64,000 nt of DNA from Parvibaculaceae bacterium PLY_AMNH_Bact1. GTDB taxonomy: Bacteria > Pseudomonadota > Alphaproteobacteria > Parvibaculales > Parvibaculaceae. The number at the start of each line of letters is the position of its first letter. The stretch's first letter is position 1. Under the pieces are notes generated by a model. The model ran no database searches. It was not told the origin of the DNA and saw nothing but the letters and a program-made list of their open reading frames with translations. Positions 1 through 64,000 of this stretch are shown piece after piece. A program made the position numbers and the translations under genes. The stretch covers positions 3,101,501 through 3,165,500 of the forward strand of contig CP126168.1 in the NCBI GenBank assembly GCA_032881465.1. The letters are read 5' to 3'.

Positions 1-23
1 GACCTGTCAATGGAGCAGGTATA

Positions 24-46
24 TGAGGTGGTAACAGCCCACCTCA
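24..46 (-). terminator. Hairpin downstream of the DUF6165 gene
   Basis: Eight-base arms (TGAGGTGG and CCACCTCA) separated by a seven-base loop lie just beyond the stop codon of the leftward DUF6165 gene. No T-run follows in the direction of that gene, so a Rho-independent terminator is only a guess. It may simply be an mRNA 3' stabilising hairpin. Confidence 0.25.
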
Positions 47-50
47 AAAA

Positions 51-452
51 TCACTCAAATTCGGTATAGGACTTTTCTTCAATCACTTGCGCGCCGGTCG
101 CCAGATTGATGTCCTTCTTGATCGCCGCGCGTTTGTCATTGGTGACATAGACCGCCCGGGCCAACGCCACGAACTTTTCTCCAAAATCTTTGTCGCGCTC
201 ACATTCCCGGATATCGTCTTCAATCACCCAGAGCGCTTGATTCACTTCCTTCAACGCCGCCGTGAGGTTTTGAAGCTCCGCCGTATCCTCCAGAGCTGCA
301 TCACGCGCCGCGCTCAAAACCTCCAGCTCATAGCGGACGTTCTTCAGTTTGGCTTCGTCGCTCATCCGTTCGGATTTGATGGTGAGGATGGTGATCTTAT
401 CGATCAGCTCACCTGCACCTACTTCGATCATGATGGGTTGCGTATCGGCCAT
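51..452 (-). CDS. DUF6165 family protein
   Basis: A 133-residue protein of unknown function. Its N-terminus reads MIEVGAGELIDKITILTIK, the hallmark opening of the DUF6165 family, followed by a long charged helical stretch (about residues 25-110). The reading frame stays open for another 45 codons upstream, but the chosen ATG is preceded by a purine-rich GAGAG at a good distance, and family similarity begins only here. There is no signal peptide or membrane segment, so it is probably cytoplasmic. In other bacteria the family is often found near glycan or surface-polysaccharide genes. Nothing nearby supports that role here, and no function is assigned. Confidence 0.75.
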   Translation of the reverse strand: MADTQPIMIEVGAGELIDKITILTIKSERMSDEAKLKNVRYELEVLSAARDAALEDTAELQNLTAALKEVNQALWVIEDDIRECERDKDFGEKFVALARAVYVTNDKRAAIKKDINLATGAQVIEEKSYTEFE

Positions 453-621
453 AGAACTCTCGCTTAAATCTGAAGACAGTTTCATCTCGGAAAGCCGCTT
501 TATAGAGGAACTTAGGAAGACGGCCCAGCCCTTAATATGACCATTCCGAACACCGACCAGACGTGCCAAAATGCCCAAAAGCAACAAGTCGCACCAATCT
601 TGGACCTTCTGAGGACGTTAG

Positions 622-963
622 ATGTCGAGTGAAACCGCTGCCCTGTCCTGGGCGCGCCGCCTCCAGGAGGAACGCCGTCTCCACATTCGGGCAAACCAAC
701 CCTGGCTCAGGGTGGAAACAGAAGGCTTTGCCTATATCGTCCATGACTGGTCGGTTAGCGGCGCTGCAATCGACCATTTCCATTGCAGCGGCTCCGTCGG
801 CAGTCTCGTGACAGGACAAGTGGGCTGGTCTGGTTCGGAGACACTCTCCCCCTTTCAAGCAGATATTGTGCGCCAGGACGGCGCGGGTCGCACGGCGCTG
901 CGCTGGCTCAATATGGATGCGGCCCTCCAGCGCGAGCTGGACCAGATCGCCCGCCACCGCTGA
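622..963 (+). CDS. PilZ-domain-like protein
   Basis: A small protein of 113 residues occupied almost entirely by a PilZ-like beta-barrel. Both c-di-GMP binding signatures are visible: RxxxR at residues 19-23 (RLHIR) and DxSxxG at 42-47 (DWSVSG), followed by beta strands ending in an alternating pattern around ADIVRQDG and TALRWL. PilZ domains bind the second messenger c-di-GMP and act as adaptors for motility, adhesion or polysaccharide synthesis. The gene stands alone between a leftward gene and an enoyl-CoA hydratase-like gene, so its partner cannot be inferred. The assignment rests on the two motifs and the length. Confidence 0.6.
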   Translation: MSSETAALSWARRLQEERRLHIRANQPWLRVETEGFAYIVHDWSVSGAAIDHFHCSGSVGSLVTGQVGWSGSETLSPFQADIVRQDGAGRTALRWLNMDAALQRELDQIARHR

Positions 964-1008
964 TCAGAGCATTCCAAGAAACCAATCTATGGCCGGGAGG
1001 ATAGTGTC

Positions 1009-1818
1009 ATGACCACCTACAAAACATTGAAAATCGAAAAACAGGGCGCCGTCGACTGGGTCACAATGAACCGTCCCGATGCGCTGAATGCCATGAACCC
1101 AGAACTCGTCACCGACCTGCTCAATTATTTTGGCGGGCTCTATATGGATCATAGTGTGCGGGTGGTCGTGCTTCGCGGCGCGGGACGGGCTTTCTGCGCC
1201 GGTCTCGATCTGAAAGATCGGTCAAACACACCAGAGACTGATACGACGTCAAGCCCACAAGCGGGCCTGGTTGGTCAACGGCGGATCAGCGAGATTGTCA
1301 TGCGCATGCGACGCGCGCCGCAACCCATCATCTCTTTGGTACATGGACCGGCCTGCGGCGGCGGCTTTGCCCTGGCACTTGCAAGCGACATTCGCATTGC
1401 CGGCGAGAGCGCACGCATGAACGCTGCTTTCATCCGTATTGGTCTCTCTGCCTGCGATATTGGCGTGAGTTACTTCTTACCGCGCCTTGTCGGGGTTTCC
1501 GTCGCCAGTGAACTCATGATGACGGGGCGCTTCATCAACGCGTCGCGCGCAGAACGTGTAGGACTCGTCTCCGAAGTTGTCCCCGATGATCAACTCGCGC
1601 AAGCAGTGCAGCCCTATCTCGACGAAATGCTGACAACAACACCGCTGGGACTCCGCCTCACCAAAGAATGCCTGAACATGAGCGTCGACGCAGGCAGCCT
1701 CGAAGCCGCCGTCGCCATGGAAGATCGCAACCAGATTCTCTGCGCCCAGACGGATGATTTTCGTGAGGGGATCAGCGCATTTCTGGGGAAACGGGCGCCG
1801 AATTATCAAAATACTTGA
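1009..1818 (+). CDS. Enoyl-CoA hydratase/isomerase family protein
   Basis: A crotonase-fold protein of 269 residues, the usual length. Oxyanion-hole segments are clear: GAGRAFCAGLDLKD (about residues 57-70) and GPACGGGFALALASD (about 111-125). The two catalytic glutamates of true enoyl-CoA hydratases are missing: the first position is Ala in GGGFALA, and the second falls in the AAFIRIGL segment. An aspartate in GLSACDIG aligns with the third acidic residue of dienoyl-CoA isomerases. It may therefore be an isomerase or a crotonase with other chemistry rather than a hydratase. A GGAGG-type ribosome site precedes the ATG. It is followed after 167 bases by an acyl-CoA dehydrogenase, consistent with fatty-acid or branched-acid catabolism. 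Confidence 0.85.
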   Translation: MTTYKTLKIEKQGAVDWVTMNRPDALNAMNPELVTDLLNYFGGLYMDHSVRVVVLRGAGRAFCAGLDLKDRSNTPETDTTSSPQAGLVGQRRISEIVMRMRRAPQPIISLVHGPACGGGFALALASDIRIAGESARMNAAFIRIGLSACDIGVSYFLPRLVGVSVASELMMTGRFINASRAERVGLVSEVVPDDQLAQAVQPYLDEMLTTTPLGLRLTKECLNMSVDAGSLEAAVAMEDRNQILCAQTDDFREGISAFLGKRAPNYQNT

Positions 1819-1985
1819 TCCTCTGCGGTCACAATTCGGCAATATCCCTGATTTTCGTGGGGGAACCTACGATTTTTGCTGGACTCTTAAGGGTAATAAA
1901 GCGTCGAATCTGCTCGACAAACGCGTTCGGACGAATAGAATTCGGGCCGCTTACTGACAATTTTGAAAATTGAGGACACGACGCC

Positions 1986-3845
1986 ATGCCATCTTATAAG
2001 GCGCCTGTTGAGGACTTCATGTTCCTCTTCCACGAACTTCTTGAAATCGACAAACGCTCCGACTTGCCCGGTTTCGAAGACCTAACCCCCGACATGACCG
2101 GAGCTATTCTCGAAGGCGGCGCGAAATTTTGTGAAGAAGTTTTGCAGCCCCTGAACCAGGTCGGCGACGAACACGGCTGCGTTCTGGAAAACGGTGTTGT
2201 TCGCACACCACCAGGTTTCAAAGAAGCCTTTGAAAAATATTGTGAAGACGGCTGGAACCGCCTAGGCGCGTCCGAAGAAATGGGCGGCGCAGGTCTCCCC
2301 TCTGTCATCACCTTCGCCTTCTCAGAAATGGGATCGTCTGCAAACCAGGCCTTCACAATGTATCCCGGCCTGACCAACGCCGCCTACGGCGCGCTGCATG
2401 CAACAGGCGAAGACTGGATGAAGGAACATGTCGTTCCGAAGATGGTCGCGGGTGAATGGACCGGCACCATGTGTCTGACAGAGCCACATTGTGGTACGGA
2501 TCTGAAGCTCATGCGCACCAATGCGGTTGAGCAGGAAGACGGCACGTACCGGATGAACGGCACGAAGATCTTCATCTCTGGTGGCGACCACGACATGACC
2601 GACAATATCGTTCACATGGTGATTGCAAAAATCCCAGGTGAAGACGGCAAGCTTGCCAACGACCTGTCGACCGTGAACTTCTTCATGGTTCCAAAATTCA
2701 TTGTCGATCCCGAAACTGGTGAAATGGGCCAGCGCAACGGCGTCTCCACCGGCTCCATCGAAAAGAAGATGGGCATCAAGGGCAACGCAACTTGCGTACT
2801 GAACTTCGACAATGCAGTCGCCTACAAATTAGGCGGCGCACCTAAGAAGGTCAAAAAGGACGCGGACGGCAAAGAAGTAAAATCCAAATCGTCCGGCATG
2901 GCTGGCATGTTTGGCATGATGAACGGCGCCCGCATGGGTGTTGGCATCCAGGGCATCGCCGTTGGCGAAGTTGCCGTGCAAAACGGTGCAGCTTACACAC
3001 TCGAGCGGACAGCCGGGCGCTCGCTGACTGGCGCTAAGAACCCAGATCAGTCAGCCGACCCGATCATCGTGCATCCGGACGTGCGTCGCCTGCTGTTGCA
3101 GTCACGCTCCTTCGTCGAAGGTGCCCGCGCACTTGCCATGTATGTCTCCATGCTTTTCACCGTGCAGAACAGTGCAGCCGATGAGAAGGAACGGGAAGAA
3201 GCCGCAGATCTCAGTCAGCTTCTGACACCGGTGATTAAGGGCTACTTCACAGACAAAGGCTTTGAAGCAGCAAACGCGTCCATGCAGGTCTTTGGGGGTC
3301 ACGGCTATGTCCGCGACCATGGCATGGAGCAGTTCGTCCGCGACGCTCGCATCAACCAGGTCTATGAGGGCGCCAACGGCGTTCAGGCGCTTGATCTTGT
3401 CGGTCGGAAAATGACCGCCAAGGGTGGCCGCGCCACAATGACCTTCTTCGGCAAGATCGAAGCTTTCATCAAAGAGAATGAAGGCGACGAAGCGATGAAA
3501 CCTTACATCGAGCCGCTTAAGGTTGGATATGAGCGCATGGGCAAGGCCGCTGGCTGGCTCATGGAAAATGCGCCGAAGAATTTCGACAATGCAGGCGCCG
3601 CCTCATACGAAATGATGAACATCTTCGGTGTGGTATCCCTTGGCTGGATGTGGGCACAGACGGCTAAAGTCGCCCTGGCCAAACTCGCAGCAGGCGAAGG
3701 CAATGCGGACTTCTACAACCGCAAGCTGGTTCTCGCGAAGTTCTGGCTGGAGCGCGAAGTGCCAAACACAGCCGCTTACCTTGAGCGCATTGAGTTGGGG
3801 TCCGAGGATCTGATGAAACTCGAAGAAGATGCGTTCGTAGCGTAA
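1986..3845 (+). CDS. Acyl-CoA dehydrogenase, long bacterial form (DmdC-like)
   Basis: FAD-dependent alpha,beta-dehydrogenation of an acyl-CoA. At 619 residues it is about 200 longer than classical acyl-CoA dehydrogenases and has the layout of the large bacterial group that includes 3-methylmercaptopropionyl-CoA dehydrogenase: a short N-terminal extension (YKAPVEDFMFLFHEL), acyl-CoA dehydrogenase N, middle (MCLTEPHCGTDLK) and C domains, then a bacterial C-terminal alpha-helical domain (about 480-610). The catalytic glutamate is expected in NQVYEGANGVQ (about residue 460), and the FAD-binding FGGHGYVRDHGMEQ block precedes it. The substrate cannot be read from sequence; a fatty acyl-CoA or a sulfur-containing acyl-CoA is possible. 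A strong terminator follows. Confidence 0.88.
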   Translation: MPSYKAPVEDFMFLFHELLEIDKRSDLPGFEDLTPDMTGAILEGGAKFCEEVLQPLNQVGDEHGCVLENGVVRTPPGFKEAFEKYCEDGWNRLGASEEMGGAGLPSVITFAFSEMGSSANQAFTMYPGLTNAAYGALHATGEDWMKEHVVPKMVAGEWTGTMCLTEPHCGTDLKLMRTNAVEQEDGTYRMNGTKIFISGGDHDMTDNIVHMVIAKIPGEDGKLANDLSTVNFFMVPKFIVDPETGEMGQRNGVSTGSIEKKMGIKGNATCVLNFDNAVAYKLGGAPKKVKKDADGKEVKSKSSGMAGMFGMMNGARMGVGIQGIAVGEVAVQNGAAYTLERTAGRSLTGAKNPDQSADPIIVHPDVRRLLLQSRSFVEGARALAMYVSMLFTVQNSAADEKEREEAADLSQLLTPVIKGYFTDKGFEAANASMQVFGGHGYVRDHGMEQFVRDARINQVYEGANGVQALDLVGRKMTAKGGRATMTFFGKIEAFIKENEGDEAMKPYIEPLKVGYERMGKAAGWLMENAPKNFDNAGAASYEMMNIFGVVSLGWMWAQTAKVALAKLAAGEGNADFYNRKLVLAKFWLEREVPNTAAYLERIELGSEDLMKLEEDAFVA

Positions 3846-3885
3846 AACCTTCAGTCTATAATTGAGTTTCGTTGACGAAAATACG

Positions 3886-3915
3886 AAGCCCCGGTGGAAA
3901 CATCGGGGCTTTTGT
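3886..3915 (+). terminator. Rho-independent terminator of the acyl-CoA dehydrogenase
   Basis: Perfect eight-base arms AAGCCCCG and CGGGGCTT around a ten-base loop, followed by TTGTTT. It lies 40 bases after the acyl-CoA dehydrogenase stop and upstream of the start chosen for the PAS_5 gene. Confidence 0.85.
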
Positions 3916-3979
3916 TTGTCTTCTGGCAAGAATTGAACACCCATACTGCCGCATCAATCTTCATGAGTTGCGCGGGTGT

Positions 3980-4537
3980 GTGGTGGCGATTTTTAACTCT
4001 CCCTATTTCAATCAAGTAAAAGCCTACTGGCAATCTGTGGCGGGAGACGGCGTGCCAAACGTCAGCGCCTTCGATCTCATTCAAATTCCTTCAGCCTTAC
4101 CTGACATCACCTTTTGGGAAATGTATCCCGACGGACGCGTCATCTGCAGAATGGTCGGCACCGCAGTCATAGCGCGTATGAAATCAGATATCACAGGCGT
4201 CGAACTATCGGCCGCCATCCCCCCTTCCACAGAGTTCAATTTGACGGATGACTTGCGGATGCTGTTCTCACAGCCTTGCGCGCTCTTTCAGGTTTTGGTC
4301 AATCGACACGTAACGGGGAAGATTGCCCGCATGGAGACGCTGACATTTCCCCTTGCCGCTGACAAAGGCAGTAACCCCAAACTAGTGACCGTCAATCACA
4401 TGCTCGAAACGATCAAATATGCAGACGACCAGACCACAGAAACGCTGGAACTGATGCGCACAATAGAAGACCATAGATTTGTCGATCTGGGCTCTGGCCT
4501 GCCCAGTGTTAAAAATGCACAACAGATTACAGGATAA
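3980..4537 (+). CDS. PAS_5 domain protein
   Basis: A 185-residue protein whose central part matches the alphaproteobacterial PAS_5 family: YWQSVAGDGVPNVSAFD near the N-terminus, IQIPSALPDITFWEM, then CRMVGTAVIARMKSDITG, which is the typical RLVGT...G...TG core. Such proteins are predicted sensory or regulatory proteins without an output domain. The frame is open further upstream, but the earlier TTG at 3872 lies before the terminator hairpin of the previous gene, so a GTG at 3980 (or the next codon) is preferred. The ribosome site is weak and the exact start is uncertain. The gene is monocistronic or leads into the agmatinase operon 62 bases later. Confidence 0.65.
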   Translation: MVAIFNSPYFNQVKAYWQSVAGDGVPNVSAFDLIQIPSALPDITFWEMYPDGRVICRMVGTAVIARMKSDITGVELSAAIPPSTEFNLTDDLRMLFSQPCALFQVLVNRHVTGKIARMETLTFPLAADKGSNPKLVTVNHMLETIKYADDQTTETLELMRTIEDHRFVDLGSGLPSVKNAQQITG

Positions 4538-4599
4538 GACTTCCTTCCCTCTTCCCTGAAGCAGCCACATGTCTCATTCTAAGTCCTGAGGAGAGACCA

Positions 4600-5565
4600 A
4601 TGGCTGACTATGATCCATCCCAGATTGGCGAAGAAAAAGGTGATGCCGCTTTTACGCGAACATCGCCCCATGGCGGCTCCTATGAGGCTACCTATGCAGG
4701 CGCAACGAGCTTCCTGCGATGTCAGTACACCCGCGACCTGACGGAATTTGATGTCGCAGTTTCCGGCGTACCCTTTGATCTTGCAACCACCGGCCGTCCC
4801 GGCGCGCGGCTTGGGCCACGCGCTGTCCGCGAGGCCTCCGTCAATCTCGCATGGGATCAGCCTCAAGGCTGGGAGTTTAACCCGTTAGACCAATTGAAAG
4901 TAGCCGATTGGGGCGATTGTGTTTTTGATCCCGGCAGGCCTGAAACATGGATCGACCGGTTGGAAGCCCACGCGGCAGAAATCCTGGCGACAGACACCGC
5001 CATGCTCACCATTGGCGGGGATCATTTCATCTCCTACCCGATGGTGAAAGCCCATGCAGCAAAGCATGGTGCCCTTTCTCTCATCCACTTCGATGCGCAC
5101 TCAGACACTTGGGAAGACGCTGATGGCCGCATTGATCACGGCACCATGTTTTATCACGCGAAAGAACAGGGACTCATTGTGCCCGAACGCTCCATCCAGG
5201 TAGGGCTGAGAACCCACAATCCAAAAACGCATGGCTTCAACATCTTGGATGCCACAGAGACGTGTGATACGGACGCCAGCATTATTGCCGCGAAAATAAG
5301 AGAGGCTGTGGGCGCAGATCCCGTTTATCTGACCTTCGACATAGATTGTCTCGACCCGGCTTACGCGCCAGGAACCGGCACGCCTTGCGTCGGTGGTCTG
5401 ACGACCCGTCATGCACTTGATATTTTGCGAGCTCTTGAAGGCATCAACCTTGTAGGCATGGACGTGGTGGAAGTGGCCCCCGCCTATGACGTGAGCGAAA
5501 TCACTGCACTGGCAGGCGCCACCATCGCCTACCAGCTGCTCGCGCTCTACGCTGCAAGACCATGA
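4600..5565 (+). CDS. speB: Agmatinase (ureohydrolase family)
   Basis: Hydrolyses agmatine to putrescine and urea with a binuclear manganese centre; related guanidino acids are possible substrates. The 321-residue protein shows all metal-ligand blocks of the arginase/agmatinase family: GGDHF (about 144-148), FDAHSDTW (about 166-173) and FDIDCLDPAYAPG (about 246-258). An N-terminal extension with a SYEATYAGATSFLR segment resembles the agmatinase branch rather than arginase. GAGGAGA precedes the ATG closely. Its stop overlaps the ATG of the following GNAT gene by four bases, so the two are translationally coupled. A role in polyamine or guanidine metabolism is inferred. Confidence 0.85.
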   Translation: MADYDPSQIGEEKGDAAFTRTSPHGGSYEATYAGATSFLRCQYTRDLTEFDVAVSGVPFDLATTGRPGARLGPRAVREASVNLAWDQPQGWEFNPLDQLKVADWGDCVFDPGRPETWIDRLEAHAAEILATDTAMLTIGGDHFISYPMVKAHAAKHGALSLIHFDAHSDTWEDADGRIDHGTMFYHAKEQGLIVPERSIQVGLRTHNPKTHGFNILDATETCDTDASIIAAKIREAVGADPVYLTFDIDCLDPAYAPGTGTPCVGGLTTRHALDILRALEGINLVGMDVVEVAPAYDVSEITALAGATIAYQLLALYAARP

Positions 5566-6014
5566 AATTCACGTTCCGGCCCATAACACCATCAGACCGC
5601 GAACTCATTGAGGAACTGGTGCGCGCCTATTATGCCTTTGACGGTCTCACCTATGACCCAACGCTTCATGGGCCCGCGCTGGATCAGTTGGCCCAAGGCG
5701 ACCCGGCAGTAAAAATCTGGATTGTGGAGGCGGACAGGGAACCAGCAGGTTACCTCATCCTCACAATCGGTTTCTCTATGTATTATGGCGGTAAGGATGG
5801 CTTCATTGATGAGCTCTTCCTGAAAGACGCTTATCGCGGCAAGGGTGGCGGCGCGGAGATCATGCGCTTTGCCGACGAACAAGCGAAAGAACTTGGGCTC
5901 GCCTACCTCCATCTGGAAGTGACTGAGACCAACACCCGCGCAAGGGGGATCTATGAACGCCGGGGCTTTGCGCCAACGGGGCATATGTTGATGAGCAAGA
6001 GGACGGCACTCTGA
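5562..6014 (+). CDS. GNAT family N-acetyltransferase
   Basis: A 150-residue acetyltransferase of the GNAT fold. The acetyl-CoA pyrophosphate loop is DAYRGKGGGAEIM (about residues 89-101), followed by the beta5/alpha4 region HLEVTETNTRARGIYERRGF, which is canonical. The substrate is unknown. Its position between an agmatinase and a small-molecule kinase-like gene, with an ATGA overlap to the agmatinase, suggests an amine or polyamine acceptor, but this is only context. Confidence 0.85.
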   Translation: MKFTFRPITPSDRELIEELVRAYYAFDGLTYDPTLHGPALDQLAQGDPAVKIWIVEADREPAGYLILTIGFSMYYGGKDGFIDELFLKDAYRGKGGGAEIMRFADEQAKELGLAYLHLEVTETNTRARGIYERRGFAPTGHMLMSKRTAL

Positions 6015-6979
6015 CCGACCGCAACCTGGAGCGCCGCCACGCATTCATTGATCTGTCTGACGATGAGATTCGCAAGCTCATCGCACCCGCCTTCGGCAGG
6101 AATGCGCTAGACCACTCAACGCAGCTGAGTGGCGGACGCGTCAATTCCAACTATGCGTTGAGTTTGAAGGTCGAACCATTCAACGCAGTCCTCCGCCTCT
6201 ATGCGCGCGGACAAAACACCTGTCGGATAGAACGGGACATTCTTCAGACCCTTGAAGCGCGAGCCCCTGTAGCGAAAGTGCTCCTGGACGGATCAGACAG
6301 CACCCATCCTTTTCTGGTGCTTTCCTGGATCAACGGCGAGACACTGGACAACACGCTCGATCAGCAATCTCAGAACACGGCACACCTCGGAAGCCAGGCA
6401 GGGGAAGTCCTTGCCCACATCCACCGGATAGAGTTCCCAGAAGCAGGCTTCTTCGGGGAAAACCTCAAGATTGAAAACACCTTCCCTCTTGGAAAAGAGA
6501 GTTTTCGATCGTTTGTAGGACCGGCCATAGAGGCAAGAGCCGGAACACGCCTGGGCAAGGATCGAACTGAAAAGTTGCGCCTATTCTCCAGGTGGGCTGC
6601 GCCTTTGCTGGATCAGTTGCCAAAGCGCGTCTGCCTGGTTCACAGCGACTTCAACCCACCAAATCTTATGGTCTTTCAGGGAAAGCTCGCCGGTGTGCTC
6701 GACTGGGAATTTGCGCACGCAGGTGCCCCGCTGACAGATATCGCCAACATGTTGCGCCATCGTCCCTACCAGCCACCTGAATTCGGCGAGGCTTTTGTCG
6801 CTGCTTATGAAGCAACAGCTGGCGCGCTGCCTACCCACTGGCAGTCGCTTTCCCGCATCCTCGACTTGATGGCCCAAATCGAGATGCTCGATGCACCTGG
6901 GGACCGGCCAGGCGTCTTCAAATGGGCGATCGAACGTATCGAAGACACAATGAGATTTGTCGAAAACGATTTGGGCTGA
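6011..6979 (+). CDS. Aminoglycoside phosphotransferase family kinase (non-standard start)
   Basis: An APH-fold small-molecule kinase. Catalytic loop VHSDFNPPNLMVF (HxDxxxxN) and metal-binding GVLDWEFAHAG are present, as is the substrate-loop region CRIERDILQTL. The first ATG/GTG/TTG-type codon (TTG 6158) would cut off the N-terminal lobe segment GGRVNSNYALSLKVEPFNAVLRLY, which clearly belongs to the kinase fold. The frame is open back to 5957 but contains no ATG, GTG or TTG before 6158. The CTG at 6011 overlaps the upstream stop (CTGA) and has AGAGGA seven bases before it, so it is proposed as the start, giving 322 residues. The function is probably phosphorylation of a metabolite, not resistance. 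Confidence 0.75.
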   Translation: MTDRNLERRHAFIDLSDDEIRKLIAPAFGRNALDHSTQLSGGRVNSNYALSLKVEPFNAVLRLYARGQNTCRIERDILQTLEARAPVAKVLLDGSDSTHPFLVLSWINGETLDNTLDQQSQNTAHLGSQAGEVLAHIHRIEFPEAGFFGENLKIENTFPLGKESFRSFVGPAIEARAGTRLGKDRTEKLRLFSRWAAPLLDQLPKRVCLVHSDFNPPNLMVFQGKLAGVLDWEFAHAGAPLTDIANMLRHRPYQPPEFGEAFVAAYEATAGALPTHWQSLSRILDLMAQIEMLDAPGDRPGVFKWAIERIEDTMRFVENDLG

Positions 6980-7108
6980 ACCCCTCAAATTCACGTTTCG
7001 CAAGCCCCCACCCCATGATAGCGTGCCCGCCATCAAAATCAGGAAGGCACTCGCGTCTTCAAAGACTTAAGCCGCCTTGAGGGTGGCAAACACGAACAGG
7101 GAAAAGAT

Positions 7109-7888
7109 ATGAAGAACCTCTTTGATATCAGCGGCAAAGTCGCCATCGTCACCGGCGGCTCCCGCGGTATTGGTGAAATGATCGCACAAGGCTATGTCGA
7201 AAACGGCGCCAAGGTGTACATCACCGCCCGTAAAGCAGAGGCCTGTGACAACACAGCCGCACGCTTGAGCGAAATCGGCACCTGCATCTCTATTCCCGGA
7301 GATCTCTCCACCGTGGAGGGCGTTACAAAGTTTGCAGAAGAAATCGCGAAGCGCGAAGAAAAAGTCGACATCCTCGTCAACAATGCAGGCGCCGCGTGGG
7401 GCGAACCTCTCGAAGGCTACCCGGAAAGTGGCTGGGACAAGGTCTTTGATATCAACATCAAAGGTCCTTTCTTCCTCATTCAGAAAATGCTGCCGCTCTT
7501 GAAAAAGGCGTCAACCTATGAAGCGCCCGCCCGGATCATCAACACCGCCTCCATCAACGGCATCAACCCACCCATGCTCGAGACCTATGCGTACTCAGCA
7601 TCAAAAGCCGGCATGATCATGCTGACCCGCCACCTAGCACAGCGGCTCGCAAACGACGACATTCTGGTGAACTGCATCGCCCCCGGCCCGTTCCAAAGTC
7701 ACATGATGGCCGCAACCCTGGCCACTCTGGGTGATGAGATTGCCGGTGCTAACCCACGCAAACGGATCGGTCAGCCTGAGGACATCGCAGGCGTGGCCAT
7801 CTTCCTGGCCTCGCGCGCCAGCGCCTACACAACAGGTGCCTGTGTGCCGTGTGACGGCGGTGCCAGCCAGGTTGGCGGTGGTATGTAG
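7109..7888 (+). CDS. SDR family NAD(P)-dependent oxidoreductase
   Basis: A classical short-chain dehydrogenase of 259 residues. Cofactor motif TGGSRGIG (about 16-23), NNAG (about 91-94), catalytic Ser in NTASINGINPP and Tyr-x-x-x-Lys in YSASK (about 166-170). An arginine after the first strand (ARKAE) suggests NADP(H) preference. The spacer of 129 bases from the kinase gene suggests its own promoter. The substrate is unknown; a 3-ketoacyl or hydroxy compound is typical. A bidirectional terminator follows. A GGGAAAAG-like ribosome site precedes the ATG. Confidence 0.85.
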   Translation: MKNLFDISGKVAIVTGGSRGIGEMIAQGYVENGAKVYITARKAEACDNTAARLSEIGTCISIPGDLSTVEGVTKFAEEIAKREEKVDILVNNAGAAWGEPLEGYPESGWDKVFDINIKGPFFLIQKMLPLLKKASTYEAPARIINTASINGINPPMLETYAYSASKAGMIMLTRHLAQRLANDDILVNCIAPGPFQSHMMAATLATLGDEIAGANPRKRIGQPEDIAGVAIFLASRASAYTTGACVPCDGGASQVGGGM

Positions 7889-7942
7889 CCAACGCCCAGA
7901 AAATAAGTCGGCGGCGGCATGTAAACTGCCGAAAAGAGCAAC

Positions 7943-7977
7943 AAAAAAGGGCGGGGACTAAGTCCCCGCCTTTTCTT
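7943..7977. terminator. Bidirectional terminator between SDR and hydrolase genes
   Basis: Arms GGCGGGGA and TCCCCGCC with a five-base loop are flanked by an A-run on the left and TTTTCTTT on the right. It can stop both the rightward SDR transcript and the leftward hydrolase operon. Confidence 0.85.
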
Positions 7978-7992
7978 TGTCGCTCGAAAGGT

Positions 7993-8889
7993 TTAGTCAG
8001 CCGCGACTGACGCCAGCGCGCCACGTGCATGCCCCACGATCAGCTCAATGAACCGTGGACAAAGCGCATCCGGCAAATCATGCCCCATGCCGTCAATGAG
8101 CTCCAATTGCGCGCCGGGCACAGACTTCGCGGTATCAATACCGCCTTCCACGCGCACCAGATTGTCATCCTTCCCGTGGATGACAAGCGTTGGCGTCTTG
8201 ATCTTGCCCAATCGCTCAACACGGCTGCCATCAGCGACGATGGCACAATATTGGCGCATATATCCTTCCGGATAGAACATCCGGTCATAGGCCTCACCAA
8301 TCAGCTCTTCATACTCCGCATCCGTCTTTTTGTAGGCGGGGCTTTCATAGGTCCGCCGACCTTTGATGGCATGCGTAATCACATCCTGGCGTTCCTGACT
8401 GGGCGCAGGCTCATTGAGCGCCTGCTGAGCTTCAGGCGTCGCCCGCGGCACATCCGGATTGCCGGTCGAGGACATAATGGACGTCATCGAGTGAATCCGG
8501 TCGCCATGATTGATCGCGATCAACTGCACGATCATGCCGCCCATGGAGACACCCACAATATGCGCTTTGTCGATGCCGAGCGCGTCCAACACGCCAATCC
8601 CGTCAGCCGCCATATCCGCCATTACATATGGGATATCTGGCGTTTTCCCGGCAAGCAGATCTTTCAACGTTTCGGATGGGTCAGGCGTACCCTCGAACTT
8701 TTGCGAATACCCCACATCCCGATTGTCATAGCGAACAACCCGAAAACCCTGCGCGACGAGCCCGTCAAGAAGCGGTGTCGGCCAGTTGATCAGTTGCGAT
8801 GTGTAGCCGTTCACCAGGAGGATCGTCGGACCATCCTTTGGACCCATATCTTCTACTTCGATGGCAATACCATTTGCTTGCACCTGCAT
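7993..8889 (-). CDS. Alpha/beta hydrolase, tandem paralogue 3
   Basis: An alpha/beta-hydrolase-fold enzyme of 298 residues, third and last in a leftward series of three paralogues. The nucleophile elbow is GVSMGGM (Ser about 115); the acid is in HGKDDNLVRVEGG, and the histidine in GMGHDLPDAL. The oxyanion region is LVNGYTSQLINWP. No signal peptide is seen. All three copies share the block RYDNRDVG/RFDNRDIG and the C-terminal GMGHD motif, so they arose by duplication. This copy is the most diverged: the LLxMGL block of the other two is LLVNGY here. Likely a carboxylesterase or lactone hydrolase with a hydrophobic substrate; the exact substrate is unknown. Confidence 0.85.
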   Translation of the reverse strand: MQVQANGIAIEVEDMGPKDGPTILLVNGYTSQLINWPTPLLDGLVAQGFRVVRYDNRDVGYSQKFEGTPDPSETLKDLLAGKTPDIPYVMADMAADGIGVLDALGIDKAHIVGVSMGGMIVQLIAINHGDRIHSMTSIMSSTGNPDVPRATPEAQQALNEPAPSQERQDVITHAIKGRRTYESPAYKKTDAEYEELIGEAYDRMFYPEGYMRQYCAIVADGSRVERLGKIKTPTLVIHGKDDNLVRVEGGIDTAKSVPGAQLELIDGMGHDLPDALCPRFIELIVGHARGALASVAAD

Positions 8890-8894
8890 GAGGC

Positions 8895-9812
8895 TTACTC
8901 CGCTGCTTGCGCTGCAGGCGTGGCCTGAGCTTTTTTGGCAGCCTGAGTGATCGCGTCGGCAATCTGTGGCACCAATTCTTTTGGCATGTCGTGTCCCATG
9001 CCTGGAACGGTAATCAATTCCGCACCGGCAATATGCATTGCAGTGTCCTTACCACCCTCCAATGGCACGAGCGGATCATCTTCCCCATGGAGCACAACTG
9101 TGGGGGCAGTAACATTCTTCAACGCGTCGCGCCGGTCACCGCTCGCGACAATGGCAGCGATCTGACGAACGAGACCCGTTGGGTGGTAACTCCGTTCCAG
9201 CTGTCCTTGCATCAGGGTGCGCCGTTCTTCCTCACTTGCCGGATAACCGGGGCTTCCGATAACAGAAAACGTGTTGAGCATCCGGTCAAACACCGCCTCC
9301 ATGTTGGAGGGGTCTTTGGGTGGTGGTGTAAGCAGAGCGGCGCGCGCCTTTTTCGAAGGCTTGGAGAGAGACTTATGCCCCGTGGTCGACATAATCGACG
9401 TGAGGCTCAAGACCCGGTCACCATGATGGGCAGCGATCAGCTGCGCAATCATGCCACCCATCGAGACGCCGACAATATGGGCTTTCTCGATGCCGAGTGC
9501 GTCGAGCACACCGACGGCATCTTCCGCCATGTCATCCAGCAGGTAAGGTACCTTGGGCGTAAACCCGAGCGCATCGGCGAGAATGAGCCGCAACATTTTC
9601 GGGTTACCAAGATGGTCAAATTTAGCCGACAGGCCCACATCGCGATTGTCAAACCGCACAACGTGATAACCACGCGCCACCAGCTCATCGACCAGCTCTT
9701 GTGGCCAAAGCGTCATCTGCCCACCAAGCCCCATGACCAGGAGAATGGTTTCCCGGCCTTCCGGACCAAAACGCTCGACCTCGAATGAATGACTGTTTGC
9801 TCTTACTTGCAT
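8895..9812 (-). CDS. Alpha/beta hydrolase, tandem paralogue 2
   Basis: The middle copy (305 residues) of the tandem hydrolase series. Catalytic triad: Ser about 117 in GVSMGGM, Asp in HGEDDPLVPLEGG, His in GMGHDMPKEL. It ends in an alanine-rich tail. Five bases separate its stop from the start of the next copy. The ribosome site GGAG for this gene lies inside the last codons of the preceding copy (gcg gag taa), so translation is probably coupled. Likely a cytoplasmic esterase acting on the same compound class as its neighbours. Confidence 0.85.
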   Translation of the reverse strand: MQVRANSHSFEVERFGPEGRETILLVMGLGGQMTLWPQELVDELVARGYHVVRFDNRDVGLSAKFDHLGNPKMLRLILADALGFTPKVPYLLDDMAEDAVGVLDALGIEKAHIVGVSMGGMIAQLIAAHHGDRVLSLTSIMSTTGHKSLSKPSKKARAALLTPPPKDPSNMEAVFDRMLNTFSVIGSPGYPASEEERRTLMQGQLERSYHPTGLVRQIAAIVASGDRRDALKNVTAPTVVLHGEDDPLVPLEGGKDTAMHIAGAELITVPGMGHDMPKELVPQIADAITQAAKKAQATPAAQAAE

Positions 9813-9817
9813 TGGGG

Positions 9818-10726
9818 TTACTCCGCTGCGGCTTGGTTTGATGATTGAGATGCCGCCTTCGTGATCGCGTCAGCGATTGTGTTGACGAGGACCAGCGGGA
9901 AATCGTGACCCATGCCTGGAATTTCGATCAGCTCTGCGCCGGAAATGCTCGCCGCAGTGTCCCGCCCCCCTTCAACTGGGACCAGAGGATCGTCTGTGCC
10001 GTGCACAACAACTGTAGGCGCGGATACGTTTTTCAGTTTCTCGCGCCGATCGCCATTAGACACGATCGCCGCCATCTGCCTTAGAATACCCTGAGGGTAG
10101 AAGGATCGGTGGAAATCGCGCAGCACCCATTCGCGTACCTGCGCTTCATCGGTCCGATAGCCAGGACTGCCGATTGTATTCCAAGTGTGAACGCCCCGAG
10201 CGGCCACTGCTTCAAGGTCGTTCGGGTCTGGCGCTGGCGCCGCAAGCGCCGCCATTGCCTCAGGCTTTGCCTGCGGCAGTTCAGGATTACCTGTTGTCGA
10301 CATGATTGATGTGAGACTGAGTGCCTTGCCGGGATGGTTGGTAGCGACAAGCTGAGCGATCATGCCACCCATCGACGCCCCAACAATATGAGCTTTTTCA
10401 ATATTCAGCACATCAAGCAGTCCCACCGCATCTGCCGCCATTTCATCAAGCGAATAAGGGGCTTCAGGTTTGTTGCCGCTCAGCAAAGCTCCCACCAGCG
10501 CGCCCATATCCGGCGTGCCAGCCTCTTCAAACTTTGTGGAAAGTCCGATGTCCCGATTATCAAATCGGATCACATGATACCCCCGGGACACCAGTTCGTC
10601 GCAGAGCTCCACCGGCCACAAAGTTAGCTGAGCCGATAGGCCCATAATCAGAAGCACGGTTTCCCGGTCTTCCGGCCCAAATCGCTCATATTCAATATCT
10701 ATTCCGTTGGCTGAAATCTGCGCCAT
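9818..10726 (-). CDS. Alpha/beta hydrolase, tandem paralogue 1
   Basis: First gene of the leftward three-gene hydrolase operon, 302 residues. The nucleophile is Ser 118 in GASMGGM; the acid and base are in HGTDDPLVPVEGG and GMGHDFPLVL. The series is probably transcribed from the 126-base gap shared with the divergent DsbA-like gene. The protein is closer to copy 2 than to copy 3 (shared RETxLLxMGL, TSIMSTTG and GRDTA/GKDTA blocks). Three retained copies point to substrate diversification or gene dosage; nothing in the sequence names the substrate. Confidence 0.85.
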   Translation of the reverse strand: MAQISANGIDIEYERFGPEDRETVLLIMGLSAQLTLWPVELCDELVSRGYHVIRFDNRDIGLSTKFEEAGTPDMGALVGALLSGNKPEAPYSLDEMAADAVGLLDVLNIEKAHIVGASMGGMIAQLVATNHPGKALSLTSIMSTTGNPELPQAKPEAMAALAAPAPDPNDLEAVAARGVHTWNTIGSPGYRTDEAQVREWVLRDFHRSFYPQGILRQMAAIVSNGDRREKLKNVSAPTVVVHGTDDPLVPVEGGRDTAASISGAELIEIPGMGHDFPLVLVNTIADAITKAASQSSNQAAAE

Positions 10727-10852
10727 GCCGCGTCCCCTGATGGATCATTTATGTCATTTGGATGAAAGCTTAGCAGGGGTTGCAAAGCCAGCGCAAAAGC
10801 CGGACGTTGGGCTCAAACAAATACTCAAAAATTGAGCCGCAGGGAGTCTCTC

Positions 10853-11515
10853 ATGTCAGTCACCAAAACCCCGGAATTTGACGTATTCTGGTCATTTCGC
10901 TCACCCTATTCCTACCTCGCGACCAAACGATTAGTGGCCATCGAGAAGACCTATGGCGTGAAAGTGAACGTGCGGCCTGTCTACCCCATCGCCGTGCGAA
11001 TGGACGGATTTTTCAAGACGGTGAACCCCATGTGGCCGCCCTATCTCATGAAAGACACGGTACGGATCGCTGAAATGGAGGGCCTGGCCTACAATTGGCC
11101 CTCGCCTGACCCCGTGGTCATGGACCTGGCATCCGGCGAAGTTCCCAAAGAACAGCCCTACATCCATCGCCTGACCCGCCTGGGCTGTGCCGCAGCAGAA
11201 GCGGGAAAAGGCCTCGCCTTCATCGATGAAGTAAGCAGCATCATCTTTGGTGGTGTGAAGGACTGGCACGAGGGAGACCACCTGAAAGACGCCACAGCCC
11301 GCGCCGGGTTGGATCTTGCGAGCCTGGAAGCCACAGTGGCTGCCGACGAAACCCATTTTGATGACATCATCACCCAAAATGAAGCCGCTCAGAAGTCAGC
11401 GGGTCACTGGGGTGTACCTCTCATGGTCTTTGAGGGTGAACCATTTTTCGGCCAGGACCGCCTCGATCAACTCATTTGGCGGATGAAGCAAAACGGCTTG
11501 CAAGAGCGGGCATAA
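10853..11515 (+). CDS. 2-hydroxychromene-2-carboxylate isomerase-like DsbA-fold protein
   Basis: A 220-residue thioredoxin-fold protein of the kappa-GST/HCCA-isomerase family. The N-terminal SFRSPYSYL motif places a serine at the position used to activate glutathione. The C-terminal GHWGVPLMVFEGEPFFGQDRLD block is highly characteristic. Family members isomerise hydroxychromene carboxylates in naphthalene degradation, or act on other unsaturated compounds with glutathione. ATG 10853 with AGGGAG upstream is preferred over a TTG 21 bases earlier. It may be co-transcribed with glpD 46 bases downstream, though a metabolic link is not obvious. Confidence 0.85.
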   Translation: MSVTKTPEFDVFWSFRSPYSYLATKRLVAIEKTYGVKVNVRPVYPIAVRMDGFFKTVNPMWPPYLMKDTVRIAEMEGLAYNWPSPDPVVMDLASGEVPKEQPYIHRLTRLGCAAAEAGKGLAFIDEVSSIIFGGVKDWHEGDHLKDATARAGLDLASLEATVAADETHFDDIITQNEAAQKSAGHWGVPLMVFEGEPFFGQDRLDQLIWRMKQNGLQERA

Positions 11516-11561
11516 GGCGCGAAAACCCTTCATCCCGCCGCCCTAGACATTAAGGACTTCC

Positions 11562-13247
11562 ATGCAACGCGACCTTTCCGCCATGAGCCAGACCGAATAC
11601 GACCTGATTGTCGTGGGCGGCGGCATATCCGGATCTTCCATCGCATGGGATGCGGCACTAAGGGGCTTGAAAGTCGCCCTGTTGGAGAAAGATGATTTCG
11701 CCCACGCCACCACAGCCGGGTCCTCAAAGCTCATTCATGGCGGCCTACGTTATCTGGTAAACGGCGAAATTGGTCTGGTACGTGAGTCCCTGCGGGAGCG
11801 GCGTGTCTGGGAACAGAATGCGCCGCATCTGGTCGACCCTCTGCCCTTCATCATCCCCACCTATGGGCGGGGCATGAAGGGGAGCCTGATACTCTCCATC
11901 GGTCTCACCATGTATGACCTTCTGGCGTATGACAGAAACCGCCTGGATGATCCCGACAAGAAACTCCCGGGCTACAAAAGCATCTCCCGCGAGGAAGCAC
12001 TCAAGCTCATGCCGACGCTCAATCCCAAAGGACTGACCGGCGCCAAGATCTACTATGACTGCCAAATGTTCGCACCGGAGCGTCTCTGTTTGGAATTCGT
12101 ATTGGGGGCTGTCGAAAAAGGCGCAGATGCTGCCAACTACGCCAAGGTCACAGCTTTTAAGAAAGAAGAAGACGGTGCTGCAAACAGCCGCATCACCGGC
12201 GTCACGGTCCAAGACGAGCTCACCGGCAACAGCCATACAATCAAAGGCAAGCTCACCATCAATGCGGCCGGCCCTTGGGCTGATATCCTGATGGGGCTCA
12301 CCGATGACGGCAAACCGTCCAAACGCCTCATTCGCTCCAAAGGCATTCACCTCATCACGCGCGCCCTCTCCGGCGACAATGCACTTGCAGTCCAATCCAA
12401 GATCGGCGGTCATTTCTTTGTTCTTCCCTGGCGAGGAAAAACAATCCTCGGCACGACCGATACCGTCTTCGATGATGCACCCGACAAAATCGGCGTGACT
12501 GAGCAGGATATCAAAGATTTCCTCGCAGTCGTGAATGACGGCCTGCCAACTCTCAACCTCACACGCGATGATGTTGAAAATTTCTACGTCGGCATCCGCC
12601 CGCTAGTGGACACGACCCCACAGGACGATGACGACGATTCTGATAGCTACAATGCAAGCCGCGCGGCTGAGATCGTTGACCACAAGGAACTAGATGGCAT
12701 CGACGGCTTCCTGTCCGCCATGGGTGGCAAATGGACCACCTCCAGGCACCTGGCAGAAAAGGTCGTCGACAGCGCCTCAAAAAAGCTGGGGCGACAGCCC
12801 AAATGCACAACAGAAGACGTTCCTCTCTATGGTGGCGCCACGGGACGCTTTTTACCCTTCACAGACAAGGCCATCGCCTCACACGCTGACATCCCCGCAG
12901 ATGTGATCCGCAACCTGACGCGCTATCATGGCGCCCGCTATGAAGAAGTGCTGGCCACCGCAAATGAACGGCAGGGAGAAGCGCCGGAGCTGCTGCAACC
13001 TTTATCAAGCACCACAAACGATATTGGCGCACAGGTCGTCCATGCCGTCCGCCACGAAATGGCTGTGACCCTTGAAGACGTGCTGCTCCGCCGAACCGGA
13101 CTTGGCACCCTTGTCCATCCGGGCGAAGAGGCGCTAGGGCGCGCAGCCGACATCATGGCCAGAGAGCTCGGCTGGAATGACACAGAACGCGCCCGACAAA
13201 TAGATGTGGTAGAGGCGAGCTATAAGACGCTCGACGGGGCCGCGTGA
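11562..13247 (+). CDS. glpD: Glycerol-3-phosphate dehydrogenase (FAD, aerobic type)
   Basis: Oxidises sn-glycerol 3-phosphate to dihydroxyacetone phosphate and feeds electrons to ubiquinone at the inner membrane. The 561-residue protein has the dinucleotide fold VVGGGISGSSIAWDAALRG with LLEKDDFAHATTAGSSKLIHGGLRYL, the classic GlpD signature, then the substrate domain and a C-terminal DAO_C helical domain (about 420-545). A linker with a run of acidic residues (QDDDDDSDSYN, about 352-362) is slightly unusual. AAGGA precedes the ATG. It overlaps the lipid kinase downstream by four bases (GTGA), so the two are coupled. With the AGPS-like gene it can provide DHAP for ether-lipid or glycerolipid synthesis. 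Confidence 0.93.
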   Translation: MQRDLSAMSQTEYDLIVVGGGISGSSIAWDAALRGLKVALLEKDDFAHATTAGSSKLIHGGLRYLVNGEIGLVRESLRERRVWEQNAPHLVDPLPFIIPTYGRGMKGSLILSIGLTMYDLLAYDRNRLDDPDKKLPGYKSISREEALKLMPTLNPKGLTGAKIYYDCQMFAPERLCLEFVLGAVEKGADAANYAKVTAFKKEEDGAANSRITGVTVQDELTGNSHTIKGKLTINAAGPWADILMGLTDDGKPSKRLIRSKGIHLITRALSGDNALAVQSKIGGHFFVLPWRGKTILGTTDTVFDDAPDKIGVTEQDIKDFLAVVNDGLPTLNLTRDDVENFYVGIRPLVDTTPQDDDDDSDSYNASRAAEIVDHKELDGIDGFLSAMGGKWTTSRHLAEKVVDSASKKLGRQPKCTTEDVPLYGGATGRFLPFTDKAIASHADIPADVIRNLTRYHGARYEEVLATANERQGEAPELLQPLSSTTNDIGAQVVHAVRHEMAVTLEDVLLRRTGLGTLVHPGEEALGRAADIMARELGWNDTERARQIDVVEASYKTLDGAA

Positions 13248-14194
13248 GCGGGCCCACCTTCGCTATCGTCAATCCGGCCTCCGGTGGTGGCCGGACCGGC
13301 CGCAATTGGCCCGAGATCCAAAAGAAGCTTGAAGCAGCGGTCGGTGAAGTCACACCGCTCTTTACCGATGGACCTGCAACGCCCCACCATTTGCCAGCCG
13401 CCAATCTTGCAAGAGATGCCGCAGACAAAGGCGCAAACCTAATAATCGCTGTCGGCGGCGACGGCACCATCAATGAAACCATCAATGGACTGTTTCATGA
13501 TGTCTCGGATGGACAAGCGCCCGCCCCTCTCGGGCTTCTCAACACAGGCACAGGCGGGGACTTTCGCAAGACCTTCGACCTCCCGGCAGACTTGGACGCC
13601 TGCATAGAGCGTCTCTCAAGCGGCAACTCTCAGACAATCGACATTGGGCGTCTCACTTTCAATGCCGACGACAATGAACCTATGGCGCGCCACTTCAACA
13701 ATATCGCCAGCTTCGGCATGTCCGGTGCCGTCGACCGCGCCGTCAACAAGGCCCGCTTCTCCAAACTGTTTGGAGGCTCGTTCACCTACCTTTGGGCAAC
13801 CCTGTCCACAGCGCTGCGCTATCGTCCACAGGCTGTCCGTATCAGAACCGAAAGCGGGTGGGACGATGTAATCAATGTGGGCACCGCGGCGGTGGCCAAT
13901 GGACGCTTCTTCGGCGGCGGCATGATGATGGCGCCGGACGCGACGCCCGACGATGGTGCGTTCGATCTTGTGATCATGCGCGATACCAGCGTGGGTGATC
14001 TCTTTAAAGACTCAGGCTCCCTCTATGATGGCACCCACATCGAAAACGAAAAAGTCATCGTCACCAGGACACGCTGGGTCGAGGCCGAACCTGTAGATAC
14101 AGCACCTGTACTTCTAGACATTGACGGCGAAGCGCCGGGCAAACTGCCTGCGCGCTTCGACATATTACCGAGCGCCCTCACACTTAGATGCTGA
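13244..14194 (+). CDS. Diacylglycerol kinase family lipid kinase
   Basis: A soluble DagK/YegS-type kinase of 316 residues. The catalytic nucleotide-binding motif GGDGTINETINGL is at about residues 68-80, preceded by the NPASGGGRTGRNW phosphate-binding region. The C-terminal half carries GTAAVANGRFFGGGMMMAPDATPDDG, typical of the beta-sandwich domain. It phosphorylates diacylglycerol, a sphingoid base or a related lipid alcohol; the sequence does not decide which. The GTG start overlaps the glpD stop. The placement between glpD and an AGPS-like gene suggests glycerolipid remodelling. Confidence 0.88.
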   Translation: MSGPTFAIVNPASGGGRTGRNWPEIQKKLEAAVGEVTPLFTDGPATPHHLPAANLARDAADKGANLIIAVGGDGTINETINGLFHDVSDGQAPAPLGLLNTGTGGDFRKTFDLPADLDACIERLSSGNSQTIDIGRLTFNADDNEPMARHFNNIASFGMSGAVDRAVNKARFSKLFGGSFTYLWATLSTALRYRPQAVRIRTESGWDDVINVGTAAVANGRFFGGGMMMAPDATPDDGAFDLVIMRDTSVGDLFKDSGSLYDGTHIENEKVIVTRTRWVEAEPVDTAPVLLDIDGEAPGKLPARFDILPSALTLRC

Positions 14195-14230
14195 GTAAAC
14201 ATCAAGGCGACAGACTAAAGGATAAGACAC

Positions 14231-15901
14231 GTGACCATTGATCGTCAGACACTTCGTTGGAACGGCTGGGGACCTGCCAAACAGGAAAACCCCTTGCCCG
14301 ACGGCGCACCACAATGGGCCTGGATCAAAGAAACCTTGGGAATGGCGGTACTCCCGTCTACACCCGCCAAACGCCTGTCCGACATTACGCTACCGCCCTG
14401 CCATCTGAGTACAGACGAGATAAAGGGCCTTGAAGACATTGTTGGCGAAAACCAGGTCCGGACGGACGACTATGAGCGCGCCTTCCATGCCCGCGGCAAA
14501 AGCTATCACGACCTCCTTTATGTGCGCGCTGGCGACCTGGACGTCGCCCCCGATGCCGTGATCTACCCCCGTGCAGCAAGCGAAGTGCAATCAGTCCTTA
14601 CCTATTGCGCGGAAAATGACATGAGCGTGGTCCCCTTTGGGGGCGGCTCCAGTGTCGTAGGCGGCGTCAATGCAACCGCGCGGTCTGCAACTGATAAAGT
14701 CATTACACTCGACCTCACCTTAATGGACGGGATCCACGATGTAGACCGGGTTGCCATGACTGCCCGTATCGACGCTGGCATTTATGGGCCCCATCTTGAA
14801 GAAAAGCTCAACGCACAAGGGCTCACCCTTGGCCACTACCCCCAGAGCTTCGAATACTCAACGCTGGGTGGATGGATTGCTGCACGGGGCGCAGGCCAGC
14901 AGTCCAATCGCTATGGCAAGGCCGAAAAATGGGTGACCTCAGCACGACTTGCAACTCCAAAGGGTCCTTGGTCGACAGAGGAGTTTCCGGCGTCTGCAGC
15001 AGGTCCGAACCTCAACCAACTGGTTGCAGGATCTGAAGGCACGCTCGGCGTCATCTGCGATGCAACCGTGAAGATCCACGAAAAACCGGCAGCAAAGGAC
15101 TATCGAGGCTACCTGTTCAAAGACTTCGCCACCGGCGTCGACGTCGCCCGCACCATCAATCATGCTGACATTCCGGTCGCCATGGTCCGTTTGTCAGACG
15201 CCGCAGAGACCTATTTCTTTCAGACCTTCGGATCGAGTGGGGGCGGCGGTCTCAAGTCCAAACTGCAGAATGCCTATCTTAAATGGAAAGGTTTCGCCAA
15301 AGATCCGTGCCTGATGCTCATCGGTCTTGAAGGAGACAAAACGACTGTTGAGTGGGCCAAAGAACGCACCACCGCAATCTGTAAAAAAGCCGGCGCTCTC
15401 GCCATTGGGTCAAGCGCCGGAGACAGGTGGTACCACGGGCGTTTTTCTTCACCCTACAGCCGTGATCCGATGATGGACCGGGGCATCGGTGTCGATACGC
15501 TGGAAACGGCGACACCTTGGTCCAACATCCTCAAACTTCATGAAAAAATGATCGGTGCCATTCGAGCAGCACTCCACGAAAACATGGGCGAGCCTGGACA
15601 AAAGGGCATCGTGATGGGCCATGTGAGCCACTCCTATCCCGACGGTGCCAGCCTCTACTTCACCTTTGTCTTCCCACGAAATCTGGAGGATGAAGTGGGT
15701 CAGTGGCAGCGCATAAAGCGGGCAGCCTCAGACGCCATTGCGGCGAACGGCGGCACTATCTCCCATCACCATGGTGTTGGTGTCGATCACACGCCTTGGA
15801 TGACTGAGGAAAAAGGAACGACGGGGATGACCGTGCTGAAAACCCTAAAAGCCGAGTTTGATCCGAAGGGAATCATGAACCCTGGAAAGCTTCTGGGTTA
15901 A
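14231..15901 (+). CDS. FAD-binding oxidase, alkyl-dihydroxyacetonephosphate synthase-like
   Basis: A 556-residue flavoprotein of the VAO/PCMH family, closest in style to alkylglycerone-phosphate synthase (AGPS). This enzyme swaps the acyl chain of acyl-DHAP for a fatty alcohol to form the ether bond of ether lipids. Visible hallmarks: FAD-binding FGGGSSVVGGVNA, PQSFEYSTLGGWIAARGAGQQSNRYGK, EGTLGVI, and the C-terminal SHHHGVGVDHTPW, matching the essential HHHG region of AGPS. Related bacterial FAD-linked oxidases such as D-lactate dehydrogenases lack that block. The gene follows glpD and the lipid kinase by 36 bases and is closed by a terminator, supporting a lipid-synthesis unit. Confidence 0.82.
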   Translation: MTIDRQTLRWNGWGPAKQENPLPDGAPQWAWIKETLGMAVLPSTPAKRLSDITLPPCHLSTDEIKGLEDIVGENQVRTDDYERAFHARGKSYHDLLYVRAGDLDVAPDAVIYPRAASEVQSVLTYCAENDMSVVPFGGGSSVVGGVNATARSATDKVITLDLTLMDGIHDVDRVAMTARIDAGIYGPHLEEKLNAQGLTLGHYPQSFEYSTLGGWIAARGAGQQSNRYGKAEKWVTSARLATPKGPWSTEEFPASAAGPNLNQLVAGSEGTLGVICDATVKIHEKPAAKDYRGYLFKDFATGVDVARTINHADIPVAMVRLSDAAETYFFQTFGSSGGGGLKSKLQNAYLKWKGFAKDPCLMLIGLEGDKTTVEWAKERTTAICKKAGALAIGSSAGDRWYHGRFSSPYSRDPMMDRGIGVDTLETATPWSNILKLHEKMIGAIRAALHENMGEPGQKGIVMGHVSHSYPDGASLYFTFVFPRNLEDEVGQWQRIKRAASDAIAANGGTISHHHGVGVDHTPWMTEEKGTTGMTVLKTLKAEFDPKGIMNPGKLLG

Positions 15902-15916
15902 GGCTCCGGCAAAACA

Positions 15917-15956
15917 AAAAGGCGGGCCCGTCAAACAGGTCCGCCTTTGTCTTTTT
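15917..15956. terminator. Bidirectional terminator after the AGPS-like gene
   Basis: Arms AAAGGCGGGCC and GGTCCGCCTTT (with a G-U pair) and a short loop, A-rich on the left and ending in TTTGTCTTTTT on the right. It separates the rightward lipid unit from the leftward esterase. Confidence 0.8.
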
Positions 15957-15969
15957 AGCTCTACGTGGT

Positions 15970-16899
15970 TTAGGCCAGGGTCTTGCCCGCTGCAACGGCC
16001 GCTGCAGCAACCGCTGGCCTGCTTGCTTCCACCATGCCCATCAGGTTGAAGAAACCGTGGATCATCTCTGGATAGTCAATATAGGTGACCTCCACCCCGG
16101 CAGCTTTGAGTGCATCTGCATAAGCAGCCCCCTCAGCCTTCAGAACATCGTGACCAGCTGTAATCACATATGCAGGTGGCAAACCTGAAAGGTCTTCTGC
16201 CCGAAGCGGCGCAATAGCGGGGTCCGCACGGTCAAAATCCGAACCGGCATAATGGTCGATAAACCATTGCATCGTCGCCTTTTCCAGGAAAAAGCCCTCA
16301 CCAAAGGACTGATAAGTCGTGGTATCTGTTTTCGTGTCCGTTACGGGATAGATCAGCAATTGATGATGAATAGCCGGACCTTTGCGTTGCTTCGCCAATT
16401 GACAGACAACAGCAGCAAGATTGCCCCCGGCACTGTCTCCGGCAACGCCAATGCCATTCACATCAATCCCTAGGCTTGACCCGTTCTTTTCGACCCATTC
16501 CACAGCCGCGTAGCAATCATCAACTGCGGCCGGACAGTGATGTTCCGGTGCAAGACGATAGTCCACTGCCACGACTTTGCAGCCGCTTTCATTGGCAAGC
16601 GTCCGGCATAGCGCATCATGCGTGTCCAGGTCGCCGATCACCCAACCACCGCCGTGGAAAAACACGATTGCCGACAGGGCTCCTCCACCGGCAGCAACCG
16701 GCGTGTAGAGACGCACGGGAATATCGCCGCCAGGCCCAGGTGCAACCATGTCCTCAACTTTTCCGATGGGAACATCGATTGGGTCCTTCAACGCGACGTA
16801 CATCGCCCGAGCCTCAGCGGGCGTCATGTCCGACATTGCAGGGCCATCTGCTTCCGCCATTCCGTCAAGCAGTGCCTTCACTTGTGGATCAAGTGTCAT
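15970..16899 (-). CDS. Alpha/beta hydrolase-3 (HSL family esterase)
   Basis: A 309-residue hormone-sensitive-lipase-type esterase. The oxyanion motif HGGGWVIGDLDTHD and the nucleophile motif GDSAGGNLA are clear. The catalytic acid is in VITAGHDVLKAEG, and the histidine is in EMIHGFFNLMG. The open frame extends 21 codons upstream, but MTLDPQVKALLDGM is the typical family N-terminus and a GGGGAG ribosome site precedes it. It probably hydrolyses short- to medium-chain esters in the cytoplasm. No neighbours on the same strand. Confidence 0.87.
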   Translation of the reverse strand: MTLDPQVKALLDGMAEADGPAMSDMTPAEARAMYVALKDPIDVPIGKVEDMVAPGPGGDIPVRLYTPVAAGGGALSAIVFFHGGGWVIGDLDTHDALCRTLANESGCKVVAVDYRLAPEHHCPAAVDDCYAAVEWVEKNGSSLGIDVNGIGVAGDSAGGNLAAVVCQLAKQRKGPAIHHQLLIYPVTDTKTDTTTYQSFGEGFFLEKATMQWFIDHYAGSDFDRADPAIAPLRAEDLSGLPPAYVITAGHDVLKAEGAAYADALKAAGVEVTYIDYPEMIHGFFNLMGMVEASRPAVAAAAVAAGKTLA

Positions 16900-17129
16900 C
16901 TTGTATGAATCTCCCCAAATTTTGTTGGTTCGGAGTATTGCGGAGCTTGCAGATCTCTTCAACGGCGACGATTTGCCTGAAAACCCTATGGTTTGTGTGG
17001 AAAACCGAATGCCTAGATCTTTTGTAGAGCTTTAAATCAAAATTTAGTGATTGTGCCCCATTATTACACCCTAAATGCACGTCAAAGTTGAATTTTCAAT
17101 TTTACTTTGGGCATATGGGGATCGAGAAA

Positions 17130-19289
17130 ATGAGGAACAAAATACCGGAACTAAAGATCGCGCAAAAACTGCCAATTACTATCGTAGGTTGTGCGCTAGC
17201 CATCGCTCTTGGGGTCGGTATCTCCGGCTACTTCCAAGCGGCTTCAACGATTGAGAACGCCACCAACGCAAAGTTTGCAGCGACACTCGCGGATCGTGAC
17301 GAAGCGTTCTCAAGGTACCTCGCGTCAATCGAACAAGACCTTGCCATTATGGTAGAGAGTCCACAGGTCCAATCAGCCATAGTCGATTTCTCCAGGGCAT
17401 GGGGCGCTCTTGGGAGCAATGCCACAGGCCACCTGCAGGACGTCTATATCAATTCCAATCCAAACCCGACTGGCAGCAAACATCTTCTCGATGCCGGGAG
17501 CGATGGATCGCAGTACTCAAAACTCCATGGCGAACATCACCCATGGGTACGCACCTTTCTGGAACAAAAGGGATATTACGACATTTTCTTTTTCGATCTG
17601 AAAGGGAACCTAATCTACTCCGTCTTTAAAGAACTGGATTTCGCGACCAATATCAATACAGGCGAATGGAAGGACTCTGACTTAGGCGTCGTATATCGCG
17701 AGACCATGAAGGCTGTAGAGACGTCGACAACACCATTTACCGACTTCACACCATATGCACCCAGCAATGGTGCCCCCGCGAGCTTTATCGCTCGAGCTGT
17801 GCACGATGAAAACGGTCGCCGCATCGGTGTTGTTTCCCTCCAAATGCCAATTGATGTCATCAACGCCTTCATGCAGTCAGCTGAAGGCTTAGGCGAGACT
17901 GGCGAAGTTCTCCTCGTCGGTGAGGATCGCCTGATGCGCGCTGACTCTCGCCTGTCTGAAACATCGACCCTTCTTTCAAAATTGGTAGATACACCAGCAG
18001 TCGATGCTGTCTTTGCGGGCGAGCCAACTGGCCGGTCTGACTACGACATCAATCATCTGGAAAACGAAGTTCGCACTTATGCCCGAGGCATCGAGTTTCT
18101 AGGCGTGAAGTGGGCTCTCGCAGCTCAGATCACCGAGGAAGAACTCACAGCTGATCTGGTTGCCCTGCGGAACATCCTTGCGATCATCACCCTGACATTG
18201 ATTGCTCTGATCACGGGTGCAGGTGTCTATTTTGCCCGTCAGATTGCCAGCCCCATCTCTCACACGACAGACGCAATGGCCCGTCTGGCCGCTGGTGAGA
18301 CGGACATGGAGATCGAAAACACCACACGCACAGACGAAATCGGTGAGATGGCACGTGCTGTCGAAGTGTTCAAGCAGAACGCACTAGATCGCATCGCGTT
18401 GGAGGCGGCCCAGGCTGAGGAACAAAAAACCAAAGAAGTACGAACCGCTGAAATCGAAAAACTCATCACCGATTTCGACGGCTCGATGGCACAGATGCTG
18501 GGAGCAGTAAGTGCGGCGGCTACAGAAATGGAGCACACGGCCTCGGCGATGACCTCCACTTCTGAAACAACCAATGCCAAATCAACAGCGATTGCTGCTG
18601 CATCTGAAGAAGCAAGCGCGAATGTCCAAACGGTAGCTGGCGCGGCAGAGGAGCTTGCAAGCTCCATTCAGGAAATCCGCCGACAGGTTGAGCAATCAAC
18701 CAGTGTCACCCATAAGGCAACAGAAACCGCCAAGGACGCCAATGAACGGATTGAGGGCATGTCCTCGGCCGCACGCCAGATCGGGGAAGTTATTACCCTC
18801 ATCCAGGATGTTGCGGAACAGACCAACCTTCTCGCCCTTAACGCCACCATTGAGGCGGCACGTGCCGGTGATGCCGGTAAGGGCTTTGCGGTTGTGGCAT
18901 CTGAGGTGAAAGAACTCGCCAATCAGACCGCGCGTGCGACAGAAGAGATCAGCCAACAAATCTCCGCTGTGCAGGCATCGACCGATGAAGCAGTCGGTGC
19001 TATTCGCGAGGTCACAACCACCGTTGGTGAAATCAGTGAGATTTCAGGCGCGATTGCAAGCTCCATCGAGCAACAGCAAGAGGCAACGGTTGAGATTTCC
19101 TCCAATGTTCAGGAAGCAGCGTCAAGCTCCAACGAAGTGACATCCAACGTCTCCGGTGTTTCCGCCGCAGCGCAGGAGTCAGCAGGTGCGGCTACAGAGG
19201 TTCAGTCAGCAGCGGGTGAGCTCGCAGGCCAGGCGGAGTCCTTGAAATCGACGGTCGACAAATTCCTGAAAGACGTCAGAGCAGCTTAA
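17130..19289 (+). CDS. Methyl-accepting chemotaxis protein
   Basis: A transmembrane chemoreceptor of about 719 residues. The first membrane helix is at about 10-35 ([20 protein letters not shown]). A large periplasmic region with a Cache-like sensor follows (about 36-340), then a second helix ([19 protein letters not shown], about 345-367), a HAMP domain (about 368-420) and the methyl-accepting signalling domain with the hairpin tip [20 protein letters not shown] and [15 protein letters not shown]. The periplasmic ligand is unknown. ATG 17130 is chosen because [15 protein letters not shown] is the common opening; TTG 17088 and ATG 17115 are alternatives. It ends at a strong terminator, so it is monocistronic. 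Confidence 0.9.
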
Positions 19290-19310
19290 GCATCTTCAGA
19301 GCGAAGACAA

Positions 19311-19338
19311 AGAGGCGCCCACCGGCGCCTCTTTTTTT
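19311..19338 (+). terminator. Terminator of the chemoreceptor gene
   Basis: Perfect nine-base arms AGAGGCGCC and GGCGCCTCT with a four-base loop and a seven-T run, 22 bases after the stop codon. Confidence 0.93.
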
Positions 19339-19341
19339 GCC

Positions 19342-19887
19342 TCATCCACTAAACCCACCCTCGTCGAGGAACGCTTTCTCCCCCAGTGTTGTCTCGCGGC
19401 CCAGGAGAGCATTCCGGTGCGGGAAGCGGCCAAACCGGGAAATAATATCTCGATGAAGCACCGCAAAGTCGTAGGTAGAGGCATCGTCTATTCGCTCCTT
19501 AAAATAGACCAGCCCTTGCTCCTGTACGTCCAAACGCTCTGAATGCATAAATGGCATATATAGCCATTTGCGTTCCTCAAGCGGCACCAGCATGTCCTGC
19601 TCACGCTCAATCGCCCCCTCAGCAACCCCCAAAGCTCTCTCGTCACCAGAAAAAGCCCGCGCATCATCCCGCCATATGTTCCGCGTAAACTGATCAAGCA
19701 CAAGAACAAGAGAAAGGCTGCCTGATGGCGTATCTGACCAGTGATCGAGCCCACCGCCAAGCGCATTATCAACAGCACTGCCAAAGCGTGCGGCAATGGT
19801 TTGATCAAAAGCCACGTCCTTCTTGAACCACCTTTCCGGCCCTGCCTCCGTCCAGAACGCGACAATGCCTGCTGGCGTCACACCCAT
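19342..19887 (-). CDS. DUF924 family protein
   Basis: A 181-residue protein of the DUF924 family, recognisable from the opening IVAFWTEAGPERWFKKD, from LVLDQFTRNIWRDDARAF, and from YMPFMHSERLDVQEQG. The family has an all-helical TPR-like fold and no established biochemical role. CAGGAG lies eight bases before the chosen ATG; an upstream extension of 55 codons in the open frame overlaps the divergent gene and is not supported. Convergent with the chemoreceptor gene. Confidence 0.82.
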   Translation of the reverse strand: MGVTPAGIVAFWTEAGPERWFKKDVAFDQTIAARFGSAVDNALGGGLDHWSDTPSGSLSLVLVLDQFTRNIWRDDARAFSGDERALGVAEGAIEREQDMLVPLEERKWLYMPFMHSERLDVQEQGLVYFKERIDDASTYDFAVLHRDIISRFGRFPHRNALLGRETTLGEKAFLDEGGFSG

Positions 19888-20021
19888 CCGTCTGCTCCTG
19901 TAAAATTGCCCTGAGCGCAAGTCTAGCGCGACAAGTCCCCCAACCCCTACTAGGATATTCCCCGAAACGGGATAGTCATTGAAACGGCGGAAAGCCGCGA
20001 AGACAGGACAGGGAACAGAAC

Positions 20022-20576
20022 ATGGCACGCATTCCATATTTCGATCCAGCAAACGCTGAGGGCCGGCTTAAAGAGACAATTGACAAGCTACCGGGTCTCA
20101 ACATCTTTCGCATGATGGCTCACTCAGGGGACCTCCTGGCTAAATTTACGGGACTCGGCAATCACATTCTGGGCCGCGCCAAACTTGATGCAGTGCTGCG
20201 CGAAATTGCGATCATACGGGTTGGGGTCCTCTCCAAAGCATCCTATGAAGTTTACCAACACGAGCGGATCGGCCGAGATATCGGCATGTCAGAAGATCTG
20301 ATCAAAGCAATCCATGAGGGACCGAGCGCCCAAGCACTGGATGACCTGCAACGCCTTGTGATGGCCTTCACCGATGATGTGGTTCTGAATGTCCGAGCGA
20401 GCGACGCGACATTCGATCCGCTTGCAAAACACCTGAGCCATATGGAAATGCAGGAGCTCACGCTTACTATCGGGTACTACATGATGGTATCCCGCTTTCT
20501 TGAAACCTTCGATGTTGACATCGAAGAAGAAGGGAACAAAGCAAGTGTGGATCTCAAGTCTCTGGAGCGCAAATAA
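20022..20576 (+). CDS. Carboxymuconolactone decarboxylase-like protein 1
   Basis: A 184-residue all-helical protein of the CMD/AhpD superfamily: MARIPYFDPANAEGRL, LPGLNIFRMMAHSGDLL and LREIAIIRVGVLSKASYEVYQHERIGRDIGMSED. The CxxC pair used by AhpD-type peroxidases is absent (LSKASYEVYQH), so it is unlikely to be a disulfide reductase and resembles catabolic CMD members. It is first gene of a seven-gene rightward unit, followed with no gap by a paralogue, suggesting the two form a heteromeric complex. The substrate is unknown. Confidence 0.82.
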   Translation: MARIPYFDPANAEGRLKETIDKLPGLNIFRMMAHSGDLLAKFTGLGNHILGRAKLDAVLREIAIIRVGVLSKASYEVYQHERIGRDIGMSEDLIKAIHEGPSAQALDDLQRLVMAFTDDVVLNVRASDATFDPLAKHLSHMEMQELTLTIGYYMMVSRFLETFDVDIEEEGNKASVDLKSLERK

Positions 20577-21152
20577 GTGGCACGCCTTCCCTATCCGGAA
20601 TTGAAGGATCTGCCGCCGGAGAACAGAGAGCTTATGGCAAGCCTGCCACCTCTGAATGTGTTTCGGATGATGTCCGGCGCAGGCGCTTCCTTCGCACCCT
20701 TCATGCAGTTCATCAGTGCCTACCTCAACGAAGGCGTCCTTGACCCCGAACTTCGGGAGTTGGTCATCTTGCGAGTCGGCCACCTGTGCGGATCTGCGTA
20801 TGAAGTACACCAGCATGAGCGCGTATCGCGAACGCTGGGCATGTCAGATGCGCGCATTCAAGCGGTCAAGGGCAAACTTCCAAACGACCTCTTCAGCGAC
20901 GCAGAGAACGCGGCTTTGCTATTCACAGACGAACAGGTCGCGCAGGTAAAAGTCAGCGAAACAACCTTCGCCGCCACACACGCGCACCTCACAGATGGGC
21001 AGATCGTCGAGCTCACCATCATTGTGGGAACATACTTGATGGTTTGTCGCTTTCTGGAGACGCTGGAGGTTGAGCTGGAAGAAACCGATATTGACGGTTC
21101 CGGCCTGGAAGAAATCGAAGCCAGCATCAAAACCCTCAACGGCGGCGAGTGA
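20577..21152 (+). CDS. Carboxymuconolactone decarboxylase-like protein 2
   Basis: The 191-residue paralogue of the preceding gene, beginning with a GTG directly after the upstream TAA. Shared blocks: LPPLNVFRMMSGAG, LRELVILRVGHLCGSAYEVHQHERVSRTLGMSD and LTIIVGTYLMVCRFLETLEVELEE. A single cysteine (HLCGSAYE) occupies the site where AhpD has CxxC. Immediate coupling and mutual similarity argue for a two-subunit enzyme. The next gene starts one base after the stop. Confidence 0.82.
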   Translation: MARLPYPELKDLPPENRELMASLPPLNVFRMMSGAGASFAPFMQFISAYLNEGVLDPELRELVILRVGHLCGSAYEVHQHERVSRTLGMSDARIQAVKGKLPNDLFSDAENAALLFTDEQVAQVKVSETTFAATHAHLTDGQIVELTIIVGTYLMVCRFLETLEVELEETDIDGSGLEEIEASIKTLNGGE

Positions 21153-21153
21153 A

Positions 21154-22002
21154 ATGGCCGAGGGCAAGAACAAACCTCCCTATGCTTCCTTGCCTATCGG
21201 CGAAGAGGCAGCTGGAAAGGCTCCCGGCCGGGGCAGACTGACGGGCAAGCGCATTCTCATTGTCGGCGGTGGGCAACGCACCGTTGACGCAGAGACAGAT
21301 CCCGTTGGCAATGGCCGCGCCATGTCTCTCCTCTTTGCGCGCGAAGAGGCACAAGTGGCCGTCGCAGATATCGATACGGCCTCTGCAAACACGACCGTGG
21401 ATCAAATCACGTCAGAAGGTGGCACAGCCAATGCGCTGACCGGCGATATTTCAGACCCGAACCAGGTGACCGCAATGGTCACGCAAGCCAGCGGTGCCAT
21501 GGGTGGTTTGGATGGGATCGTCCTCAATGTCGGGATTGGAGCGGGCATGGGACTTGAGGGTTCAACGCCAGACCTTTGGGACAAGGTATTAAACGTAAAT
21601 CTGCGCGGACCGATGCTGATCTGCCGCGCTGCCCTGCCACTGATGGAAGAAGGAGGCGCGATCCTCTTCATCTCTTCCGTTGCCTCCATAAAGCCCGGCA
21701 GTCGCATGCCGTCCTATGACGCGTCCAAGGCAGCACTGGCTGGCCTTATGCGCCACGTAGCCCTCGAAGCTGAACGCAAAGCGATCAGGGCAAACATCGT
21801 GGCACCCGGATTGATCGACACACCCCTTGGCCGTCTGTCAACGCAAGGCCGTCCAGGCCGCGCACGGACAAACATCCCTGGAGGCCGTCAGGGCACAGGC
21901 TGGGAAGTCGCGTATGCGGCGCTTTTCCTTATGTCCGGCGAGGCATCTTACATTAACGGCCAAGTATTGGCGGTCGACGCGGGTCTTTCGACCATCCGCT
22001 AA
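21154..22002 (+). CDS. SDR family oxidoreductase with unusual cofactor loop
   Basis: A 282-residue short-chain dehydrogenase. The catalytic Ser lies in FISSVASIKPG and the Tyr/Lys pair in SYDASK; the C-terminal part (NIVAPGLIDTPLG, GEASYINGQVLAVDAG) is typical. The dinucleotide motif is altered: instead of TGxxxGIG it reads GGGQRTVDAETDPVGNGRA, an insertion of several residues between the glycines, and the usual NNAG is LNVGIG. A longer open frame exists, but ATG 21154, two bases after the previous stop, fits operon spacing. Probably oxidises a hydroxylated intermediate in the pathway encoded by this unit. Confidence 0.82.
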   Translation: MAEGKNKPPYASLPIGEEAAGKAPGRGRLTGKRILIVGGGQRTVDAETDPVGNGRAMSLLFAREEAQVAVADIDTASANTTVDQITSEGGTANALTGDISDPNQVTAMVTQASGAMGGLDGIVLNVGIGAGMGLEGSTPDLWDKVLNVNLRGPMLICRAALPLMEEGGAILFISSVASIKPGSRMPSYDASKAALAGLMRHVALEAERKAIRANIVAPGLIDTPLGRLSTQGRPGRARTNIPGGRQGTGWEVAYAALFLMSGEASYINGQVLAVDAGLSTIR

Positions 22003-22023
22003 ACTCAATCCGGAGCAACGAAC

Positions 22024-23007
22024 ATGTCATCTGCACACACATCCCTGGGCCTTCCCCAGTTTGCCTACACCAAAGGCCTCCATGATCTGGGAAATGGCGG
22101 CTACGCATACCTGCAGCCAGATGGCGGCTGGGGATGGTCGAATGCAGGCCTCATCGTAGACGGCGACGAAGCCTTACTTGTCGACACATTGTTTGACGTG
22201 CCGCTCACCCGTGAAATGTTGGATGCCATGCGCGCTGCGGAACCCAAAGCGGCAAACAACATCCACACGCTTGTGAACACCCATCACAATGGGGATCACT
22301 GCAATGGAAATGAATGCTGCGAAGGCGCAGAAATCATCGCCCACAAACTGGCTGCCGAAGCCATGTTGAAAGAACCACCAGCCTTGCTCGCTGGCTTTCT
22401 GGATATGGCACCGGATCTGGGCGATCTGGGTGACTTCATCACCAAGAGCTTCGGCGCCTTTGACTTTAAAGGGGTCACTCAAACGCTGCCGACCACAACA
22501 TTCGAAACGGAACTCACCCGAAAGGTCGGTGACAAACAGGTGCATCTTACCCATGTCGGTCCCGCGCACTCGCCGGGCGATATCATCGCGCATGTTCCGT
22601 CCGACAAAACTGTTTATACCGGCGACATTCTCTTCATCGAGGGGCACCCCATCATGTGGGAGGGCCCTGTGCAAAACTGGATTGATGCCTGCAACGCCAT
22701 CATGGCCATGGATGTGGAGACAGTGGTGCCAGGCCACGGCCCCATTACCGACAAACGCGGCGTAAAAGCTGTGCAGGACTATCTGATCTACACAAGAGAC
22801 GAAGCTAGGAAACGCTATGACGCGGGGATGAGCGCCATGGAGGCCTGCAAGGACATCAGTTTCTCAGACTATGACAGCTGGGGGGACGGCGAGCGCATCA
22901 TCATCAACGTGACCACACTCTACCGGGAGTTCTCAGGCGAAGAAGCTGAACCCGACATCCCCACCCTATTCGGCCAGATGGCGGAACTTGCCAAAGAGCG
23001 CCTGTGA
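22024..23007 (+). CDS. MBL fold metallo-hydrolase
   Basis: A 327-residue metallo-beta-lactamase-fold hydrolase. Metal ligands are in NTHHNGDHCNGN (HxHxDH variant with HHNGDH), in HVGPAHSPGD, in the bridging aspartate region VYTGDILF and in PGHGPIT. An extra C-terminal helix region (about 245-327) follows the core. GGAGC precedes the ATG. It is fourth in the seven-gene unit, suggesting hydrolysis of a thioester, lactone or glutathione conjugate formed by its neighbours, though this is only inferred. Confidence 0.87.
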   Translation: MSSAHTSLGLPQFAYTKGLHDLGNGGYAYLQPDGGWGWSNAGLIVDGDEALLVDTLFDVPLTREMLDAMRAAEPKAANNIHTLVNTHHNGDHCNGNECCEGAEIIAHKLAAEAMLKEPPALLAGFLDMAPDLGDLGDFITKSFGAFDFKGVTQTLPTTTFETELTRKVGDKQVHLTHVGPAHSPGDIIAHVPSDKTVYTGDILFIEGHPIMWEGPVQNWIDACNAIMAMDVETVVPGHGPITDKRGVKAVQDYLIYTRDEARKRYDAGMSAMEACKDISFSDYDSWGDGERIIINVTTLYREFSGEEAEPDIPTLFGQMAELAKERL

Positions 23008-23037
23008 TCTAAGTCTTTGGCAAACAGGGGGACTGCC

Positions 23038-23823
23038 ATGCTGACGCTTTTTGAACATCCACTTTCGCCCTATGCGCAGAAAAACAAAATCGCACTCCGC
23101 GAAAAAAATATTGAGTTTGAGCTGGCCACACCTGATGCCATTGGCTCAGGCGACGCGGGCGGGGAATTCCTTAAAGCCAATCCACGCGGTGAAGTGCCGG
23201 CGCTCCTAGACGATGGGTTCGCTATCTTCGACAGCACGATCATCCTGGAATATCTGGAAGACAAATGGCCCACACCCGCCCTTTTGCCAGCAACCCCTGG
23301 TGAGCGCGCCCGCGTGCGTATGATCGAAGACGTGATGGACACACATTTCGAAGCCATCAACTGGGGCCTGGGAGAGATCGCCTATTTTAAGCGCGTCGAA
23401 GGCGTTGAGGCCGAGACAATCTTGGCCAAAGCAGCAAGCCAAACCCAGGGCTTCTTCACCTGGCTGGAAGAACAGTTGGGCGACGCCGACTGGTTCAACG
23501 GTGACACGTTCGGATGGGGTGATCTTTCGGTCATTCCATATGTCAATGGCTCTGCGTCCTTTGGCAACACGCCACCCTCCGGATCAAGACTTGAAGCCTG
23601 GGCCGCGCGCGCGAATGCACGAGCCGCCATTGCCCAGACCGCCAAAGAGGCCACAGCCAGCATCGAGGGCATGACGAGGGTAGCAGACATTGTCGAGCAA
23701 GGTCTTTTCAAGCGGGAATATCGCGATCACCGGTTGGAATGGATGGTGAAGACCGCCGGTCTCGATGTGATCGCCAAAGGCCTCGACAAAAACAACATCC
23801 GCTTTTCAAACGACTTTTCCTAA
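23038..23823 (+). CDS. Glutathione S-transferase family protein
   Basis: A 261-residue GST. The N-terminal thioredoxin-like domain begins FEHPLSPYAQKNKIALREK with Ser/Tyr near the glutathione site, followed by NPRGEVPALLDDGFAIFDSTIILEYLE, which contains the cis-Pro and the glutamate/serine glutathione contacts. The helical C-terminal domain spans about 90-230, and a further ~30-residue tail follows. ATG 23038 with CAGGGGG upstream is chosen over an earlier TTG. Paired with a second, different GST 23 bases downstream. Confidence 0.87.
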   Translation: MLTLFEHPLSPYAQKNKIALREKNIEFELATPDAIGSGDAGGEFLKANPRGEVPALLDDGFAIFDSTIILEYLEDKWPTPALLPATPGERARVRMIEDVMDTHFEAINWGLGEIAYFKRVEGVEAETILAKAASQTQGFFTWLEEQLGDADWFNGDTFGWGDLSVIPYVNGSASFGNTPPSGSRLEAWAARANARAAIAQTAKEATASIEGMTRVADIVEQGLFKREYRDHRLEWMVKTAGLDVIAKGLDKNNIRFSNDFS

Positions 23824-23846
23824 ATCACCTCATCTGAAAGAACGCC

Positions 23847-24782
23847 ATGACCGATATGCAAAACGCGATTCTCTTCCATCAATATGACATCTCACCCTTC
23901 TCGGAAAAAGTCCGCGTCGCGTTTGGCATCAAGGGGCTCACTTGGTACGCCGTCGATCAACCCGTCATCATGCCGAAGCCTGAGCTGACGACGCTCACCG
24001 GTGGCTACCGGAAAATTCCGGTCATGCAGATCGGGGCCGACATCTATTGCGACACCCAGCTCATCCTGCGTGAAATCGAGAAGCGCTTTCCAACGCCGTC
24101 ACTTTTTGTAGGTGGCGACAGAGCGCTGGGCTGGGGCATGGGGCTCTGGACCGACCGGGTGCTGTTCCAGGCCGCTGTCGCCGTCATCTTCGGCACCACA
24201 GAAGGCTTTGCCGACGAAGCCTTTATGAAGGACCGGGAAAAACTGATGGGCCGCCCCTTCAACACAGACGAGATGAGAGCCGGCGCACCCATGATGATGG
24301 AACAACTGCGCGCTCAACTCGATTGGCTGGAAGAGCAACTCTCAGATGGCCGTGCCTTCCTGATGGGAGCAGATGCGGGCATTGCCGACGTCAACGCCTT
24401 TTACAACCTTGCTTTCATCCGCTGGATCGCGCCAGCAGGCGCCGCGGTGATCGACGCTTTTACGAACGTCGTTGCCTGGGAGAAGCGCATTCAGGATATC
24501 GGCCATGGTGACAGACAGGAGCTAAGTCGCGAAGAAGCCCTGGACATAGCCAGAGACATGAGCAGCACGGAGGCAGAAACTGCCGATCAGGGTGAGCCTA
24601 ACGGGCTGATGCCGGGCGATCAGGTGCATGTCATGGCTGACGATTATGGTCGTGACCCAATTGCAGGTCAGCTCGTCTCCTCCTCTGCGCAACACGTTGC
24701 CATCAAGCGCAATGATCCGCGCATTGGCGATGTAGTCGTACACTTCCCGCGGGCAGGCTTCTTTGTGATGAAGGCGGGCTGA
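23847..24782 (+). CDS. Glutathione S-transferase family protein with C-terminal extension
   Basis: A 311-residue GST-like protein, clearly longer than the usual 200-230. N-terminal domain: FHQYDISPFSEKVRVAFGIKG with Ser in SPFSEK, GGYRKIPVMQIGADIYCDTQLI. The helical domain runs to about residue 235. The last ~70 residues (from about GLMPGDQVHVMADDYG to FPRAGFFVMKAG) form a separate beta-rich segment rather than part of the GST fold. This tail may bind a substrate or partner. Sixth gene in the catabolic unit. Confidence 0.85.
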   Translation: MTDMQNAILFHQYDISPFSEKVRVAFGIKGLTWYAVDQPVIMPKPELTTLTGGYRKIPVMQIGADIYCDTQLILREIEKRFPTPSLFVGGDRALGWGMGLWTDRVLFQAAVAVIFGTTEGFADEAFMKDREKLMGRPFNTDEMRAGAPMMMEQLRAQLDWLEEQLSDGRAFLMGADAGIADVNAFYNLAFIRWIAPAGAAVIDAFTNVVAWEKRIQDIGHGDRQELSREEALDIARDMSSTEAETADQGEPNGLMPGDQVHVMADDYGRDPIAGQLVSSSAQHVAIKRNDPRIGDVVVHFPRAGFFVMKAG

Positions 24783-24793
24783 CAAGCACTCTC

Positions 24794-25243
24794 ATGGACC
24801 AAAGGTTCAAGAAGTCCCTACTGACCTTGCCACATGCAGGTTTTCCAAAACTCGAAGCAGCGGCAACAGCAGAGGGGCATGCGTTTCTGAAACGCATGCA
24901 AGACGATTGGGAGGCGGGGACAAACCGTTTCTCACGTCCAGGTGAATATGTCGTCGGCATTAGCTTGGGCGACGAACTGGTCGCTATAGGAGGCCTCAAC
25001 AAGGACCCTTACGCAATTGAGGCGACAACCGGACGCCTGCGACACCTTTATGTCTCGACAGACCATCGCCGTTGCGGTGTTGGACGTGGCTTGGTCGACA
25101 CATTGCTCTCCCAAGCCGGAAGCTACTACCACAGAATACGCCTCCGCACGGACAGCGCGGAGGCGGCAGCATTTTATGAAAGCTATGGGTTCCAACCGAC
25201 CCGAGAACCGGACGCGACCCACAGCCTTCGTCTCAATACGTGA
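24794..25243 (+). CDS. GNAT family N-acetyltransferase
   Basis: A 149-residue acetyltransferase; the acetyl-CoA loop STDHRRCGVGRGLVDTLL (about 92-109) and the ending DSAEAAAFYESYGFQPT are canonical. It ends the seven-gene unit and converges with a leftward SDR nine bases away. The acceptor is unknown. Confidence 0.82.
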   Translation: MDQRFKKSLLTLPHAGFPKLEAAATAEGHAFLKRMQDDWEAGTNRFSRPGEYVVGISLGDELVAIGGLNKDPYAIEATTGRLRHLYVSTDHRRCGVGRGLVDTLLSQAGSYYHRIRLRTDSAEAAAFYESYGFQPTREPDATHSLRLNT

Positions 25244-25252
25244 GAACGCAGG

Positions 25253-26059
25253 TCAGTTGGCGGTCATGCCACCATCAATGACAAGTTCTGTGCCTGTCAT
25301 ATAGCGGGACTCATCTGATGCCAGGAAGACCACACCAGCAGCAATGTCTGCGGGAAGCCCTGCCTTACCGCCAGGGACACTAAGGGAGGCAAGCGTATCT
25401 GGATCAATAGCATTGGCACCTTCTACAATCGCTTCAGAATTACCGAACGTGTCATTATCTATAATGGATTTCGTCCAGATCGCCGTATCGATAATGCCGG
25501 GGTGAACCGAATTGCTGCGAATATTGTTTCCAGCCTGCGCACATTCTAGCGCAACCGCCTTGGAGAAAAGGCGAACCGCGCCCTTGGTGGCACAATAGCC
25601 CGACAGACCCGGCGCACCGCCCAGCCCCGCAACCGACGACACATTGATGATTGAACCGCTGCCGCTTTCCGTCATTGCCGGGATCGCGTATTTGCAGCCA
25701 AGAAACACCCCATCAATATTGATGGCTGTCTGGACACGCCAATCTTCAAGGCTCATTTCTGTAACAGGCGCGCCGATCGCGATGCCTGCATTGTTGAGCA
25801 ACACATGAAGTCCGCCAAAACTTTCTACAGCAATCGCCACAACTTCACCCCAGCGGGCCTCGTCGGTCACGTCCTGAGGAGAAAATTTGGCAGAACCGCC
25901 CGCTTCCTTGATTTTCGCAACCGTTTCCTCACCGCCCTCAACATCAATATCGGTGACGAGCACTTTTGCCCCCTCAGCTGCCATAGCGATGGCCGCACCT
26001 CGGCCAATACCGCTGCCACCGCCAGTCACCAATGCCACCTTATTGTCCAGACGTCCCAT
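25253..26059 (-). CDS. SDR family oxidoreductase
   Basis: A classical 268-residue SDR: TGGGSGIGRGAA (about 12-23), DIDVEGG after strand 2 (Asp suggests NAD preference), NNAGIA, Ser in NVSSVAGLGGAPG, YCATKGAV with the catalytic Tyr and Lys, and C-terminal MTGTELVIDGGMTAN. GGGAGAG precedes the ATG. Transcribed away from the TetR gene, with an operator-like palindrome in the shared 119-base gap, so it is probably under control of that TetR. Likely oxidises a secondary alcohol; substrate unknown. Confidence 0.88.
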   Translation of the reverse strand: MGRLDNKVALVTGGGSGIGRGAAIAMAAEGAKVLVTDIDVEGGEETVAKIKEAGGSAKFSPQDVTDEARWGEVVAIAVESFGGLHVLLNNAGIAIGAPVTEMSLEDWRVQTAINIDGVFLGCKYAIPAMTESGSGSIINVSSVAGLGGAPGLSGYCATKGAVRLFSKAVALECAQAGNNIRSNSVHPGIIDTAIWTKSIIDNDTFGNSEAIVEGANAIDPDTLASLSVPGGKAGLPADIAAGVVFLASDESRYMTGTELVIDGGMTAN

Positions 26060-26137
26060 GTCACTCTCCCTTTTTTGGTTGTTTTTTGATGCCGCGACTT
26101 TAAGCCCAACACCGCAGTTTGACTCAGTTATTTCGTA

Positions 26138-26159
26138 AAATTAGACTTCGGTCTAGTTT
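26138..26159. promoter_or_regulatory. Palindromic operator-like site between SDR and TetR genes
   Basis: AAATTAGAC and GTCTAGTTT arms around TTCG (one mismatch in nine pairs; inner TAGAC/GTCTA perfect) lie in the divergent gap, 20 bases before the preferred TetR start. The form and place fit a TetR-family operator controlling both directions. Confidence 0.6.
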
Positions 26160-26178
26160 TTGTAGGGCAGGAAAGGCC

Positions 26179-26799
26179 GTGAGTGTGGGAGCATCTGAAA
26201 ACTTGACGGTCACTGAGCAGCTGTCTCGCCGATCACGCAAAAAGGAACAGACCCGGCGAGGCATATTTTCCGCTGCAATGAAGCTCTTTGCAGACCGCGA
26301 TTATGACGCTGTGACGATTGAGGATATCTGCGAGCGCGCAGACGTCGCCAAAGCAACTTTCTTCCTCCACTTCCCCAACAAAGCGGCACTGCTTACCGAA
26401 TTCAACGAGCGTTTGACCGCAAATCTTCAAGAGCGCCTCATCAATGTGCCCGGCAGCGCGGAAGATAAACTTCGCTTCATGGTGAGTGCTCTGGTTGATG
26501 ATTGGGAGCAGAATGCAGAAATCATGCGCAAGATGGTTCGTGAGTTTCTCAACCAGCCATCGCTGCCAGAAGCCGCCACTGAAGCCAATGAAGGCCTGCT
26601 CGATCTCATCACCAATATCGTCAAAGAAGGACAGCAGGCACGTGAATTCGGCACCAAGGTAGCACCTGAGTTAGTAGCCGCAGCGCTCGTCGCAAGCTGG
26701 GGGTCTTTCGTATCCGCTTGGAGTAATAACCGGGAAGACATTCCCAAATCAGCGGGAGAAGACCTACTCGACATCATGCTGAACGGCCTAAAGACATAA
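26179..26799 (+). CDS. TetR/AcrR family transcriptional regulator
   Basis: A 206-residue one-component repressor. The N-terminal helix-turn-helix is unmistakable: RRGIFSAAMKLFADRDYDAVTIEDICERADVAKATFFLHFPNK with TFFLHF as recognition helix. The C-terminal domain for ligand binding is not assigned. GTG 26179, preceded by AGGAAAGG, is preferred; a TTG 60 bases earlier would cover the palindrome. It probably autoregulates and controls the divergent SDR and the downstream flavin oxidoreductase (45 bases away). The ligand may be a lipid or terpenoid-like substrate of those enzymes. Confidence 0.87.
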   Translation: MSVGASENLTVTEQLSRRSRKKEQTRRGIFSAAMKLFADRDYDAVTIEDICERADVAKATFFLHFPNKAALLTEFNERLTANLQERLINVPGSAEDKLRFMVSALVDDWEQNAEIMRKMVREFLNQPSLPEAATEANEGLLDLITNIVKEGQQAREFGTKVAPELVAAALVASWGSFVSAWSNNREDIPKSAGEDLLDIMLNGLKT

Positions 26800-26844
26800 A
26801 AACAACCCAACAAACACGAAGAACCAAACGCAGAGGAAACAAAC

Positions 26845-28062
26845 ATGCCTGGACCAAAACTACGCTTCGGTGCGTTCATCGCGCCTTTCCACGCACTTGA
26901 TGAAAACCCGTCACTAGCAATGCACCGCGATATGGAACTGGTCGAGTGGATGGATAAGCTCGGCTATGACGAAGCCTGGATTGGTGAACACCATTCAGCG
27001 GCTTTTGAGGTGATCGCAAGTCCAGAATTGTTCATTGCCGCAGCGGCTGAGCGCACAAAGAACATTCGCTTCGGCACCGGCGTCTCTTCACTCCCCTATC
27101 ACCACCCGCTGATGCTGGCAGACCGTATCAATCAGCTTGACCACATGACTCGTGGTCGCGTGATGTTCGGCGTCGGGCCTGGATCGCTGCCGTCCGACGC
27201 GTTCATGATGGGCATCGACGTGCAGACCCAGCGCGACAAGATGGATGAAGCACTTGAGGTGCTGGTCCCCTTGCTGCGCGGCGAGACCGTGACACACAAG
27301 TCTGACTGGTTTGAACTCAACGAAGCCCATCTGCAGATGACGCCTTATTCCCGTCCATCTGTCGAAATAGCCACCGCAAGCCAGGTCTCGCCAACCGGAG
27401 CGACAGCCGCAGGTCGTCTTGGCCTCAGCCTTCTCTCTCTCGGTGCCACGTCATCTGGCGGCTTCAACGCCCTTGCGTCCAACTGGGCCATCGCAGAAGA
27501 AAAAGCCAAGGACCATGGCAACGTCATGGATCGCTCTGGCTGGCGCCTTGTCGGCCCCATGCATATTGCGGAAACAAGAGAACAGGCACGGGCAGATGTG
27601 GAGTTTGGCCTCAAAAACTGGCTGGCCTATTTCCGGGAAGTCGCAGCCCTCCCGCTGGCACCCGACGACGCAGGCGATCCGGTGGACGCATTGATTGAAT
27701 CCGGCCTTGCCGTTATCGGCACGCCGGAAGACGCCATCGCACAGCTCGACCGCCTCGAAACACAATCAGGCGGGTATGGTGCCTTCCTCTTTATGGCGCA
27801 TAACTGGGCCAATTTCGAACGCACCAAAAACTCCTATGAATTGATGGCGCGTTACGTGATGCCGAAGTTCCAGGGTCTCAACACCAATCGCGAACAGTCT
27901 TACGCCTGGGCACGCGACAATCACGAGACCTTTATGGGCGCAGCTATCGCGGCGGTGGGAACACGCATCGCCAAGCATATCGAGGAAAAGGGCACAGAGA
28001 ATATCAGCCCGGACATCCTCGCTGCTGCGGCCGAAATGCACAAAACAGACGCAGCTGAGTAA
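26845..28062 (+). CDS. LLM class flavin-dependent oxidoreductase
   Basis: A luciferase-like monooxygenase of 405 residues. Features of the group with limonene-type monooxygenases: FGAFIAPFHALDENP at the N-terminus, YDEAWIGEHHSAAFEVIASPELF with the conserved EHH, FGTGVSSLPYHHPLMLADRI, and GRVMFGVGPGSLPSDAFMMG for flavin phosphate binding. It uses reduced FMN from a separate reductase, or F420 in other branches; the reductase is not adjacent. GAGGAAAC precedes the ATG. Likely co-transcribed with the TetR gene; a strong terminator follows. Confidence 0.87.
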   Translation: MPGPKLRFGAFIAPFHALDENPSLAMHRDMELVEWMDKLGYDEAWIGEHHSAAFEVIASPELFIAAAAERTKNIRFGTGVSSLPYHHPLMLADRINQLDHMTRGRVMFGVGPGSLPSDAFMMGIDVQTQRDKMDEALEVLVPLLRGETVTHKSDWFELNEAHLQMTPYSRPSVEIATASQVSPTGATAAGRLGLSLLSLGATSSGGFNALASNWAIAEEKAKDHGNVMDRSGWRLVGPMHIAETREQARADVEFGLKNWLAYFREVAALPLAPDDAGDPVDALIESGLAVIGTPEDAIAQLDRLETQSGGYGAFLFMAHNWANFERTKNSYELMARYVMPKFQGLNTNREQSYAWARDNHETFMGAAIAAVGTRIAKHIEEKGTENISPDILAAAAEMHKTDAAE

Positions 28063-28079
28063 TTCTCATCCGGCAATCA

Positions 28080-28117
28080 GAAAAGGGCGGTCCAATCACG
28101 GAACCGCCCTTTTTTCG
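28080..28117. terminator. Bidirectional terminator between flavin oxidoreductase and acyl-CoA synthetase
   Basis: AAAAGGGCGGTCC pairs with GGAACCGCCCTTTT (one bulged base) around a short loop; the A-run and T-run on the two sides allow function in both directions. Confidence 0.87.
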
Positions 28118-28134
28118 CGTTCGGTAAGGGGGAG

Positions 28135-29928
28135 TTAAACCCGGACTCCGCCCGCATTGATCTTGTCGTAAAGCGTCTTGTCTAACGGAACGAAAGCTTT
28201 CGCCGCCGGATCATTGAAGTAAATCGGGTCAGACACGCTCTCGGGATCAAACCCTTCCTTCACAAGCTCGACCTTGCGGTGTTTAAAGGTGCCTGTAATT
28301 TCAATCTCCGGCTGAATTCGGATAAAGAGCGGCTGCGCATAGGCTGCAAGCTCCTTCTCCAAATGGGTCCGGAGCTTCGGCAGATCCACTTCCTTGGAAG
28401 AAACAATCGACGCCATACCTGCCCGGCCATCAGCACCCGGGACATTCACACCATAAACATTGGCTTCCTTGATGCCCTCAAACACTGAGATCGCCTCGGC
28501 AACTTCAGACGTCGCAACATTCTCACCCTTCCAGCGGAACGTGTCACCGATCCGGTCAATGAAATAGAAATAGCCCTTCTCATCCTGCTTCAACAGATCG
28601 CCAGTTCGGAACCAGGCATCACCCTTCTCGAACACATCCCGCAAAATCTTTTTACTGGTCGCGGCCTTGTCCGCATATCCATCAAAGCGACCGGTTGGCA
28701 AACTAGCGTCAATTTTGCCCAATGCCTCCCCAACTTCGCCGGGTGCGCAGACTTGGCACAACCCGTCAGCGCCGCGAATAGGCTCTTCGCTTTCAATGTC
28801 AAACTTCACAATTTCAACATTGTATTTTGACTTCGCCCACTTAGGAATACGGCCGATGGAGCCGACGGTGCCGTCATAATTCACAAGCGCCACATTGCCT
28901 TCAGTCGCACCATAGAATTCGATGACCTTCGGAATTTTAAAGCGTTGCTGGAATTCAGGCCAGATCTCAGGTCGCAGTCCATTGCCAACTACAGTACGCA
29001 GCTTGTGTTTCCGCTCCTTAGGGTGGGGTTCTGTATTCAACATGTAGCGACAGAGTTCACCGATATACTGGAAGAGCGTTGCCTTGTGATCGACCACATC
29101 ATCCCAGAACTCACGTGCTGAGAAGCGTCGCTTGATGATGACCGAGCCACCAACTGTCAATGTAATCCCAACAGCACACACACCACCCGCAGAGTGATAA
29201 AGCGGCAGACAGACATACATCCGGTCTTTTTCGGTTGAGTTGGTTGCTGCGGCAAATCCCCCCATCATGATGAGGAGGCGCACATGCGGTATTTTCGCTG
29301 CCTTAGGATTGCCGGTCGTGCCGCTCGTGTAAATGTAGAGGGCTGTGTTGTCTGTCGTCAGGTCTTTGCGATAATCCGCGGGAAGGTCTTCCGGAGACCG
29401 GTCCGCTAGGACCGCATCCAAGTCTTCTGTTCCTTGAACCGCACCACCTGTTGCCCAAACTTTCATCGGGCGTTCAAGGCTATCGACAGCTGTGGAAAAA
29501 TTCTCAGCCAATTCTGCGCCGAGAACCAGATGATCCGCCCCCGAGATGGAGAGCGAGTGCACCAAAGGCCCACCAGTCAGATTTGTGTTGATGAGGGCAG
29601 CGGCCCCGCCAGCCTTTATGATACCGATCCAGGCCACGAGATATTCCGGCCGGTTCTCCATCAACAGCGCCACCGAGACGTCAGGTCCGACACCCTGCTC
29701 TTTCGCCCAACGGGCATATCGGTTGGCAGCAGCATCAAGTTCCGCATATGTCATGGTGCCCTGATCGGACACAATGGCGATATTGTTTGGCTTTGTACGA
29801 GCAAAATCCTCGATCACATCGGCAAAGGTGTGTTTCTCGTCCGCATAGATCGCATTCACCTTTTTCAGGGACCGAAGGGCGGCGCGCGCGAAGGTCACAT
29901 CATTGCCAATACTTTGAATAAGACCCAT
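28135..29928 (-). CDS. Long-chain acyl-CoA synthetase (FATP/FadD6-like)
   Basis: An ANL-superfamily adenylating enzyme of 597 residues that activates a fatty or related acid to its CoA thioester using ATP. Motifs: P-loop-like YTSGTTGNPKAAKIPH, FYGATEGNVALVNYDG, WFRTGDLLKQDEKGYFYFIDRIGDTFRWKGENVAT, and VNVPGADGRAGMASI near the C-terminus. These match the very-long-chain/FATP branch. The second ATG (29928) is chosen because GGAGGTGA stands at ideal distance; the open frame begins five codons earlier. It is divergent from the TusA-like gene. Confidence 0.88.
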   Translation of the reverse strand: MGLIQSIGNDVTFARAALRSLKKVNAIYADEKHTFADVIEDFARTKPNNIAIVSDQGTMTYAELDAAANRYARWAKEQGVGPDVSVALLMENRPEYLVAWIGIIKAGGAAALINTNLTGGPLVHSLSISGADHLVLGAELAENFSTAVDSLERPMKVWATGGAVQGTEDLDAVLADRSPEDLPADYRKDLTTDNTALYIYTSGTTGNPKAAKIPHVRLLIMMGGFAAATNSTEKDRMYVCLPLYHSAGGVCAVGITLTVGGSVIIKRRFSAREFWDDVVDHKATLFQYIGELCRYMLNTEPHPKERKHKLRTVVGNGLRPEIWPEFQQRFKIPKVIEFYGATEGNVALVNYDGTVGSIGRIPKWAKSKYNVEIVKFDIESEEPIRGADGLCQVCAPGEVGEALGKIDASLPTGRFDGYADKAATSKKILRDVFEKGDAWFRTGDLLKQDEKGYFYFIDRIGDTFRWKGENVATSEVAEAISVFEGIKEANVYGVNVPGADGRAGMASIVSSKEVDLPKLRTHLEKELAAYAQPLFIRIQPEIEITGTFKHRKVELVKEGFDPESVSDPIYFNDPAAKAFVPLDKTLYDKINAGGVRV

Positions 29929-30080
29929 CGGGTCACCTCCCATTTTTCTTCTTTTGCAACAATGGTATGTAACCGGGACAAATTTTTTGGGTCAAGCAGA
30001 ACCGACCGCGTCCGGTCCGATACCCTGTTTCAGGTAGGGTTTTAGGCAGAGCCCGGCGAAACAGATCGAGTCGAAATGAA

Positions 30081-30326
30081 ATGACAGAAAGTCAGGATCT
30101 ACTGCTGGACGTGACGGGCCTAACCTGCCCACTGCCTGTTCTCCGCGCACAGAAAAGGCTGCGAGAGCTCGCCCCGGGGGTCGTCCTCAAAGTTCTGGCA
30201 ACAGACCCCATCGCAGCGATCGATTTCCCTCATTTTTGTCACGAAAGCGGGCATGAATTGTTGGACAGCACCGAGGAGAGCCAAGTTCTCATCTTTCGGA
30301 TCAAATGTCGGTCCCAAACAGCTTGA
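30081..30326 (+). CDS. TusA-family sulfurtransferase
   Basis: An 81-residue SirA/TusA fold protein. The persulfide-carrying cysteine is Cys16 in LTCPLPVLRAQKRL, the canonical CPxP site; the domain ends with the IDFPHFCHESGHELL and VLIFRIK strands. TusA proteins hand sulfur to tRNA thiolation or cofactor synthesis; the remaining relay genes are not here. It is monocistronic and converges on a GNAT gene. Confidence 0.87.
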   Translation: MTESQDLLLDVTGLTCPLPVLRAQKRLRELAPGVVLKVLATDPIAAIDFPHFCHESGHELLDSTEESQVLIFRIKCRSQTA

Positions 30327-30337
30327 GTGTCAGGGCC

Positions 30338-30889
30338 TTAGCGCGCCGGAAAGATGTACCGATACTCATCCACCAGGCCATCCGCAGTTTCGCGAACACC
30401 GCAGATTATTTCTTCCCGGGCCATCCCGATTTTTTCCAATACCCCGACTGATGCCAGATTGCGGGTGTCACACGTCGCCCAGACGAAAGCCAACCCCAAC
30501 TGAGACATGCCGTCGGCAAGCAGCGCTTTGGCAGCTTCTGTCGCCAACCCTTGCCCCCAAAAGTCGGGATGCAGAACGAAACCAAGCTCTGCTCCCCTCT
30601 TCGCGCCTTCTGCAGGATCGTCCAGATAGAGGCAAAGCGCACCGATCAGGCGTCCCTCATCTCTCAAGGTAAGTGCTAGCTCGTAGATCGTTCGCGGCAG
30701 CTCACCGGCAGCTTCGACAAATGTGGAGAGCTGCCCCTCGCTTGTCTGCCGGTCATTTGGGCCCCATAGGAGATACCGCGTGACCTCCTCCAGGCAGGCA
30801 TAGGCATGCAAGGCGTCAATGTCTCCCCAGCGGAAATCCCTGAGGCAAAGCCGCTCTGTCTCAATGGGAAGCAAGAGCGCACCAGCCAC
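30338..30889 (-). CDS. GNAT N-acetyltransferase, RimJ/RimL type
   Basis: A 183-residue acetyltransferase with the RimJ-like opening IETERLCLRDFRWGD, the acetyl-CoA loop LHPDFWGQGLATEAAKALL and the closing TCDTRNLASVGVLEKIGM. RimJ/L types modify N-terminal amines of proteins, but many relatives have other acceptors. It follows the ArsC-like gene by two bases and so forms a two-gene leftward operon. Confidence 0.85.
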   Translation of the reverse strand: MAGALLLPIETERLCLRDFRWGDIDALHAYACLEEVTRYLLWGPNDRQTSEGQLSTFVEAAGELPRTIYELALTLRDEGRLIGALCLYLDDPAEGAKRGAELGFVLHPDFWGQGLATEAAKALLADGMSQLGLAFVWATCDTRNLASVGVLEKIGMAREEIICGVRETADGLVDEYRYIFPAR

Positions 30890-30891
30890 TT

Positions 30892-31239
30892 TTATCCCGC
30901 CTTAAGGGCTGCTTGTTGGTCTGCTTTAAATCCAACAAGCACGGCGTCCCCCATCTCAAAAACAGGCCGTTTGATGAGTGTTGGGTTATCCACCAAGAGT
31001 TGAGCGGCGCTGGAACCTGAGGCCGCCTCTTTTTCTGCATCAGAAAGCCCTCGCCAGGTCGTGCTGGCTTTATTGACAAGCCGGTCCCAACCCACTGCTT
31101 TGCCCCATCGCTTCACTTCTGGAAGTGTGACAGCGTCTGACCTCACATCGCGGAAGGCATGCTCAAGCCCTTCGGCATCAATCCATTTCAGCGCCTTCTT
31201 GCATGTATCGCAGGATTTCAGCCCATTTACCTTAATCAT
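30892..31239 (-). CDS. ArsC/Spx-like thioredoxin-fold protein (YffB type)
   Basis: A 115-residue protein of the arsenate-reductase-related ArsC family. The N-terminal GLKSCDTCKKALKWIDAEG has a CxxC (Cys10, Cys13); classical ArsC has a single redox Cys followed by arginines, so this is nearer to the YffB/Spx-like group with uncertain activity. NPTLIKRPVFEMGDAVLVGF is the conserved C-terminal block. ATG 31239 with GGTGGAG before it is preferred over two upstream starts. Operon with the following GNAT gene. Confidence 0.83.
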   Translation of the reverse strand: MIKVNGLKSCDTCKKALKWIDAEGLEHAFRDVRSDAVTLPEVKRWGKAVGWDRLVNKASTTWRGLSDAEKEAASGSSAAQLLVDNPTLIKRPVFEMGDAVLVGFKADQQAALKAG

Positions 31240-31397
31240 CACGTCTCCACCCATTGAACACCGCCATTTTGGAGGGATTCGGCCAAAAAACACATGGGGT
31301 TCGTTTTGTGGAGTACATCTCCGCACTTTCATGATGGGCCGAGGTCAGTATGATGGATCTATAAAAATTGAGGTCGGGGACGGGGCAAATAGGCGGT

Positions 31398-32093
31398 ATG
31401 AGCAAAATACTTGAAAACGTAGCGGTCGAAAGCAAGCCCGCCCCCACAAAACGCATTCGTCGATCAGCTGAGGAATCCCGTCGCGTCATTCTGGATGCTG
31501 CAGCAAAGCGGCTCGCAGAGCAGGGGCCAGAAGGCATTCGGCTTCAGGACATTGCACGCGATGTGGGCATTTCACACCCCGCAATCCTGCATCACTTTGA
31601 AAGTCGCGCAGGGCTCGTGAATGCACTTGTGGATCGGACGACCTCTCAGCTACGCGAAAAACTCCTGGGTGTGCTGGACGGAGAAGATGACAAAAAGATC
31701 GGGGCGCAGATGCCAAGCCTCGTAAACAACACATTTGAAGCGCTGAGCGACCAGGGAACCGCCAAACTCCTGTCCTGGATGCTGTTGACCGACTCCGGTC
31801 CAGAAGGCAATCCAACAACGGGGGTCATGACCGAGATTGCGGATCGGGGACATGCCGCCCGGTGCAAACTCGCAGACAGCGAGAACTTGCCCCACCCTGA
31901 GCGCGAAGAAACGATGTTCCTGGTGCTTCTCATCGCCAATACGGCGTTTGGCGAAGCAGTCGTCGGCGACTATTTCTATGAAGCCTGCGGATTTGGCGAC
32001 GATCCCGATGCCCCGCGACGGTTCAGAAAGTGGCTTGGGGAAATGCTGGGTACCTATTCACTCCCAGACGGCTTCCCCACTGACAATAGCTAA
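31398..32093 (+). CDS. TetR/AcrR family transcriptional regulator
   Basis: A 231-residue regulator: RRVILDAAAKRLAEQGPEGIRLQDIARDVGISHPAILHHFESRAGLVNAL is a complete TetR helix-turn-helix (about 24-72). The ligand-binding half is not assignable. ATG 31398 is preferred to an upstream TTG. No neighbouring gene is obviously its target; the multicopper oxidase begins 106 bases downstream in the same direction and could be co-regulated. Confidence 0.85.
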   Translation: MSKILENVAVESKPAPTKRIRRSAEESRRVILDAAAKRLAEQGPEGIRLQDIARDVGISHPAILHHFESRAGLVNALVDRTTSQLREKLLGVLDGEDDKKIGAQMPSLVNNTFEALSDQGTAKLLSWMLLTDSGPEGNPTTGVMTEIADRGHAARCKLADSENLPHPEREETMFLVLLIANTAFGEAVVGDYFYEACGFGDDPDAPRRFRKWLGEMLGTYSLPDGFPTDNS

Positions 32094-32199
32094 CGCTGTC
32101 GAACAAGACCGCGACGACATGTCATCACTGGCATCCCTTGCCAGGTGACCGTCAGTTTGCTGTGGTGGTCGCCCTATAGATCATCAGGTGAGCCCTTAG

Positions 32200-33585
32200 A
32201 TGCTCCATCGTCGTGAATTCTTGAGCGCTGCTGCTTCCATCTCCGCGGCAGGACTGGCGGGCTGTGATCCCTTTGAGTTCATAGCTCAACGGCCCAATAA
32301 TCTCGACATTCAAAGCGCGCAGTACAATGTGATGCCAAACCAGCTCACCACAGGCATGGTGAGTCTGTCTCCAGATGCAGCACCTCCCATTCTTCGGGCA
32401 AAGCAAGGCGTTCCCTTCACAGCCACCGTCACCAATCGTTTACCTGATTACACAACCATGCACTGGCATGGTATCCGACTACCCAATGAGATGGACGGCG
32501 TTCCTTATCTGACCCAATTCCCTTTGGGCAAGGATGAGAGCTTCACCTATACATTCACGCCACCGGATGCTGGTACCTACTGGTATCACCCCCATTGCAT
32601 GACAATGGAACAGATGGCGATGGGTCTCACCGGCGCCCTGATTGTCGATGAAGTGGAAGATCCCGGGTTCAACAACGATGTCGTTCTCACCCTTCGGGAT
32701 TTTCGTCTAGGAAAAGACGGTCAGTTCAAAGAGCTCTTTACCCCCCGAGGGGCGGCGCGTGGAGGCACTCTCGGCAATATTCTCACCGCCAACTGGGAAC
32801 AGAACCCCGTCTACGATGCGCAAGCTGGCGGCATTGCTCGTGTTAGGGTTCTCGCAACTGACATAACGCGCATCTACAAGCTCTTCTTGCCAAACACACG
32901 CGGGCGTATCATCGCACTGGATGGCCACCCACTTCTCACCCCCTTGCCCTGGCCCACAGAAAAAGACCCGCTGCTATTGTCACCGGGACAGCGGGTTGAC
33001 CTCGCCATTGAAATGCCCGCGCGGGAAGGCGAGGAGCTCAGCCTCATGGCAACGGTTGGGGGAGGCGCAAAAAGCCTTGCCCGGCTCCGCGCCGTCGGCC
33101 AATCCGAGCAGCGAAAACTTGCTGATTTAAAACAACTAGCCCCAAACAAGATCTCTGAACCCATCCTTGAAAATGCCGAGACCCATGAGTTTGTGTTCGG
33201 CTGGTCTCCCTCCGGCGACCTGCCAAACAATGGCTTTTGCGGCACCCTTGGATACACATTCTGGTCGATCAACCGGGCCCCCTGGCCAGGAGACGCCTCA
33301 GGGACAGGGCCACTTGCTACATTGAAACAGGGCGGCAGCTACATCCTGCGGCTACGCAATGAGAGCCCCAACGTGCACCCCATCCACCTGCATGGGCTGA
33401 CTTTCAAACCAGTGCGGTCCAACAAACGGAAAATCCTGCCGAACTGGACAGATACCGCCTTGCTACTCAAGGAAGAAACACTTGATGTGGCCCTCGTCGC
33501 GGACAATCCAGGCGATTGGGCCTTTCATTGCCATGTGATTGAACATCAAAAGACAGGACTTGCGGGATATATCCGCGTCGCCTGA
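32200..33585 (+). CDS. Tat-exported multicopper oxidase
   Basis: A 461-residue three-domain cupredoxin oxidase, exported folded by Tat: RREFLSAAASISAAGLAGC at residues 4-22 holds the twin arginines, and the Cys could also serve as a lipidation site. Copper ligands: MHWHGIRLP, YWYHPHCMT, HPIHLHGLTF and WAFHCHVIEHQKTGL. In the last motif the axial T1 position is leucine rather than methionine, as in some higher-potential laccases. It oxidises phenols, metals such as Cu(I) or Mn(II), or similar donors with O2. ATG 32200 has only a weak ribosome site. Confidence 0.88.
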   Translation: MLHRREFLSAAASISAAGLAGCDPFEFIAQRPNNLDIQSAQYNVMPNQLTTGMVSLSPDAAPPILRAKQGVPFTATVTNRLPDYTTMHWHGIRLPNEMDGVPYLTQFPLGKDESFTYTFTPPDAGTYWYHPHCMTMEQMAMGLTGALIVDEVEDPGFNNDVVLTLRDFRLGKDGQFKELFTPRGAARGGTLGNILTANWEQNPVYDAQAGGIARVRVLATDITRIYKLFLPNTRGRIIALDGHPLLTPLPWPTEKDPLLLSPGQRVDLAIEMPAREGEELSLMATVGGGAKSLARLRAVGQSEQRKLADLKQLAPNKISEPILENAETHEFVFGWSPSGDLPNNGFCGTLGYTFWSINRAPWPGDASGTGPLATLKQGGSYILRLRNESPNVHPIHLHGLTFKPVRSNKRKILPNWTDTALLLKEETLDVALVADNPGDWAFHCHVIEHQKTGLAGYIRVA

Positions 33586-33612
33586 AAAAGCGGCCATCAT
33601 GGGGCCTTCGGC

Positions 33613-36297
33613 TTAGCCGCTGTTTCTGAGAGCGGTCGCAATAGCACTGATTGAAAGTTGAATACCTTGTTCGATACGTTCATCACCCTCCCCTGAACGA
33701 TGACGCTTGATCAACTCGACTTGGAGCAAATTAAGCGGCTCCACATAAGGCAAACGCAGCTTCAGTGCATTTTCAGTTGAGGGGCTATCTTCTAGGAGGC
33801 GAGTCTGCCCTGTGACTTCCAGCAAGAAATCATAGGCTCTTGACCACTCAGACCGGATCTTGCCGAACACATCCTCTGCAAACGCTTTGTCTTCCACCAG
33901 AGTCACATACCGCGCCGCAACATCCATGTCTGATTTCGCGAGCACCATCTCCATATTGGTCAGCGTCGTGTGGAAGAATGGCCATTCACCCGCCATCTCC
34001 TTCAAGAGCTTCTGGTCCTTGAAGTTCGCAAGGGCTGTGCCAACACCAAACCAGCCCGGCAACATGACCCGGGACTGCGCCCAACTGAACACCCAGGGAA
34101 TGGCCCGCAAATCCTCAATCCGCTCTGAGGCCGTCCGGCTCGCTGGTCGCGATCCAATTTTGAGACCAGAAATCTCCGATATAGGAGTCATTTGGCGGAA
34201 AAAGGTTTGAAACCCCGCTGTCTCATAGACAAGCCCGCGATAATGACGGAACGCATCTGCAGACAGAGCCGCCATAGCATCTCCATAACGGGTCTTGTCT
34301 ACCGAGGAAAGCTGATCTGGTTCTATGGTTGCCAGAAGCGTAGCAGAAGCCATCGCTTCCAGGTTTTGGGCAGCTTTCTCCGCAGTCCCGTACTTTGCCG
34401 CAATCACTTCGCCCTGCTCAGTGATGCGAATGCGCCCCTGAACACTCCCTGATGGTTGTGCCCGAATGGCCTCAAACGCAGGTCCGCCTCCACGGCCAAC
34501 GGCACCGCCCCGCCCATGGAAGAGCTGCATCTTGGTACCCGCATCCTCAAAGATGGGAACCAGCTTGCGGGAGGCATCATGCAAACACCACACCGATGAA
34601 AGATAGCCTCCGTCTTTGTTAGAATCAGAGTAGCCAATCATGACTTCCTGAAAGCCACGGGACACAGAAAGCGCCCGCATCTCTGGGAGCGCAAACCACT
34701 CCTGCATAATCGACTGTGCGTTCTCCAAATCGCCGATCGTCTCAAAAAGCGGAACCACCATCAAAGCTGATGAAGGCGGGTTGCCCGGTCGAAACAGCCC
34801 TACTTCTTTGAGCAGCAAATAGACCTCTAAAAGGTCTGACACATTCTCGGCCTTGGAAACGACATAGGTCGAAATCCCCCCGTCCCCGTATTGACCATGC
34901 ACACGCGCGGCAGCTCGAAACAGCGAAAGCTCGGAGTCTGTTTCCGCGGAGTATTCCAAAAAAGATGAGAACAGCGGGCGCGCATTTGAGAGTTCCTGCC
35001 GGAGCAAAGCCACTCGTTCTCCTTCATCAAGAGCAAGATAGTCACCTTCTACGCCACCACCAGAGAGCAACTCGGCGACAACACGCTCATGCACGTCAGC
35101 ATTCTGTCGAAAATCGAGTCTCGTAAGGTGAAAACCAAATGTGTCAACGGCACGAAGCAATTGCTTCAATGCTCCGTCATCCGCTGACTGCCCGTCAGGC
35201 GCGCGCAGTCCCCGCTGCAATGTTTGGAGGTCACCCCGGAAGGCGTCAGAGTGAGCATAGGGCTTCCCATCAAGAGAACTCGTTCTGGGAGGCGGGCGAC
35301 CGATCAACACTTCAAATGTGGCAGCTAAACGCGAATAGATACCGCTTAGTGCGCGGCGATAGGGTTCGTCGCGGCGGGCGAGACTATCATCTCCGCTTGC
35401 ATCAGCAAGCGCGCAAACCTCATCGGGAATATCAGCATTTTCTGACGAGATGGATAGTGCGGCACCAAGCGCATGCACGCTATCAAGATAATACTCCAGA
35501 ACAGTCTGTGAAGCGCGAGAGACAGAATGCTCCACACAAGCTGCATCGACATTTGGATTCCCGTCCCGGTCTCCGCCAATCCAACTGCCGACTTTGAGAA
35601 AACTGGGGCACTGCTCACCCAAAATGCGTTCCCAGCGTGAATATGCCGCTGGCAGGACAGGAAGAAAAACATCGCGAAGATAGTCGAGTTCTATCTCAAC
35701 CTCATCCATCACGGTCAGTCGTTGATGTCGCAGCAACCTGGTCTGCCAGAGCAACGCAATTTGCTGGCGAATGGCATGATCGATAGCGCCGCCGTCCGTG
35801 GTTTCTGTGTGTCCGGCATGCTTCCGATCAAGTAGCTCGCTCACTCGAGTGAGATGATCAATGACGCTTTTGCGACGAACTTCCGTGGGATGTGCGGTAA
35901 GGACCGGCATGACGAGCATATCCGAAAGAGCGTCCTGCACGCGGGCAAGCCCCACGCCTAGGCTTTGAAGGCGTTCAAGAACTTCCGCCAGGCCTGTTAC
36001 CCTCTCAGCGGTGCTACTCTGCCGATCCTCAGCAAGATTGGCGAGCATGGAAAAGAGCATGAAGGCCCGCACAAAATGGAGCGCGTCATCAAGCTCAAGA
36101 GCTTCCAGCTCCCGATTAACATCCTCCGCGTCCACAAGTCCACGATGCTGGTCAACAGAAACGGACCGGACCCGTTCAATTCTCTCAAACAGTGAATCCC
36201 CGCCGTAAGCACGTATGACGTCGCCAAGAAGGTTCCCGAGATAGCGCACGTCGGTATTTTGAGTAACGCTCTGTTTTGAAGATTGCATGGCATCCAC
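33613..36297 (-). CDS. ppc: Phosphoenolpyruvate carboxylase
   Basis: Carboxylates PEP with bicarbonate to oxaloacetate, refilling the TCA cycle. The 894-residue protein has the catalytic His136 in VLTAHPTEVRRKS, GSWIGGDRDGNPNV, the GYSDSNKDGGYLSSVW motif, the mobile loop FHGRGGAVGRGGGPAF and QGEVIAAKYG. The C-terminus is RNSG, where most enzymes have RNTG. ATG 36297 is taken; a second ATG lies three codons later. It stands alone, and its anaplerotic role fits with the ethylmalonyl-CoA pathway genes downstream. Confidence 0.94.
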   Translation of the reverse strand: MDAMQSSKQSVTQNTDVRYLGNLLGDVIRAYGGDSLFERIERVRSVSVDQHRGLVDAEDVNRELEALELDDALHFVRAFMLFSMLANLAEDRQSSTAERVTGLAEVLERLQSLGVGLARVQDALSDMLVMPVLTAHPTEVRRKSVIDHLTRVSELLDRKHAGHTETTDGGAIDHAIRQQIALLWQTRLLRHQRLTVMDEVEIELDYLRDVFLPVLPAAYSRWERILGEQCPSFLKVGSWIGGDRDGNPNVDAACVEHSVSRASQTVLEYYLDSVHALGAALSISSENADIPDEVCALADASGDDSLARRDEPYRRALSGIYSRLAATFEVLIGRPPPRTSSLDGKPYAHSDAFRGDLQTLQRGLRAPDGQSADDGALKQLLRAVDTFGFHLTRLDFRQNADVHERVVAELLSGGGVEGDYLALDEGERVALLRQELSNARPLFSSFLEYSAETDSELSLFRAAARVHGQYGDGGISTYVVSKAENVSDLLEVYLLLKEVGLFRPGNPPSSALMVVPLFETIGDLENAQSIMQEWFALPEMRALSVSRGFQEVMIGYSDSNKDGGYLSSVWCLHDASRKLVPIFEDAGTKMQLFHGRGGAVGRGGGPAFEAIRAQPSGSVQGRIRITEQGEVIAAKYGTAEKAAQNLEAMASATLLATIEPDQLSSVDKTRYGDAMAALSADAFRHYRGLVYETAGFQTFFRQMTPISEISGLKIGSRPASRTASERIEDLRAIPWVFSWAQSRVMLPGWFGVGTALANFKDQKLLKEMAGEWPFFHTTLTNMEMVLAKSDMDVAARYVTLVEDKAFAEDVFGKIRSEWSRAYDFLLEVTGQTRLLEDSPSTENALKLRLPYVEPLNLLQVELIKRHRSGEGDERIEQGIQLSISAIATALRNSG

Positions 36298-36410
36298 CTA
36301 CTATGTGCTAGCTTCATAAACTCTAACTCGTTTTACAACGTGACGAACCAGTCAAAAGTGACTTTCAACCAGCAAATCCAAAATCAGCCAATTTGAAGGA
36401 AAGGCTATCT

Positions 36411-36899
36411 ATGGAAATCCTAAGAACAAAGCTGGGCTTGGCATTCTGCTTGGTCGCTGCAACGGGTGCCTTCCTCGCGATAACCGGTATAGGTGGATCG
36501 CCTGCACTTGGCGTGTGGGACAATGAAGCCCGCACAAACCTGCCCAGCTGGATGATGGTATGGCTTGGTTTCCTTGCCCTGACATTCTTGTCGTCACTCA
36601 TATTTGCCTGGAACCATGTGCCAGCACGGTGGGTGCTGGCCGGTTTCATTGGAAGCCATGTCGTGACCATCGCCATCGCAAGCATTGAAGGTGTGGTTTT
36701 GCGTGCGGGCCTCGTCTCACTGCTCCATGTGATTTTCTGGACACCCGGATTGATCGCACTGCTTTCAAACCAATCTGACCTCTGCCTCAACTCGGTCTAT
36801 GGTGTTTGGGCAAGCATGCTCCTGTTCGTCTACGCGGTCGCCTTCACGTTTGATATTCGCGATGGGCTGGTCTGGATTCTGTTCATGGGCGGCATCTGA
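36411..36899 (+). CDS. Four-helix membrane protein of unknown function
   Basis: A 162-residue hydrophobic protein. Predicted membrane segments lie at about 9-31 (LGLAFCLVAATGAFLAITGIG), 46-69 (WMMVWLGFLALTFLSSLIFAW), 75-120 (two helices around VVTIAIASIEGVVLRAGLVSLLHVIFW) and 128-150 (VWASMLLFVYAVAFTFDI). AAGGAAAGG precedes ATG 36411; the frame is open from a TTG six codons earlier. No family is recognised. Divergent from ppc and convergent with a GNAT gene. Confidence 0.7.
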   Translation: MEILRTKLGLAFCLVAATGAFLAITGIGGSPALGVWDNEARTNLPSWMMVWLGFLALTFLSSLIFAWNHVPARWVLAGFIGSHVVTIAIASIEGVVLRAGLVSLLHVIFWTPGLIALLSNQSDLCLNSVYGVWASMLLFVYAVAFTFDIRDGLVWILFMGGI

Positions 36900-36911
36900 C
36901 ACCCAGCCACA

Positions 36912-37403
36912 CTAGGAAAGATCACGATACAGGACATAGGCGTCTACGAAGCGCTCACCTCGAAAGTGAAAAGCATCTGGCAGCGTCCCGACAATCTGAA
37001 AACCATTTCGCTTGCAGATCTCAAGAGATGCCCCATTGGTTGAGACAACGAGATTGAGTTGGATGGCTTTGAAGCCAAGCTCTTTGGCTTTCGCCAATCC
37101 AAACTCCATCATCTTTTTGCCAAGTCCCTGACCACGCACTGTTGCATCAACCATGACGCCGGTGTTGCAGACATGAGAGCCAAGGCCCGGTTTATTGGGC
37201 ACGATATAGCGGCTGGCGACGGCGACGCCATCAAGATATCCGAAGTAGACCCGAGCACCCGGCGCGAACCAAAATGCACGCGCCTCTGCCAGGTCTGTGT
37301 CCATCGGATAGGGATAGGTCTCGCCGGTCCTAACAACCTCGCGAAAGATCGGCCAGACTTCTTCAAACTGATCGGCGGTGGCTTCTTTGATTTCAAAGGA
37401 CAT
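36912..37403 (-). CDS. GNAT family N-acetyltransferase (intact copy)
   Basis: A 163-residue acetyltransferase: acetyl-CoA loop DATVRGQGLGKKMMEFGL and VVSTNGASLEICKRNGFQIVGTLP are canonical; the N-terminus MSFEIKEATADQFEEVWPIFREVV is typical of phosphinothricin-type GNATs. Its first ~60 bases are repeated in degenerate form at 39815-39877, next to tRNA-Leu, marking the border of an accessory insertion between the two sites. The acceptor is unknown. Confidence 0.85.
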   Translation of the reverse strand: MSFEIKEATADQFEEVWPIFREVVRTGETYPYPMDTDLAEARAFWFAPGARVYFGYLDGVAVASRYIVPNKPGLGSHVCNTGVMVDATVRGQGLGKKMMEFGLAKAKELGFKAIQLNLVVSTNGASLEICKRNGFQIVGTLPDAFHFRGERFVDAYVLYRDLS

Positions 37404-37494
37404 GAGGACGATCCGCTATTGTGTTTCTACGCGACCGTGAAACAATGCCTCAAACTCAACCTAGAAAAACTAGGCATACACCAACAAACGATAG

Positions 37495-39066
37495 TCATAA
37501 CTTTTCGGTCAAATCAATAGTGTTCGCTTTGTCTGCCAGAGCAAGAGAGTTCCTGCTTTTGGATTCATAAATCGACCTAAACAGTCCACTGTGCAATGTA
37601 AATTTCTCGCGATAATTGATCACCGATGTCGGAAAATTGTATTTGAATGTGCGATAGTAGAATGGTGTTTGACTTTCAACGTCTTTTCGCTTGTCAATAT
37701 TACCAACCACCGAATACTCAAAGAGAAATTTCAGTATATTTTCAAGACCTATCTTCTCGAAAAGGTCTCTGTCAAAATTGCCTTCCTCTGCAAAGGCTCT
37801 TTGAATCTGATGAAATGAAAAATATCGAATTTTGTGAATTTTACCAAATGCATCCAGATACCCGTCGACATCCTTAAGGACTGAGTGCATCTCGTCTACA
37901 ATCTCTTTTCGGAAGCGTCTTGAATATAAGTCTTCTGATTGCACAAAAGTCTTTGGAGCTATCCTCGTGTACCCCTGATCGTATTCGTCAGTAACCTTCG
38001 CTACAATTTGTATATATCTGATGAAATCTCGAGGCCGACTAAACGTCCGCTTATGTATGTAATCTATCGGCTTTATTCTAAATATCTCGTTGGATCGCTT
38101 GTTCTCGATTTCAACCGGCCTATCAAACACGATCCTCTTCCAACTTGCGCGAAAACCCTTGTCCTCAATTGCCTCATGAGCCGAATGACATATTCTGTGT
38201 GAGAGCATGTTGTGAATCTGGTCTTTCCGCCACTTCAAGTCACAAACGAAGTCTTCCCACTTCTCGCTGTCACTGTCTCTCAGGTCATCGAACATGTCCG
38301 TCCGTATAAAAACCAAAGGAATAACGTTCAGCCCCGACCTTCTGAAACTCAATCTTTCATCAAAACACGATTTTATCAGTCCACGGATAATCGTCTGTTG
38401 CTTTTCGTAGCTTTTACCTGACCTTGTTGCATCAGTTAGTTCTGCATCAAGACCATCAAACATCACATAGTATTTTGAATCATCGCAGTTCTCATAAATA
38501 AACCTACCGAGGAGCTCAACGGTACGCGCTAAACTATTGATGTCAGCAGAATCAAACTTCTTCTCTGTCGAGAAGCTCAATCCTGGCGTCAGCACGTTAT
38601 CCCCGATACCAACAGATATCTTGTTACCAGGTGACCGACCCAGAACTTGCGCCAGTTGCTTCTCCGGAGAGGCCGGAAACCAGTCATCAAGCTCACGACC
38701 AATTTCTGCCTTAACACGCTCATTCTCTGTAAACAGATCAACAACCGCACTGTAAATTACATATCTCCAAATCAAAACATAGGCAGACAAAGGCAGATCA
38801 CCCGTCACACCCACGTCTTGAAAAAACTCAATTGGTGAACGATCAAGCGTAATCGACTTGGAGAAATGGTCGAAGGATCTCATTGAGCGGATATACTGCA
38901 GTATGGCTGTCTTGCCACTTCCCTTTCGGCCTTTGACGAAGATGTAGTCTCCGTTTTTGACTTTTCTAAAAGCTGGAAATTCATAGAACAATTTCCCCAT
39001 ATCCTCAGCTTTCGCCTCGATATTCCAACGGGCAACATGAGGTAGCAAGTTTAGTGGTTTCGCCAT
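37495..39066 (-). CDS. P-loop ATPase of Sll1717 type, probable defence/accessory protein
   Basis: A 523-residue protein with Walker A GRKGSGKTA at 46-54 and Walker B-like YYVMFDGLD at 199-207. The layout (NTPase core about 20-330, then a winged-helix-like region with RKEIVDEMHSVLKDVDGYLDAFGKIHKIRYFSF) matches the Sll1717-type P-loop ATPases, STAND/KAP-like relatives often found singly in defence islands. The coding sequence is visibly AT-rich with codon choices unlike its GC-rich neighbours (many AAA, AAT, TTT, AGA), indicating horizontal transfer. GAAGGA precedes the ATG. No effector domain is recognised, and no partner gene is intact nearby. Confidence 0.75.
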   Translation of the reverse strand: MAKPLNLLPHVARWNIEAKAEDMGKLFYEFPAFRKVKNGDYIFVKGRKGSGKTAILQYIRSMRSFDHFSKSITLDRSPIEFFQDVGVTGDLPLSAYVLIWRYVIYSAVVDLFTENERVKAEIGRELDDWFPASPEKQLAQVLGRSPGNKISVGIGDNVLTPGLSFSTEKKFDSADINSLARTVELLGRFIYENCDDSKYYVMFDGLDAELTDATRSGKSYEKQQTIIRGLIKSCFDERLSFRRSGLNVIPLVFIRTDMFDDLRDSDSEKWEDFVCDLKWRKDQIHNMLSHRICHSAHEAIEDKGFRASWKRIVFDRPVEIENKRSNEIFRIKPIDYIHKRTFSRPRDFIRYIQIVAKVTDEYDQGYTRIAPKTFVQSEDLYSRRFRKEIVDEMHSVLKDVDGYLDAFGKIHKIRYFSFHQIQRAFAEEGNFDRDLFEKIGLENILKFLFEYSVVGNIDKRKDVESQTPFYYRTFKYNFPTSVINYREKFTLHSGLFRSIYESKSRNSLALADKANTIDLTEKL

Positions 39067-39352
39067 GTTCCTTCACCCTCGTGTCATCCACACCTAGCAC
39101 GAAACCTTGGAGACAGACCTGAAACTTGTCTTCTTAGGTTTTCATATGATACCGGACCCGCGTCTCAACGGATTCGTTCTACATACAACACAGATAGAAT
39201 ATGCCTCCAAGAACGCCCATCAAAATGGACCATTTTTCTCGATGGCTCAACACAGAATGAGTAGAAATCACAACTCCTATGGTTGCCTAAGACGCGCAAA
39301 CATTAGATCAATGATAGCGAGAACAACCAGCAGATATTGGTGACGACTGTTA
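39067..39352. other. Gene-free accessory spacer
   Basis: About 290 bases upstream of the ATPase gene. No convincing ORF, RNA gene or repeat is visible. It presumably holds the ATPase promoter, followed by degraded sequence leading into the tRNA-Leu remnant. Confidence 0.5.
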
Positions 39353-39399
39353 CAGACTCGAACTAGAAGTTCGTGCGGACAGCAGATTTTGAACCTACA
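39353..39399 (-). pseudogene. tRNA-Leu remnant (partial duplicate)
   Basis: Two exact matches to the intact tRNA-Leu at 39906-39992 lie in the same order and orientation: GACTCGAAC from the T-arm (39355-39363) and an 18-base anticodon-arm block (39376-39393, matching 39943-39960), with a diverged variable arm one base shorter. The acceptor stem and D-arm are lost, so it cannot be a working tRNA. It is a duplicate left by recombination or by integration of an element at the tRNA gene. Confidence 0.75.
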
Positions 39400-39763
39400 G
39401 ACATCTTACCGCTACGTGTTTCAAAATCTCATCCACTACATTTTCAAGCAGCGCACCAGCATCAATAGAAATACCATTTTTCGGAATGTCTTCTTTTGTT
39501 CGATGCAATCGCGCAACAAGCTCTTTTTCCTCTGGCTTCCCGCCAAAGTCAGTTGGGTCCAACATCACGCGCTCATCAAGTCGCCGATACAACGTCTCGA
39601 TATCATCGAGCTCGAGAACGAAAACGCCGTCAAGCAAGCCTTGAAAGCGGTGGAAATTTCTGGAGCCACCGCAAAAGAAGGAAACTGGGACGCTGTGATC
39701 AACAATAGCGGTTTTGACTTTCCCTAGATCCCAAAGCAGATGCTCGTGGAGAAACCCACCCTC
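39395..39763 (-). pseudogene. Truncated nucleotide-kinase-like P-loop protein (C-terminal part)
   Basis: An open frame of about 122 codons with no sensible start. Its translation includes FFCGGSRNF, FVLELDDIETLYRRLDER, then GGKPEEKELVARLHRTKEDIPKNGISIDA, and ends VVDEILK. This is the C-terminal two-thirds of a small AAA/shikimate-kinase-like family seen in many bacteria; the GxGK(S/T) P-loop half is absent because a stop lies directly upstream. It is a broken gene inside the island next to tRNA-Leu. Family recognition is from memory of the motif pattern. Confidence 0.6.
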
Positions 39764-39814
39764 TCACGCCCAAAAGAGGCGAGGTTCGGTTTCGTAAGCC
39801 CTACTCCCGACAGA

Positions 39815-39877
39815 CCGCACAGATTTTCGAACTGATAGGCGGCGGCTTCTTTGAATTCAAAGGATATCGGACGATCT
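39815..39877 (-). pseudogene. Remnant of the GNAT gene 5' end
   Basis: This stretch repeats the start of the GNAT gene at 36912-37403: 34 of 38 bases agree between 39830-39867 and 37366-37403. Read leftward it encodes ISFEFKEAAAYQFE against MSFEIKEATADQFE in the intact gene; the ATG is now ATA. The similarity fades after about 20 codons. It shows that GNAT-leader sequence once sat directly behind tRNA-Leu, about 30 bases away. Confidence 0.75.
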
Positions 39878-39905
39878 GCACTTGTAAGTGCATGCAATCG
39901 TGAGG

Positions 39906-39992
39906 TGGTGCCCCTGGCCGGACTCGAACCAGCACGCCCGTACGGACAGCAGATTTTGAATCTACCGCGTCTACCAATTCCGCCACAGGGGC
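39906..39992 (-). tRNA. tRNA-Leu (CAA)
   Basis: An 87-base class II tRNA on the minus strand. Acceptor arms GCCCCTG and CAGGGGC, a D-arm with GGTAGACGC, anticodon loop TTCAAAA giving anticodon CAA, a long variable arm (CCGTACGGG-type), TTCGAGTCC T-loop and an encoded CCA 3' end. It forms the right border of the accessory island. Confidence 0.95.
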
Positions 39993-39993
39993 T

Positions 39994-40018
39994 TTGACGG
40001 GCGAGGGTCGCCCGTCAA
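39994..40018. repeat. Perfect 11-bp hairpin next to the tRNA-Leu 5' end
   Basis: TTGACGGGCGA and TCGCCCGTCAA arms around a GGG loop begin two bases outside the mature tRNA 5' end. It would fold in the precursor leader. No T-run is present, so a terminator role is unlikely; a processing signal or an element end is possible. Confidence 0.6.
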
Positions 40019-40107
40019 GCGGCGCCATGATAGGCAGGACGGCGCTCAGGTCAAAGGGAAAGAGCCCCTGATAGACAGAAATCTTATGCCCTGTTATCAC
40101 GGGTCCC

Positions 40108-40689
40108 ATGTTGCGCAGCCTCTATGATTGGACCATGAACCTTGCCGCCCACCGCCATGCGCGTTGGGGGCTGGCCCTCGTCTCATTTGCCGAAAGTTCT
40201 TTCTTCCCCGTCCCGCCCGATGTCGCCCTGATACCCATGGTATTGGCCAAGCGGGCGCTGGCCTGGGTCTATGCTCTTATCTGTACCGTGGCATCGGTAT
40301 TGGGGGGCGTTGCAGGCTATGCGATCGGCTTTTTCTTCTTCGCTCAACTGGGCGAGCCTATCCTCGCCTTCTATGGCTACACCGACCAATTCGCGAGCTT
40401 TGCAGAGAGATATAATGATTATGGCGTCTGGATCGTCCTGATCGCGGGCCTCACCCCCTTCCCCTATAAGGTCATCACCATTGCCAGTGGAGCAACAGGG
40501 CTTAATTTCCTGGTTTTCATGGCCGCAAGCCTGGTGGCCCGCGGCACCCGCTTTTTCGCTGTCGCCGGACTTTTATGGTGGTTTGGGGAGCCCATCCGCA
40601 CCTTTATCGACAAGTATTTTGGCCTGTTGTCGATCCTTTTTGTCGCACTCCTGATCGGCGGCTTCCTCCTGGTGGGCCTGATCCTGTAA
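40108..40689 (+). CDS. YqaA family membrane protein (DedA/VTT superfamily)
   Basis: A 193-residue inner-membrane protein. The YqaA/DedA pattern is clear: ALVSFAESSFFPVPPDVALIPMVLA, a GYAIGFFFF helix, and GLTPFPYKVITIASGATGLNFLVF with the re-entrant-loop proline/glycine residues, then a RGTRFFAVAGLLWWFG helix. About five membrane segments. DedA-type proteins take part in lipid carrier or phospholipid scrambling; the YqaA branch is less studied. Followed nine bases later by dsbB. Confidence 0.87.
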   Translation: MLRSLYDWTMNLAAHRHARWGLALVSFAESSFFPVPPDVALIPMVLAKRALAWVYALICTVASVLGGVAGYAIGFFFFAQLGEPILAFYGYTDQFASFAERYNDYGVWIVLIAGLTPFPYKVITIASGATGLNFLVFMAASLVARGTRFFAVAGLLWWFGEPIRTFIDKYFGLLSILFVALLIGGFLLVGLIL

Positions 40690-40698
40690 GATCACCCC

Positions 40699-41232
40699 AT
40701 GTCCCTGCTCACCGCCCTTCCAATCGCAAACCGCCAGATACCATGGGCGATCTTTGCCATCTCTGTGGTGACGCTCGGCGCGGCGCTCGCTTTCGAACAT
40801 ATCGGCGGGCTTGATCCCTGCTCTCTCTGCCTGCAGCAACGCTATGCCTATTACTTTCTGATCCCCGTCTCACTCGCTGCCGGCGTTCTGTCCCGCGAAA
40901 CCAATTTAGGGTTGGCACCGGTTGTGCTGATCACGCTCTGTACACTTGCTGCAGCGGCGAGCGTCATCCTGGCTGGCTACCATGCAGGCGTTGAATATAA
41001 ATGGTGGGAAGGCCCGCAAGGCTGCACCGGTGTGAACTTGATGGCGGGGAGCATTGACGAATTTAGACAGCAGCTGGATGGCGTCACCGTCCCGCGCTGC
41101 GACGAAGTCCCCTGGAGCCTCTTTGGCATCTCCATGGCGGGATACAATTGCCTGATCTCCATCCTCCTCACCGCTTTGGGCTCAATAGCCCTTGCGCGCT
41201 ACTGGACGATGACTGGACTGGAGGAAGAGTAA
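40699..41232 (+). CDS. dsbB: Disulfide bond formation protein B
   Basis: A four-helix inner-membrane quinone reductase that re-oxidises DsbA. The 177-residue protein has the first redox pair in LDPCSLCLQQRYAYY (CxxC) and the second pair in the periplasmic loop QGCTGVN...VPRCDEVPW. Four membrane helices are visible, starting WAIFAISVVTLGAALAF. Two bases from the following coq7-like gene, so an operon with YqaA and Coq7 is likely. Confidence 0.87.
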   Translation: MSLLTALPIANRQIPWAIFAISVVTLGAALAFEHIGGLDPCSLCLQQRYAYYFLIPVSLAAGVLSRETNLGLAPVVLITLCTLAAAASVILAGYHAGVEYKWWEGPQGCTGVNLMAGSIDEFRQQLDGVTVPRCDEVPWSLFGISMAGYNCLISILLTALGSIALARYWTMTGLEEE

Positions 41233-41233
41233 G

Positions 41234-41812
41234 ATGAGCAAACCATCTTTCAACGCCGCGGCAGACCATCCTGGCCGCCCCTCTACCGCTGACCGGATCA
41301 AAGAGATGATCCGCGTAGACCATGCAGGTGAGTATGGAGCCGTGCGCATTTATGAAGGCCAGCTGGCCGTCTTCCGCAACCTGCCCCATAAAAAGGAAAT
41401 CACCGAGAGCCTAACCCGCATGGCGGCGGAAGAAGAGGAACATCTCGACCGCTTCAACAAACTCGTGCACGAACGCCAGGTCCGACCGACAGCCCTCAAT
41501 CCGCTCTGGCACCTGGGCGGCTTCGCAATGGGCGCAGCCACAGCCCTTATGGGCGAAAAGGCCGCGCACGCCTGTACGGTAGCTGTTGAATCAGTGATTG
41601 ATGAGCATTATCAGAGCCAGATCGATGAGCTATCAGCTCTCGATACAGAAGAAGATCTAAAAGAAACGATCATTCAGTTTCGGGAAGAAGAACTGGCGCA
41701 TAAGCAGGAAGCACTGGAAAAAGGTGCAGAAGAAGCGCCCGGCTACCCTGTTCTATCGAACGTGATCCAGACGATCTGCCGAGCGGCAATTCGCGCCTCT
41801 GAAAAAGCCTGA
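41234..41812 (+). CDS. coq7: Demethoxyubiquinone hydroxylase (Coq7)
   Basis: A di-iron monooxygenase for the C6 hydroxylation step of ubiquinone synthesis, 192 residues. Iron ligands are in DHAGEYGAVRIYEGQ, EEEEHLDRF, ESVIDEHYQSQ and REEELAHKQEAL, the paired ExxH pattern of the family. An N-terminal polar extension of about 25 residues precedes the core. It clusters with dsbB, which uses ubiquinone as electron acceptor. Confidence 0.9.
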   Translation: MSKPSFNAAADHPGRPSTADRIKEMIRVDHAGEYGAVRIYEGQLAVFRNLPHKKEITESLTRMAAEEEEHLDRFNKLVHERQVRPTALNPLWHLGGFAMGAATALMGEKAAHACTVAVESVIDEHYQSQIDELSALDTEEDLKETIIQFREEELAHKQEALEKGAEEAPGYPVLSNVIQTICRAAIRASEKA

Positions 41813-41882
41813 ACTTAGAGCGTCTCCAAGAAAAGTGTTCTTACGGTTTTCTATCCGGAAACCCGCAACAAAAATGGAACAG

Positions 41883-42449
41883 CTATGCTTCCAGCTCACT
41901 ATCCCAATAGAGATAATCGCGCCAACTCTCGTGCAGATAGTTGGGTGGGAAACGCCGACCATTTTTGTGGAGCTCATTCACCGTTGGCCTAAATGGCTTC
42001 TGCCGCGGGATCATCCCTGCCTCTTTCGGCAGCTTGCCTCCTTTGCGCAAGTTACATGGCGCACAAGCCGTGATCACATTTTCCCATGTCGTCTGACCTC
42101 CCAGACGACGCGGAACAACATGATCAAAGGTCAATTCATGTTCATCGCCACAATATTGGCAGAGGAAACTATCTCGCAAAAAGAGGTTAAACCGAGTGAA
42201 GGCAGGATATTGCGCCGGCTTCAAATAGGTCTTGAGAGAGACAACCGATGGCAGTTGCATCTCAAAACTCGGGCTATGCACCGCCACATCATAATTGGAG
42301 ACAATGTTCACCCGATCTAGGAACACAGCCTTTATGGCATCCTGCCAAGACCACAGCGACAACGGATAATAACTGAGCGGCCTGAAATCCGCATTTAGCA
42401 CCAACGCCGGACACCCTTCTGGCGTCGCAAACTCACCTTGCACCGTCAC
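41883..42449 (-). CDS. HNH endonuclease family protein
   Basis: A 188-residue protein conserved as a single housekeeping-like gene in many Alphaproteobacteria. N-terminal ALVLNADFRPLSYYPLSLWSWQDAIKAVFLDRV, then a zinc/HNH domain with CQYCG, DHVVPRRLGGQTTWENVITAC and CAPCNLRKG. The HNH motif suggests DNA nicking or cleavage. It has no methyltransferase or mobile-element neighbour, so a restriction or homing role is not supported. Confidence 0.88.
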   Translation of the reverse strand: MTVQGEFATPEGCPALVLNADFRPLSYYPLSLWSWQDAIKAVFLDRVNIVSNYDVAVHSPSFEMQLPSVVSLKTYLKPAQYPAFTRFNLFLRDSFLCQYCGDEHELTFDHVVPRRLGGQTTWENVITACAPCNLRKGGKLPKEAGMIPRQKPFRPTVNELHKNGRRFPPNYLHESWRDYLYWDSELEA

Positions 42450-42612
42450 GTCCTCCTGGAATCGTCTAAACTACCCGGACTCAACTTCGCTTCGACTGTT
42501 GTTGGGAAAATACTATATCTAGTGCGACGCTGGTGTGAAGCCGCAACTCGGAACCCTGCGTCAAATCGGTCAAGAATCCGCCACACAAGAGATTTTGCGT
42601 GAAAAGACGTTG

Positions 42613-43506
42613 ATGCAAACATCCGACACCATCATTCGATTCGCCCCAAGCCCGAACGGCAGGCTCCATCTGGGCCATGCTTACTCTGCCCTGTACGCCG
42701 CAGAAAAGGCAGCAGAACTGGGTGGACGGTTTCTGCTCAGAATTGAAGATATTGATGTGGGCCGGTGTCGACCGGAATTTGCCGAAGGCATCTATGAAGA
42801 CCTTGAATGGCTGGGCCTCACCTGGGAGACGCCCGTCCGGCGCCAGTCGGAACATTTCCCGGACTATGAGGTCGCGCTCAAACAGCTTCGAGACCTGGAC
42901 GTTGTCTATCCCTGTTTCGCAACCCGCCGAGAAATAGAACACACCATCGCCGACAGTGGGATCGATATGGAGCGTTGGCCCCGAGATCCGGACGGGGCTC
43001 TTCTCTATCCCGGCATTTACAAAGACATCAGCACAAGGGAACGCTCCCGGCTGATGTGGGAAGGCCGCACCTACGCCTGGCGGCTCGACACGGAGAAAGC
43101 CATTGAGCTCGCCGTAAAGATTTCCGGCGGTCCAATAACATTCTCAGAGTTAGAAGGCAGTCCCTTTGGAGACACCGGCATCCAACAGATTGAACCAGAA
43201 CTATTTGGCGATGTCGTAATCGCCCGAAAAGACGTGCCGACCTCCTATCATCTGTCGGTCGTTGTTGATGATGCACTCCAGAACATCACCCATGTCACCC
43301 GCGGCCGCGACCTCTATCCGGCGACCTATATCCACCGTCTTCTGCAGGCGCTGCTGGATTTGCCCGAACCGCTCTACTGCCATCATCGGTTGATCGAAGA
43401 TGAAACTGGCCGTCGTCTCTCCAAAAGTGCCAAAGATATGGGGCTGAAAGATCTGCGCGAGGCAGGAAAAACACCCACCGATATCCGTCAGATGATTGGT
43501 ATTTAG
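42613..43506 (+). CDS. gluQ: Glutamyl-Q tRNA(Asp) synthetase
   Basis: A truncated GluRS paralogue (297 residues) that transfers glutamate to queuosine at position 34 of tRNA-Asp. The class I signatures are FAPSPNGRLHLGHAYSAL (HIGH-type HLGH) and RRLSKSAKDMG (KMSKS-type). The tRNA anticodon-binding domain of GluRS is missing, as expected. The frame is open 26 codons upstream, but the catalytic domain begins at MQTSDTIIRFAPSPNG, so ATG 42613 is preferred although the ribosome site is poor. Confidence 0.9.
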   Translation: MQTSDTIIRFAPSPNGRLHLGHAYSALYAAEKAAELGGRFLLRIEDIDVGRCRPEFAEGIYEDLEWLGLTWETPVRRQSEHFPDYEVALKQLRDLDVVYPCFATRREIEHTIADSGIDMERWPRDPDGALLYPGIYKDISTRERSRLMWEGRTYAWRLDTEKAIELAVKISGGPITFSELEGSPFGDTGIQQIEPELFGDVVIARKDVPTSYHLSVVVDDALQNITHVTRGRDLYPATYIHRLLQALLDLPEPLYCHHRLIEDETGRRLSKSAKDMGLKDLREAGKTPTDIRQMIGI

Positions 43507-43710
43507 AGCGTTTTCAGGGTGAGGGCTCCGCGCCATTGGTTCGAGTGGCGCCCGAACGCGGTCCCGGTTCACCGTCCGAAAACGCCTCAACAGACATGGC
43601 CTGGATCCTGCTCCGATGAGCCTAACCAGCTGCAACCCGTCCCTCGACTGCACACATCTGTGCCATTTTGGGACAAATTGCAGCATAAATCGCTCAACGG
43701 ACGTGCCCCC

Positions 43711-44772
43711 ATGACTGACGTGACCCAAACAGCGCCGCAAACTACAACAGCCCCCTCACGCATCGAATGGATCGATTATGTGAAGGGCGTGACCATCATC
43801 CTGGTCGCTCAGATGCATATCTCACTGGGCACAATGGAAAGCATGGGCGTCACCCATATGTGGATGGTTGATATTGTTGAGTTCGCACGTCCTTTCCGCG
43901 TACCGCTCTTTTTCATGATCGCAGGTCTTTTTGTCAGCCGGTCACTTCAGTGGAACCGCGCAAAATTCGTCGACGCAAAACTGTTCCATTTTGTCTATTT
44001 CTATTTCCTCTGGGCTACGATCCAGCTGGCTGTGAAAATCGGCCTCTCAGGCTATGGCAATCACACATTCAGCCTGAATGATGTTTTGCTGCTGCCAATC
44101 GAACCGATTTCAACGCTCTGGTTCATCCACGCCCTTGCCATCTTCTTCATGGTGACGCGCCTGTTGAAAAACGTACCGCCCATCATCCTGATGAGTGCTG
44201 CTGTTATTCTCTATGCATCACCGATCCACACTGGCTGGGGCGCCATTGACGAGTTTGCCGACCGATATGTGTTCTTCGTCGCGGGCTATGTCGGCGCTCA
44301 GTACTTCTTCAATCTCGCTGAGTTTGCGAGAGAGAACGCCCTGCGGGTGTTTGCAGGCTCAATCGGTGCCTTTGCTATGGTCTACTTCTTCGTTGAAGCG
44401 GGCATCGCAACCAAACCGCTCTTTGGCTTGCTCGCTGCATTTGGCGGCGGCGCGGCGACAATCGCTCTCTTGTCAGTTGCCGCTAATCACGGACGTCTGA
44501 AATGGCTGGCCTATATCGGGCAGCGGTCTCTCTATGTGTATCTTGCCTTCTTCCTGCCAGGCGCTGTCGTACGGATCGGGCTCGTAAAAACCGGCATCAT
44601 CGAAAATGCCGACCTCATTGCTCTCTCAGTGACCATCGTTGCGGTAGCGGCACCTTTGATCGGCTTCAAACTGATCGAAAAGACACCGCTTGCCTTCCTG
44701 TTCGTGCGGCCAGACATGTTCCGCATGGACCAGGAGCCAAACCTCAAGCTCGCAAAGGCTAGAGCACTATAA
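43711..44772 (+). CDS. Membrane acyltransferase (acyltransferase 3 family)
   Basis: A 353-residue integral membrane acyltransferase with about ten helices. It opens RIEWIDYVKGVTIILVAQMH, the family signature that carries the conserved D and H, followed by FARPFRVPLFFMIAGLFVSRS with the arginine and FMIAG motif, and WFIHALAIFFMVTRLL. Such proteins O-acylate surface polysaccharides, peptidoglycan or small secreted molecules. The 64 codons of open frame before ATG 43711 lack similarity and hold no good start. The end overlaps the convergent AEC gene by six bases. Confidence 0.83.
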   Translation: MTDVTQTAPQTTTAPSRIEWIDYVKGVTIILVAQMHISLGTMESMGVTHMWMVDIVEFARPFRVPLFFMIAGLFVSRSLQWNRAKFVDAKLFHFVYFYFLWATIQLAVKIGLSGYGNHTFSLNDVLLLPIEPISTLWFIHALAIFFMVTRLLKNVPPIILMSAAVILYASPIHTGWGAIDEFADRYVFFVAGYVGAQYFFNLAEFARENALRVFAGSIGAFAMVYFFVEAGIATKPLFGLLAAFGGGAATIALLSVAANHGRLKWLAYIGQRSLYVYLAFFLPGAVVRIGLVKTGIIENADLIALSVTIVAVAAPLIGFKLIEKTPLAFLFVRPDMFRMDQEPNLKLAKARAL

Positions 44773-45705
44773 GAAGAGATTGAGGACAACGGTGAGGGTA
44801 ACAAGGCTGAGGCCCGTCACCAGCACCACGGCAGAAGAAGCAGCCCCTGGGGCGGCCTGATAGCGATTGGCCAGAATAAAGCAGTAAACACCCGTTGGCA
44901 TCGCCGCCATAGTGACCAGCACCTTGATCCAAAGCGGCGGCAGCGCAAACACATACATTGCGAGGCCGAACACCACAATCGGGTGGAGCACAAGCTTCAC
45001 CATCGCAATGAGCGACGCTGCTCCGATGGAGCGTTTGATCTCATAGCGCACCAGTGTCGCTCCCAAAACAAAGAGAGCACACGGGATCGCCGAGCGACCC
45101 AGCATCTCCAGCGTGACATCAAGAGGGCCGGGAATGGCGATGCCGGTCTGCCCGAATGCAATGCCTGACCCCAGTGCAATGATCACAGGATTTTTGATCA
45201 TCCCCCGTCCACTCTCAATCAGGATTTGCCCGACGGACAGGGTCGCTCCGTTCCGCGGCTTTGTCGTTTCGAGTAGAAAGGTCGCAACAGTGAAAAGCGT
45301 GAGACCGTGGAACGCTAGAATGAAGAAAAGCGGAACGCCCGCCTCTTCCCCATAAGCAGTCAAGATGATGGGGATGCCAAGCATTACCGTGTTAGAGAAC
45401 CCACCCCCAAAGCCAACAATGACGCTATCGGCTGGTGACCGACGCAGGACCGTCAGCGCGAGCAATCCGCCCACTGCCCAGACAATCATCACACCCCCAT
45501 AGTAGGAGAGCCAAAGTCCCCAGGGGAGCGCTTCGGGCAGCTCCGTGTTCGCAAGCGCCTGAAAGAGCAAAGCCGGAATAGCAAAGGTGAAGGCGTATTT
45601 GTCGATCCCATCGATCGCTTCTTCACTCAGAAACTTGGTGCGCCCGGCAAAATACCCCAGCGCAATGATAAAAAAGATAGGCAGAACAAGCTGCGCCGCT
45701 TCCAT
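44767..45705 (-). CDS. AEC family transporter
   Basis: A 312-residue transporter of the auxin-efflux-carrier type with ten predicted helices. N-terminal LVLPIFFIIALGYFAGRTKFLSEEAIDGIDKYAFTFAIPALLF is diagnostic, as are GGFSNTVMLGIPIILTAYG and PTGVYCFILANRY. Substrates of bacterial members are usually organic acids such as malate. ATG 45705 is chosen; the open frame starts at a TTG eight codons earlier. Monocistronic. Confidence 0.88.
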   Translation of the reverse strand: MEAAQLVLPIFFIIALGYFAGRTKFLSEEAIDGIDKYAFTFAIPALLFQALANTELPEALPWGLWLSYYGGVMIVWAVGGLLALTVLRRSPADSVIVGFGGGFSNTVMLGIPIILTAYGEEAGVPLFFILAFHGLTLFTVATFLLETTKPRNGATLSVGQILIESGRGMIKNPVIIALGSGIAFGQTGIAIPGPLDVTLEMLGRSAIPCALFVLGATLVRYEIKRSIGAASLIAMVKLVLHPIVVFGLAMYVFALPPLWIKVLVTMAAMPTGVYCFILANRYQAAPGAASSAVVLVTGLSLVTLTVVLNLFL

Positions 45706-45830
45706 GGAAAACCCCGCATATGCGGGCAAAAAGAAAGGACAGACCCGCGCGGGCCGGAAGCTAAAGCCTTTTCAACAAAAATCGAAGGGTTTTATTGCAC
45801 TTCACAAACGCGCCCAGGCAAGGCGACAGG

Positions 45831-46529
45831 TTACCAGTCGTATAGGCCGACAAACCGCTCAAACCCGGCCTCATCAGACCATTCCGACCAGGCGGTGCGG
45901 AAACGCGCGGTGGTGCTTGGACTATCAAATCCGCGGCCAAGCCCCAACATGAGAAGCTCACCACATCCAGCGAACGCGTCTGCCTGAGCGGGCGGCAGCT
46001 TGCCACCGGAGCGGGTCAATCGTCCAAGCTCACTATCTTCTGCACCATCGGTAAGGAGCACGATCCTAGTAGGCTTTGAACAATCAAGACCACCGGCCAT
46101 GGTCTCAAGAAACGGAACGATGTTGGTTTTCATCTGCGCTTCCAACCGTCCTTCTGAGACCAGACGGGGAAGGTTCGACACCAGAGCCTGAATGCCGTCA
46201 GCCACATCACCCGGGCGTGCCCGCGCCGAGATTACCTGATCAATGCGCAAAGGATTGGACCCTGTGTCGTAAACCCCAAACGACCGCACTGTCACTTTGG
46301 AGCGAACTGGTAGGTCACGGATTTCTTCTGCGAGCCTGTCCGCGACTTGGCGCGCAAACACATCGCTGGTCACCAACGGATTAGATTTAGAAAGATCAAG
46401 GCCAATCACAAGATGCGTGGGTGCTACTGGTTCGCTGGAGAGAGCAGCGTCAGCGCTGCCGGACAAAAAACTTAAAGCCAGGACACCACTTGCGACCACA
46501 CCCGCAACAACTCCACCAATCCGCTTCAT
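45831..46529 (-). CDS. Exported von Willebrand factor A domain protein
   Basis: A 232-residue protein with a signal peptide (residues about 1-28, ending SADA-A). The rest is a vWA domain: THLVIGLDLSKSNP holds a MIDAS DxSxS (DLSKS), and RIVLLTDGAEDSE the later MIDAS aspartate. A conserved-looking Cys pair (LDCSKP and FAGCGE) may form a disulfide. vWA domains bind partners through a metal. It is the last gene of a three-gene leftward unit, five bases after the membrane protein gene, so a periplasmic partner role for that protein is likely. No known family beyond vWA is recognised. Confidence 0.8.
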   Translation of the reverse strand: MKRIGGVVAGVVASGVLALSFLSGSADAALSSEPVAPTHLVIGLDLSKSNPLVTSDVFARQVADRLAEEIRDLPVRSKVTVRSFGVYDTGSNPLRIDQVISARARPGDVADGIQALVSNLPRLVSEGRLEAQMKTNIVPFLETMAGGLDCSKPTRIVLLTDGAEDSELGRLTRSGGKLPPAQADAFAGCGELLMLGLGRGFDSPSTTARFRTAWSEWSDEAGFERFVGLYDW

Positions 46530-46534
46530 GCGCC

Positions 46535-47626
46535 TTACTCCGCCGCCTTATTGATCGGAACGCGGCGACCTGTATTGACCGGCGGCAAAACCTCGCCAAC
46601 AGCCTCGCGCGGCCCACCATCATTCACCGACATCCGTTGCCGGCGCGACCACCAGTCTTCAAAAAGCGCCTCGTAGCGAGCAATCTGCTGGCTATCAGCA
46701 CAGGCCTTGAGCTGTTCGCTGCGCTCTTCTGCCGCTGCTCTTTCCTGGCGTTTGCGACCAGGCGCTGGCAGCGCCCGCACCTTACGGCCTGTCAGGTAAC
46801 TTGTGCGCGTTCCTTCAAGTCCACGTTCATAGGCGCGACAGGAATCCATCAGTCGGGTCCACAGCATGTTCCGGCGATAATCCATCCGCTCCATATCGAT
46901 AAGCGTTTCGCGATTACGCGCATATTCCGCTTCCAATGCAGCCAGACGGCTCGTGTCTGCTTTGCGCTCAGCAAAATCGCGTGTCTCGAAGAGTTTCTTG
47001 AGATTGATCAGCGCGTAATGGAGGAAAAGCGCCGCCACGCCTGTAACGACCAGGAAGATCACCCCAAGCGATGCCATCCACAGCACAGGCTGATAGGCAC
47101 GCGCCTCATCGAGTCCGGTCTGGGCAACCGCCGCTTCGCGGGCCGCTTCCGTCTCGATACCAAGACTGGAAAGTGCAGATCCAAGAGAGGCCCCATTACC
47201 ACCAAGACCCGCATCCGCAAGACCGGCTGGCAGAGACATGAGGGCCAGCAACAACCCGACACCACCGAGCATCGTGAGCGCCAGGAGGAAGAGCACGCGG
47301 ACAAAGACCGCGCGTCCAAAGACACCCATATGCTCAATAAAGATGTGAGCCGCGAGCGTAGCGAACAAAACCTGCAAGCTCTTGAACGCAACAGAGCTTG
47401 CCAGTGATCCCGGCAGCTCCAAAAACTCATTGGCGAGCGCCCGGGTCCAGAATTCCGTGACGATCATATAATCGACAAACAGTGCACTCGCTGCCACGAC
47501 CACCGTGAAGAAGATCGCACCAAAATAGAAAGGCCGGTAGCGTGCATCACGCTGACTGGCGATGAAGTTCTCATTGATTTTGTGACGCTGATCATCACTC
47601 ACAAGGGACGAAGAAACGAATTTCAT
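46535..47626 (-). CDS. Four-helix membrane protein with cytoplasmic coiled coil
   Basis: A 363-residue protein. Predicted membrane segments: about 35-57 (FYFGAIFFTVVVAASALFVDYM), 83-103 (LQVLFATLAAHIFIEHM region), 108-130 (VRVLFLLALTMLGGVGLLLAL) and 182-204 (LGVIFLVVTGVAALFLHYALI). The segment between helices 3 and 4 is Gly/Ala rich. After about residue 205 it is charged and helical (ETRDFAERKADTSRLAALEAEYARNRETL), a probable coiled coil, ending in a basic, proline-containing tail. No family is recognised. ATG 47626 lies five bases after the stop of the preceding small gene. It may be the membrane platform of the vWA unit. Confidence 0.75.
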   Translation of the reverse strand: MKFVSSSLVSDDQRHKINENFIASQRDARYRPFYFGAIFFTVVVAASALFVDYMIVTEFWTRALANEFLELPGSLASSVAFKSLQVLFATLAAHIFIEHMGVFGRAVFVRVLFLLALTMLGGVGLLLALMSLPAGLADAGLGGNGASLGSALSSLGIETEAAREAAVAQTGLDEARAYQPVLWMASLGVIFLVVTGVAALFLHYALINLKKLFETRDFAERKADTSRLAALEAEYARNRETLIDMERMDYRRNMLWTRLMDSCRAYERGLEGTRTSYLTGRKVRALPAPGRKRQERAAAEERSEQLKACADSQQIARYEALFEDWWSRRQRMSVNDGGPREAVGEVLPPVNTGRRVPINKAAE

Positions 47627-47631
47627 GGAAC

Positions 47632-47910
47632 TCACGCCTCCCCTGTTTTCGCAGCGCGACGGAACCAGCGGCGGCGTGGTTTCTCGTCACCACTCATAGG
47701 TGCCGACAAGCGACGCCCTAGGGAAACGATCTCCCGCTCCAGATGTTCCTGGCGTGCACGACGGTCGCGCAGTTCTTCGCCATATTCGGCGTCAGCCTGG
47801 GTAAGAACAGAATGAATGTGAATATCGGGAAGCGGCTCAGCGCGGCGCCCATACTCGGCGGCTGCTCGCAGCTCTTCTTCCCGTTTTTGGCTCTCTTGCC
47901 CCCAGCTCAT
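47632..47910 (-). CDS. Small charged coiled-coil protein
   Basis: A 92-residue soluble protein of unknown family, first gene of the vWA unit. It is very rich in Glu, Arg and Ala (WGQESQKREEELRAAAEYG, RDRRARQEHLEREIVSLG) and is predicted helical; the C-terminus is strongly basic (KPRRRWFRRAAK). Its charge pattern resembles adaptor proteins that pair with the coiled coil of a membrane partner. ATG 47910 is chosen; the frame is open 19 codons further without similarity or ribosome site. Confidence 0.65.
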   Translation of the reverse strand: MSWGQESQKREEELRAAAEYGRRAEPLPDIHIHSVLTQADAEYGEELRDRRARQEHLEREIVSLGRRLSAPMSGDEKPRRRWFRRAAKTGEA

Positions 47911-48174
47911 GGCGCACCTCTTGTCAGTTGCAGAATGGGAAAGGCAGCAAACAGATGAACGCAGCAATTCCCCTCCAAATCTCCGTACGCCGCACAGATC
48001 GAAGATCCAGGCCTTAAGTCTTGCTCAAGCTTTGCGGCGAAACCAGCCCTGAAATGGGGCGAAAGTGTGTTAACGCTAACTTTTCAGTGAAGCGGCGGGT
48101 CCGTGACGGTCGCTCTACGGACGATTGCACTCTCTAAATTCAGTGTTCTGCCTAAATGGGCGCCAGTTAACCGT

Positions 48175-50163
48175 CTAGGCCGCGCTGTCGGCATCCACGA
48201 TTCGGACAATGTCGCTCATGATCTTGTTGAGATCGAAATCCTTCGGCGTGTAGACGCCAGCTACACCCGATACCTTGAGCGACTCTTCGTCTTCCGGCGG
48301 TATAATTCCGCCCACCACCACAGGCACATCCAGACGCCCGGCATCACCGAGGCGCGTCATCACCTCTTTCACCAGCGGCACGTGAGAGCCTGACAGAATA
48401 GAGAGGCCGATCACATGGACTTTGCCGTCAATCGCGTCCTGCACGATCTGCTCCGGTGTCAGGCGAATGCCATCATACACAATGTCCATACCGCAATCCC
48501 GAGCACGCACGGCAATCTGCTCTGCTCCATTGGAATGACCATCGAGCCCTGGCTTACCCACAAGGAACTTCAGACGACGACCGAGTTTGGTTGAGACCGC
48601 ATCCACTTCTGCACGGATCGGATCAAGGCCTGACACATCATTCCGCGCATTCGTGCCGACGCCTGTCGGCGCACGATATTCACCAAACGTGCCGCGCAGC
48701 ACTTCACCCCATTCACCCGTCGTGACACCAGCTTTGGCGCACACGATGGACGGTTCCATAATGTTGCGGCCTTCTTTCGCCGCCGCACGCAAATCTGCAA
48801 GCGCGGCTTTCACCGCCTCATCATCCCGCTGAGCGCGCCAGGCTTCCAGATTGGCAATCTGGGCCTGCTCCACTTCCGGCGGCACCACCATGATGGCTTC
48901 ATCCCCGGTGCCGAGCGGCGAGGCCGCCGTTTCCAACTGCTTGTTCACACCAATCACCGCCATGTCGCCGGTCTCGATACGGCCAAGACGCTCAGCATTG
49001 GATTCAACCAGCGCCTGTTTCATGTAAGCGCTATCGATGGCCGCCACCGCGCCGCCCATCTTCTCAATGTGCGCGAGCTCTTCCAATGCATCAGCCTTCA
49101 ACTGATCCACTTTGGCCTGCATCACCGTCGAGCCTTCAAACAGGTCTTCATATTCCAGAAGATCAGTCTCAAACGCGAGAATCTGCTGCGCACGAAGAGA
49201 CCATTGCTGATCCCAGGGCCGCGGCAGGCCCAGCGCTTCGTTCCAGGCAGGCAATTGCACTGCACGCGCACGGGCATCTTTGGAAAGTGTGACCGCCAGC
49301 ATCTCAATCAGAATGCGGTACACATTGTTTTCAGGCTGCTGTTCTGTGAGCCCCAGTGAATTCACCTGCACCCCATAGCGGAACCGTCTCAGCTTCGGAT
49401 CTTCAACGCCATAGCGGGTGGCGCAAATATCGTCCCATAGATCAACGAACGCGCGCATCTTCGCGATCTCCGTGACAAACCGCACACCTGCATTCACAAA
49501 AAATGAGATACGCCCCACAACGCGGGCGAAGTCAGCGTCAGGCACCTGTCCGCTCGCTTTAACCCGATCCAGCACTTCCTGCGCTGTCGCCAGCGCAAAA
49601 GCAAGCTCCTGCACCGGCGTCGCCCCTGCTTCCTGCAGATGGTAGGAACAGACATTGGTCGGATTCCACTTCGGGACTTCCCGGTAGGTGTAAGAGATAA
49701 TGTCCGTGATGAGACGCAGCGATGGCTCCGGCGGAAACACATAGGTTCCCCGCGAGAGATATTCCTTGATGATGTCATTCTGCACCGTGCCCGTGAGCTT
49801 TGCCCGATCCGCACCCTGTTCGTCCGCCGCCGCGATATAGAGCGCCAGCAGCCAGGCCGCGGTCGCATTAATCGTCATCGACGTGTTCATCTGTTCAAGC
49901 GGAATAGAGTCAAACAGCTGGCGCATATCGCCCAGATGGCTGATCGGCACACCCACCTTGCCCACTTCACCGCGCGCGAGCACGTGGTCTGCGTCATAGC
50001 CCGTTTGCGTTGGAAGATCGAAAGCGACCGAGAGACCCGTCTGCCCCTTGGAGAGATTATCTCGATAGAGCGCATTGGACGCCGCCGCGGTGGAATGGCC
50101 CGCATAGGTGCGGAAAATCCAGGGTCGGTCTTTGTCGTGTTGAAACGGTTTTTGATCGCTCAT
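48175..50163 (-). CDS. ecm: Ethylmalonyl-CoA mutase (MeaA)
   Basis: A coenzyme-B12 mutase that turns ethylmalonyl-CoA into methylsuccinyl-CoA in the ethylmalonyl-CoA pathway. The single polypeptide of 662 residues carries a substrate barrel (YAGHSTAAASNALYRDNL, GLSVAFDLPTQTGYDADH) and a C-terminal B12 domain with the DxHxxG cobalamin motif (GLDGHSNGAEQIA) and VVVGGIIPPEDE. The length and the YAGHSTAAASN opening match MeaA-type enzymes rather than two-subunit methylmalonyl-CoA mutases (which have FSGFGT or similar). It is divergent from the ccr gene across a 130-base gap, consistent with shared control. Confidence 0.92.
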   Translation of the reverse strand: MSDQKPFQHDKDRPWIFRTYAGHSTAAASNALYRDNLSKGQTGLSVAFDLPTQTGYDADHVLARGEVGKVGVPISHLGDMRQLFDSIPLEQMNTSMTINATAAWLLALYIAAADEQGADRAKLTGTVQNDIIKEYLSRGTYVFPPEPSLRLITDIISYTYREVPKWNPTNVCSYHLQEAGATPVQELAFALATAQEVLDRVKASGQVPDADFARVVGRISFFVNAGVRFVTEIAKMRAFVDLWDDICATRYGVEDPKLRRFRYGVQVNSLGLTEQQPENNVYRILIEMLAVTLSKDARARAVQLPAWNEALGLPRPWDQQWSLRAQQILAFETDLLEYEDLFEGSTVMQAKVDQLKADALEELAHIEKMGGAVAAIDSAYMKQALVESNAERLGRIETGDMAVIGVNKQLETAASPLGTGDEAIMVVPPEVEQAQIANLEAWRAQRDDEAVKAALADLRAAAKEGRNIMEPSIVCAKAGVTTGEWGEVLRGTFGEYRAPTGVGTNARNDVSGLDPIRAEVDAVSTKLGRRLKFLVGKPGLDGHSNGAEQIAVRARDCGMDIVYDGIRLTPEQIVQDAIDGKVHVIGLSILSGSHVPLVKEVMTRLGDAGRLDVPVVVGGIIPPEDEESLKVSGVAGVYTPKDFDLNKIMSDIVRIVDADSAA

Positions 50164-50293
50164 AGGGCTTAGTCTCTCACATTTGGTGAGGCTCGATTAG
50201 CACACCCGTTGCTGCACCGCAAAAATACCCAAAATTCAGGCTTGAATACGCGACGTCCATGGCGTTTGATCCGGCCAACAATCGGAGCATGAC

Positions 50294-51580
50294 ATGAGTG
50301 ACATTGCGGCATCTGAGCCAGCCAACAACCTACCTATCAAAGACCTCTATGAAGTGGGCGAAATCCCACCGCTCGGCCATGTGCCAAAGAACATGTACGC
50401 CTGGACGATCCGCGAAGAGCGTTTCGGACCACCGGAACAGAGCATGCAGCTCGAAGTCGTTCCCACCTGGGAACTCGACAGCCACGAAGTGCTCGTCCTC
50501 GTGATGGCGGCAGGTGTTAACTATAATGGCGTGTGGGCCGGTCTTGGGGACCCGGTCTCGGTCTTTCAGGTACACGATGAGCCCTACCATATTGCAGGCT
50601 CAGATGCGTCCGGCATCGTCTATGCCGTGGGCTCCAAAGTGAAGCGCTGGAAGGTGGGCGATGAAGTCATCATCCATTGCAACCAGGACGATCATGACGA
50701 TGAAGAGTGCAATGGCGGTGACCCGATGTTCTCGCCCTCTCAGCGCATTTGGGGCTACGAGACGCCGGATGGCTCCTTCGCCCAGTTTGCCCGCGTCCAG
50801 GATCAACAGCTTATGCCGCGCCCCCAGCATCTCACCTGGGAAGAAAGCGCCTGCTACACGCTGACACTGGCAACTGCCTACCGCATGCTCTTTGGCCATC
50901 GGCCCCATGTTTTAAAACCCGGACAAAATGTCCTCGTGTGGGGGGCGTCCGGCGGCCTTGGCTCCTTCGCAGTCCAGCTTTGCGCCATTGCGGGCGCCAA
51001 CGCCATCGGCGTGATTTCAGACGAAAGCAAGCGCGATTTTGTCTTGTCGATGGGGGCCAAGGGCGTCATCAACCGAAAAGACTTCGATTGCTGGGGGCAG
51101 CTGCCGACTGTGAACTCACCTGAATTCAACAGCTTCATGAAAGAAGCCCGCAAGTTCGGTAAAGCCATTTGGGACATTACCGGCAAAGGTGTCGACCCGG
51201 ACATTGTGTTTGAACATCCTGGTGAAGCCACCTTCCCGGTCTCTGCCATGGTCGCCAAGCGCGGCGGCATGGTTGTCTTCTGCGCAGGCACAACCGGTTT
51301 TAACATCACATTTGATGCGCGATTTGTGTGGATGCGCCAGAAGCGTATTCAGGGGTCACACTTTGCAAACCTGAAGCAGGCAGCGGAAGCCAACCGCCTG
51401 GTTATCAATCGGCGGATTGACCCCTGCATGTCAGAAGTCTTTGCCTGGAATGACATTCCAAAGGCGCACACCAAAATGTGGATGAACGAACACCTGCCCG
51501 GCAACATGGCCGTGCTCGTGTCTGCGGCACGTCCGGGCCTCCGCACTTACGAGGAGTCTATCGAAGCAGGGAACGGCTAA
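50294..51580 (+). CDS. ccrA: Crotonyl-CoA carboxylase/reductase
   Basis: The key enzyme of the ethylmalonyl-CoA pathway: NADPH-dependent reductive carboxylation of crotonyl-CoA to ethylmalonyl-CoA. The 428-residue medium-chain reductase opens with LYEVGEIPPLGHVPKNMYAWTI, typical of Ccr. VMAAGVNYNGVWAGLGDP, HIAGSDASGIVYAVG, HCNQDDHDDEECNGGDPMFSPSQRIWGYETPDGSFAQFARV and VWGASGGLGSFAVQLC (NADP site) follow, with the CO2-pocket histidine likely in IVFEHPGEAT. These blocks separate it from plain enoyl-CoA reductases. An ATGACATG start region lies opposite the ecm promoter. Confidence 0.94.
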   Translation: MSDIAASEPANNLPIKDLYEVGEIPPLGHVPKNMYAWTIREERFGPPEQSMQLEVVPTWELDSHEVLVLVMAAGVNYNGVWAGLGDPVSVFQVHDEPYHIAGSDASGIVYAVGSKVKRWKVGDEVIIHCNQDDHDDEECNGGDPMFSPSQRIWGYETPDGSFAQFARVQDQQLMPRPQHLTWEESACYTLTLATAYRMLFGHRPHVLKPGQNVLVWGASGGLGSFAVQLCAIAGANAIGVISDESKRDFVLSMGAKGVINRKDFDCWGQLPTVNSPEFNSFMKEARKFGKAIWDITGKGVDPDIVFEHPGEATFPVSAMVAKRGGMVVFCAGTTGFNITFDARFVWMRQKRIQGSHFANLKQAAEANRLVINRRIDPCMSEVFAWNDIPKAHTKMWMNEHLPGNMAVLVSAARPGLRTYEESIEAGNG

Positions 51581-51685
51581 CACCGCGCCCTCTTTCGTCC
51601 CAGATAAATTTCAAGGTGATAACAGACAGCATTGACAGCACCCAATCAATGTCCACAAATGAGAAATGAAAATTTCAAAGAGGAC

Positions 51686-52408
51686 ATGCTGAAAATGCAA
51701 TTTGCCTTGAGGTTTATCACACCTGCTATTGCCTTATGCGTCGCAACCTCAGCGCTGGCATTTGACGCTGACTGGATTAGAGATTGGCCACAACAGGCGC
51801 AGGACGCAGTCCCGAGGCAATCAACGATGATTGCGGACAAAAGAGGTCAGATCACCAACTATTCGACCTCAGACGAAGGCGTGAGCCTGATACTGGCAGA
51901 CCTTCGGCGCATTCGTTCGGCAGAGACCAATGATCAAAAAGAAGCAGCACAGTGGATTGTTGAACATCAACTCGACCTGCCACCACCCTACCTGTATGAA
52001 GCAGCACGCCAACTGCTTGGATCCGACAAAAATCAAGCCGCCGAGACGTACCTTTTGGCTTTCGTCAGAACACGATACGACGCGTCAAAATGTTTAGATC
52101 GATCGGCACCACAAGGAATCGCCTTCTTTTCAATGGAAATGCCTGAAGTGCCCAAAGCGCTGCAAGGTGATGCAGGTACTGTTGCAGCAGCGCTTGAGAA
52201 AGTACGTCAACGACTCGACCTGTTCAGTCACCAGGCATCTTCATGGTGGATATGCTCGCACGGCATCAGAAACTCGGTGGTGGCATCGAGCAACCAGCAA
52301 ATCAACCTCGAACAATGGAGGAAACCTGAGTCAGACTGGGCAGGACTGAGACAGGCACAACTTGATTCACTCGATAGGAGTTTGGCCAGGTTAGCCACAC
52401 AGGACTAA
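51686..52408 (+). CDS. Exported hypothetical protein
   Basis: A 240-residue secreted or periplasmic protein: signal peptide MLKMQFALRFITPAIALCVATSALA, then a mature domain rich in helices (WIVEHQLDLPPPYLYEAARQLLG). A Cys-containing C-terminal region includes WWICSHGIRNSV. No family is recognised. GAGG lies close upstream, fitting ATG 51686 poorly and ATG 51695 somewhat better; an earlier ATG at 51659 is also in frame. The base composition is more AT-rich than ccr upstream. It stands alone between ccr and an alcohol dehydrogenase gene. Confidence 0.65.
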   Translation: MLKMQFALRFITPAIALCVATSALAFDADWIRDWPQQAQDAVPRQSTMIADKRGQITNYSTSDEGVSLILADLRRIRSAETNDQKEAAQWIVEHQLDLPPPYLYEAARQLLGSDKNQAAETYLLAFVRTRYDASKCLDRSAPQGIAFFSMEMPEVPKALQGDAGTVAAALEKVRQRLDLFSHQASSWWICSHGIRNSVVASSNQQINLEQWRKPESDWAGLRQAQLDSLDRSLARLATQD

Positions 52409-52488
52409 ATTCGAGACCGGCTGACGGGAGCAAGGCATTGTATCACCTCCCATTCAAAATGATCAAAGAACTCTGCCTTTTCTTGCTG

Positions 52489-53529
52489 CTACGTCCAGTC
52501 GTTCGTAAAAACGATCTTTGGCGCCGGGTCGTCCATCGCGTCCGCTGCGTCTGAGAAAGCGACTTCTCGCGACGTCACTTTCTCAGGATGGAAATGCCCG
52601 CACTTCACTTCCTCAACAATCTGCGGAAGCAGTGCACGGCCCTGTACGCGCGAAGTATGAAAGCTGATACCCTTCGTATACATGGCCGTCATGGGAAACG
52701 GCACGGCATTATCAAAGGGAACCGAATTGCTCGTGCAGGTCCCGTTCGAACCGGTTGACCGTATAGCGAGCTTCGTCCCTTCCATGTCACCGGAAGAATC
52801 GACCGTGATGTTAAACGAGCCGAGCGACTTCATCTCGGAGGCAGAAGGGACTTGCTGCACGTCTGCGCCCATCTCCTTAGCCAGCCGCATCGCCTCTCCA
52901 CCGTTACCTATTTCAGCATAGACAACCCGTGACGCACCCCGAGCCAAAGCAATCTGCAATGCATAAAGGCCAATACCACGCCCGCTGCCGATCACGAGTA
53001 CCGACGCTTTTTCATAACGGTCCATGTAAGGCGCCACCGTACGCCAGGCATCCGCAATATTGTCAGACCCACCCGCCAACACTTCCGGCCGAATTTCTTC
53101 CGGCAAAGGCACCAGCATGTGGTCGGCAAACGGCACATGCATATTTTCTGACAGCGCCCCGCCAAACTCCTCACCACAGATCGGCTTCATGCCATAGACA
53201 GCGCCCCGGGTGACGGATTTGCAGGAGTTGGTCCAGCCCTGGCGGCAATTGTCGCACGTCCCGCAGGAAATCTGGAAAGGCACAATGACCTTGTCGCCCA
53301 CCTTCACCGACGTGACCTGATCACCGACTTCGACAACCTCACCGGCGGTCTCATGGCCAAACGCAAAGGGCCCTCCTTGCAGACCAGTACCGATGATCGT
53401 TGCATAGTCCAGATCGCACCGTGCAACGGCCAGCGGACGAACGATGGCATCTGTTCCAGCAGTAATTTTTGGGGCAGGCACGTCCCACCATTCAAGTTTG
53501 CCGGGTTCGATAAAGGTTAACTGGCGCAT
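52489..53529 (-). CDS. Zinc-binding alcohol dehydrogenase family protein
   Basis: A 346-residue medium-chain dehydrogenase. GHETAGEVVEVGDQVTSVKVGDKV, the structural zinc motif CGTCDNCRQGWTNSC and the Rossmann VLVIGSGRGIGLYALQIALARGAS are plain; catalytic-zinc ligands include Cys in ARCDLDY and the GHE histidine. The substrate is unknown. GGAG precedes ATG 53529. It is divergent from a LysR gene, which probably controls it. Confidence 0.87.
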   Translation of the reverse strand: MRQLTFIEPGKLEWWDVPAPKITAGTDAIVRPLAVARCDLDYATIIGTGLQGGPFAFGHETAGEVVEVGDQVTSVKVGDKVIVPFQISCGTCDNCRQGWTNSCKSVTRGAVYGMKPICGEEFGGALSENMHVPFADHMLVPLPEEIRPEVLAGGSDNIADAWRTVAPYMDRYEKASVLVIGSGRGIGLYALQIALARGASRVVYAEIGNGGEAMRLAKEMGADVQQVPSASEMKSLGSFNITVDSSGDMEGTKLAIRSTGSNGTCTSNSVPFDNAVPFPMTAMYTKGISFHTSRVQGRALLPQIVEEVKCGHFHPEKVTSREVAFSDAADAMDDPAPKIVFTNDWT

Positions 53530-53551
53530 GACGTCTCCAATTTTTTGCTGT

Positions 53552-53565
53552 CGTTTGCGAAAACG
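53552..53565. promoter_or_regulatory. Short inverted repeat between dehydrogenase and LysR genes
   Basis: CGTTT and AAACG arms around GCGA lie 22 bases outside the dehydrogenase start, in the 204-base divergent gap. It is a possible operator for the LysR protein, but the arms are short and the usual T-N11-A form is not evident. Confidence 0.25.
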
Positions 53566-53733
53566 TCTCACGCGCTCATAAAACCGACAAACGCGCGTTT
53601 TGCATCCAGAATGAAGGGGTTTCATCCATAGATCGGCAGTCTGCCTCATTTTTGCAGGAGCTTTTGCGAAGATGAGTGAATGTCGTTCAGCCATGTGCTC
53701 CTTACCTTAAGGAAGAAGAGAAGGAGCCTCGCC

Positions 53734-54666
53734 ATGCCCCACCGATCAGAGCTACCACCGCTGACCAGTCTGCATGCCTTTCACCATGCGGCGAAAACGC
53801 TCAGCTTTAAGGAAGCAGCTGAAGCATTGAACCTCACGCCATCTGCTGTGAGCCATCGGATAAAGGCGCTCGAACACAGCCTCGGGACGCCGCTCTTTCG
53901 ACGACAGACACGCGCGCTTTCTCTGACGGAAGCGGGACGCACCTACAAGACGACGATCGACAATGTGTTTTCCGATCTCGCAGCAGCGACCGCGCAGCTA
54001 AAAGCACAGCCCGAGACGACGGTCTTACGTCTATCCGTGCTGCCGCTCTTTGCCAGTGCCATTCTCATCCCGCGCCTGCCCAAATTTCGAAAAAAGTATC
54101 CCCACATCGATGTCAGTCTCTCGACAGAAAGCAGCGTCGCCAACTTCCACACAGACAATATCGACATGGGCATCCGTAACATGCGGGTCCCGCCCACAGG
54201 GCCCGGCTCAGTGAAACTGCTGGACACAAAACCCATAATGCTGTGCACGCAAGAGATCGCAGAAGACATCAACTCCTTTGGCGATCTGAAACGTCACACA
54301 CTCATCCATTGCACACCACGACCAAATGGGTGGCGCGACTGGTTATCCGTTCAAGGCATTGACAACCTCCAGCCCGCAAACGACGTTTGGGTCGATACGA
54401 TCCCTGGAGGCCTGGAGGCCGCTTTGTTGGGCCAGGGCGTCGCTCTTTCAATGTCTCCGCTCGCTGAGCGCACACTTGCGGGCTCTCAGCTGGTTGAGCC
54501 TTTCCCAACCATTGGACAGGGGGGCACAGCTTATTTTCTCGCACATCGCCCAGAAGACACCGCACTGGAAAAAATCCGCGTCTTTCGCGAATGGATTCTG
54601 ACCGAAATGAAGGACTTCAATGCCAGTGCAGCCACCTCGCACAACTCACTGCAGGTGGCTGAGTGA
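53734..54666 (+). CDS. LysR family transcriptional regulator (GcvA-like)
   Basis: A 310-residue LysR protein. N-terminal winged helix: PPLTSLHAFHHAAKTLSFKEAAEALNLTPSAVSHRIKALEHSLGTPLFRR, followed by a type 2 periplasmic-binding-like effector domain (about 92-300) with the GcvA-type YPHIDVSLSTESSVANF. AAGGAG precedes ATG 53734; the open frame begins 18 codons earlier. It is oriented away from the alcohol dehydrogenase gene, the usual arrangement for a LysR and its target. A terminator follows directly. Confidence 0.9.
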   Translation: MPHRSELPPLTSLHAFHHAAKTLSFKEAAEALNLTPSAVSHRIKALEHSLGTPLFRRQTRALSLTEAGRTYKTTIDNVFSDLAAATAQLKAQPETTVLRLSVLPLFASAILIPRLPKFRKKYPHIDVSLSTESSVANFHTDNIDMGIRNMRVPPTGPGSVKLLDTKPIMLCTQEIAEDINSFGDLKRHTLIHCTPRPNGWRDWLSVQGIDNLQPANDVWVDTIPGGLEAALLGQGVALSMSPLAERTLAGSQLVEPFPTIGQGGTAYFLAHRPEDTALEKIRVFREWILTEMKDFNASAATSHNSLQVAE

Positions 54667-54696
54667 ACGGCCACGCGTCAACCGCATGGCCGTTTG
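54666..54696 (+). terminator. Terminator of the LysR gene
   Basis: AACGGCCACGCG and CGCATGGCCGTT arms (one mismatch) with a short loop, starting at the stop codon of the LysR gene and followed by TTGAAAAT. The T-run is short, so efficiency is uncertain. Confidence 0.6.
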
Positions 54697-54701
54697 AAAA
54701 T

Positions 54702-55298
54702 CTAGCGCGCTAGTAGAGGATATCCTTGTGTATAGAGGAAATCGGTCGCCTGCGCGGGCTGATGACACCCAAGACAATCACTTTCATAATCAGTGGTAAC
54801 AGTGCGCCGCATTTCAGCGCCTTCATAAAAAGCCCATCCCCAGCCGTCACCCCATAAAGGGGACGTACCTGCCTTTGTGTTCTGGCTGTCTTTTACCATC
54901 ACAAAACGACCCGCAAGCTCTTTCGCATAGCTCGCGGTACCCGTTGTCAGATACTCGGTCTCGGTTTCATAGACATCTTTGATGAGTTTTGCGCCGTCAG
55001 GAAAAATGCCGGAGGCGAGATAAGCCCGGACGGCTTCGCGCTCGGCGTACACCGCATGCATCTCTTTTGCACCTTCTTCTGGCTCATCTGCCAGGACGGA
55101 GAAGGATCCTAGAAACACCCACGTCTCACGATAGTTCTCTGACGGTACGGCCAGGTCAGGATCAATGATGCGCCCTTCGCCGTCACCTAGGTGCATCGCC
55201 GCAGGAGGTGAGTTTTCCTCAGCGTGCGCACTTGCACCAAAAACAATCAATCCAAGCACCATAAGAGCGCCGACTCTGCCGACTGGTTTCTTCATCAC
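54702..55298 (-). CDS. Cytochrome P460 family protein
   Basis: A 198-residue periplasmic haem protein. Signal peptide MMKKPVGRVGALMVLGLIV...SAHA, a beta-sheet domain opening with YRETWVFLGSFSV and containing PDGAKLIKDVYETET, and a C-terminal haem-attachment motif CLGCH (Cys175, Cys178, His179). Cytochromes P460 oxidise hydroxylamine or act as NO sinks, but members in heterotrophs are little studied. The crosslinking lysine cannot be confirmed by eye. The gene lies 129 bases downstream of a Tat-exported amine oxidase on the same strand. Confidence 0.82.
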   Translation of the reverse strand: MMKKPVGRVGALMVLGLIVFGASAHAEENSPPAAMHLGDGEGRIIDPDLAVPSENYRETWVFLGSFSVLADEPEEGAKEMHAVYAEREAVRAYLASGIFPDGAKLIKDVYETETEYLTTGTASYAKELAGRFVMVKDSQNTKAGTSPLWGDGWGWAFYEGAEMRRTVTTDYESDCLGCHQPAQATDFLYTQGYPLLAR

Positions 55299-55427
55299 GA
55301 TCTCCTTTGCCTATCTACCTACAAGGAAACAGATCTGTTTCCCTTTGGGTTGGCAATTACCCGGAGGCGCTCTGATTGAGAACTGATATTTTCGTGAAGT
55401 GAATGTCTGATAGGCGAGGCCAGGGAC

Positions 55428-56759
55428 TTAAGTGACTTCATCTGCTGCAACGCGGGCAGCGCGAGCGCCTTCGGCAATGGCACCGTCAAGAGTGGCTGGC
55501 TTTGAGATGCTCGTCGCCTCTCCAGCAAAAAACAACCGATCGGCAACCGGTCTTTTCAAACTTTCTCTCGCTCGCGCGCGTCCCGGGCGCGCCGCTGTAT
55601 AAGCGCCACCAGCAAGCGGGTTAGCTTCCCAGGGAAATGCCTTTGCCTTCGTCAAACTCGTCAAACCTTCAGCACCTAACATGTCTTGAAGCGCGGCGCG
55701 GGCAAACTCCACCATGGCGCCTTCGCCTTGGCGGGTAAGTTTCGCACCGAAGTCACCCGCGACATCAAAATAGGTGAGCCCAGAGCCGCCGGCATTCACC
55801 AACAGTCCCGCTGTCCCTCCATTTCCCGCATAGCAAAGCATTGTGTCTTCTTCGACCTCAAACGGGTTTCCAGTCATTTGAAGGACAATGTGATTGTAGG
55901 ACCCAAGAGGAAGATCACTAATCGCTCTTGAGGTGTCCTGTGGCAGGTCAGGCCCAAATTTAATCGCTCCCCGCGCAAGCACAGAAGTTGGCACGGTGAC
56001 AATTACGGCATCTGCCTCGATAGTTCCCGAAGAGGTCTGAACCTTCACACCGCGGCTTGACCAATCAACCCGGGTCGCCGCGGTATTGAATTGAACCGGT
56101 ACGTCAGCACCCCACGCCGCTGCCAGAGAACCGAGCGCTCCATCGTGGAACATATCGGTGCCTTCTTCCTGGCGGTCCCAATCAATCGTCGACAGGGAGC
56201 CGACTGAGGCTGCGTGTTCATAGGCGCCCACAAGAAATGCTGCGAGCGGACTTGTATCGCTATCCATGACGGAGCGGAGCGAAACATCGCGATCCCTATC
56301 TACTGCTCTGTTGATCGCAGATTCTGCATCGTCGACCTCGTCCCAGATCTCTTCTTCTGCATCGCCCTCCAACCACTCACCGCCAGCAAAGAGCCCCTCC
56401 ACCTCACCAGCTTCATAAACCTCGATGCCTGAGCGCCTGGCGAAAGGAACCAGCGGGTTCGTCTCCCCATTGTGCAGCCAGTGAGCGCCAACGTCGCACG
56501 GCGTTCCAAAGGTTGTGCTTTCAGTGAAGATACGTCCACCAATCCTGTCACCCGCCTCGATCACCACATGGTCAACGCCTTCTGCGCTCAATATCTTGGA
56601 GGCAGACAGACCCGCAACCCCTGCGCCGATGACCACGACCTTGGGGTTCCCGGCAGCGCGCACCAGCCGAATGGGGCCAAGTGCAGCGAGCCCCGTGAGC
56701 CCTGCTGCAAAAGACCGGCGGCCCGGAACAAATGGAAGAGGTGGGAAGAGATGTTTCAT
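55428..56759 (-). CDS. Tat-exported flavin amine oxidase
   Basis: A 443-residue FAD-dependent amine oxidase. The N-terminal GRRSFAAGLTGLAALGP holds a twin-arginine motif, so the folded flavoprotein is likely exported. FAD fold VVVIGAGVAGLSASKILSAEG with EAGDRIGGRIFT, and C-terminal RLFFAGEATSISKPATLDGAIAEG. It oxidises a primary or polyamine-like amine to an aldehyde with release of ammonia and peroxide. Same direction as the cytochrome P460 gene, a possible periplasmic partner. Confidence 0.87.
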   Translation of the reverse strand: MKHLFPPLPFVPGRRSFAAGLTGLAALGPIRLVRAAGNPKVVVIGAGVAGLSASKILSAEGVDHVVIEAGDRIGGRIFTESTTFGTPCDVGAHWLHNGETNPLVPFARRSGIEVYEAGEVEGLFAGGEWLEGDAEEEIWDEVDDAESAINRAVDRDRDVSLRSVMDSDTSPLAAFLVGAYEHAASVGSLSTIDWDRQEEGTDMFHDGALGSLAAAWGADVPVQFNTAATRVDWSSRGVKVQTSSGTIEADAVIVTVPTSVLARGAIKFGPDLPQDTSRAISDLPLGSYNHIVLQMTGNPFEVEEDTMLCYAGNGGTAGLLVNAGGSGLTYFDVAGDFGAKLTRQGEGAMVEFARAALQDMLGAEGLTSLTKAKAFPWEANPLAGGAYTAARPGRARARESLKRPVADRLFFAGEATSISKPATLDGAIAEGARAARVAADEVT

Positions 56760-56944
56760 AGAACCTCCAAAATGAGCAGGATCGCCCGAGTCGCCTCAAA
56801 GTTTGGCAGAGAATGCGACGGATTGACACGCCCTGAAACAACAGACGCCTTGCTTTTTAGGTCCTGAGTCGTATTTCAACACCTAAAGCGTTAGACTGCG
56901 CGCCGATTTACACGTTTCGACTTTTCCGACATTTGGTGATTTGA

Positions 56945-58627
56945 ATGAGCCTTGCTGAAGCAACCCGCACGCCCCTCCTCCTCGACAATCTGACCGGCCT
57001 GACGGCTGAGGGCGTGGGCGCTGCCGATGCATTGCTTGCCCGCGCGGCAACCGCCGTACGAGAGCAGGTCAGCGAAGACGGTAAGGTAAAACCTGCACTT
57101 CTCGAGCAGGATCAATTTGCAGGCCACGGTCTCGCATGGCTGGCCACTTATGTTGAGGCGTTGCGCCAACTACACGCTTATGCCGAACGCGTGTCGGGGG
57201 AAGGTCGGTTCGGCGAACTAGAGGCTTTGCTCGTCCAGGCAGCCTTCGGTGAATATCTTTGGCAAATGTATGGCGGCATCCCCATGAGCCAGGGCGAAAT
57301 CCTGCGCCCACAAGATTTGGGCCTCACTCAGGACGACCAGCGCATGTTGATGGTGCCTGCGGTGCGAACACTGTGTGAGTCGGGAAACACTGCAACAGTG
57401 CGCGCACGGATTGCTGAACTCATCACTGAAAGCACCGGTGCGGCCACCTATGGTGACAGTGGGCTCGAAGAGACACTCACCGCTTTCCGTGATCAGATGC
57501 GTCGCTTCGCAGAAGAACAGGTCACCCCACACGCCCATGAGTGGCATTTGAAGAATGAATATATCCCGCTGGACGTCCTCTCCCAGATGGCTGAGCTTGG
57601 TGTCTTTGGACTTACGATCCCGGAAGAGTTTGGCGGACTGGGCCTCGGCAAAGAAAGCATGTGCGTTGTCTCCGAAGAGCTCTCGCGGGGCTATATCGGT
57701 GTTGGCTCGCTTGGCACACGCTCCGAAATCGCCGCCGAACTTATTCTGGGCGGCGGCACCGACGAGCAGAAAAACAATTGGCTGCCAAAAATTGCCAGCG
57801 GTGAAATCTTGCCCACAGCGGTCTTTACCGAACCCAATACCGGGTCAGATCTTGCAAGCTTACGCACCCGTGGTCGGCTCGAAGGCGATGTTTACAAGAT
57901 CACCGGCAACAAAACATGGATCACCCATGCAGCCCGCGCCGATGTGATGACGCTCCTCTGCCGCACCAATGATGAACCTGGTTACAAGGGCCTCTCCATG
58001 TTGCTCGCTGAAAAACCGCGTGGCGACGATGCCGAACCCTTCCCCGCAGAAGGCATGACGGGTGGTGAGATCGAAGTGCTCGGCTATCGGGGCATGAAGG
58101 AATATGAGATTGGCTTCGATAATTTCGAAGTGAAGGCCGAGAACCTACTTGGCGGCGCAGAAGGCCAGGGCTTCAAACAGCTCATGCAGACGTTCGAGTC
58201 GGCGCGCATCCAAACCGCCGCCCGCGCCGTGGGCGTCGCGCAATGCGCAATGGATTTGGGCCTTCGGTATGCACAAGAACGCATCCAGTTTGGCAAACCA
58301 ATTATGAACTTCCCGCGCGTTTCCGGAAAGATCGCCTCCATGGCGATTGAACTCATGGTTGCCCGGCAGCTCACTTATTTTGCAGCTCGCGAAAAAGACG
58401 AAGGCCGTCGCTGCGACCTGGAAGCGGGCATGGCAAAACTTCTCGCAGCCCGCGTTGCCTGGGCAGCAGCAGATAACGCCTTGCAGATCCACGGCGGCAA
58501 TGGCTTTGCTCTGGAATACCCGGTGAGCCGGGTCATGAACGACGCCCGCATCCTTAATATTTTCGAAGGGGCTGCGGAAATTCAGGCTCAGGTCATTGCC
58601 CGCAGAGTGCTCGACAACGCCAACTAA
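56945..58627 (+). CDS. mcd: (2S)-Methylsuccinyl-CoA dehydrogenase
   Basis: An FAD-dependent dehydrogenase forming mesaconyl-CoA from methylsuccinyl-CoA, the step after ethylmalonyl-CoA mutase. At 560 residues it has the diagnostic N-terminal extension of about 160 residues (ending LITESTGAATYGDSGLEETL) before an ordinary acyl-CoA dehydrogenase body: TIPEEFGGLGLGKESM, TAVFTEPNTGSDLASL, RIQTAARAVGVAQCAMDLGLRYAQERIQFG and QIHGGNGFALEYPVSR, with the catalytic Glu in LNIFEGAAEI. The extension and the ecm/ccr genes nearby support Mcd over a general acyl-CoA dehydrogenase. Confidence 0.9.
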   Translation: MSLAEATRTPLLLDNLTGLTAEGVGAADALLARAATAVREQVSEDGKVKPALLEQDQFAGHGLAWLATYVEALRQLHAYAERVSGEGRFGELEALLVQAAFGEYLWQMYGGIPMSQGEILRPQDLGLTQDDQRMLMVPAVRTLCESGNTATVRARIAELITESTGAATYGDSGLEETLTAFRDQMRRFAEEQVTPHAHEWHLKNEYIPLDVLSQMAELGVFGLTIPEEFGGLGLGKESMCVVSEELSRGYIGVGSLGTRSEIAAELILGGGTDEQKNNWLPKIASGEILPTAVFTEPNTGSDLASLRTRGRLEGDVYKITGNKTWITHAARADVMTLLCRTNDEPGYKGLSMLLAEKPRGDDAEPFPAEGMTGGEIEVLGYRGMKEYEIGFDNFEVKAENLLGGAEGQGFKQLMQTFESARIQTAARAVGVAQCAMDLGLRYAQERIQFGKPIMNFPRVSGKIASMAIELMVARQLTYFAAREKDEGRRCDLEAGMAKLLAARVAWAAADNALQIHGGNGFALEYPVSRVMNDARILNIFEGAAEIQAQVIARRVLDNAN

Positions 58628-58651
58628 CCCAAAACCCACTTACATTTGAAG

Positions 58652-58678
58652 AACCGGCTGCAATTGTGGCCGGTTTTT
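58652..58678 (+). terminator. Terminator of mcd
   Basis: AACCGGC and GCCGGTT arms around a ten-base loop followed by a T-run, 25 bases after the stop codon. Confidence 0.82.
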
Positions 58679-58731
58679 CCTTGGATGAGCGCCACACTTC
58701 CCCCATTCTGCGCTCCAGATGACGTTGGGGA

Positions 58732-59661
58732 GTGCGATTAAAAAAAATAATCTTTGGGATCATCGCGGTTCTGGTTCTGATCTGGGCGGTCCTGTTCTTG
58801 TGGGTCCTTCCCTCTCAACTGGTGCAGGCACAAAATTCGCCCTTCACAGCAAGTCCTGCAGATGTCGGTCTCGATTATGACGAGGTTTCCCTATCTGTCA
58901 CATCTGATGGCTTGTCGCTCAGCGCCTGGTGGATGCCGGCAGAGAGCGCTCGCTCGGTTGTGCTTTATGTTCACGGTGCAAACGGCAACAAAGAAGAGTT
59001 CCACACAGGCGGTCTCATCTACTACGCCGAACTTGTGAAGCGCGGCCACCATGTGATGGCAATTGACCTGCGTAATCACGGCGCCTCAGACCGAACAGAA
59101 GATGGGCACCTCACCTTTGGCGCGGAGGAACATCGGGATGTCTTGGCAGCACTAGACATGATCGCCGAGCTTGCCCCGGATCTCCCCATCATCGGATCCG
59201 GTGTGTCAATGGGTGGGGCAACCCTCATCGAAACAGCTGCACGTGATGATCGCATGAAGGCGCTTGTTCTGATTGATCCATTGCTTGATCCGCAAAGCGC
59301 GATGCTCGGAGGCATGCACGCAATCCTCGGACTCCCCAAGCCGCTGCTTGGTCCCACGCTTTGGAGTGCAACTAATCTCTTTGGTTTGGGCGGCGACGGC
59401 CCACGTCCGCTGGAAACCTGCAAAGACCTTGCCTTGCCAATTCTCATTATTCAGGACCCAGGCGATCCTGTAACCCAGATGAGCTATTCACAGGATCTGG
59501 CCGCCAGCAACACCAACATCACCTATCACCTGCTCCCTCTGCCGCCAGCAGATCATCCCGCTCTTATCGATGCGGGCGGATGGGGAAGCCATGGCAAAGC
59601 TGTCCTCCTGGAAAAGACAGAAGTCATGAACCAGTTAGATCAATTCCTCGCGTCCCTCTGA
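58732..59661 (+). CDS. Membrane-anchored alpha/beta hydrolase
   Basis: A 309-residue hydrolase with an N-terminal membrane anchor (IIFGIIAVLVLIWAVLFLWVLPS, about 6-28) and the catalytic domain outside the cytoplasm. The oxyanion region is VVLYVHGANGNKEEF and the nucleophile elbow GSGVSMGGATL. The likely acid is in IQDPGDPV, and the histidine in DHPALI. The lysine/arginine-rich start MRLKKI begins with GTG, preceded by GGGGA. Substrate unknown. Forms a loose rightward series with HIG1 and VOC genes. Confidence 0.85.
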   Translation: MRLKKIIFGIIAVLVLIWAVLFLWVLPSQLVQAQNSPFTASPADVGLDYDEVSLSVTSDGLSLSAWWMPAESARSVVLYVHGANGNKEEFHTGGLIYYAELVKRGHHVMAIDLRNHGASDRTEDGHLTFGAEEHRDVLAALDMIAELAPDLPIIGSGVSMGGATLIETAARDDRMKALVLIDPLLDPQSAMLGGMHAILGLPKPLLGPTLWSATNLFGLGGDGPRPLETCKDLALPILIIQDPGDPVTQMSYSQDLAASNTNITYHLLPLPPADHPALIDAGGWGSHGKAVLLEKTEVMNQLDQFLASL

Positions 59662-59710
59662 CGCATGTCTCTTGGGTGGTTATGAGCAAGAAGAAGGGCT
59701 AGAAAACCGA

Positions 59711-59905
59711 ATGATCGAATTATTCTTCAATTTCCTCATTCCAATCTCGCTGGTTGCAGTAGTTCTCGTGCTGCTGGCAGGCCTGTGGAACATGATGCGT
59801 GGCGGCTCTGCCGGTCGCTCGCAGACACTCATGCGATGGCGTGTCGGCCTTCAGTTCGCCGCGATCGTGATCGTGATGACCGCCTTCTACCTCACGTCCA
59901 ACTGA
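59711..59905 (+). CDS. HIG1 domain (twin transmembrane) protein
   Basis: A 64-residue membrane protein with two helices: FFNFLIPISLVAVVLVLLAGLWNMM and LQFAAIVIVMTAFYL, joined by GGSAGRSQTLMRWRVG. This is the HIG1 domain; bacterial members associate with respiratory complexes, possibly cytochrome c oxidase. ATG 59711 is chosen, since the earlier TTG adds a polar stretch without similarity. Three bases to the VOC gene. Confidence 0.85.
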   Translation: MIELFFNFLIPISLVAVVLVLLAGLWNMMRGGSAGRSQTLMRWRVGLQFAAIVIVMTAFYLTSN

Positions 59906-59908
59906 CCC

Positions 59909-60433
59909 ATGAGCCGCTTCTTCGGAGATATTCGGCAAAACGGCTATGTTGTTCCAGACATAGAAGCCGCAATGGATTATTGGGCGACTGTCATGGGTGT
60001 TGGCCCATGGCTGTATCTCGAACGCGCGCCCATTAAGGACTTTCACTATCTCGGCACACCGTCAGAAATCGACGTTTCAATCGCGTTGGCCAATTCAGGA
60101 CCTTTGCAAATTGAGCTTATCCAGCAGCGCAACGAGGCCCCGTCCATGTATCGCGACTTTGTGAACGCTGGGAACACCGGCTTGCAGCATGTCGCTTATT
60201 GGACGGAGAACTTCGACCAAGACCTTGCCGCGGCAGAGGGCCGTGGTCTCACAATCGGCCAGTCAGGCTATTCGGGAAGTCCCGATGGCAGGTTTGTCTA
60301 CTTCACCGCAGAAAACCATCCAGGCACCGTGATCGAATTGTCGGAGATCAGTGGTGCAAAAGGGCAACTTTTCCGCAAAATTCGGGAGCGATGTGCGGCC
60401 TGGGACGGGAAAGAAGTGATCAAGCGCCTATAA
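59909..60433 (+). CDS. VOC family protein
   Basis: A 174-residue glyoxalase/bleomycin-resistance-fold protein: ALDY-type start NGYVVPDIEAAMDYWATVMGVGPW, VALANSGPLQIELIQQRNEAPSMYRDF and GNTGLQHVAYWTENFDQDLAAAEGRG, with VYFTAENHPGTVIELSE as last strand. Likely metal-binding lyase, isomerase or dioxygenase; the His/Glu ligands of LQHVAYW and VIELSE are present. Context gives no substrate. Confidence 0.87.
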   Translation: MSRFFGDIRQNGYVVPDIEAAMDYWATVMGVGPWLYLERAPIKDFHYLGTPSEIDVSIALANSGPLQIELIQQRNEAPSMYRDFVNAGNTGLQHVAYWTENFDQDLAAAEGRGLTIGQSGYSGSPDGRFVYFTAENHPGTVIELSEISGAKGQLFRKIRERCAAWDGKEVIKRL

Positions 60434-60530
60434 TTTACGCATTGAAATTTGTTCGCCAATATTGTCCTTTGGGCCAAGAAACTAAGAGCACGGCGCCCAG
60501 CCAAGCTTACGCACATTCACGGGGGTTCCA

Positions 60531-61073
60531 GTGAAAATAACAACAACACTTATTACCGGCCTTATGTCAGCGGCCATCGTCTTTGGCATAACAACAGGGG
60601 CACAAGCTGCGGACAATGAAGTCCGGATTGGTGTCCTGAATCATGAAATGTCGCTGCTCCGCGATTCTACCGAAGAAGACGGTGTCGACATTAATGTCGA
60701 GGTACTCTTCGACAGCCCAACCTGGCTGGCATGGGCAGGTGCGCCACGTCCTCATATCGGCGGAACATTCGCAACGCATGATGATGCAACAAGCTTCATT
60801 TATTCAGGCCTTACCTGGGACTACAATTTCTGGGGTCCTATGTTTGTTGAAGGCTCATTCGGCTTCGCGCTCCATGATGGGGAGACGGGTAAATCTACCG
60901 TCGGCAACGAGCTGGGCTGTACCTGGAATTTCCATGAGTCAGCATCGCTGGGCTATGACGTAACCGAAGCTCACCGCGTGATGCTCACCTTTGAGCACAT
61001 TTCAAACGCGAGCCTTTGCTCCGAGAATGAAGGCATCAGCAACGTAGGCGTGCGATACGGTTACCAGTTCTGA
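60531..61073 (+). CDS. PagL-like lipid A 3-O-deacylase family protein
   Basis: A 180-residue outer-membrane beta-barrel protein. Signal peptide about 1-26 (ending GAQAADN), alternating beta strands, and the C-terminal block RVMLTFEHISNASLCSENEGISNVGVRYGYQF, the PagL/acyloxyacyl-hydrolase signature with the catalytic His156-x-Ser158 and a terminal aromatic F for barrel insertion. PagL removes the 3-O acyl chain from lipid A. The third catalytic residue (Glu) cannot be placed with certainty. GTG start with GGGGG upstream; a UUCG-loop terminator follows. Confidence 0.82.
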   Translation: MKITTTLITGLMSAAIVFGITTGAQAADNEVRIGVLNHEMSLLRDSTEEDGVDINVEVLFDSPTWLAWAGAPRPHIGGTFATHDDATSFIYSGLTWDYNFWGPMFVEGSFGFALHDGETGKSTVGNELGCTWNFHESASLGYDVTEAHRVMLTFEHISNASLCSENEGISNVGVRYGYQF

Positions 61074-61097
61074 TCCAAGCCACAGAGTAAGCAGAAG

Positions 61098-61121
61098 AAC
61101 GGGGCTTCGGCCCCGTTTTCT
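61098..61121 (+). terminator. Terminator of the PagL-like gene
   Basis: AACGGGGC and GCCCCGTT around a TTCG loop, followed by TTCTTTT. Confidence 0.92.
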
Positions 61122-61130
61122 TTTGCCATG

Positions 61131-61152
61131 TCATATGATGATTATCATATGA
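61131..61152. promoter_or_regulatory. 22-bp palindromic operator-like site before the TetR-dehalogenase operon
   Basis: TCATATGATG and ATTATCATATGA form a dyad matching at 10 of 11 pairs, centred between 61141 and 61142. It lies ten bases after the upstream terminator and about 40 bases before the preferred TetR start, as expected for autoregulation by a TetR repressor. Confidence 0.65.
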
Positions 61153-61190
61153 AACTTGACTCAGTCCCGGGCACCAGGCAGCCTGCGTCC

Positions 61191-61796
61191 ATGGGGAAAA
61201 GAGCCGAAGAAAAAGAGGCAACGCGTCAACAGATCGTCACGGAAGCCTCCAAGCTGATCAGACAGAATGGAATAGCGGGACTGAAAGTCGCTGACGTCAT
61301 GGCAGAAGCGGGCCTTACCCATGGTGCTTTCTACGCCCATTTCGCCGACAAGAACGAGTTGATCGAAGCAGCTTTCCATGAAGCCTTTGACCATAGAGAA
61401 AACTGGATAGGGTCTGCGCAAAAGCGGCCCACCGAGGACCGCCTCCCTCACCTGCTCAACACCTATCTGACGCCCAAGCACCGCGACACACCCGAACAGG
61501 GCTGTGCATTTGCGGCCCTGGCGCGCGAGTTCGCCCAAGCTGGCGGTAATTTCCCAAAGACCTTTGAGGAGGAGCTCGGCATCTCTATTCAGAGATTGAT
61601 CGAGCTATTGTCCAAAGAGGACAGTGACGACGCCAGAGCGACAGCGATGGGCGTGCTCTCGCTCTGCGTTGGCGGCATGGTGCTCTCGCGCGCAGTAGAG
61701 AACCCAAAACTCTCGAACGAATTGCTCAAAGCTGCCGCTGCCTTTGGCGGCAGCGCGTCCAGGCAAACCAAATCAACCAGAAAACGGAAAACCTAA
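61191..61796 (+). CDS. TetR/AcrR family transcriptional regulator
   Basis: A 201-residue repressor with the helix-turn-helix EATRQQIVTEASKLIRQNGIAGLKVADVMAEAGLTHGAFYAHFADKNELI, and a C-terminal domain containing GCAFAALAREFAQAGG. The open frame extends to ATG 61128, and ATG 61149 is also in frame, but both fall on the palindrome; 61191 (MGKRAEEKEA) matches the usual family start. Its stop overlaps the ATG of the dehalogenase (TAATG), so the two are translated together and the repressor likely senses the dehalogenase substrate or product. Confidence 0.85.
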   Translation: MGKRAEEKEATRQQIVTEASKLIRQNGIAGLKVADVMAEAGLTHGAFYAHFADKNELIEAAFHEAFDHRENWIGSAQKRPTEDRLPHLLNTYLTPKHRDTPEQGCAFAALAREFAQAGGNFPKTFEEELGISIQRLIELLSKEDSDDARATAMGVLSLCVGGMVLSRAVENPKLSNELLKAAAAFGGSASRQTKSTRKRKT

Positions 61797-62683
61797 TGAC
61801 AAATGGAATCTCAGTCGAAGAGCACCCCAAGAAATCGGTCACCGTAAAGGGCAAGAAGATGACCTATGTGGAGATGGGTGAAGGCGATCCCATTGTTTTT
61901 CTTCACGGGAATCCGACATCATCCTATCTCTGGCGAAACATCATGCCGCATCTCAAAAACCAGGGCAGATGCATCGCGCCAGATCTCATCGGCATGGGTG
62001 ACAGTGAGAAGCTCGACAACCCCACTGCAGACAGCTACCGCTTCGTTGAACACCGGGAATATCTCGACGGTATCCTAGAAGCCCTTGGCGTCACAGAGAA
62101 CGTCACCCTCATCATTCACGATTGGGGCTCTGCTCTCGGCTTTGATTGGGCCAACCGACACCAGTCGGCTGTCAAAGGCATCGCCTATATGGAAGGCATC
62201 GTTCGCCCCATCGAATGGTCGGAGTGGAGCAAAGAAGCGACAGCTGTCTTCCAGGGCTTTCGCTCACCCGCGGGCGAAGAAATGGTGCTTGAAAAGAACA
62301 TCTTCGTCGACACGGTGCTGCCGGGATCAGTTCTGCGTGGTCTGACGGCGCCCGAAATGGAGGTCTATCGCCGTCCCTTCACCAATGCAGGTGAAGACCG
62401 CAGACCGACCCTCACCTGGCCTCGCCAAATTCCCCTCGGCGGTGAGCCGGAAGACGTAGTCGCCATCGTTCAGAATTATGCGGATTGGATGGACGAGAAC
62501 GAGCTGCCGAAACTCTTTATCAATGCCGAGCCTGGCGCGATCTTGATCGGGGCACAACGTGAGTTCTGCCGCGGCTGGAAAAACCAGCAGGAAGTCACCG
62601 TAAAAGGCTCCCACTTTATTCAGGAAGACAGCCCCCATGAGATTGGCACCGCCATCGCAGATTGGCGGAAAGGCATTACTTGA
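61796..62683 (+). CDS. dhaA: Haloalkane dehalogenase (HLD-II subfamily)
   Basis: Cleaves carbon-halogen bonds of haloalkanes to an alcohol, halide and proton, without cofactors. The catalytic set is complete with family-typical spacing: nucleophile Asp109 in IHDWGSALGF, acid Glu133 in YMEGIVRP, base His273 in GSHFIQED, and halide-binding Asn39 (HGNPTSSYLWR) and Trp110. This matches the HLD-II (LinB/DhaA) layout. The length of 295 is normal. Translationally coupled to a TetR gene. Substrate range is unknown; halogenated metabolites of marine algae are plausible in a marine host. Confidence 0.92.
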   Translation: MTNGISVEEHPKKSVTVKGKKMTYVEMGEGDPIVFLHGNPTSSYLWRNIMPHLKNQGRCIAPDLIGMGDSEKLDNPTADSYRFVEHREYLDGILEALGVTENVTLIIHDWGSALGFDWANRHQSAVKGIAYMEGIVRPIEWSEWSKEATAVFQGFRSPAGEEMVLEKNIFVDTVLPGSVLRGLTAPEMEVYRRPFTNAGEDRRPTLTWPRQIPLGGEPEDVVAIVQNYADWMDENELPKLFINAEPGAILIGAQREFCRGWKNQQEVTVKGSHFIQEDSPHEIGTAIADWRKGIT

Positions 62684-62703
62684 TTTCGCTAAACAGAAAT
62701 TTT

Positions 62704-62725
62704 TTATTGTTTCACAATAATTTTT
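62704..62725. promoter_or_regulatory. AT-rich hairpin between dehalogenase and DUF2975 genes
   Basis: Perfect TTATTGT / ACAATAA arms around TTC followed by TTTTT. The T-run would suit a weak terminator of the dehalogenase operon, or the repeat may be an operator for the XRE protein of the next unit. The low GC content stands out. Confidence 0.45.
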
Positions 62726-62729
62726 GAGG

Positions 62730-62769
62730 CATGGTTCCGGCTCGCGCAACAGAAAGGGCCGGAACCATG
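62730..62769 (+). promoter_or_regulatory. Start-codon hairpin of the DUF2975 gene
   Basis: Perfect 12-bp inverted repeat CATGGTTCCGGC / GCCGGAACCATG with a 16-base loop. The right arm contains the ATG (62767) of the next gene and the purine-rich AGAAAGGG ribosome site falls at the loop/arm border. In RNA the start would be paired, suggesting translational control; as DNA it may be an operator. Confidence 0.6.
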
Positions 62770-63303
62770 CACGCCTCGGAACGAACAGAACGGATCAAAC
62801 GCACAAGCCGCCGGTTTCAAAGACTCACAATCGCACTCATGGGCCTATTGCCTCTTACAGCGGGGCTGGCATGGGCTTTCATAGATCTGAACGAACTGGA
62901 TTTTGGATACACCGCTGAGGAAGTCGGGCCGCTGACTTCTTTCGAGCGATGGTCTGCCGCAGCGCTGAGTATTGTCCCACTCTCAGTCAGCCTTTTTGCT
63001 CTCTACAATCTGCAGAAACTTTTCGCGCTTTACGCTAAAGGCAAGTTCTTCGATTCAGAAAATGTCCGTTGCTTTCGCAACATGGGCTGGGCACTTGTTG
63101 CAGTTGTGCCTCTCGACATCTTGTTCAACTCTGCGCTTTCCGTCCTCTTATCCCTGGATCAACCCGCCGGAGAGCGAATGCTTGCTGTCAGCCTATCCAG
63201 CGATGATCTCGGGATCGCCATCGTCGGTGCCGTCATTATCATTGTTTCGTGGGTCATGGCTGAAGCTGCTGATCTATCACAAGAAAACGCTCAGATAATT
63301 TAG
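62767..63303 (+). CDS. DUF2975 domain membrane protein
   Basis: A 178-residue membrane protein of the DUF2975 family, usually paired with a small XRE regulator (as here). Helices at about 24-46 (LTIALMGLLPLTAGLAWAFI), 74-96 (AALSIVPLSVSLFALYNLQ), 113-137 and 150-172. LQKLFALYAKGKFFDSENVRCFRNMGWALV is the family core. Function is unknown. ATG 62767 sits in the right arm of a perfect inverted repeat; an upstream start would begin within the left arm. Confidence 0.82.
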   Translation: MHASERTERIKRTSRRFQRLTIALMGLLPLTAGLAWAFIDLNELDFGYTAEEVGPLTSFERWSAAALSIVPLSVSLFALYNLQKLFALYAKGKFFDSENVRCFRNMGWALVAVVPLDILFNSALSVLLSLDQPAGERMLAVSLSSDDLGIAIVGAVIIIVSWVMAEAADLSQENAQII

Positions 63304-63313
63304 GCCAGCACTC

Positions 63314-63538
63314 ATGCCGATAGTGGTAACTCTTGATGTCATGCTCGCAAAGCGCAAGATGCGCTCGAAAGACCTCGCTGCCCGCATTGGCATTACGGAA
63401 GCAAATCTCTCACTGTTAAAATCAGGAAAGGTAAAAGGCGTGCGCTTCGAAACTCTCGCCGCGCTTTGCGACGCGCTCGAATGCCAACCCGCAGACCTGC
63501 TTACCTTTCACACCGAGCCCGAAGAGAAGGACAAATAA
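63314..63538 (+). CDS. XRE family helix-turn-helix regulator
   Basis: A 74-residue Cro/CI-type regulator: KDLAARIGITEANLSLLKSGKVKGVRFETLAALCDALECQPADLLTF is the YozG-type HTH commonly encoded beside DUF2975 proteins. It likely regulates its own operon. It starts ten bases after the DUF2975 stop; its own stop overlaps the following ATG (TAATG). Confidence 0.87.
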   Translation: MPIVVTLDVMLAKRKMRSKDLAARIGITEANLSLLKSGKVKGVRFETLAALCDALECQPADLLTFHTEPEEKDK

Positions 63539-63714
63539 TGCGCTCCCTCTACCTGACCTGCCTCCTATTCAGCCTCCTGATGGGGTGCACGCAAGCTGCC
63601 AGAGAAAACGCTGTTAAGGGCTGGTGTAGCTCGACATCCAACTGCACCGTCTATGATGAAAACGGTCGGGAAACGAGCAACCGCGACCTCTGTCGTGGCA
63701 ATCCCAATTGCTGA
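63538..63714 (+). CDS. Small cysteine-rich lipoprotein
   Basis: A 58-residue predicted lipoprotein. Signal peptide with lipobox LLMGC (Cys17), then a short mature part with four more cysteines (WCSSTSNC, DLCRGNPNC), which could form two disulfides. No family is recognised. It overlaps the XRE gene by one base and is thus part of the DUF2975 operon. Confidence 0.65.
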   Translation: MRSLYLTCLLFSLLMGCTQAARENAVKGWCSSTSNCTVYDENGRETSNRDLCRGNPNC

Positions 63715-63747
63715 TCAAAGGCAGAAAACACCCCAACAATCCCTTGA

Positions 63748-63777
63748 TTGACAAAAAGTATACGATCATCCTGTTCT
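63748..63777 (+). promoter_or_regulatory. Possible promoter of the cytochrome b561 gene
   Basis: A consensus -35 hexamer TTGACA (63748) stands in an AT-rich 87-base gap. At 17-18 bases the -10 candidate (TGTTCT) is poor, so the call is weak. Confidence 0.3.
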
Positions 63778-63801
63778 CTACATCGGAAACGGGAGGATCA
63801 G

Positions 63802-64000
63802 ATGTCAGAAGAAACCACGAACGCAAAGGCCAAATATGACGGTGTTGCCAAAACACTTCATTGGATCGTCGCCCTACTGATGATCGTCATGCTGACAGCC
63901 GGTTGGACTTTGGGCGATCTGCCCCTTGATGAAAAAGTGCAAACTCTTGTCATTCATTCAAGCTTAGGCCTCTCAGTCTTTATCCTGATGTTCATTCGGC
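63802..64000 (+). CDS. Cytochrome b561 family protein (partial, cut by window end)
   Basis: The first 66 codons of a membrane cytochrome: DGVAKTLHWIVALLMIVMLTAGWTLG with haem-ligand His20 at the start of helix 1, then LVIHSSLGLSVFILMF with the next histidine and helix 2. This is the opening pattern of bacterial cytochrome b561, which passes electrons from ubiquinol to periplasmic acceptors. GGGAGGA precedes the ATG. The gene runs off the window, so its length is unknown. Confidence 0.85.
   Translation, partial: MSEETTNAKAKYDGVAKTLHWIVALLMIVMLTAGWTLGDLPLDEKVQTLVIHSSLGLSVFILMFIR

Follow-up and report, generated by a model that had tools for sequence, protein, structure and literature searches.

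A conserved, uncatalogued three-gene unit of Alphaproteobacteria coding for a small charged protein, a predicted four-helix membrane protein and a predicted exported vWA protein

Introduction

Three adjacent genes of a Parvibaculaceae genome (3.74 Mb in a single contig) raise the question of whether their products are the parts of one envelope complex, and whether such a complex is already catalogued elsewhere. The genes, here called A, B and C, lie in a window of 64,000 nucleotides, which is the whole stretch of DNA that was analysed. A first-pass annotation had described them as three leftward genes with five-base gaps and had proposed a complex reaching from the cytoplasm through the membrane into the periplasm, possibly an undescribed envelope or surface system. 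As a whole, the present analysis indicates that A-B-C is a real, conserved and uncatalogued three-part unit, of which no description was found among the papers listed by a literature search that covered a minority of the subscription journals.

Gene layout

The three ORFs are all on the minus strand, with a gap of five bases between each neighbouring pair, and the coordinates proposed earlier proved exact to the base:

47632..47910, minus strand: gene A, from the ATG at 47910 to the stop at 47632; 92 aa, highly charged, presumably cytoplasmic
46535..47626, minus strand: gene B, from the ATG at 47626 to the stop at 46535; 363 aa, with four transmembrane (TM) helices followed by a long cytoplasmic helix, as predicted
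45831..46529, minus strand: gene C, from the ATG at 46529 to the stop at 45831; 232 aa, with a predicted signal peptide and one vWA domain, presumably extracytoplasmic

The GC content of the unit (~0.56-0.58) is similar to that of its surroundings. Upstream lies a B12-dependent enzyme from the family of methylmalonyl-CoA mutase (Pfam), which we take to be an ethylmalonyl-CoA mutase (ecm), and downstream an AEC-type permease (Pfam); the finer names of the neighbours used below are likewise our own attributions.

Protein C, a predicted exported vWA domain

The features of C that are used below are the following:

46383..46397, minus strand: MIDAS motif DLSKS (D45, S47, S49), invariant in the 50 aligned C proteins
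46125-46127, minus strand: T135, which with D161 completes the five-residue MIDAS
46047-46049, minus strand: D161, which with T135 completes the five-residue MIDAS
45834..45839, minus strand: C-terminal Asp-Trp (DW), always the last two residues

C has a predicted signal peptide, made up of an N-terminal hydrophobic segment and an AxA site after it; AxA is found inside residues 13-42 in 41 of the 49 locus copies. An extracytoplasmic, periplasmic location is the one expected for such a protein. Its AlphaFold model (pLDDT 85.5, pTM 0.79) has vWA domains as its Foldseek and VIA neighbours. The top VIA chain is 8s05_B (Z 12.5 over 155 residues, rmsd 3.1), with many rows tied; 587 of the 998 aligned chains reach Z 8 or more, and the best 50 rows, at Z 11.1 to 12.5, are mostly vWA, I-domain or other vWA-bearing entries. 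The motif set reads DLSKS...T...TDG, and the five MIDAS residues D45, S47, S49, T135 and D161 are identical in all the aligned proteins (the window and 49 locus copies). On this predicted structure, C is a member of the vWA fold with a complete MIDAS (DxSxS...T...D), and the vWA domain, signal peptide and intact MIDAS read from the sequence at first pass are borne out.

At the profile level, 27 C members searched against Pfam at E 0.1 gave no match to a vWA family, and the C profile has weak matches in the PDB (best E 0.013), vWA proteins among them. The vWA nature of C is therefore seen by fold and motif, and hardly by sequence profile. As for other conserved traits, DW is the exact C-terminus in the window and in 49 of 49 locus copies. 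Cys189 is kept in 50/50 proteins and Cys150 in 48/50, the other two showing E, so that a disulphide C150-C189 is possible. The DW end comes straight after the last strand; the hydrophobic peak is N-terminal, and there is no C-terminal hydrophobic stretch.

vWA proteins commonly partner MoxR ATPases (PMC13036017, available text), and the unit could accordingly be read as a metal- or cofactor-insertion or assembly factor of Bat or NorQD type, served by a MoxR-type AAA+ encoded elsewhere. The genome does hold one clear AAA_3 gene, its only match above cut-off (C1:2,547,391), with three weaker ones elsewhere. This gene is nevertheless about 600 kb away, and the search of the genome gave no MoxR-type AAA_3 gene near the unit, in agreement with the earlier remark that a MoxR ATPase is absent here. 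Moreover, C is predicted to be exported, so a cytoplasmic ATPase could not reach it, B has no vWA match and C has no hydrophobic C-terminus. An assembly factor of this kind is thus quite improbable.

Protein B, a predicted membrane protein without a convincing family match

Four hydrophobic peaks, centred at ~45, 88, 120 and 193, the second being the weakest, agree with the four helices previously seen in this 363-residue protein; the predicted TM helices span about residues 33-57, 79-99, 107-130 and 181-205. Over 24 aligned rows, the outer loops hold on average 1.0 and 2.1 K/R against 3.5 and 8.3 D/E, while the two termini hold 16.3 and 18.5 K/R with nearly as many D/E. As the outer loops are poor in K/R and most K/R lie at both ends, an N-in/C-in topology with four helices is inferred for B.

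Conservation is highest in the first periplasmic loop and its flanks:

47393..47455, minus strand: loop EFWTRALANEFLELPGSLASS (B residues 58-78), the first of the two predicted periplasmic loops and a candidate site for the docking of C

Residues D52, W60, K82, Q85 and H94 are kept in 24/24 rows, position 58 is acidic in 24/24, and the position of E67 is acidic in 23/24, with a Q in the remaining one. The AlphaFold model of B is weak (pLDDT 67.8, pTM 0.41) and shows residues 179-284 of the tail as one long helix. After helix four, the tail counts 33-59 aa in 9/24 rows and 120-181 aa in the other 15. Since it is short in these nine rows, the tail is accessory, and it is the N-domain together with helices one to four and the vWA protein that makes up the conserved core.

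Concerning family membership, A, B and C have no convincing match in Pfam, NCBIfam, PHROG or PADLOC. Pfam scans of 27 C and 24 B members gave scattered weak matches in one or two members each, the best for B being ABC2_membrane (E 0.041, one member), and the B profile matched nothing in the PDB at E 1. The window's B matches phrog_16782 at E 2.7e-4, yet only 2/24 B proteins do so, for which reason this candidate was taken as a chance match. The structure search with the weak B model reached a best Foldseek E of 0.76 and a best VIA Z of 7.0, with scattered helical proteins; being scattered and insignificant, these matches were set aside. The first-pass statement that the membrane partner matches no familiar family thus holds in all the databases searched, and the profile and structure searches run gave no clear hit to a known system. 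The profiles and alignments of B and C were built from selected non-redundant loci (A1 18, A2 22, A3 27, A5 29 and A6 24 rows).

The invariant charged or polar residues D52, K82, Q85 and H94, in or at the membrane in 24/24 rows, would also suit a channel or transporter, with C as an auxiliary subunit controlling its opening or delivery in the manner of alpha2delta. C resembles the vWA domain of alpha2/delta-1 (8if4_A, Z 11.7, rank 9), as it does many others, the rows being tied, and in alpha2delta the vWA domain is in contact with loop one of a channel domain (PMC6231325, available text). Against this, the searches above gave B no convincing transporter or channel family, neither through the single ABC2_membrane match nor in the PDB, and D52 and K82 lie near the predicted periplasmic helix ends, where they may only form a salt bridge. 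A channel or transporter is thus unlikely, though to be taken seriously.

Protein A and its fusion to B

Protein A holds 19 K/R and 18 D/E in its 92 residues, a count that agrees with its first description as highly charged, and has no hydrophobic segment. In four loci (L070, L074, L075 and L076), A and B form one ORF, in which the A profile is found at E 1e-10 (L070), 4e-14 (L076) and about 3e-9 (L074 and L075). Because of these fusions, A is probably a split-off cytoplasmic part of B, equivalent to the N-terminal domain of the fused loci.

The length of the stretch before D52 of B, which depends on start codons chosen by the analyst, is 49-58 residues in the 6/24 aligned rows with a separate A and 93-212 residues in the other 18 rows, two A-B fusions included. 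Among the distant B proteins (set of 24), the N-domains of L080 and L089 match the A profile (E 1e-4 and 6e-4), and the remaining ones show a weak match or none (E 0.016 or worse). Outside Parvibaculaceae and the four fusion loci, a clear A-profile match is thus present in only two B N-domains. A joint alignment of A, B and natural-fusion rows was dropped, as it misplaced the A rows.

In the unrooted trees of both B and C, the group with a split A adjoins the fused group, with local supports of 0.98-0.99 in the B tree and 0.74-0.79 in the C tree. On account of this position in both trees, a single fission is the simplest history.

Distribution, co-inheritance and neighbourhood

Among the 41 genomes of relatives, 23 hold B, and C was found in exactly these 23. 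In the class Alphaproteobacteria, both occur in the same 21 of 385 genomes, from eight families, and in a draw of 398 genomes from the phylum, C was found only in the genome that holds the window. As it is absent from 364 of the 385 class genomes, the unit is not essential in general.

The order A-B-C exceeds what chance would give, being kept in 20/20 of the first loci (the own genome and 19 relatives, i.e. 20 of the 23 genomes matched among the 41 relatives), with gaps of -14 to +11, and in all 29 loci L041-L069. C adjoins B in 48 of the 49 loci L041-L089, the exception being L078, where B is at a contig end. The neighbourhood survey across Alphaproteobacteria therefore gives a conserved triplet, and the homologues are kept together, on which the initial reading of the locus depended.

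Two loci carry tandem duplications: B-C-B-C in L077, and B-C-B in L083, as far as the end of the contig, off which one of the two B copies runs. These duplicates are placed as old in both the B and the C trees. Conversely, A, B and C are all missing from G019 (100% complete), where 65 bases separate the end of the ecm match (10792) from the start of the match to the AEC permease (10857); they are also missing from G007. Through joint occurrence, joint absence, fusion and co-duplication, A, B and C behave as one unit.

The commonest neighbours among the 49 loci are gluQRS (42), HNH (37), ecm (36) and the AEC permease (32), followed by an acyltransferase-like membrane protein (26), ccr (25) and acd (25), all these counts being lower bounds, as some locus stretches are short. 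The presence of ecm in 36/49, and of ccr and acd in 25/49 each, would fit a unit serving the metabolism of its neighbours (the ethylmalonyl-CoA pathway with ecm and ccr; acyl-CoA dehydrogenase). The most frequent neighbour is, however, gluQRS, a tRNA-modifying enzyme unrelated to that pathway, and loci L080, L089 and L074-L076 have acd and no ecm within the stretch examined. G019 and G007 retain ecm, ccr and acd despite the missing unit. The metabolic explanation is already weakened by these cases and is very improbable. Because both genomes keep these genes without the unit, its fixed place beside ecm, gluQRS and HNH may be old synteny with little functional meaning.

As for the patchy presence (21/385), it could point to a phage-defence or other mobile module. 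The PHROG matches of A, B and C are weak, however, PADLOC gave no match, and neither B nor C has a plasmid match; phage or mobile origin was rejected on these grounds. Furthermore, the GC content is like that of the surroundings, and in most loci the unit sits at a single ancient site amid conserved neighbours. There is barely any likelihood of such a module.

The upstream region and a CtrA-type box

The features upstream of A are the following:

47911..48174, minus strand: intergenic region, probably the promoter, holding a block of ~150 bases whose sequence is strongly conserved across the window's genus
48036..48064, minus strand: direct repeat TTTCGCC-N15-TTTCGCC, the sole match in the genome at <=3 mismatches
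48014..48028, minus strand: TTGAGCAAGACTTAA, one mismatch from TTAA-N7-TTAA, the window's weak counterpart of the Parvibaculum box

The conserved non-coding block was delimited on six sequences of the genus, including G002, which was left out of the box scan described below. The direct repeat sits inside this block, and a regulator shared through it was discarded, no second site being found in the genome within 3 mismatches. A regulator shared via GATCTGTGCGGCGTACGG was also rejected, with three other matches, all at 3 mismatches, vs. five for the control. An RNA element upstream of A was rejected as well: the only Rfam match at E<=1 scores 23.1 vs. a gathering threshold of 50 bits. Compared with shuffles, the RNA fold of the region has no extra stability (z 0.99), and its inverted repeat is broken, as seen by eye, in the genus member G005.

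The box TTAA-N7-TTAA was looked for in 50 upstream stretches, of which 34 precede A or a fused A-B and 16 a distant B. It is exact in 10/50, at -41 to -45 from A, all ten belonging to Parvibaculum and near relatives. A version with N6 is present in 6/50 stretches, including, in tandem, those of the fusion loci L070, L074 and L075, and TTAA pairs with gaps of 4, 5 or 8-11 are found in none of the 50. Across the 731 kb of the 49 loci, there are 12 N7 sites in all, the ten upstream boxes included. The box spacers vary between species; since the loci with the box are related, these do not count as ten independent events. No exact N7 box was found in the window, in the five other genus sequences or in the 16 distant B stretches, and the window's own one-mismatch site is at -118.

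TTAA-N7-TTAA is the CtrA consensus (PMC9437464, PMC7200025, available text of both). In the genome G018, it occurs at 22 places vs. 14 for the reversed control. The genes beside these sites, a selected sample of 10 ORFs taken by eye at 9 of 15 examined sites out of the 22 places, comprise a PBP-type transglycosylase (PF00912), a D-Ala-D-Ala carboxypeptidase (PF00768), a sugar transferase, three histidine kinases and an ABC ATPase that is FtsE-like by eye, together with unrelated genes (a desaturase, a methylase and YebC). The CtrA-type box hints at a possible cell-cycle-linked envelope role. As the window has the one-mismatch site only, CtrA serves here as an indication for Parvibaculum and is not ascribed to the window.

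Proposed mechanism

A, B and C likely form one complex, judging from their sequences and co-inheritance. In the mechanism proposed here, which has in our estimate about an even chance of being right as a whole, this would be an inner-membrane complex in which C docks on a loop of B, acting as a cell-cycle-linked envelope scaffold or sensor. C would be exported and fold as a vWA domain with intact metal site (MIDAS) residues, then dock on the first periplasmic loop of B, where an invariant acid (position 58, or E67) would probably complete the MIDAS metal site. B would carry the state of C across the membrane, via its four helices, to the cytoplasmic parts, that is, the N-domain (here the free-standing protein A) together with the long C-terminal helix that many of the families have. 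Such a complex would work although its locus holds no dedicated MoxR-type ATPase.

Its job would then be that of a scaffold or sensor tying a periplasmic cue to a cytoplasmic platform in step with the cell cycle. The role would be that of an envelope scaffold or sensor, most likely linked with growth or division, and it is also the weakest step of the proposal, for it draws on the CtrA-type box in Parvibaculum and near relatives and on the genes that carry the box in one such genome.

The complex across cytoplasm, membrane and periplasm that was suggested at first pass has further support from the A-B fusions, the B-C duplication and the joint absence. Regarding the "envelope or surface system", the envelope part stands, the evidence pointing to the inner membrane, and the surface part is unsupported.

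Comparison with known systems

A-B-C adds to the known repertoire a conserved, uncatalogued envelope unit and an all-helical membrane family, that of B, to which the Pfam searches assigned no entry. It also offers residues for mutation, namely the MIDAS and the C-terminal DW of C, and E58, D52, K82 and H94 of B, and is a candidate for a new component of the cell-cycle and envelope programme of Alphaproteobacteria.

At the level of the superfamily, C shares its predicted fold and MIDAS with integrin I domains, Sec23/24 and ArnB. It differs from catalogued vWA proteins in that it has no vWA Pfam match, always ends in DW and carries two conserved Cys residues.

In MoxR systems of Bat type, the vWA protein is anchored by TM helices placed after or around its vWA domain. 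A-B-C has in common with the MoxR-vWA systems (BatA/BatB, NorQD) a vWA with intact MIDAS coupled to its partner by an operon (PMC13036017, available text). It differs from them in having no ATPase gene near, one vWA only and a four-helix partner of no known family, and C differs from a Bat-type vWA in its predicted export and in the absence of a C-terminal anchor.

The nearest described bacterial analogue found, compared by description, is McaA, which with McaB takes part in magnetosome positioning in Magnetospirillum magneticum AMB-1; McaA is a periplasmic vWA protein with a signal peptide and an intact MIDAS, and its MIDAS mutant loses localisation and function (PMC9512821, available text). 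On sequence only, C is like McaA in being alphaproteobacterial, with a signal peptide and a periplasmic MIDAS vWA, and in both systems a vWA would address a membrane-bound system in which a second membrane protein takes part. McaA, however, has its vWA, a TM helix and a C-terminal cytoplasmic domain in a single polypeptide, while C is separate and short, and McaB has one predicted TM vs. the four hydrophobic peaks of B (PMC9512821, same text). As the architectures differ, the likeness is at most one of "works like".

Alpha2delta is a large, multidomain protein. The alpha2delta-CaV pair resembles A-B-C in setting an extracytoplasmic MIDAS vWA beside a polytopic membrane protein, and it shares with the docking proposed here for C the idea of the first extracytoplasmic loop as the contact site (PMC6231325, available text). 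No sequence or fold relation between B and CaV was found (best Foldseek E as above, with the weak B model), and the pair serves as an analogy of principle. Taken further, B might be the founding member of a new class of bacterial membrane proteins that a detachable, extracytoplasmic MIDAS subunit gates or anchors on an alpha2delta-like principle, wired to cell-cycle control of the envelope (through CtrA in Parvibaculum) and free of any ATPase, a speculative and doubtful reading. Should the complex be real, it would provide a small, ATPase-free case of an extracytoplasmic, metal-dependent vWA protein controlling a bacterial membrane protein.

The B-C unit in related genomes

All 49 locus copies of C, the vWA protein of the three-gene unit, end in Asp-Trp, with nothing beyond (45834-45839 in the window); this C-terminal pair is possibly a recognition signal or a buried end. 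The membrane protein gene B is repeated in two genomes of the same family, in one of them together with C. At three other loci, large ORFs (619-640 aa) that have an ELRKRNVFR motif in common close to their start were seen by eye directly upstream of the unit:

L077, 905-4688: B-C-B-C
L083, 3-2897: B-C-B, followed by the contig end
L086, 1771-7406: three tandem ELRKRNVFR ORFs, upstream of the unit
L084, 6196-8058: one such ORF, upstream of the unit
L081, 6057-7955: one such ORF, upstream of the unit

Since the copies of L077 and L083 are old and divergent from one another, these genomes may hold two separate complexes or one of mixed composition.

Non-coding DNA and other genes of the window

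47911-48174: conserved non-coding block upstream of A, the gene of the small charged protein of the unit
48036-48064: TTTCGCC-N15-TTTCGCC repeat, inside this block
51632-52408 (+): gene of a 258-aa protein
37495-39066 (-): gene of a 523-aa protein
39906-39992: tRNA-Leu, near the 523-aa gene

The repeat occurs only once in the genome, and Parvibaculum has a block that by eye resembles the one upstream of A, yet is not identical to it. Neither the 258-aa nor the 523-aa protein had a Pfam match at 1e-5; by eye, the former carries a hydrophobic stretch close to its N-terminus and the latter a P-loop-like GxxGxGKT. The 523-aa gene lies in a low-GC stretch (0.41-0.45 vs. about 0.55) and looks like an acquired defence gene, its product partially matching the candidate defence family PDC-M28C in PADLOC (E 3e-7).
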